From a virus, in IMG/VR virus record IMGVR_UViG_3300045119_000220, positions 1-24,239 of that record: a DNA stretch of 24,239 nucleotides, one strand, 5' to 3'. Position 1 is the stretch's first letter. Every line of letters starts with the position of its first letter. This document shows, in pieces, positions 1 through 24,239 of this stretch. The position numbers and the translations under genes are program-made. The notes under the pieces are model-generated. The model saw only the letters and a program-made list of their open reading frames with translations. It was not told the origin of the DNA and did not search any database.

Positions 1-389
1 TGGGTCACCAGGTCCACCTTGACCCGGATCGAGTCGTAGAGACTCGTCACCTCGATGTTGTTGATCTGACGGATCACCTCGGAGGACTCGTACCGGCTTC
101 GAGCACCGCTGACCAGGTCCTGGTAGACCTCGGTGTCCTGGATCGAGATGTACTGAGCGATCGTCCGGGACACCTCGTTGGTGGTCAGGGTCTCGGTGTC
201 AGCGTTGATCGGCTGGCCGATGTAGTCGACCAGCAGGGAGCCCCACCGGTCTCCGTGGAACCGGTCGAACCCCCAGCGCTCGCCGAAGTTCAGGGCCAGG
301 TCCTGGCGTACCTTGGGTACCCCGGAGATGGTGACGTGGCCGTTCGGTCCCACCACCAGGTCACCGTTGCTCAACGCAAGTGCTTTCAC
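1..389 (-). CDS. gp25-like baseplate wedge protein (3' end outside window)
   Basis: Partial gene: it starts inside the window and has no stop before base 1, so at least the last part of the protein is missing. The visible 129 codons begin V-K-A-L-A-L-S-N-G-D-L and run through motifs such as VRQDLALNFGERWG and GSLLVDYIG. This style is typical of the gpW/gp25 baseplate wedge family, small lysozyme-fold proteins that form the baseplate wedge in contractile tails. The GTG start at 389 is chosen because GGAGG lies about six bases upstream and the frame is open from there. It follows the OB-fold protein gene by 26 bp, and gp25 homologues usually sit next to hub/spike genes and before the gpJ-type wedge gene, which would lie beyond the window. 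The family call rests on motif resemblance and position. Confidence 0.72.
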   Translation of the reverse strand, partial: MKALALSNGDLVVGPNGHVTISGVPKVRQDLALNFGERWGFDRFHGDRWGSLLVDYIGQPINADTETLTTNEVSRTIAQYISIQDTEVYQDLVSGARSRYESSEVIRQINNIEVTSLYDSIRVKVDLVT

Positions 390-415
390 CGGACACCTCC
401 ACTCCTTCGTGGGGC

Positions 416-829
416 TCAGACGAAAGCCGACAGCGGCTCGTCCCCGTCATCCAGGTCACCAGGGTCGTCCGGGATGCCGTCCTCGACGGCATCGGGGATC
501 AGGGTGCGTTCCTCGACGACCATGCCCAACTGGACCAGGGCGTCCAACAACTGGCTGGCGAGTTCGTCTGCGGTGTCGCTGGGGGCGGTGATCACGATCG
601 GGTGGGTGCTCCCGACGATCGAGTTGAAGGTCCATCTCCCGAACTGCTTGGTGAGCAGCCAGGTCTCGCCCTCCTGGGGCCACCCCGAGTTGCCGGACCG
701 GATGCCCATCGGCACGTCGACCGTGATGCCGTTCTCGTCGCGGCAGGAGGCGACCTGTGAGTCGAACTGCACCTCCTCCACGATCACCTTGGCCACGTTT
801 AGCCCGCTCTGGCTGCTCTGGTTCGTCAC
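416..829 (-). CDS. Small OB-fold baseplate spike-type protein
   Basis: Encodes 137 aa from a GTG start that overlaps the hub stop codon (GTGA). Residues about 12-75 are rich in short beta strands with a pattern (VAKVIVEEVQ, ITVDVPMG, GETWLLTKQFGRWTF) like the OB-fold of gp5/gpV-type central spike proteins. The last third is acidic and rich in D, P and E. No beta-helix or needle repeat follows the OB fold, so it is much shorter than classical spikes, and the enzymatic parts sit in the neighbouring hub gene. In a contractile tail this protein would lie at the tip of the hub or act as its adaptor. The fold call is by eye. The first residues (TNQS) are repeated in a tiny ORF upstream of the hub at 4070-4120. 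Confidence 0.6.
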   Translation of the reverse strand: MTNQSSQSGLNVAKVIVEEVQFDSQVASCRDENGITVDVPMGIRSGNSGWPQEGETWLLTKQFGRWTFNSIVGSTHPIVITAPSDTADELASQLLDALVQLGMVVEERTLIPDAVEDGIPDDPGDLDDGDEPLSAFV

Positions 830-870
830 GACAGATCAAGACCTCCTGGCGGCTGGATGCCTTGGTGGGG
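815..870. repeat. 56-bp direct repeat, copy A (downstream end of hub gene)
   Basis: Matches 4106-4161 at about 50 of 56 positions without gaps. Two blocks are identical: 15 bp at 815-829, covering the stop/start overlap, and 29 bp at 842-870. The six mismatches lie in the 12 bases between them. It covers the last codons and stop of the hub gene and the first codons of the next gene. Confidence 0.9.
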
Positions 871-3800
871 GGTGTCGTCGTTGGAGTTGTCGTGACCCGT
901 CTGGTAGGAGCCCGGGAGCGGGGAGCCAACCTGCTTGGACTTGTTGTAGCCACCCGCGATGGGCAGCCCGAACAGGGCGTTGTGCACGTCGGGCTCCCCC
1001 TTGCGGGGCATGTACGCCGGGCTGGAGATGTTCACGGTGGTCTCGAACTTGCCGCCGTCCCCGAAGGACCCGGTGTGGGTGACGGCGATGATGTAGGCCT
1101 GGAAGTCGAAGGAGGGCATCTGGATCAGCATCCCCGGCCAGGCCTCCGGCATGAAGGTGAGCGCGATGTCGGCCCGGTACTGGTAGGCCCACTGGATCAT
1201 GAACGTGTGCACGGCCAGGAAGAACGCCGCTGCCGGGGACACCAGCCCATCAGCGGTGAAGTAGTTGGGCCGGGCTCCGAACCGGTCGTAGACCCAGCGG
1301 GTGAACTCGGTGTGGTTCTCCGGGGGAATCCCGAACAGGGACTGGAGCATCAGGGGGTCGTCGATGTTGGCGATGCCGACCGTCATGGAGGTGTACCCCA
1401 CCTGCCCGAGCACCATGGACTGGATGTCAGCGGAGTCGACGTTGAACTGCACCGCCGTGCCCGCCTGGGTGAACTGGTGGGTGACGAACTGGTCATCGGA
1501 CCACATCACCGTGAAGTCCTTGATCTCGATCGGCTCGACCCTCAGGATCGCGGCGGTCTTCCACAGCCCGTAGTAGTCGGGGAACCAGGCGATCAGGTCG
1601 CCGTTGGGCGCTGAGCAGAACGCCCGCAGGATCGCGTGGAAGCAGTTCATCAGATAGCCCAGCAAGGGCTGGTCGTTGAGCAGGGCATGGGAGCCGACCA
1701 GCGACGCCGCCTCGACGGATGCCGCAGTCCCAGCCGACATGATCGGCGCCCACGGCGCCTCCCCGAACAGGTTCTGGAAGGAGGTCGGGTCGGAACTGAA
1801 CCCGGCGTTGTTCTTCCACTGGTCCACCCCGAGTTTCTGCCACGGGGTCTCGCTGCTGCTGCGGCCACCCACCCCACCACCGGGACCTCCGGAGCCGCTG
1901 CCGTCGGACATGACCCCGTTCTTGATGAAGACCACCGGGTCCACGAGCGTCTTGGCTACGAAGTTGAAGGGGTACTTGCGGACCTCGAAGTGCAGGTGGG
2001 TGCCGGTGACATTGGTACCGGTGGCGCCGACCTCCCCCACCTTGTCGCCCACCTTCACCTGGTCGTTGGTGGCCACGTTGATCTGGGACAGGTGGGCGTA
2101 GATCGCCCAGAAGTCGCTGGTCTGGACCACCACCGTGTTGCCGTAGGAGTCCCCCAGGACCCCGTACCCGCAGGTGACGACCTTGCCTGCCTCGACCGAG
2201 GCCACCGGGTCGCCGGTGCTGACGTAGGGGAAGTCGACCCCGGTGTGGAAGCCCAGGTCCCACCTGTCCCCGGGCTGCCTGAACCCCGTACCGATCCGGT
2301 GGTCCGGAACCGGCCATTGGTTGGTGCCTCCGACCAGGGTCCCGGCTGAGGGGATCGAGCCGCTAGGGCCTTCACCCCCGCCGATCGAGTCGTAGATGAG
2401 GATCGGGATGATGCCCCCGAACGACCAGTCGGAACTGGTGATGATCCCCACGTCGGGGTTGGCGCCGTGGAAGTGGGCGCCCACGGTCTGCTTGCCGTTC
2501 CCCAGGCTGATCTCGACGTGGTGCACCCCTGAGGACTGGCCGTTGCTGGACCTGAACATCAGGGCACCGGGGGTCTTGAGGGCCTGTTCGGTGGACAGGT
2601 GCCTGGTCCAGGCGGCCTGGCTGGCCGAGGTGCGTGGGGTGGTGGTGGCGTGACCGAGGGTGCGCAGCATCACGGCCTGCACGAAGGCAGAGCAGTCGAG
2701 CGGCCCTGGCGGCTCGGCTCCGATGTTCGTCCCGCCGAACAGGTACTGGAGTCTGCTGCCGTACCGGTCGACCAGACCCATGGCATGGCTGAGGAACAAC
2801 TGGCCGGTGCTCTGGCCACGTCCAGCGCTGCTGGTCGTGGTGACGCCGCCGTCGGTCATGGTCCTGCCACCGGTCGTGGTGCCACTGCTGCTGGAGTTGT
2901 CCATCCACGACCTGCTGTTGCCGCTTCCACTCTGCTTGGTCTTGAGCATGTCCCGGACCATGGCGAAGGCGAACTTCTCGTACATGGCATACCGCTCGGG
3001 GTAGGCCGAGACCTGCACGGACTGGCACAGGGGGCCGAACGGAGTCTGCGGCCACCCCGCCTTGCCCATCAGCGCATGGAAGAACAGGGCGGAGGACCGG
3101 TAGGGGTCCATCCGGTCGGCGATGGTGCCCCAGGAGTTGCGCTGCTGGAACAGGCCCACCGAGTCGAGGTCACCCTCCGCCACCTTGTCATGGCGGTAGT
3201 TGATCGACTCCGGGTTTCCTTGACTGGCCTGGTTGAGCAGGCTGGCCTCCACCATGGCCACGGCGATGCCGCAGGCACAGGCCTTGTTGGTGTCGTCCTG
3301 GGAGTGCTTGTCGGACAGCAGGCTCCAGCCGACGCCCATGATCTGCTCGGCACGCTGGCGCTGCACAGGCCCCACCGTGATACCGGCGTACGAGGACTGG
3401 GTGGTGGAGCCGAGGAAGGCGCCCTCGTTGCCGGTGGCGGGATTGTCCAGGCTCGGCAGCGGGTTGCCCCCCGAGGCGGCGTCGGGGTTGATCGAGTTCA
3501 GGATCTGCTCCGAGACGGCCCAGTCGTTACGAGCCCAGAGGGCCGTCCGCTGAGCGAGTTGCAGTGCGACCTGCTTCCACCCCTCGGGGATCAGGCCGAC
3601 GTGGGTGTGGGAGGTGTCCCACCCGACGACCTTCTCCAGGATCGTGTTGATCACGTTGAGAGGCCCCTTGTCGCCTTCGCCACCGACACCGAGAGCATTG
3701 GCGATCATGGTCTTGGTCTCGTAGTACTCGGGGTCCCAGTACCAGTACATGAGCCGCTTGAGGGAGCAGGTGCAACTCAGCGGCACCTCGCTGGGCCAGG

Positions 3801-4065
3801 CCGTCTTGAGCGGGACCGAGTTGAGGTAGCCGGTGAAGGTCTGGAGCCAGGTGACCCGCTTGAGGAAGACCGTGATCCGGTCGTTGGGGGTGAACACACC
3901 GTCGTACTTGCGGCGCACGTTCATCAGCGTGCAGTCGAAGGTCGACACCCCGTCACTACGGCGCTGCATGGTGAAGTTGGTGATGTCCTCCGACACGTCC
4001 ACGGTCGCGTGAGTGTCGGTCTCGATGTAGACCCGGATGCCCGGAGAGTAGATCAACGTAGGCAT
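826..4065 (-). CDS. Baseplate hub with SLT, NlpC/P60 and M23 hydrolase domains
   Basis: A 1079-aa hub protein expected at the tail tip, cutting host peptidoglycan during injection. Order: hub-like beta domain about 1-125; lytic-transglycosylase-like domain about 235-375 with candidate acid E273 and the DSVGLFQQRNSWG signature near 301-313; S/G/T-rich linker about 377-420; NlpC/P60 cysteine peptidase about 422-560 with C458 in DCSAF and H516 in HHVEIS; M23 zinc endopeptidase about 585-715 with H607 and D611 in HTGVD and H690/H692 in THLHFE; glycine-rich linker about 721-738; second hub-like region about 740-1040; Pro/Gly tail. Catalytic residues expected of the three families are present. ATG start at 4065; only a weak purine-rich AAGAAGATG lies upstream, right after a 16-codon ORF, so reinitiation is likely. 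The last residues match those of the upstream gene through a 56-bp DNA repeat. Confidence 0.88.
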   Translation of the reverse strand: MPTLIYSPGIRVYIETDTHATVDVSEDITNFTMQRRSDGVSTFDCTLMNVRRKYDGVFTPNDRITVFLKRVTWLQTFTGYLNSVPLKTAWPSEVPLSCTCSLKRLMYWYWDPEYYETKTMIANALGVGGEGDKGPLNVINTILEKVVGWDTSHTHVGLIPEGWKQVALQLAQRTALWARNDWAVSEQILNSINPDAASGGNPLPSLDNPATGNEGAFLGSTTQSSYAGITVGPVQRQRAEQIMGVGWSLLSDKHSQDDTNKACACGIAVAMVEASLLNQASQGNPESINYRHDKVAEGDLDSVGLFQQRNSWGTIADRMDPYRSSALFFHALMGKAGWPQTPFGPLCQSVQVSAYPERYAMYEKFAFAMVRDMLKTKQSGSGNSRSWMDNSSSSGTTTGGRTMTDGGVTTTSSAGRGQSTGQLFLSHAMGLVDRYGSRLQYLFGGTNIGAEPPGPLDCSAFVQAVMLRTLGHATTTPRTSASQAAWTRHLSTEQALKTPGALMFRSSNGQSSGVHHVEISLGNGKQTVGAHFHGANPDVGIITSSDWSFGGIIPILIYDSIGGGEGPSGSIPSAGTLVGGTNQWPVPDHRIGTGFRQPGDRWDLGFHTGVDFPYVSTGDPVASVEAGKVVTCGYGVLGDSYGNTVVVQTSDFWAIYAHLSQINVATNDQVKVGDKVGEVGATGTNVTGTHLHFEVRKYPFNFVAKTLVDPVVFIKNGVMSDGSGSGGPGGGVGGRSSSETPWQKLGVDQWKNNAGFSSDPTSFQNLFGEAPWAPIMSAGTAASVEAASLVGSHALLNDQPLLGYLMNCFHAILRAFCSAPNGDLIAWFPDYYGLWKTAAILRVEPIEIKDFTVMWSDDQFVTHQFTQAGTAVQFNVDSADIQSMVLGQVGYTSMTVGIANIDDPLMLQSLFGIPPENHTEFTRWVYDRFGARPNYFTADGLVSPAAAFFLAVHTFMIQWAYQYRADIALTFMPEAWPGMLIQMPSFDFQAYIIAVTHTGSFGDGGKFETTVNISSPAYMPRKGEPDVHNALFGLPIAGGYNKSKQVGSPLPGSYQTGHDNSNDDTPHQGIQPPGGLDLS

Positions 4066-4069
4066 TTTT

Positions 4070-4120
4070 TCATCTTCTTGTCCGGGAGTGGTTCTGGATG
4101 AGAGGGCTCTGGTTCGTCAC
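4070..4120 (-). CDS. 16-codon mini-ORF, vestige of a downstream-gene start
   Basis: Reads M-T-N-Q-S-P-L-I-Q-N-H-S-R-T-R-R and stops at 4072-4070. Its GTG start overlaps the stop of the preceding gene in a GTGA junction, exactly as the 137-aa OB-fold gene overlaps the hub stop. The first four amino acids after the start (TNQS) and the underlying DNA are the same as in that gene. It ends four bases before the hub ATG, so ribosomes finishing it could reinitiate on the hub. I read it as a truncated copy of the OB-fold gene's 5' end left by the duplication that made the 56-bp repeat. Whether the peptide matters is unknown; its translation may. Confidence 0.5.
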   Translation of the reverse strand: MTNQSPLIQNHSRTRR

Positions 4121-4161
4121 AGCAGGTCGAAGCCTCCTGGCGGCTGGATGCCTTGGTGGGG
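4106..4161. repeat. 56-bp direct repeat, copy B (upstream of hub gene)
   Basis: Partner of 815-870, in the same orientation, about 3.29 kb away. It covers the last codons and stop of the 218-aa protein gene and the first codons of the vestigial 16-codon ORF. The two copies bracket the whole hub gene. The 29-bp identical block here is 4133-4161 and the 15-bp block is 4106-4120. Confidence 0.9.
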
Positions 4162-4773
4162 TTGGTCCTCACCGTTGTCACCGCTGTCACCGGCACTACC
4201 GCCACTGCCACCGCCACCGAGCGCGGCAGCCTGGATCGCCGGAGTGGCGTCGCCGTGCAACTGGAGGCCGGTGGGGTAGAAGTACTGGCTCTCCGGCTCG
4301 TTGAGCCGAGCGGTCTTGGCACGCACGAAGGAGTGAGTGACCTTGTCGTTCCAGTCGAAGGGCTCCTGTGACACCTCGAAGACCACCATGGGGCGCCAGG
4401 TGATGACCCCCATCCTGTCCCCAAACTCGATCCCCTGGTTCGGTATCCCGACTCGGACGAAGCCCCTCGACGGCACGGTGACCCGCATCTGCGGGGTGAC
4501 GTTGCCCTTGATCGACGGGTTCAGGATGTAGTGGGCGTAGTTCATCATGTAGCGGTTGAACGACCTCCGCTCGGCGTCACCGATCAGGTCGACCTGGATC
4601 GAGAACTTCGACGGAGCGGTCTGGTAGGGGTAGAACGCCCGGCTGGCCCTGGCCTGGGACTCCTCGGCGATCATCTGGAAGCCCGTGGTGATCGTGGAGA
4701 CCCGGACCCGGTAGACCCGGGCCTTGCCGTTGCGGGGGTAGGACAACGTGCAGTTCAAGCCGCGTCTGGCCAC
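4117..4773 (-). CDS. Baseplate/tail protein sharing the hub's C-terminal tail
   Basis: Encodes 218 aa from a GTG overlapping the previous stop (TAGTG). I do not recognise the family. Residues 1-180 look like a compact mixed beta fold (GKARVYRVRVSTITTGF, SKFSIQVDLIGD, GVITWRPMVVFEVS), as in baseplate or distal-tail proteins that ring the tube end. Residues about 185-201 are a flexible G/S/D linker, followed by a short tail with the PHQGIQPPGG core at 205-214. The same core closes the 1079-aa hub protein, and the linker-plus-tail layout is also similar. Position between the tape measure gene and the hub suggests a baseplate role. The assignment is by context only. Confidence 0.6.
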   Translation of the reverse strand: MARRGLNCTLSYPRNGKARVYRVRVSTITTGFQMIAEESQARASRAFYPYQTAPSKFSIQVDLIGDAERRSFNRYMMNYAHYILNPSIKGNVTPQMRVTVPSRGFVRVGIPNQGIEFGDRMGVITWRPMVVFEVSQEPFDWNDKVTHSFVRAKTARLNEPESQYFYPTGLQLHGDATPAIQAAALGGGGSGGSAGDSGDNGEDQPHQGIQPPGGFDLL

Positions 4774-5030
4774 TAGAACACCCCCAGGATGCGGGCCGGG
4801 GGTGCATCCACGTCCACGTCCTCGTACACCTGGTCGAGAGAGGTGTCGCCGGGGTGGAAGTTGGGCGTGGACATCGACATGAAGTCGGCCTCGCTGATGT
4901 CGTGGGCCAGACCCCCTGCGGTGAAGACGAACCCGCCCATGGTCATGCCCCGGGGCCAGGTGCTGGGCACGGGCATCGAGACGCGCACGTCCGAGGCCCA
5001 GAAGGTGTTGTTACCCGGTGTCTGCGGCAT
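4773..5030 (-). CDS. Small hypothetical baseplate-region protein
   Basis: Encodes 85 aa, beginning M-P-Q-T-P-G-N-N-T-F-W and ending ARILGVF. It starts 11 bp after the upstream stop, with only a weak GAGAGA ribosome-binding site. Its own stop is overlapped by the next gene's GTG (TAGTG), so the two are probably translated together. No domain is recognised. The composition is that of a small soluble protein: no membrane segment, an acidic patch (DQVYEDVDVD) near residues 66-75, and several methionines in the middle. Position suggests a minor baseplate component or assembly factor. Confidence 0.65.
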   Translation of the reverse strand: MPQTPGNNTFWASDVRVSMPVPSTWPRGMTMGGFVFTAGGLAHDISEADFMSMSTPNFHPGDTSLDQVYEDVDVDAPPARILGVF

Positions 5031-5041
5031 GATCGTCTCTC

Positions 5042-5812
5042 TCAGAAGCCTGCGTTGCGTTCGGCCACGACGGCGTTGGTGCCGCTTTCGCCCCCCTGTG
5101 CTCCGGTGACATCCCGGATCGCAGCGAGGTCCCTCTCGGTCTGACCGGTCGTGTTGACCTCCCCGGAGAAGGCGGTGCCGCGTGCCCAGTAGTCGACCCA
5201 GTTGCCGTTGTACTTGGTGGGCTTCCAGCCGATGCCGTCGGAGATCCGGGCGATGTAGTCGTTGATCGCCTGCGACCTGGCCAGGTTGAGGTCGCCGTTG
5301 GTCGCCCCGGCCTGGATCAGTTGGGACGAGGTGTCCTGGACGATGAACAGAGTCAGGCTGTAGCCGTGGGAGAACTTGCCGGTGCTCATCGTGATGGTCC
5401 CGCCATCGGGGTCGGCGAACCCCTTGATGTAGACCTGGAACTTCCAGTTCTTGGGCGGGTAGGTGAACGTGGGTGGCAGGTGCATCTTCCGGTGGACGTT
5501 GCTGTCCGCGCTCTGGCGGTCCATCAGCAGCCTGACCTGACCGGAGAAGCGCTTGGCCAGCCTCCAGGAGCGACCCGGGTGCTCGTGTGGGTCGTCCTTG
5601 GGCGGGGTGGCCCCGACGCCCGCTGAGCGGTCCTCCCCGAACAGGCCGTTGATGGTCATGTCCTCCAGGGTGGCGCCGTTGACCTGCACCACCCGGCCCC
5701 CCACCGTCGGGGTGACCGAGGTGTTGATCTTGAACCCCCAGGCGACCTCCTGGGGGTCGATCCGGAACTGGATGCCGGGACCGTTGGCGAAGCCGAGCGT
5801 GGCGTAGCCCAT
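5042..5812 (-). CDS. Putative baseplate/distal tail protein
   Basis: Encodes 256 aa from an ATG in a TGATG overlap with the tape measure stop. The N-terminal part (GIQFRIDPQEVAWGFKI, VGGRVVQVNGATLEDMTINGLFG) resembles the beta-rich openings of proteins placed right after the tape measure gene, which form the first baseplate ring on the tube. Residues about 120-165 contain another beta stretch (NWKFQVYIKGF, GYSLTLFIVQD). The C-terminal third is more helical and polar (LNLARSQAINDYIARISD) and ends in a flexible tail. No catalytic motif is visible. Function is inferred from gene order only. Confidence 0.6.
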   Translation of the reverse strand: MGYATLGFANGPGIQFRIDPQEVAWGFKINTSVTPTVGGRVVQVNGATLEDMTINGLFGEDRSAGVGATPPKDDPHEHPGRSWRLAKRFSGQVRLLMDRQSADSNVHRKMHLPPTFTYPPKNWKFQVYIKGFADPDGGTITMSTGKFSHGYSLTLFIVQDTSSQLIQAGATNGDLNLARSQAINDYIARISDGIGWKPTKYNGNWVDYWARGTAFSGEVNTTGQTERDLAAIRDVTGAQGGESGTNAVVAERNAGF

Positions 5813-8085
5813 CAGCGAGCACCTCCATAGGCCGGACCCCAGGTGCCACTACCCGGCCCACCGGTGACGTTGGTGTTGTCGGGGGGCTCGGTCTTGTGGC
5901 GCCCGGTGTCCTGGAGCCTGAACCACTTCTTGGCGTCGGGGCTCAGGTCGATGACGCCCTTGAGGCCGGTGACCCCGCCCCCGTCCTTCTTGAACTCCTC
6001 TGGGTGCTCCTTCTTGTACTTGTCGTAGTCCTCGCCGTACTTCTCGGCGTAGCCCTCCTCCTTCTTGGCCTTCCTCATCGCACTCTTCGAGGTGTCGGAG
6101 CCGTAGCCGGTGATGTCGGAGAAGGACTTGCCGTCGCCGACCCTCCTGGCCTCACCGGACTCGGCCTGGCCCTGGAACTTGGTCACCAGGTCCTTGGTGC
6201 TGACCACCCGGTATCCCCCGCCACCGGTGCTGACCTGCCACTTCTCGTCCTTCTGCTCATCCGAACTCAACTTCCGCAGCGTCTCGGTGATGATCCCGGA
6301 GCCGGTCCCGGTCTTGGCCACCATCGCCTTGTAGGCATCAGTGGCCTCGCCGCCGCTCTTGAGGTCCTTGAGGGCCTGCACGTTGTCGGCGGCACTGACG
6401 CCCCCCATTCCGGCCACCTTGGACTTGCCGGTCGAGGTGTTGAACTCGCCCGACTGGACGGCCTGCTCGGCGGTCGTCCGGGCATCGCCCAGGCCCCCCA
6501 ACTCCACGACCAGCCGCATCGTGGCCTCCTCGGGAGACCCGAACTTGGCACCGTCCGGGCCGAACTGGTTGGCCATGGCCAGGAGGGCCTGCCGGTCGAT
6601 GGTGCTGGACAGCGACGGGGTCTGCCAGAACTCCTGGGAGATCTGGGATGAGGTGGTGCTCGGGTCCTGCTCCATCTCCTGCTGCCGCTGCTTCACCCGA
6701 TCCTGGAGCCAGGCGAAGGACGACGGCGGCATCATGTTCTTCATCATCGAGATGAACTGGGCGCTGCTGGAGGCCTGCACCTGCACCGCCCCAGCCGGGG
6801 TCTTGAGCATGCTGGCGATGTTGCCCTGGGTGATCGTCGTCCCGGCTTGGTTCGACATGTACCCGGCCAGGATGTACTGCCCGGCTGCCCCCTCCGGCCC
6901 GGTCAGGGTGGGGGTCTGGTTCACGAACCCGGGACCCAACTGAGCCTGGTTCGACGCCTGGGCGAAGGACAAGCCCAGGGCGTTCTGCCCGATACCGGCT
7001 TCGGTGTTGGCGCTGAACAGGCCCCGGAGGTTCTGGGAGACCACACTCATCGCCACCCCGGAGTCGGCAGCGGTCTTGGTCAACTGCTCCATCTGGTCGT
7101 TGAACTGCTTGAGGCTGCCGCTGCTCAAGGCCGTGTTCTTGTTGATCAACTGGAGGTACTGGAACATCTCGTCGCCACCGGCGCCGTACTGCTTCTTGCC
7201 CTGGTACATGAAGTCCATGACGTCTTTTTGGTCCATCCCACCCCGGAGCCGCGCCGAGTCCGGGGTGAACCCCAGCGCCCGGGTGCTCTTGTAGGCCTGT
7301 GACGCCTCATCCCCGCTCCAGTTCAACCCGTAGCCGACGAACGGGAGTTTCGACCACTCCTCACCGATCCGGGCGCCGAAGGCCTCCATGTGGCTGTCGG
7401 CACCACCCATGCGCCGGTAGTAGTTGTTCTTGTTGATCTGGGACTGGTACTCGTTGCGGAGCGAGTTGGCGACGCTGAGCACCGGGGACTTGCTCTCTGC
7501 CCAGTTGAAGACACGGCTGGACAGCCCGTGGCCGGGAGCGCCGACCAGGCTCATGGACTGGGAGCCACCACCCCTACCGCCGCCGCGACCACGACCCCCA
7601 CGACCTCCACCACTACCGCCGTCATCATCGCCCCCATCACCACCGTCATCATCACGACCGGGGGTCAGACCTACACCACCATCCCCCGTAGTCCGAACGC
7701 CTCCGGCTGGCGGGGCAGAGGGACCCAAGGCTGATGACAGACCAGAGCGAAGACGGGTCGTCCAGCGAGGGGAGCCCTGGTCGGCATCTCCCTCAGCATC
7801 CGGGGCATTGGAGGAGGTCTGTCCAGCCGTCGGGTCGCCCTGCGCCCTGCGCCCGCCGTCGGTCACCAGCCTGTTGTCGCCGCTGGGGGTCTGGACCGAC
7901 GTGGTCTGGCCCACGGTGGCCGAGCGCTTGCCTGCACTCGGCTGCTTCTCGGTGTCCCCGATCAGGGCGGCGTGGATGTTGGTGAGCACGGTCTTCTGCT
8001 CGTCGAGGGCCTCGACGATCTTCTCCAGGGGCTTCAACCCGTTGACGATCTTGGTGCCGAGGTCGAGGTTCTCGGGGTCGGCCAT
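5812..8085 (-). CDS. Putative tape measure protein
   Basis: Encodes 757 aa. I chose the ATG at 8085 because it forms a TGATG overlap with the chaperone stop; a GTG three codons earlier is possible. Residues 1-45 form a probable amphipathic helix or coiled coil (KIVNGLKPLEKIVEALDEQ). About 50-140 are polar and low in complexity. About 144-175 are an extreme D/G then R/G linker. About 185-640 are mostly helical and rich in Q, S, A and M. A Lys/Glu-rich stretch near 677-711 precedes a Pro/Gly tail. It is the longest gene between the chaperones and the baseplate, the standard place of the length-determining tape measure. Against the call: no obvious transmembrane helix, no clear heptad array, and a modest length for a large myovirus. 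Confidence 0.65.
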   Translation of the reverse strand: MADPENLDLGTKIVNGLKPLEKIVEALDEQKTVLTNIHAALIGDTEKQPSAGKRSATVGQTTSVQTPSGDNRLVTDGGRRAQGDPTAGQTSSNAPDAEGDADQGSPRWTTRLRSGLSSALGPSAPPAGGVRTTGDGGVGLTPGRDDDGGDGGDDDGGSGGGRGGRGRGGGRGGGSQSMSLVGAPGHGLSSRVFNWAESKSPVLSVANSLRNEYQSQINKNNYYRRMGGADSHMEAFGARIGEEWSKLPFVGYGLNWSGDEASQAYKSTRALGFTPDSARLRGGMDQKDVMDFMYQGKKQYGAGGDEMFQYLQLINKNTALSSGSLKQFNDQMEQLTKTAADSGVAMSVVSQNLRGLFSANTEAGIGQNALGLSFAQASNQAQLGPGFVNQTPTLTGPEGAAGQYILAGYMSNQAGTTITQGNIASMLKTPAGAVQVQASSSAQFISMMKNMMPPSSFAWLQDRVKQRQQEMEQDPSTTSSQISQEFWQTPSLSSTIDRQALLAMANQFGPDGAKFGSPEEATMRLVVELGGLGDARTTAEQAVQSGEFNTSTGKSKVAGMGGVSAADNVQALKDLKSGGEATDAYKAMVAKTGTGSGIITETLRKLSSDEQKDEKWQVSTGGGGYRVVSTKDLVTKFQGQAESGEARRVGDGKSFSDITGYGSDTSKSAMRKAKKEEGYAEKYGEDYDKYKKEHPEEFKKDGGGVTGLKGVIDLSPDAKKWFRLQDTGRHKTEPPDNTNVTGGPGSGTWGPAYGGAR

Positions 8086-8519
8086 CAGTGCCACTCACCC
8101 GGTCCCTGGAGGTCCTTCTCAGGCACGTCCACCCGGTCATCGGCCATGAACCTCTGGAGCAGGCTCAACTCGTCCTCAGACATCTCCGAGGGCGCCTGCC
8201 ACTCCACTGCGGAGTAGTCGGCCTCGTCCAGTTCCTCCTCGTCCAGCGCATCCAGCCCCTCGGTGGTATCGACCACCTCTCCCGGAGCCTGGGGGAAGTA
8301 GTCGGCGTAGACCTGCTGCGGGTCGACCCCGGCAGAGATCTGGGCCAGCCGGAACTCCTCCACCAGGTGGTGGCCCTTGTCGAGGTTGTCCTGGCGGTGG
8401 AGCAACTCCACACCGATCGCCTGTACCACCGAGAGCCTCCTCCCTTGCAGCAGTCCTCTCCGCTCGGCAAGCCTCAGTCGGTATTCGAGCCAGTCGTCGA
8501 GCCCGTTAGGGCGGATGCT
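8085..8519 (-). CDS. Tail assembly chaperone, -1 frame extension (gpT-like part)
   Basis: Open frame with no stop from the slippery site at 8519 down to the TGA at 8087-8085. It encodes 144 aa after the slip, giving a fusion of about 341 aa with the preceding 197 codons. The peptide entered right after the slip (S-I-R-P-N-G-L-D-D-W-L-E-Y-R) looks like real coding sequence. The rest is acidic (LDALDEEELDEADY), as in many tail chaperone extensions. The upstream frame stops at 8474, so the first 15 codons here overlap it. A GTG at 8429 could start a separate 114-aa protein, but no good ribosome-binding site fits, and a start there would leave coding-like sequence untranslated. The role is to bind tape measure protein during tail assembly; such proteins are usually absent from virions. 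Confidence 0.78.
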   Translation of the reverse strand, partial: SIRPNGLDDWLEYRLRLAERRGLLQGRRLSVVQAIGVELLHRQDNLDKGHHLVEEFRLAQISAGVDPQQVYADYFPQAPGEVVDTTEGLDALDEEELDEADYSAVEWQAPSEMSEDELSLLQRFMADDRVDVPEKDLQGPGEWH

Positions 8520-9109
8520 TTTCCCATCGCATCCACGACCTTGGCGGTCTTCTCCTCCAGTGCCAGGTACTCGTTGTAGGCCTGGTCGATGGTGAACTGG
8601 AACCAGTTGTTCTTCACGTAGTTGAACCGCATCTCCGACCAGGAGAAGTCGTCCTTGTCGATCCCGTACGGCAGCGGCAGCCGCTCCCCGTCCACGGTCT
8701 CAGTGGCCATCGCCACGATCGCGGTCCGGTAGGCCAGGCCCTGGCCCAGGGAGTCGTCGTAGGCCCTGGTGAGCCGGGTGACCGCCAGCAGTTCGTCCAC
8801 GTTGAGGGTGCGGACGATGAAGGTGTGCCCCAGCCAGGAGAAGGTCTTGGACAGGGCGCCCACGAACGCCAGCCCGATGAAGTCGTCGCGGTACTTCTCG
8901 TCGAACCCCGGCAGCGGGTTGCCCTCGTCGTCGTGCAGCGTCGTCGGGGACGTCGACTCCCGGGTGATGGCGGTGGGGTCGTAGGCGCCATAGCCCTCGA
9001 TGGGCTCCGGTGACGGCTCCGGAGTCGGCGGCGGGTCGAACGCGAACAGCGGTGGCTCGGGCTCGTTGTACTCGTCCTCCAGACCCTCGGGCAGATCGGT
9101 GTCGGACAT
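8474..9109 (-). CDS. Tail assembly chaperone (gpG-like, zero frame)
   Basis: Encodes 211 aa from the ATG at 9109, with GAGGAG a few bases upstream. Residues about 10-40 are rich in Pro and Glu (EPEPPLFAFDPPPTPEPSPEP) and probably disordered. About 70-195 form a helical core (YRDDFIGLAFVGALSKTF, VDELLAVTRLTRAY, YNEYLALEEKTAKVVDAMG), typical of the short chaperone placed between tube and tape measure genes. Codon 197 lies in a GGGAAAA heptamer, after which the zero frame gives only 14 low-complexity residues (ASALTGSTTGSNTD) before stopping. The slip product carries the longer C-terminal extension. The pair matches the conserved lambda gpG/gpGT arrangement, in which both short and frameshifted forms are needed in a set ratio. 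Confidence 0.8.
   Translation of the reverse strand: MSDTDLPEGLEDEYNEPEPPLFAFDPPPTPEPSPEPIEGYGAYDPTAITRESTSPTTLHDDEGNPLPGFDEKYRDDFIGLAFVGALSKTFSWLGHTFIVRTLNVDELLAVTRLTRAYDDSLGQGLAYRTAIVAMATETVDGERLPLPYGIDKDDFSWSEMRFNYVKNNWFQFTIDQAYNEYLALEEKTAKVVDAMGKASALTGSTTGSNTD
8519..8525 (-). promoter_or_regulatory. Programmed -1 ribosomal frameshift slippery site GGGAAAA
   Basis: On the minus strand the zero frame reads ATG GGA AAA GCA, so the heptamer G GGA AAA is phased exactly as X XXY YYZ requires. A slip of one base back allows re-pairing in both the P and A sites. Six bases further, 8512-8501 can form a short GCCC/GGGC stem with a TAAC loop, a possible though weak stimulator. The downstream open frame is exactly the -1 frame. 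Confidence 0.8.
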
Positions 9110-9132
9110 GGCTCTCCTCGACGGCGTACGAC

Positions 9133-9645
9133 TCAGCGGCTCGTGTTCAACGGCTTGGTGTGGGTGTAGGCGACAGTGATGCCCTTGGTGACGGCCAGGG
9201 CTCCCACCGTCACCGTGTCGCCGTCGTTGATGTCGACGACGGTGCAGTTGATGTACCGCTTGCCTCGCCACTGGTTGGGCTTGTTCTCGGTGCCGGGCGG
9301 TCTGATGATCGAGGTGCAGGTGACGTACGACGGACGGTCGGCCAGCCGGTCGAAGATCTCGACGAGGTTGTAGGTGCCCTTGAGCCCGACCAACTGCTCC
9401 CACACGGCGGTGTTCCACAGTTCCCGGATGGTCAGCATCAGGGTGCCGCCCTGGAGCACGCGGCTGGTGGCGATCTCGATCGGGTGCCGGTGCCCGAGCG
9501 GGTGGATGAACTGGTAGGGCTGGCCGAGGTCGGAGAAGGCTCGCTGGCCCGAGTCCTCGATGCCCTCGCAGAACGCGATCGGCTTGTGCTCGTACTCGAA
9601 CGTGGTGTATCCGGAGCCAACTACCCGGACCTTGGTTTGCGGCAT
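9133..9645 (-). CDS. Tail tube protein
   Basis: Encodes 170 aa starting M-P-Q-T-K-V-R-V, with a strong GAGGAGG ribosome-binding site before the ATG. It lies directly after the sheath gene (13 bp) and before the chaperones, the normal place of the contractile tail tube gene. The size is typical (about 140-180 aa). The sequence is beta-rich, with LMLTIRELWNTAVWEQL near 69-85 and alternating strands at the end (KRYINCTVVDINDGDTVTVGALAVTKGITVAYTHT), as expected for a tube ring subunit. It would polymerise into the inner tube around the tape measure and be surrounded by sheath. The call depends on position, size and secondary-structure pattern, not on a diagnostic motif. Confidence 0.75.
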   Translation of the reverse strand: MPQTKVRVVGSGYTTFEYEHKPIAFCEGIEDSGQRAFSDLGQPYQFIHPLGHRHPIEIATSRVLQGGTLMLTIRELWNTAVWEQLVGLKGTYNLVEIFDRLADRPSYVTCTSIIRPPGTENKPNQWRGKRYINCTVVDINDGDTVTVGALAVTKGITVAYTHTKPLNTSR

Positions 9646-9658
9646 TGCTCAGTCCTCC

Positions 9659-11203
9659 TCAGACCAGGACTTGCTCTTCGGCGGGCGTGACCGCTCCGGT
9701 GGAGAGGTCCATGGTGAAGCCGATGGTGATGTAGTTCAGCGGCAGCATCGGACGGTAGGTGAACAGGCACTCGATCACCGTCGGATCACCGCCCGGCGCA
9801 GCCTGTTGGCGGGCCAGCACGTCCAGGTACTCGATGATCAGGCCGTCGGCGACCACCGACTCCAGGACGGAGACGACCACCGACTTGACCCGGGTGGTCA
9901 TGAGTTCGTCGATCGGGTCGCCGATGAGTTGGGCGGCGATCATGGCCTCGGACATCATCTGGTGCAGCAGGTCGTTGACGCGGGTCAGGCTGACCTCACG
10001 GGTGGACAGGTCGGTCATGTCGGTGGTCACCCCGTGGCGGCAGACCAGGGCGCTGGTGCGGCCCAGTTCGGAGACCGCGACCCCCGAGGCGGACAGGGAG
10101 TTCTTGGTCGCCATGTCCATCTCGGACCGAAGCGCCTCGGGGATGCCGAGGAACCCGTAGACCGTCTGCTGGGTGAGCCCCCGGTTGACGTCGTTGGCGG
10201 CCAGCACCCCGGCGTACGCCGCCGCCAGGTAGGTACCGCCGATCTCGGTGGACTGGCCGAGGGAGGCGTTGAAGAAGTTCAGCCGGGGCGGGTAGGCCAG
10301 GATCACCCGGCTGGACTTGGTGCCCTGGGCCAGGCTCTGGTGGGTCACGAGGTCCACGCCCGGCTGGTCCATCACCGTGTCCCCGCCGACCAGCGCGATC
10401 CGCCCGTAGCCGAGGGCGGACTGGGACTCGCAGTGCGCCCGGACGTCGGAGATCATGCTCAGCAGGGAGGTCCGGTAGGTCACGTCGTCGACCCCCATGC
10501 TCTTCTGGTCGAAGACCGGCACGATCATCGTGTGGGAGTAGGACAGCGACAGGTTCTGGTAGGCCTCGACGAACCTCTGCTGGTAGGTCTCACCCGTGGT
10601 GATCGGCTCCAGGGCCTGGCAGATCACGGTGCCCGCCCCGTTCGCAAAGGCGATCCGGGTAGCCAGCGACAGCGGGCTGTTCACCTGGCTGCTGGCACTG
10701 CTGTTCCCGGCGACCGAGGCGGTGGGCAGCACATCGACCATCGCCGGGCCGTAGGTCTGCTCGACCACGGTGTAGTCGTCGAACGCCTTCGGTGCGAAGT
10801 AGAACTCGTCGGTGTAGGCATAGGAGACCGTGACGATCTCGCCCTCCATCACCTTCGGGGTGCCCGGCCTCCACGCGATGGTGGTGGTGCCCTGCGGGGC
10901 ACTCGGGGTGGTGCCCCGGACCAGGAGGTAGTCCGCGTTCTGGATCAAGGTCTCCCCGTGGAACGTGGTCACCGTGAGGTTCGGGATGTCGTCAGCAGTC
11001 CCGTCCGGAAGGATGCCGCTCTTGACCAGTGCCACCGGGATGGTGTTCAGGGCCACGGCCTGTGTGTAGGTCTGGTACCCGCGTGCGAAGCCCACGATCG
11101 AGACCGTGGCCGTGGGGATGCCCAGGGTGCCGAAGAGCCCCTGTACGTCCGATGCCTCTACATAGACCCCGGGCGGGGTGTACTGCGAAAAGTCGATCGC
11201 CAC
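9659..11203 (-). CDS. Contractile tail sheath protein
   Basis: Encodes 514 aa. The N-terminus carries the sheath hallmark QYTPPGVYVEA at about 7-17. The C-terminal third has the conserved sheath subtilisin-like/handshake region style: an invariant-looking AYAGVLAANDVNRGLTQQTVYG near 330, TDMTDLSTREVSLTRVNDLLHQMM near 400, and a final beta strand (NYITIGFTMDLS). Middle strands such as RIALVGGD and SRVILAYPPRLNFF fit the domain that carries the stacked subunits. Sheath subunits form the helical outer tube that contracts to drive the inner tube into the host. The GTG start at 11203 is supported by GGAGG six bases upstream, although that site falls in a small hairpin. This gene establishes the myovirus nature of the window. 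Confidence 0.93.
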   Translation of the reverse strand: MAIDFSQYTPPGVYVEASDVQGLFGTLGIPTATVSIVGFARGYQTYTQAVALNTIPVALVKSGILPDGTADDIPNLTVTTFHGETLIQNADYLLVRGTTPSAPQGTTTIAWRPGTPKVMEGEIVTVSYAYTDEFYFAPKAFDDYTVVEQTYGPAMVDVLPTASVAGNSSASSQVNSPLSLATRIAFANGAGTVICQALEPITTGETYQQRFVEAYQNLSLSYSHTMIVPVFDQKSMGVDDVTYRTSLLSMISDVRAHCESQSALGYGRIALVGGDTVMDQPGVDLVTHQSLAQGTKSSRVILAYPPRLNFFNASLGQSTEIGGTYLAAAYAGVLAANDVNRGLTQQTVYGFLGIPEALRSEMDMATKNSLSASGVAVSELGRTSALVCRHGVTTDMTDLSTREVSLTRVNDLLHQMMSEAMIAAQLIGDPIDELMTTRVKSVVVSVLESVVADGLIIEYLDVLARQQAAPGGDPTVIECLFTYRPMLPLNYITIGFTMDLSTGAVTPAEEQVLV

Positions 11204-11216
11204 TGGAAGCCTCCAG
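11203..11216 (-). promoter_or_regulatory. Sheath ribosome-binding site inside a small hairpin
   Basis: The minus strand reads CTGGA GGCT TCCAG, a perfect 5-bp stem with a 4-base loop. It contains the GGAGG ribosome-binding core (11214-11210), and its last G is the first base of the sheath GTG. It could moderate initiation. The stem is short and may be chance. Confidence 0.35.
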
Positions 11217-11279
11217 GTGTGCTGGTCCCATGACCTGTCACTCCTTCGGAGGGGTCAGCGATGATTCGACAGCAGGTGA
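11204..11279. other. Longest intergenic gap (76 bp), no promoter or terminator seen
   Basis: Lies between the tail terminator and sheath genes. It contains a small CTCC-GAA-GGAG hairpin without a T-run, and the sheath ribosome-binding site near its low-coordinate end. I see no convincing -10/-35 pair or intrinsic terminator. An ATG at 11231 with AAGGAG upstream opens a 79-codon frame overlapping the sheath gene, which I regard as a shadow. Confidence 0.5.
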
Positions 11280-11951
11280 TCAGTGCCAGTCGTTGAATCC
11301 GTTGCCGATGGCGATCCCCTCGGGAAGGTCCGCCAAGGTCTGATTGGGCATCAGCACCTCCTGGGTGACGATGATGGCCGACAGCGGAACCAGGGCGCCG
11401 GTGATGTTGTCGGAGACGAACTCCCCGATCACCTGCATGTTGATGGTCCGCTCATAGATTATTTCATCTGTACCCCAGGGAGTGCCCGGAGCAGCGGTGT
11501 TGCCCTGCGGCTCGATCTCGTCGAAGTCGAAGTTGGCGGCGATGAACTCGTTGGACTCGATGGTCTTCCGGAACCTGGACCGCTCGTGGTTCTCCTTGCC
11601 GAAGGCGAAGGTGGTCACCAGTTCGTCGTAGAGCCGGTCCCGCTCCCAGGAGGTGAGAGCGGTGACGGTGAAGGAGGCGTAGCCGGTGTACTTCCACCGG
11701 GTGTACGGCTGGAAGCCGGACGGGTACCCCGGCACCGCCCCCGGCGTCTCGTGGTACTCCTTGTGGTCCACCCCGGCCACCATCAACTTGTCGGAGTCGG
11801 TGTAGTCGACCCATACCCCCGGATATGCCATCTTCTCCACGGGGTACTCCATGCTGACGTGGACGTTGCGGAAGTCCTCCTCGGGGTAGGAGTCGTCGAA
11901 GGTGCGCTTGACGGCCTCCACCAGCAGGGTCTTCAAGGGAGCCAGATACAT
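11280..11951 (-). CDS. Probable tail terminator/completion protein
   Basis: Encodes 223 aa, beginning M-Y-L-A-P-L-K-T-L-L-V-E-A-V-K. The opening helix is followed by a strand describing a measured value (FRNVHVSMEYPVEKMAYPGVWVDY), a long basic helix with ERDRLYDELVTTFAFG near 103-118, and strands at the end (IINMQV-like and VPLSAIIVTQEVL). This helix-strand-helix layout and the position just before the sheath fit the tail terminator, which caps the tube and sheath at the head-proximal end. The ATG at 11951 follows the upstream stop by 9 bp and has a weak GGGTGAGATG upstream, so coupling is likely. Position is the main argument; no diagnostic motif is seen. Confidence 0.6.
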   Translation of the reverse strand: MYLAPLKTLLVEAVKRTFDDSYPEEDFRNVHVSMEYPVEKMAYPGVWVDYTDSDKLMVAGVDHKEYHETPGAVPGYPSGFQPYTRWKYTGYASFTVTALTSWERDRLYDELVTTFAFGKENHERSRFRKTIESNEFIAANFDFDEIEPQGNTAAPGTPWGTDEIIYERTINMQVIGEFVSDNITGALVPLSAIIVTQEVLMPNQTLADLPEGIAIGNGFNDWH

Positions 11952-11960
11952 GTTTTCATC

Positions 11961-12686
11961 TCACCCTTCGTATTGAGCGCCGTGCACCCGCGAGCGCCAG
12001 CCCGAGTCCCCCACGTAGATGCGGACCGGCAGGATGCCGCCGTACTGGCAGGCCAGGGTCATCCCATTGTTCAGGAAGGACCGGGGCGCCAGGCCGGGGT
12101 GGCGCCACTTCACCCCGACGTTGCCCCGCCCGATCCTCCCGGCCACCCTGCCCGGGGTGGTGCTGGGGGCTCCGGACTCCCGGACCCCGATCCGGCCAGG
12201 GGCACCTGGGTAGGAGGCGGGCCGGTCCTCGATCACCTGGGGCTGGCCGGTCTGCTTGTTGCGGCGGTACTTGGTGATCCGCTGGCCCTTGCGGGCCACC
12301 TTGCGGAAGATCAGCACCTCGACCACACCGGAGACCGTGGTCCGGGTCTTGGCCTTGGGGTTCTTGGCCCGCTCCATGCCGGTCGGGTCCTTGATCCACA
12401 TCGGGATCGTCTTGCCCTCCAGGTTCCACATCGTGAAGGGGTTGATCCCGTGCTCCTGGAACCACACGTAGGAGTCGGCCCAGCGGATGCCGAAGTAGTC
12501 CTTGCCGTACAGCGGCTGGAGCCGCTGGGCCGAGGCGCCGGTGGCCTTGGGCATCTTCCGCCTGGCCTCCCAGACCGCCTTGTTGGCCAGGTCCCTGGCC
12601 CGGTTCGGCTTGAGCCCGGGGATGTACATGATCATCCGGTCCGGGGTCCCGGCGATGTGCATCTCGGGGGTGAGCAGGAGACCCAT
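11961..12686 (-). CDS. HK97-gp10-like neck/tail completion protein
   Basis: Encodes 241 aa from an ATG in a TGATG overlap. Features recalling HK97-gp10-type neck proteins are an early helix (NRARDLANKAVWEARRKMPKATG, about 28-50) and the late signature RHPGLAPRSFLNNGM near 202-216. Between them lies a very basic segment (RKGQRITKYRRNKQTG, about 141-156), which may be a flexible loop. YFGIRWADSYVWFQEHGINPF near 64-84 resembles the conserved W...EFGT-type patch of the family. These proteins join the head connector to the tail terminator, which fits the next gene downstream. The protein is longer than the usual 110-150 aa because of the basic insertion. Confidence 0.65.
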   Translation of the reverse strand: MGLLLTPEMHIAGTPDRMIMYIPGLKPNRARDLANKAVWEARRKMPKATGASAQRLQPLYGKDYFGIRWADSYVWFQEHGINPFTMWNLEGKTIPMWIKDPTGMERAKNPKAKTRTTVSGVVEVLIFRKVARKGQRITKYRRNKQTGQPQVIEDRPASYPGAPGRIGVRESGAPSTTPGRVAGRIGRGNVGVKWRHPGLAPRSFLNNGMTLACQYGGILPVRIYVGDSGWRSRVHGAQYEG

Positions 12687-13048
12687 CAGCCGTCGTCCTC
12701 ACCGGGGTGCCACACGTCCACGTCAATCGGCTGGCCAGCCTTGCGGGCTCCGCAGATGCGATGGTGGCCGTCGTCGATGTAGAGATCGCCATTCATGCTC
12801 ACCACCGAGGGTCGTCCACCCTGCTCGGCCTGGTCCGGGTCGTAGTGCTTGATCGCCGGATGATCCGGGTCGATGTAGTGCTGGGTGGCGTACACCTCGT
12901 CATCGGGGTGAAGGGTCCACGGCTCAGGGACCTTCACTCGGGCGAACTCGTGCAGGTGGTCGTCAGCGCCCCGGGCGTAGGGAACCCCGTAGTCCTCCGG
13001 GTCGTCACCGGGGATGTGGTTGGTCGCGGTCCTCCAGAGCAGACCCAT
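12686..13048 (-). CDS. ParB-like domain protein in the neck cluster
   Basis: Encodes 120 aa from an ATG in a TGATG overlap with the membrane protein gene. Residues about 82-112 (VVSMNGDLYIDDGHHRICGARKAGQPIDVDVW) match the ParB/sulfiredoxin-like core pattern: a short strand, then D-G-H-H-R, then a helix with A-R-K-A-G and a closing strand. In ParB and related proteins this motif lies at the nucleotide-binding/catalytic site. The N-terminal 75 residues are acidic and rich in His, Asp and Pro. A DNA- or nucleotide-related enzyme is out of place among neck genes. It could be a head-maturation or packaging accessory, or a structural protein that reuses the fold. Binding and activity are not shown by the sequence. 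Confidence 0.6.
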   Translation of the reverse strand: MGLLWRTATNHIPGDDPEDYGVPYARGADDHLHEFARVKVPEPWTLHPDDEVYATQHYIDPDHPAIKHYDPDQAEQGGRPSVVSMNGDLYIDDGHHRICGARKAGQPIDVDVWHPGEDDG

Positions 13049-13272
13049 CAGGACTCCTCCTGACGCTCTTCGACCCGACTGGACTGCCAGGCGCTCAGGT
13101 GCCCAGCGATGTTGGCCCACACGCTGATGGCCACCAGGTAGGGCACCGAGTTGGCCAGGTAGAGCACGCTCACCGGGATCAGCAGGATGAAGAAGGCCAT
13201 CGCCCAGAAGTTGAAGATGCGCATGAACGTCGGGCTGGCGCCGTGGTCGATGAACGTCCTGACCTTCCCCAT
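13048..13272 (-). CDS. Small two-helix membrane protein
   Basis: Encodes 74 aa: a short basic, polar N-terminus (GKVRTFIDHGASPTFMRIF), a hydrophobic stretch at about 19-40 (FNFWAMAFFILLIPVSVLYLA), a second at about 43-60 (VPYLVAISVWANIAGHLS), and a charged tail (SSRVEERQEES). Two transmembrane helices with both ends probably in the cytoplasm are predicted by eye. The ATG lies one base after the upstream TGA, and the stop overlaps the next ATG, so it is firmly inside the operon. A holin-like or membrane-docking role is conceivable, but no lysis genes are next to it. I cannot assign a function. Confidence 0.75.
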   Translation of the reverse strand: MGKVRTFIDHGASPTFMRIFNFWAMAFFILLIPVSVLYLANSVPYLVAISVWANIAGHLSAWQSSRVEERQEES

Positions 13273-13273
13273 G

Positions 13274-14014
13274 TCAGTCGTCGTTTCGAGGGATCAGCGG
13301 GGAGCGGATGATCTCGTACCTGGAGAAGTTCTCGGGGGTCCTGGAGCCCCGGGTCAGGATGTCGCCCAGGGCCTTCGCGGTCGGCGGGATGATGAAGGCC
13401 ACCGAGGTCTCGTCCTCCTGGTTGGCCCGGGCGTGGTTGTAGCCGATCGCCATCGTGGATTGGTGCGGCACCTCGAAGCCGGTGCGCAGGGTGATCCGCT
13501 CAGGGACCCGGAGTTGGAACCGGTCCCCGGTGGCCCGGAACACGTAGTCACCCGAGCGGACCCGGAAGTCGATGGTGGACTCCACCGAGAGGTCCTGGGG
13601 GTTGGTGACGCCCCGGGGCTGCTTCTCCTCGTCCTCGTCGGCGTCGGAGAAGATCGCGGGCCGGATGATCTTGGCCTTGAAGCCGCCCTGGAAGGTGGTG
13701 CCGAAGCAGACCGGGCAGCGGTGCTCCTCGGGCTGGTTGTAGGCCTGGGCGATCTTGGACTTCACCGAGTCGCCCTGGGCGTAGCACTTGGTGCACCGGC
13801 CCACCAGGCCCTGCTCGTGGTCCCGGGCGTGCCACATCAGCACGAACATGGCGTACTCGCCCAGGGTCCACAGCGCCTGGTAGTGCCGCATCCGCTCCTG
13901 GTCGATCGCCCAGGGCTGCATGTCGCGGACGTAGTAGGACTGGGCCGTGGGGTGCTGCTGGGTCGGGTAGGTCCCGTACGGCTCCGGTCCGAACTCGGTC
14001 TGCGACATGCCCAT
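13274..14014 (-). CDS. Zinc-ribbon structural/connector protein
   Basis: Encodes 246 aa from the ATG at 14014, chosen over longer versions of the frame because it makes a TGATG overlap with the previous stop. Residues 74-103 carry a four-cysteine zinc ribbon (C74-x2-C77 and C100-P-x-C103), preceded by a helix with aromatic residues (YQALWTLGEYAMFVLMWHARDH, about 45-66). The C-terminal half is beta-rich (SVESTIDFRVRSGDYVFRATGDRFQLRVPERITLRTGFEVP, about 143-183). Gene order (small paralogues, this, membrane protein, ParB-like, neck) suggests a head-tail connector or other virion protein. The zinc site is well formed, so a structural metal is likely. I do not recognise a named family. Confidence 0.65.
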   Translation of the reverse strand: MGMSQTEFGPEPYGTYPTQQHPTAQSYYVRDMQPWAIDQERMRHYQALWTLGEYAMFVLMWHARDHEQGLVGRCTKCYAQGDSVKSKIAQAYNQPEEHRCPVCFGTTFQGGFKAKIIRPAIFSDADEDEEKQPRGVTNPQDLSVESTIDFRVRSGDYVFRATGDRFQLRVPERITLRTGFEVPHQSTMAIGYNHARANQEDETSVAFIIPPTAKALGDILTRGSRTPENFSRYEIIRSPLIPRNDD

Positions 14015-14328
14015 CACACCAGCATGCTCTGGACCTGGGACAGAATCTGGGAATCGGTGATCACGGCAGAGTCTGCGCCCGGGTCGTACGGCGGCGTGGC
14101 TGCGTCGTGGTCGTCCGGGTGGGTGTTCAGGGCGTACTCCCAGGCGTCGTCCCAGCCTGGGGCAGCAGCCCAGGTCCGGCGCCGCTCCAGGGTCCACCGG
14201 TCCGGGTCGTAGGGCCTCCCGGAGACCGTGTCGACGGTGTCCCCGACACCCTCACTGGCCGCACACTGGGCCACTCGGTGCTGCATGGACAGGCTGGACG
14301 CGATCGCGTCCTGGGTCAGGTAACTCAC
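14014..14328 (-). CDS. Small structural-cluster protein, paralogue B
   Basis: Encodes 104 aa from the GTG at 14328 (GAGGAG six bases upstream), reading (M)-S-Y-L-T-Q-D-A-I-A-S-S. It is clearly related to the neighbouring 96-aa protein. Both start with a helix ending in a related pattern (here ASSLSMQHRVAQCAASEGV), have a middle W-D-x-x-W segment (GWDDAWEYAL), and end with V-I-T-D followed by a final helix (ILSQVQSML). The centre is acidic and rich in Pro and Asp. Function unknown. Similar small proteins occur in actinophage structural operons; a role as a connector, decoration or assembly factor is possible. The stop overlaps the next start (TGATG). Confidence 0.7.
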   Translation of the reverse strand: MSYLTQDAIASSLSMQHRVAQCAASEGVGDTVDTVSGRPYDPDRWTLERRRTWAAAPGWDDAWEYALNTHPDDHDAATPPYDPGADSAVITDSQILSQVQSMLV

Positions 14329-14350
14329 GGTGGTCTCCTCGGTGTGGGCT

Positions 14351-14641
14351 CTACGGCTCAAGCGACTGTAGATGTGTGATCCGCTCCTTCACCGCCCGGG
14401 AGATGATCGCATCGGTGATCACGTCGGGGCGCTCGCCGGTGTCGGGGTTGAAGGTGGGGTTGTAGTTGAAGTTGGCGTCGGACCAGCGAGCGTCCCACTC
14501 GTCGTCGACCGCGAGGTACCAGATCTGGTCGCGTACCCACTGGTCCGGGGCGAGGACCCCCTCCTCTGCCGCACTGGCGGTGATCCGCTTCTGGAGGCTC
14601 TCTGAGGCGACCATCTCGCGGGATGAGTTGTAGTTGGTCAT
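14351..14641 (-). CDS. Small structural-cluster protein, paralogue A
   Basis: Encodes 96 aa from the ATG at 14641 with a strong AGAAGGAG site. A longer frame upstream has no support and would cross the mini-ORF. The shared pattern with the downstream paralogue is a helix at about 13-30 (ASESLQKRITASAAEEGV), D-E-W-D-A-R-W in the middle, D-T-G-E-R-P-D-V-I-T-D near 73-83, and a closing helix (IISRAVKERITHLQ). Mostly helical and acidic, with no membrane segment or catalytic motif. The pair probably arose by tandem duplication, followed by strong divergence. Confidence 0.7.
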   Translation of the reverse strand: MTNYNSSREMVASESLQKRITASAAEEGVLAPDQWVRDQIWYLAVDDEWDARWSDANFNYNPTFNPDTGERPDVITDAIISRAVKERITHLQSLEP

Positions 14642-14667
14642 CGTTGCTCCTTCTGGTGGGTGGTCAT
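14638..14667 (-). CDS. Nine-codon coupling mini-ORF
   Basis: Reads M-T-T-H-Q-K-E-Q-R. The start makes a TGATG overlap with the fibre stop, and the TGA overlaps the ATG of the next gene (ATGA), so the gap is filled exactly. The ribosome-binding site of the next gene lies inside it. This is consistent with translational relay from the fibre gene to the small paralogues; it could also be chance. Confidence 0.35.
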   Translation of the reverse strand: MTTHQKEQR

Positions 14668-16787
14668 CACAGTTCGGCAGAGAAGTCCAAGTAGGCCCCG
14701 GCAACCGCTGCCCGAAGCCAGGCTGAGCCGCCTACCGGAGCACCGATGGCCGCAGCCGTGGTGAAGGCCAACTCGACCACATCCGTGTTCCGCTCCATCT
14801 GCAAGAGAGAGGTCGGAGCAGCATTACCGCTTCCGCCGTAGACAAAGAAGGTGGTCCCAGCCGAGGACCCGAAGGTCGGCGGGACACGCATCGGCACAGG
14901 AAGCCGGAAGGGTGCGTAGAAGGAGGTAGCGGTCCAGGCAGTACCTATCGCAGCCGCCGTGTAGGTGGTGGTACCGACCCAGCGGTAGAAGTACCGCTGA
15001 CACCAGGCGAGTTGCTGCTGGACGGGAATCCGCTCGAAGTTCGTCGCGGTCGGCCCCTCCTCCAACTGGACGTCGGCCAGGTGCACCGTCCAGTTCTGGA
15101 TGCCGATGTTGGACGCCCGAGCCGCCTGCGTCGACCCCGCCGAGAGCCAGAAGTTGATGGCCACCCACTCGCTCCCGCTGGTCCCCAGCGTCTTTCCGGA
15201 CACCGCAGGGACCGTGAAGGTCGTGCTGTACTTCGACCACCCGGTGGTGACCTGGATGGGAATCACCGCCGCGAACACAGCAGCAGACGGTGAGCCTCCG
15301 GTGCCGAAGTTCTGCTGGACCTCGATTCCGATCTTGTTCGCGACGCTCCCGTAGGCCCAGAACGACAGGGTGACCTGCTTGCCCGCGAGGGTACGCACAT
15401 CCTCGATCACGCTCTGGAGGACTACGTAGTCACCGGCAGCAGCCGTGTTGGTGACCGCACACTGCGCCTCGTACCTCGCGCCGCCGATGGTGGCTGAGTC
15501 AGTCAGAGAGAGCGTGTTCCGGGTCACGTTGATGAGGTTGAGCGCCGAGACGGCGACTAACCAGCCGTCCAGACCGTAGCCCGTGTTGAACGGTCCGTTC
15601 CCGCGCTGTGCGACCGAGAAGTCCCCGTTGCGCAGCGCGTTGCGGAAGCCGGTCGACCCGATGACTCCGCCGCCACCGCCACTCGACCCGGTGCTGGCGA
15701 TGCCGGTGCCCTCGACGGTGAGCAGGATGCCAGCGTGCCCGCCGCCGTAGTTGTTGTAGATGCTCAACTGGCCGTTGACGACGCCGAGGCTCCGCCACCC
15801 CAGTTTGTACGTCTTGACCGTGCCAGGTGTCAGACCCCGCACGGGCATGGAGACGGTCGTTCTCTCATACCGTGGCCCGGCACCGATGGTGGCGACCGCG
15901 ACGGTCGTGGTCCCTTCACGCACCGTCATCTCGTAGACCCCGGTGCCGGTGAACTCCATCAGCCCAGTGGCCGAGAAGATGATCTCCCCGGAGGAGGGCA
16001 CCGTGAACGTGATGGCCGCATTCGCGGCATCGACGTCGGTGTCAACCCCGGTGGTCGGTGCGACGTACTGGGTGCCGGTCGTGACCTCCTTGAACCCGAG
16101 GAGAGAACTCGTGGTGTCAGCAAGCGCCTTGATGATGAAGGTGACCGCGAGAGTGGGGTGATGCATGGGGACGGTCGTCTGCGTACCGGCCTCAGCCGAG
16201 CCGTAGGCGTTCGAGGTGAAGATCGTGGTGTCCGTACGGAAGTTGACGTCGTTGCCAGACACGCCCCGAGCGAAACGGTCGTTGACACCACCTATCCCAG
16301 CAGTCCCGGAGGGAGCGCCGTGCGCGTGCTTCGGCAACTGCTGCGCAGTCAGCGTGGTCATCTCGTTGCCCCACTTGGTAGCGAGGCCGAAGTTGAGAGC
16401 GGTGCCCTGAGTCGGAACCACTGCACCGACGCCGATCGGAGAGCGCGCCTGGAAGTCAGGCAGGAAGTACGTCGTCCCTGAGTGGGTGCCGAAGGTGTCC
16501 CCCAGAGCCACCGCCAGGTCCGGGTAGGTCGTGGACAGGAACGTGCCACCGTTGCAGATCAGGTAGCCGCCCGGTGGTGTGGCTCCACCCCACATGCTGA
16601 TCGTGCCGACCGGACCGCTGCCGCCGCCGCCACCAGCCCCGGAACCCACGACCGTCTCCACACCCGCCGCATTCAGGGTGTACAACTTCCCGTCACTGGT
16701 CTTGGCGTACAGCCGGACCGCGTCGGAGACCGGGACCGCAGGGGTCGCCGCGACCGAGCGCAGGTCGACGGCTCCATAGGTCCTCAC
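14667..16787 (-). CDS. Tail fibre: collar, C1q-like and carbohydrate-binding-like domains
   Basis: Encodes 706 aa from a GTG in a GTGA overlap with the previous fibre gene; the frame is open further up but only as a shadow of that gene. Order: short adaptor 1-48 (VRLYAKTSDGKLYTLNAAGVE), glycine linker, phage tail collar domain about 58-220 (GTISMWGGATPPGGYLICNG, SPIGVG, LPKHAHG), jelly-roll or C1q/TNF-like region about 238-362, glycine linker, then FRNALRNGDFSVAQRG at 381-396 beginning a carbohydrate-binding-like domain to about 585 that ends VQLEEGPTATNFER. The CQRYFYRW motif at 596-603 and a final beta domain follow. This last combination is common at the tips of phage fibres. It probably binds surface sugars. 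It lacks an obvious virion-anchoring N-terminus. Confidence 0.82.
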   Translation of the reverse strand: MRTYGAVDLRSVAATPAVPVSDAVRLYAKTSDGKLYTLNAAGVETVVGSGAGGGGGSGPVGTISMWGGATPPGGYLICNGGTFLSTTYPDLAVALGDTFGTHSGTTYFLPDFQARSPIGVGAVVPTQGTALNFGLATKWGNEMTTLTAQQLPKHAHGAPSGTAGIGGVNDRFARGVSGNDVNFRTDTTIFTSNAYGSAEAGTQTTVPMHHPTLAVTFIIKALADTTSSLLGFKEVTTGTQYVAPTTGVDTDVDAANAAITFTVPSSGEIIFSATGLMEFTGTGVYEMTVREGTTTVAVATIGAGPRYERTTVSMPVRGLTPGTVKTYKLGWRSLGVVNGQLSIYNNYGGGHAGILLTVEGTGIASTGSSGGGGGVIGSTGFRNALRNGDFSVAQRGNGPFNTGYGLDGWLVAVSALNLINVTRNTLSLTDSATIGGARYEAQCAVTNTAAAGDYVVLQSVIEDVRTLAGKQVTLSFWAYGSVANKIGIEVQQNFGTGGSPSAAVFAAVIPIQVTTGWSKYSTTFTVPAVSGKTLGTSGSEWVAINFWLSAGSTQAARASNIGIQNWTVHLADVQLEEGPTATNFERIPVQQQLAWCQRYFYRWVGTTTYTAAAIGTAWTATSFYAPFRLPVPMRVPPTFGSSAGTTFFVYGGSGNAAPTSLLQMERNTDVVELAFTTAAAIGAPVGGSAWLRAAVAGAYLDFSAEL

Positions 16788-18442
16788 TTCTTCACCACCG
16801 CCGTCAAGAAGTTCGTTGCCACATCGCTGTGCGAGCGCAGCGCGACGGTGTTCAAGTCCACGACCTTCCAGTCCACGTTGACGTTCTCCTTGCTGGCCGC
16901 CTCCTTGACCCACACGCCGACATCCTCGGTGCCCAGCGAATGCGTGATGTTGAGCCACGTCCCAGCGGTCATCGCAGGCACGGGGACCGTGTACGACGCC
17001 GCCCCACTGACCGTCGGGTCGGAAGACTGCACCGCCCGGATGATGAAGTTGATGCCCAGAATCGTGTGGGTGACGTTGGCGGGAGAGCCGCCACCGATGT
17101 ACGTCGTGGGAACGCCAGACGAACCGGCGCTGTTGCTCCACTGCACGATGGTGGTCCCGTTCGCCCAGAACGGGCCACCCGCTTGCGTACCACCGTTGGT
17201 GACATTCTGGATGTGGGCGTGAGAGGGCATCTCAGCGACAGTCTGGGTGTGCCTGCTCTCACCGAACTTCTGACCGAGCGAGAAGGCGTACCCGGAGCCG
17301 TCATCCGGTGAGGGTGTGCCGGTACCGATCGGTGAGCGTCCCCGAAAGTCCGGCAGGTAGTAGTTGGTCCCGGAGTGGGTGCCGTAGGTGTCGCCGAGCA
17401 GCGTCGCCAGATCCGGGTAGGTCACCGAGGAGAACGTGCTGCCGTTGCAGATCAGGTATCCAGCCGGAGGTGTGGTGACAGGCCACATGTCGATCGTGCC
17501 GACCGGAGCCCCTCCGCCACCACTACCGATGGGCTTCCAGGCGCCACCACTCAGGATGTAGGTGGCTCCGGTGTCGGACTCGTAGATGATGTGGCCGTCG
17601 GACAGGCCGAACAGGCCCGGTCGGGTGGTCGAGGTGCAGAGCGTCTTGTTGTCGAGCGGTTGCCACTGCGCGGTGTCCCAGGCCTGCATGACCTTGTTGG
17701 TCTGGTTGTGGAACAGGTGACCTGCACCGGTTGGGTTCGGCGCCTGCAACGACCCGGCCTGATCGACGAAGGTGGCGACACGCCATGCCTGGGCGTCGGT
17801 TCCCAGCGTGGTGACCACCTGCAACTGGGTCATCATGTGGAACCGCCAGGCGTTTCCCTCGGTGATCTTCACCCATGAGCCACGCGCCACGGCTGCTGCG
17901 GTGTTGGCGTCGGAAGCACGCGCCCAAGCCCCGGCAGCCACCACGTAGATGCCGTTGTCGGCTGTGGTGGTCTGGTTGCGCACCAACACCCGATCACCGG
18001 CGACCAGGGCGACACCGTCGACGGTCTGGGTGCCGGACAGGGTGATGTTCGCGGTAGTCGCCGCTCGGACCGTTGCTCGCTGCAACGAGTCACCACCTCG
18101 ACTGTCTACATAGTCCTTGGTGGTGTAGTGAGTGGGATCTGTGGGCGGCTGTCCCGAGATCGGGTGGTTAGCCAGGATGCTGTAGCCAGGACCCTGAGAA
18201 CTGAGTCGGAGGGTCCCGTAGTCACCTGAGATCTTCGCGCCGTTCCAACTGATCGGGACGTCAGAATCGAAGTACAGGACCCCGGTCATGTAGTCGCCCG
18301 TGGTATTGACATAGAGCGAGTCCGCAGTCGCCTGGCTCAGGCCACCACCTGCCTTGCTGTCGACGTACTGCTTGGTGGCAGCCTCCATCGCTGCTACCGG
18401 ATCAGCCGGTAGCACGACGGGGGTCAGGAACTTCTTGCTCAC
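16784..18442 (-). CDS. Tail fibre with phage tail collar domain
   Basis: Encodes 552 aa from a GTG overlapping the upstream stop (GTGA). It begins M-S-K-K-F-L-T, like the M-A-R-K-F-L-T of the fibre upstream, and has AATKQYVDSK near 21-30 and TTKDYVD near 107-113, the N-K-Q-Y-V-D type segments seen in many fibres. A beta repeat domain at about 122-225 (VDGVALVAGDRVLVRNQTT, DNGIYVV) is also present in the upstream gene. The tail collar domain is at about 313-470 (GTIDMWPVTTPPAGYLICNG, DFRGRSPIGTG, MPSHAH). The last 75 residues form a beta domain related to the ends of two other fibres here. The collar motif closely matches that of the next gene. Likely receptor-binding or fibre shaft protein. 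Confidence 0.85.
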   Translation of the reverse strand: MSKKFLTPVVLPADPVAAMEAATKQYVDSKAGGGLSQATADSLYVNTTGDYMTGVLYFDSDVPISWNGAKISGDYGTLRLSSQGPGYSILANHPISGQPPTDPTHYTTKDYVDSRGGDSLQRATVRAATTANITLSGTQTVDGVALVAGDRVLVRNQTTTADNGIYVVAAGAWARASDANTAAAVARGSWVKITEGNAWRFHMMTQLQVVTTLGTDAQAWRVATFVDQAGSLQAPNPTGAGHLFHNQTNKVMQAWDTAQWQPLDNKTLCTSTTRPGLFGLSDGHIIYESDTGATYILSGGAWKPIGSGGGGAPVGTIDMWPVTTPPAGYLICNGSTFSSVTYPDLATLLGDTYGTHSGTNYYLPDFRGRSPIGTGTPSPDDGSGYAFSLGQKFGESRHTQTVAEMPSHAHIQNVTNGGTQAGGPFWANGTTIVQWSNSAGSSGVPTTYIGGGSPANVTHTILGINFIIRAVQSSDPTVSGAASYTVPVPAMTAGTWLNITHSLGTEDVGVWVKEAASKENVNVDWKVVDLNTVALRSHSDVATNFLTAVVKK

Positions 18443-20205
18443 CCAGTGACCACGATCCTGTGCTCGCCAGCCGCAGTCGCCACGTTGAAGCGGACGGTCA
18501 CATTGTTGGCGTCGGTACGCTCCACGTCGCAGTCGACAGTGTCCCAGGGCGTGGTGTTGCGGTAGACGTTGACGATGACGTCACGAGTGTTGAAGGCGTG
18601 GTTGACCACGGTGGACGTGGCAGCCGCTGTGGATGCCGAGATGACCCGGACGCTGGCTGTGTGCGTGTGATCGGACTTCGCTGCGGTGACCGCCGACCCG
18701 GTGCCCGCGTAGTTCACGCTCAGCAGGTCAGCGGCTGCGGTCAGCGATCCATCGGTGACGACGTTGATGGTCTGCCCGACCTGGGTCAGGCCGTTGCCTG
18801 CGTTGACCGAGCCCATGGAGGAGAACTGGGTCCAGGTGATCGCGGTGGTGCCCAGGGTGCCGCCCTGGTCGGCGGTGCAGACCCAGCCGGTCTCGGCCTG
18901 GTTGGAGCCCTGCTCGACAAACACGAACGCACCCGGAAACTCTGCCCAGGTGTCCAGGTCGGTCGCACGAACCCAAGTACCGTTAGAGCCCGATCCGACT
19001 GTCTGAACCGTGTAGATGCCGTTCTGCGACATGGTCGTTTGGTCTTTGACCAGCACCCGGTCGTTGACGACCAACGCGATGCCGTCGAGGGTCAACGGAG
19101 TACCAGTCGCCAGGTTGGCAATGTTTCCGGTGGTAGCCGCATGCACCGACTGCTTGGCGTCCAGGCCCTGAGCCACACCGTCGACGTACTGCTTGTTCGC
19201 AGCATCGGTGGTGGCGATCGGGGTCAGCACGTTGCGCACCAACTGACCGTTCATGTCGACGCTGTTGATCGCGACGTTGATCATGTCCAGGGTCCAGTTG
19301 CCGGGGATCGCCTGGCCCCCCAGGTTCCCTAGTGTGCGCATCGACGGGGTGGCGTTCGCACCGTCCTTGTTGGCCGCCGCGATGTCACCGTGGACGATCG
19401 TGCCGTCCAGGATCGCGGCGCTGGTGACCTTCCCTACCCCGATGGTCGGGTTGGGGTAGGTGCCAGTCAGGTCGCCACCGGCTGCACCAGAGGGAGCCCG
19501 TGCGTCGGTGAACCGGCTGTCGGCACCGGACGCGGCCTGGGTGGCTCCGGTGCCGATCGTGCGCAGCGACGGGACCGCGACGGCGCCGTCCTTGTTGGCG
19601 GCGTTCACGTCGGCGTCGGTGATGGTGCCGTCGAGGATGTGGTTGGAGGTGACCTTGCCCGCAGCGATCGTGGGGTTCGGGTAGGTGCCGGTCAGGTCTC
19701 CACCAGCCGCGCCGGAGGGGGGCAGTGTCGTGGGGAGCACCCCGGGTGCCAGGTCGCCAGCCACGATCGTGCCGTCGGCGATGTGGCTGGAGGTGACCTT
19801 CCCGACCCCGAAGTTCGGGTTGGGGTAGGTGCCGATCAGGTCGCCGCCAGCCGGACCACCCGGCAGGGCGGTGATCGAGGTGTGGGCGGCGTTGTCGTGG
19901 AGGGGGTTGCCGTGCTTGTGGTCGTTGCGGGCCACCGTGCCCCCGGCGCCGTCCGAGGCAACACCGCCGAACGTGGTCTCTGAGGAGACCGCCCCGAACC
20001 CCGGGAACGCCGAGGACCCGCCCGCCGCACTGATCCAGGACGGCGTACCGCCGCCCACCTTGCACCAGTAGAGGGTGCTGTCGGTGGTGTTGAAGTACAA
20101 CTGGCCGACGACCGGGTTGGCCGGTGCACCGGTCAGGTTCTGGACGACGGCGTTCTGGACCTCGTTCTTCCCCATGTCCAGGTGGGTCAGGAACTTCCGT
20201 GCCAT
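18439..20205 (-). CDS. Repeat-containing tail fibre protein
   Basis: Encodes 588 aa from the ATG at 20205; GAGGAG eight bases upstream overlaps the previous stop TAG. The N-terminus MARKFLTHLDMGKNEVQNAVVQNL and GQLYFNTTDSTLYWC near 34-48 are typical of actinophage minor tail proteins. Three copies of a GGDLxGTYPNPxxxxGKVTSxxIxDGTI repeat lie at about 117-149, 165-197 and 239-271. Then ATTDAANKQYVDG near 331-343 introduces a beta repeat domain (LDGIALVVNDRVLVKDQTT, NGIYTVQT) shared with the downstream fibre. The SDHTHT stretch and a beta domain to the end (VVNHAFNTRDVIVNVYRN) close the protein. It is probably a trimeric fibre, with the repeats forming the shaft. The receptor is unknown. Confidence 0.82.
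   Translation of the reverse strand: MARKFLTHLDMGKNEVQNAVVQNLTGAPANPVVGQLYFNTTDSTLYWCKVGGGTPSWISAAGGSSAFPGFGAVSSETTFGGVASDGAGGTVARNDHKHGNPLHDNAAHTSITALPGGPAGGDLIGTYPNPNFGVGKVTSSHIADGTIVAGDLAPGVLPTTLPPSGAAGGDLTGTYPNPTIAAGKVTSNHILDGTITDADVNAANKDGAVAVPSLRTIGTGATQAASGADSRFTDARAPSGAAGGDLTGTYPNPTIGVGKVTSAAILDGTIVHGDIAAANKDGANATPSMRTLGNLGGQAIPGNWTLDMINVAINSVDMNGQLVRNVLTPIATTDAANKQYVDGVAQGLDAKQSVHAATTGNIANLATGTPLTLDGIALVVNDRVLVKDQTTMSQNGIYTVQTVGSGSNGTWVRATDLDTWAEFPGAFVFVEQGSNQAETGWVCTADQGGTLGTTAITWTQFSSMGSVNAGNGLTQVGQTINVVTDGSLTAAADLLSVNYAGTGSAVTAAKSDHTHTASVRVISASTAAATSTVVNHAFNTRDVIVNVYRNTTPWDTVDCDVERTDANNVTVRFNVATAAGEHRIVVTG
19393..19857 (-). repeat. Three in-frame fibre repeats (GTYPNP type)
   Basis: Three in-frame units of about 33 aa lie within the 588-aa fibre gene at residues 117-149, 165-197 and 239-271. 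They are separated by spacers of 15 and 41 residues. Each has GGDL-x-GTYPNP followed by G-K-V-T-S and D-G-T-I. The second and third are more alike than the first. Confidence 0.85.
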
Positions 20206-20216
20206 CGTGTGCTCCT

Positions 20217-20507
20217 CTAACTGAGGTAGGCGACGCCGCTGAATGCGCCGGAGAAGTCGAGGTTGAGTGAGTTGGAGTTGGTGTAGACGATCTCGCCCTC
20301 GACGATCGAGCCCGCCGAGTCGATGACGATGATGTTGGGGTTGAACCCGAGGTTGTGGTCGACCACCCAGTGCGCCGAGGCCGGTCCCTGGTGGTGGGTG
20401 TACACGGCACCTGCTGGACCAGGTGGTCCAGGCGGACCCGGCTCACCTGGAGGTCCGGTGGAGATGTACTCCCAGCCACTGGCGGTCTTGACCTTCGCGG
20501 CACCCAT
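20217..20507 (-). CDS. Short collagen-like/beta-domain fibre protein
   Basis: Encodes 96 aa from an ATG in a TGATG overlap with the lectin gene. Residues about 18-33 form a short collagen-like run ([16 protein letters not shown]). Residues about 40-96 form a compact beta domain (SAHWVVDHNLGFNPNIIVIDSAG, IVEGEIVYTNSNSLNLDFS, GVAYLS) of a type often found at the C-terminal ends of phage fibres. It may trimerise as a small fibre tip or act as a cap or chaperone for the neighbouring fibres. A longer open frame upstream is only a shadow of the lectin gene. Confidence 0.78.
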   Translation of the reverse strand: MGAAKVKTASGWEYISTGPPGEPGPPGPPGPAGAVYTHHQGPASAHWVVDHNLGFNPNIIVIDSAGSIVEGEIVYTNSNSLNLDFSGAFSGVAYLS

Positions 20508-22048
20508 CAGCCGGTCACCTGCCTGTCGAGCGCGGTCTGGTACTGCTGGACGACGGCGTAGAGGTCGGCGTTCTCCTGATCGCTCAGGCCCGACCCGATC
20601 GAGGCGAACCCGCACGGCAGGTCGGTCTTGTCCACGAAGGTGTTGATCCCGCCGATCCAGACCGAGGTCGGCGGCAGCCCGATCGACGACGGCGTGGTCG
20701 TCTGGAGGTTGACGCCGTTGCGGTACGCGGTCTGTGAGGCCGGTCCGGTGCGGGTGGCGACGAACAGCCCCGACGACGCGGGCACGTTGACGTTCGAGGT
20801 GCCCTCCTCGGACATCCCGTAGTAGTACATCGTCGGCTGGTACCGGGCGATGACGTGGAACCGCGACGCCGCCGTGCCGGTCCAGTTGTAGCAGCCCATC
20901 TCGCACCGGGAGACCGGTGGCACGTCGGCGAGCGAGTAGAAGGCGAGGTGGGTGGAGTCCTGGGTGAGCAGGCCGAGCGGGACACAGTGGGTGTCGGCGT
21001 AGTAGCCGCTGGACACGTTGCTCTGGCCCTGCTGGTTGGCTCGGTACCCGAGGGCGGTGGAGTGGTAGCCGCCGTTGAAGGTCAGCCGGTAGGCGGCGTC
21101 GGCGTCTCTGGGGTCCTTGAGGTTCCACTGATGCAGGGCTGCGGTGCCACCGATGAACGGGTAGATGGCGAGCATCTTCGACCACAGGCCTCGGGCCTTG
21201 AGCCCGACGACCAGGCGGTCCAGGGGCTGAGCGTAGGAGGAGTCCAGGCCGGTGGCCGTCAGGTACGCCTGGGTGTCCGGGTCGTAGACGGGGGCCTGCG
21301 GGGTGATCCACTTCGCACGCAGGTAGTCCTCGACGCCCGCACGCTCGGTGGGGCTTAGACAGCGGTCGTAGAAGATCATCTCCCCGATCTGACCGTTCAT
21401 CGCGTAGCCCGCTGGTACGTACCCTCCGATGTGCCACGGAGTCGTGGTGGGGGTGGGCGACCAGGAGGATTCGACCTCGTTCCCGTCCACCCGCAGACCC
21501 TGGCTGGCGGTGCTGGACTCGCACCACACGGTGATCATCTGCGGAGCACCGGACCAGGCGACACCGCTGTCCAGCACGGGGGTGGAGTAGGTGTGGATGG
21601 TCCCGTTGGGGTAACCGTACGTCTGCATGTACGGGTACTCCTCCTGGAGTTGGGTGGTGTGGTACGTCGCGTAGGAGTTGCCGAGGGTCTGGATCACCTG
21701 GAAGATCGTGCGGTCCCCGATGCTGGGCATCGCACCGGTCTTCATCGAGGAGAACGCGCCGAACTCCCCGAACCGCAGGGAGGCGCGCCCGTTGATCCCG
21801 TTGGCCCGGTAGGTGACGGTGCCCCGGTTGACGGCGGGGGAGAGGTTGTTGCCGGAAGCGTCAGCCCACACCGGCACCGGGGCGCCATCGGCCTTGCCGG
21901 TCATCTGGGTGGCATCGAGCCAGACCAGCAGCCCAGGGATCGACTTCGGTCCGGATGCCGAGGGTGGCCAGACATCTGTGCCCTGGTGCAGCGCGGTGAC
22001 CGGGATCGTGCCGTAGCGGAGGGCGTGGGTCTTCATGATGGCGGTCAT
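20507..22048 (-). CDS. Double LamG/ConA-like lectin tail protein
   Basis: Encodes 513 aa from an ATG in an ATGA overlap with the upstream gene. It has two concanavalin A-like (LamG) jelly-roll domains. The first, about 36-247, opens IPGLLVWLDATQMTG with VPVWADASGNN, and closes GQIGEMIFYDRCLSPTERAGVEDYLRAKW, the classical end of this fold. The second, about 255-513, includes KMLAIYPFIGGTAALHQWNLKDPRDADAAYRLTFNGG and ends LSDQENADLYAVVQQYQTALDRQ, another closing helix. LamG domains bind glycans, so the protein is a probable adhesin for cell-wall or capsule sugars. There is no signal peptide and no anchor apart from the short N-terminus. Confidence 0.8.
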   Translation of the reverse strand: MTAIMKTHALRYGTIPVTALHQGTDVWPPSASGPKSIPGLLVWLDATQMTGKADGAPVPVWADASGNNLSPAVNRGTVTYRANGINGRASLRFGEFGAFSSMKTGAMPSIGDRTIFQVIQTLGNSYATYHTTQLQEEYPYMQTYGYPNGTIHTYSTPVLDSGVAWSGAPQMITVWCESSTASQGLRVDGNEVESSWSPTPTTTPWHIGGYVPAGYAMNGQIGEMIFYDRCLSPTERAGVEDYLRAKWITPQAPVYDPDTQAYLTATGLDSSYAQPLDRLVVGLKARGLWSKMLAIYPFIGGTAALHQWNLKDPRDADAAYRLTFNGGYHSTALGYRANQQGQSNVSSGYYADTHCVPLGLLTQDSTHLAFYSLADVPPVSRCEMGCYNWTGTAASRFHVIARYQPTMYYYGMSEEGTSNVNVPASSGLFVATRTGPASQTAYRNGVNLQTTTPSSIGLPPTSVWIGGINTFVDKTDLPCGFASIGSGLSDQENADLYAVVQQYQTALDRQVTG

Positions 22049-23313
22049 GTCCCACTCACCGTCCAGCCCTTGGCGGTGGCGATGCTCGGGTCGTCCAGGA
22101 TTCCGCCACCCACCCCGGAGACAGTGATCGTCTGCCCGGTCACGGTCGGCAGTGCGGTGTAGATCGCATTCAGCCCAGCAGCGTCCATCTGGCCGACCAC
22201 GGTCCAGGTGAACGCCGGACCCTTCCCCGGCAGGAACTTCAACTCACAGAGCCGGTAGCAGATGCCCAGCCAGGTGCCCAGGTTCGCGCTGGTGACGTTG
22301 GAGAAGTCGAGGTTGGTCAGCGACTCCAGCGAGCCACAGCCGCTGAACATGCTGAGCACGTTGACCGTCGCTGCGGTCGAAGTGAACGAGACCTTCCGCA
22401 ACGAGTAGCAGTTCTGGCAGAAGCCGGACAGGGTGGTTGCTGCCGCAGTGTCCAGGAGGGGCAGCGTCTCCAGGGCCTGACAGCCGCTGAACGTGCTGGA
22501 GAGGGTCGCTGCCCCGGTCAGGCTGAACCCTGCTGGCAGCCGCTTCAACGAGTAGCAGTTGATGAACGCCGAGGCCCAGTTCACGATCGCCCCGGCTGGT
22601 GCGTTGAGCAGCGGGGCCTCGACCATCAAGGAACAGTTGGAGAAGAACGAGGCGACCGAGATGCCCGAGAGTGCGGTGAAGGTGATCTTCGGGAACTTGG
22701 TGATCTGGTAGCAGGCGGAGAAGAACGAGGCGCCCGAGTTGCCGTTGATGATCACCTCCCCGACCACCTCCCGCAACTGGTAGCAGGCGGAGAACTGGCT
22801 GATCGGGTTGGTCGTGGTGAACGGCTGCTTGAACTCCACCCGACGTACTAGCGGGCAGACCCCTCCCAGAGTCATGGTGGTGGTCTGGGACGACCCGATC
22901 ACGACCTCCAGCACCGGGGACCGCCAGGTCTTGCTGGCGTAGTAGACCCCGGAGAAGTTGACGTTGTTCAGGATCGACGCACCCTGAGGGGTGATCGTGA
23001 TCAGTGCCTGCTTGAAGCCCTCGGAGGTGGCCGGGCCGAGGGTGGCCGGGTCGTAGAGGTGGTTGATCTGTATCGTCGTGTTCGAGTTCTGCGGAGCGGT
23101 GCCGTCGCCCCAGTCCACGGTGTAGTTTCCTGCGCAGTTCAGGGTCATCACCCGGTTGGACTCCACCGAGGTGTCGGTCCCCACCTGGATCAACGCCTGG
23201 ACCTTGTTCTGCCCGGCGACCACGGTCATCGGCAGCCAGTCGGCAGGTCGGGTCCAGCCCGGGTCGGCACCGAGCGACTTCCACCCGGTCGGGGTCAGGA
23301 CGCTGACGCTCAT
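22045..23313 (-). CDS. BspA-like leucine-rich-repeat tail adhesin
   Basis: Encodes 422 aa. I prefer the ATG at 23313 in an ATGA overlap; a GTG four codons earlier is possible. After a beta opening (LTPTGWKSLG; NYTVDWGDGTAPQN near 65-78, a PKD-like phage motif), residues about 165-380 contain at least eight BspA-type (LRR_5) repeats of roughly 22-26 residues. Each carries F/S-x-x-C-x-x-L, as in FSACYQLREV, FSNCSLMVEAP, FINCYSLKRLP, FSGCQALETLP, FCQNCYSLRKV, FSGCGSLESL and GICYRLCELK. A Cys occurs in every repeat. BspA-like repeats mediate adhesion to protein or cell surfaces. It ends in a globular beta region with TVTGQTITVSGVGGG. Confidence 0.8.
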   Translation of the reverse strand: MSVSVLTPTGWKSLGADPGWTRPADWLPMTVVAGQNKVQALIQVGTDTSVESNRVMTLNCAGNYTVDWGDGTAPQNSNTTIQINHLYDPATLGPATSEGFKQALITITPQGASILNNVNFSGVYYASKTWRSPVLEVVIGSSQTTTMTLGGVCPLVRRVEFKQPFTTTNPISQFSACYQLREVVGEVIINGNSGASFFSACYQITKFPKITFTALSGISVASFFSNCSLMVEAPLLNAPAGAIVNWASAFINCYSLKRLPAGFSLTGAATLSSTFSGCQALETLPLLDTAAATTLSGFCQNCYSLRKVSFTSTAATVNVLSMFSGCGSLESLTNLDFSNVTSANLGTWLGICYRLCELKFLPGKGPAFTWTVVGQMDAAGLNAIYTALPTVTGQTITVSGVGGGILDDPSIATAKGWTVSGT

Positions 23314-24239
23314 GCGTTCACCCACAGGTCGTAGGTGGTGGCGTACAGCGGCTGCACACTGCCGATCCAGTAGACCGCTGCGGCCCCGGCAGGCCTGACG
23401 ACGTTGTTGAGCGCACCGTGGTTGACGGTCTGCATCACGTTGGTCGGCGCCGGTGTACCTGGGTCACCCTGAGGACCCTGCGGACCGGGAACAGTGGACG
23501 CGGCCCCTGGGTCACCCTTCGGTCCCTGAGGGCCGGGAACAGTGGACGCGGCGCCTGGAGGGCCTGGGACGGTCGAGGCAGCGCCCGGGTCACCCTTCGG
23601 GCCTTGCGGCCCCTCAGGGCCAGTGAGCCCGACCGGGGGCGGGGCGTCGGTGATCACGTACAGGGTCTGCGGGTCCTTGACCGGCAGCGCGTCATAGGCG
23701 ACCTGGGTCAGCGAGACGACATCGACCTGACCCTCCGGCCCAGGTATGCCCTGTGACCCCGGTGGACCGGGCACGGTGGAGGCGGCGCCCGGTGCTCCGG
23801 TGTCGCCCTTGTCGCCTTTCGGTCCGGGAACAGTGGACGCGGCCCCTGGGTCACCCTTCGGTCCCTGCGGACCCGGCACCGTCGAGGCTGCACCGTCGTT
23901 ACCGGGTGCTCCCGGGGCTCCAGGAGGCCCTGGAGGTCCTGGCACGGTCGAGGTTGGTCCCTGCGGCCCTGGAACGGTTGAATCGGCCCCTGGGTCCCCC
24001 TTCGGTCCCGGAGGCCCTGGAACCGTGGATGCAGGCCCTGGGTCTCCCTTCGGCCCTGGAGGCCCCTGCGGACCTACGGAACCAGCCCCACCGGAGGTCG
24101 AGGCGGTCTCATCGTCGGTGTCGAGCCACAGGGTGCCCTCGGGAACACCGATCGGCTCGTCGTCCTGGACGTAGGGGAAGGAGGGTGGGCCGGGCACCGT
24201 GGAGGGTGGGCCGGGCTCACCCTGGGGACCGGGGACGAT
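23310..24239 (-). CDS. Collagen-like tail fibre (5' end outside window)
   Basis: Open to the window edge; the first visible residues are already collagen-like ([12 protein letters not shown]), so the start is upstream and the internal GTG at 24197 is not a start. The visible 309 residues contain many Gly-X-Y triplets, several of them GPKGDPG or GPPGPPG, broken at regular intervals by S-T-V-P-G-P, which occurs ten times. A non-collagen segment lies near 15-55 ([11 protein letters not shown]). A second one ([26 protein letters not shown], near 175-200) is a typical module of phage minor tail proteins. The C-terminal 45 residues are a beta region ending [10 protein letters not shown]. Likely a trimeric shaft protein. 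The tandem DNA repeats make length variation between strains likely. Confidence 0.85.
23485..23528. repeat. 44-bp direct repeat in collagen gene, copy 1
   Basis: Identical over 44 bp to 23824-23867, within the Gly-X-Y coding region. Such long exact copies in a collagen-like gene are frequent sites of slippage or recombination. Confidence 0.8.
23824..23867. repeat. 44-bp direct repeat in collagen gene, copy 2
   Basis: Identical to 23485-23528 and in the same frame. Recombination between the copies would remove 339 bp, or 113 codons, keeping the reading frame. Confidence 0.8.

Follow-up and report, generated by a model that had tools for sequence, protein, structure and literature searches.

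This study focused on a single large gene in a metagenomic virus record, the whole analysed stretch of which (24,239 bases) is referred to here as the window. On the favoured account as a whole, its mode of action included, which has a probability of roughly 0.8, the 1079-aa product is a gp27/gp44-like baseplate hub from a phage with a contractile tail, a distant relative of Bixzunavirus and Myrnavirus, and it carries a cassette of three enzyme domains: a GH184-type muramidase, an NlpC/P60 (C40) peptidase and an M23 metallopeptidase. Hub identity, the three families, their catalytic residues, the rarity of the combination and its recurrence on a second contig are all computed results.

Hub Identity and Gene Neighbourhood

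The gene occupies positions 826-4065 of the minus strand, begins with ATG, and specifies 1079 aa plus a stop codon in a frame that is open throughout. The sequence-only reading had placed the protein exactly there, leaving the strand unstated, and all of the catalytic residues that it named are present. The choice of start codon is supported by the corresponding hub of a second contig (L098, described below), which also begins MPTLIYSPGI.

Both ends of the chain resemble tail hubs in sequence and in fold. The N-terminal half (aa 1-200; 3466-4065, minus strand) and the C-terminal half (aa 776-1020; 1006-1740, minus strand) each matched 211 phage records of the same make-up, namely Mycobacterium, Gordonia, Rhodococcus and Eggerthella, and the protein matched the PHROG family phrog_2810 (virion structural protein) with an E value of 1e-108; in the C-terminal half this match covers aa 784-1017. 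Structure prediction of the full chain, a check that the sequence-only reading had itself proposed, gave a mean pLDDT of 70 from a 48-sequence alignment, with values of 80-97 across most of the hub halves, GH184 and C40 (mostly >90 at aa 11-110), while the M23 domain was resolved when modelled alone. Foldseek searches with the hub part recovered Mu gp44, MuSo2, T4 gp27, the spikes of contractile injection systems, and the R-pyocin and diffocin hubs; the matches to 1wru, 3cdd, 1k28 and 8v3w had E values of about 1e-3 to 2e-5 and were partial, with TM scores by target of about 0.2-0.4. The proposal that three hydrolase domains lie between two hub-like halves is borne out. By analogy with known hubs, three copies per baseplate would be expected.

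Gene order in the window runs from the sheath through a virion structural protein, a tail assembly chaperone, an ORF at 5812-8094 and small ORFs to the hub and a baseplate protein (phrog_2669), and the position of the hub in this tail operon is that of Myrna gp132. No family match was found for the ORF at 5812-8094, for which a tape measure label rests on place and length. Further along, at 14667-20205, three large tail-fibre-like genes stand in a row, all matching phrog_27782, which suggests serial duplication or mosaic fibres.

All cultured relatives of the hub infect Mycobacterium, Gordonia, Rhodococcus or Eggerthella, so an actinobacterial host, as had been supposed earlier, is likely for the virus of this 24-kb metagenomic record.

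The Three Enzyme Domains

The first domain spans aa 235-375 (2941-3363, minus strand). Residues 258-366 matched GH184 muramidases of known crystal structure (8b2h, E 1.7e-23; 8b2e, E 1e-15), and the model of the domain agreed with these structures at TM 0.90 and 0.88, respectively. In the alignment with 8b2e, Glu41 corresponds to E273 (3247-3249, minus strand) and Asp66 to D299; Glu41 of KsGH184 is essential, as shown by the mutation E41A (PMC10394673). E273 is kept in 36 of 48 aligned hubs, with a gap in 11 others. The sequence-only reading had called this a lytic-transglycosylase-like domain with E273 as its key residue, and while a predicted glycan-cutting domain and the residue both stand, the affiliation does not: residues 258-366 had no Pfam match, the SLT Pfam models gave no hit at E 0.1, and a classical SLT identity was rejected in favour of GH184. 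By sequence and predicted fold, then, the domain belongs with the GH184-type muramidases and not with the classical SLT transglycosylases, and hydrolysis is consequently the better guess for its chemistry. That it nevertheless acts as a lytic transglycosylase, leaving 1,6-anhydro ends, would fit the helical, lysozyme-like fold, in which one Glu is essential, and the true SLT_3 domain found in the same slot of the relatives Rhodococcus E3 and Finch, but it is unlikely given that GH184 is closest by both sequence and fold and that members of this family have been assayed as muramidases (PMC10394673).

The second domain, an NlpC/P60 (C40) peptidase, covers aa 423-560 (2386-2799, minus strand). 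Pfam NLPC_P60 matched at residues 440-525 (E 2.5e-6), and at 27.8 bits against a cut-off of 23 this is the weakest of the three domain matches by sequence. It nevertheless clears the threshold, all three scores lie far beyond chance, and the domain is conserved among related hubs. The assignment is supported by the family, since 39 of the 48 hubs match NLPC_P60 and the two residues named beforehand, C458 and H516, are nearly invariant (43 and 44 of 48); the presumed third residue of the Cys-His-(His/polar) site, H531, is more variable (26 of 48).

The third domain is an M23 metallopeptidase at aa 586-715 (1921-2310, minus strand), and here the Pfam match was strong: Peptidase_M23 at 606-697 scored 80 bits (E 1.5e-22), where the cut-off is 28.7. 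It was left unresolved in the full-chain AlphaFold model because the other 47 rows of the alignment lack M23; modelled alone from 51 M23 sequences it reached a pLDDT of 91 and a pTM of 0.87, and this model matched M23 structures with E values down to 5e-10, among them DipM, EnpA, LytM and lysostaphin. The HxxxD and HxH motifs of the zinc and catalytic site are both present. The earlier assignment of an M23 endopeptidase with H607, D611 and H692 is therefore upheld by the Pfam match, the fold and the retention of these residues in L098. A non-catalytic role, in which M23 would bind peptidoglycan or brace the structure and leave the cutting of the wall to the muramidase and NlpC/P60 alone, is brought to mind by close fold matches to LytM domains that have lost catalysis (EnvC) and to DipM, described as a coordinator. 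It is rather improbable, however, as active enzymes (lysostaphin, LytM, EnpA) match too, and the full set of H607, D611, H690 and H692 is found in both the window and L098 despite a domain identity of only about 46%.

Recurrence and Rarity of the Three-Enzyme Hub

A second hub with the same order, GH184-C40-M23, was recovered from a separate 81-kb contig, IMGVR_UViG_3300037193_001894 (L098). Like the window, it is a metagenomic contig without an isolate. Identity between the two proteins is 57% in the N-terminal hub half, 51% in GH184, 54% in C40, 46% in M23 and 58% in the C-terminal hub half, and E273, D299, C458, H516, H531, H607, D611, H690 and H692 are identical in both; the linkers and the C-terminus differ.

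The rarity of the architecture was gauged among 97 complete, distinct hubs, the window included, taken from profile scans of viral contigs; the domain counts rest on custom-built profiles, by which diverged or other domains may be missed. GH184 plus C40 was the arrangement in 67 hubs, C40 alone occurred in 16, and seven lacked all four of the domain types that were looked for. Two carried SLT_3 only, one SLT_3 plus C40, one C40 together with an intein-interrupted GH184, and one M23 without GH184 or C40. All three enzymes were found in just two of the 97, the window and L098, so the view that a set of three chemically distinct hydrolases on a single chain is unusual proved well founded. A targeted scan for further three-enzyme hubs returned the L098 contig again and no third case, isolated phages had no single place covering 80% of the three-enzyme region, a scan of genome contigs found no integrated relatives, and no tail protein with three lytic domains was found in the (mostly open-access) literature.

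Several candidates for the same architecture were set aside. One hub (L175:5293-9843) owes its extra length to an intein (Intein_splicing, LAGLIDADG_3) at about aa 672-966, inside its GH184 domain, and another (L157) has GH184 and C40 alone. Two distant hubs combine a GH73-like glucosaminidase, below the Pfam cut-off in each, with either a weak C40 (L179:5977-9759) or M23 (L182:5989-9606, a protein also present on three other contigs).

The hub gene region of the window is flanked by a direct repeat of 65 nt (85%; 815-879 and 4106-4170), with one copy at the 3' end of the hub gene and the other at the 3' end of its upstream neighbour. Each copy takes in the opening bases of the gene that follows, and the two proteins both end in ..PHQGIQPPGG(L/F)DL.; the repeat has the look of a recombination junction. 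The C-terminal tail of the hub (aa 1044-1079; 829-936, minus strand) has a pLDDT of <50, and its last part is similar to the tail encoded by the upstream gene. Such a repeat at both ends, and the finding of just two examples, could be taken as signs of chimeric assembly or of a fusion that is degenerating. This interpretation is very improbable: the reading frame is open throughout, and the independent L098 contig has the same order at 46-58% identity per domain with every active-site residue kept, which argues that the architecture is real and maintained rather than an artefact of assembly.

Relatives of the Hub and Origin of the Cassette

In the cultured relatives Myrna, Phabba, I3, Pupper and Skog, GH184 followed by NlpC/P60 sits at the same site of the hub. 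These two enzymes are the standard load of the family, which means that only M23 has been added. The sequence-only reading had called three hydrolases in one hub unusual. Judged by sequence, the window hub enlarges a known two-enzyme device, with one added M23 domain as its new part. In the proposed history, M23 would have joined a hub that already carried two enzymes, in the line that includes the window and L098.

The hub halves and the C40 domain of the window have their nearest relatives in an uncultivated clade (L016-L047), and the nearest M23 domains in isolated phages are those of Streptomyces phage tape-measure proteins. It was also considered whether GH184 had been swapped in from a Myrna-like hub, to which best matches and quick trees lean, but descent with the hub was not rejected (AU test, p 0.32).

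Elsewhere in the family, the hub of Rhodococcus phage E3 carries SLT_3 plus NlpC/P60, that of Finch has SLT_3 and then a segment with no Pfam hit that looks M15-like by eye, and one hub (L060) has VanY. The hub of Eggerthella phage LE2-3 (L013:5281-7837) is divided between neighbouring genes, with LE23_104 for the N half and LE23_105 for the C half, and the split adjoins the point where the enzymes sit in other hubs. Myrna gp132 (L007:6315-9206) is a tail hub labelled 'LysA' in its record; a published endolysin survey gives gp243 as the Myrna endolysin, and the label is probably a misannotation caused by the hydrolase domains.

Proposed Mechanism and Meaning

The activity of the domains, the bonds cut and the order of events are what we infer, as is the host. 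The best-understood analogue is the diffocin hub-hydrolase, in which two enzyme lobes, a transglycosylase and NlpC/P60, lie against the baseplate wedge until contraction and are proposed to be set free then to break down the wall during spike drilling (PMC10996793). The enzymes of the window hub may likewise be parked on the baseplate, to be released into the wall upon sheath contraction, where they would make a local breach through which the tube can pass. From family chemistry, GH184 would cut the glycan strand, NlpC/P60 would cleave inside the stem peptide, and M23 would sever the cross-link or cross-bridge; by analogy, a hub trimer would present the wall with nine active sites. The long low-confidence linkers of the AlphaFold model (aa 380-417, and aa 716-761 after the M23 domain) would fit flexible tethering of the enzymes.

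A broader possibility, put forward tentatively and somewhat doubtful as it stands, is that the three complementary enzymes act as one unit on glycan, stem peptide and cross-link, in an exchangeable tool slot that tracks the cross-link chemistry of the host. Judged by the relatives, the site between the hub halves is a swappable slot, with GH184, SLT_3 or GH73-like domains in front and C40, VanY or M23 behind, and such a slot would offer a testable link between the wall-cutting tools of phages and host wall chemistry. The window hub may also represent a ready multi-enzyme lysin for actinobacterial walls.

Comparison with Other Multi-Enzyme Tail Proteins

The window hub extends two-enzyme 'scissors' hubs of the diffocin and Myrna type to three enzymes. 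Its hub halves, place in the operon and insertion point for GH184-NlpC/P60 are those of the Ceeclamvirinae PHROG 2810 hubs (Mycobacterium phages Myrna gp132, I3 gp141 and Phabba) and of Gordonia phages Pupper (gp123) and Skog (gp186), but these lack M23 and are about 25-33% identical to it. The diffocin hub-hydrolase CD1368 (8v3w) similarly joins a gp27-like hub, a glycan cutter and NlpC/P60 on one chain, with action proposed at contraction, but it has two enzymes, its glycan cutter is an MltA-type transglycosylase, and the enzymes are appended C-terminally rather than placed between hub halves. A Kochikohdavirus tail protein has NlpC/P60 plus M23 (PMC10194240). The tail-knob enzyme gp13 of phi29 unites lysozyme-like and LytM-like domains in one tail protein (PMC10394673); unlike the window protein, it has two domains, is not a hub and is not assigned to GH184. 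Streptomyces phages Coruscant and Sham combine GH184 and M23 in one chain, but in tape-measure proteins, and Staphylococcus phage SA1 has lysozyme, NlpC/P60 and M23 in its tail, split over two tape-measure proteins.
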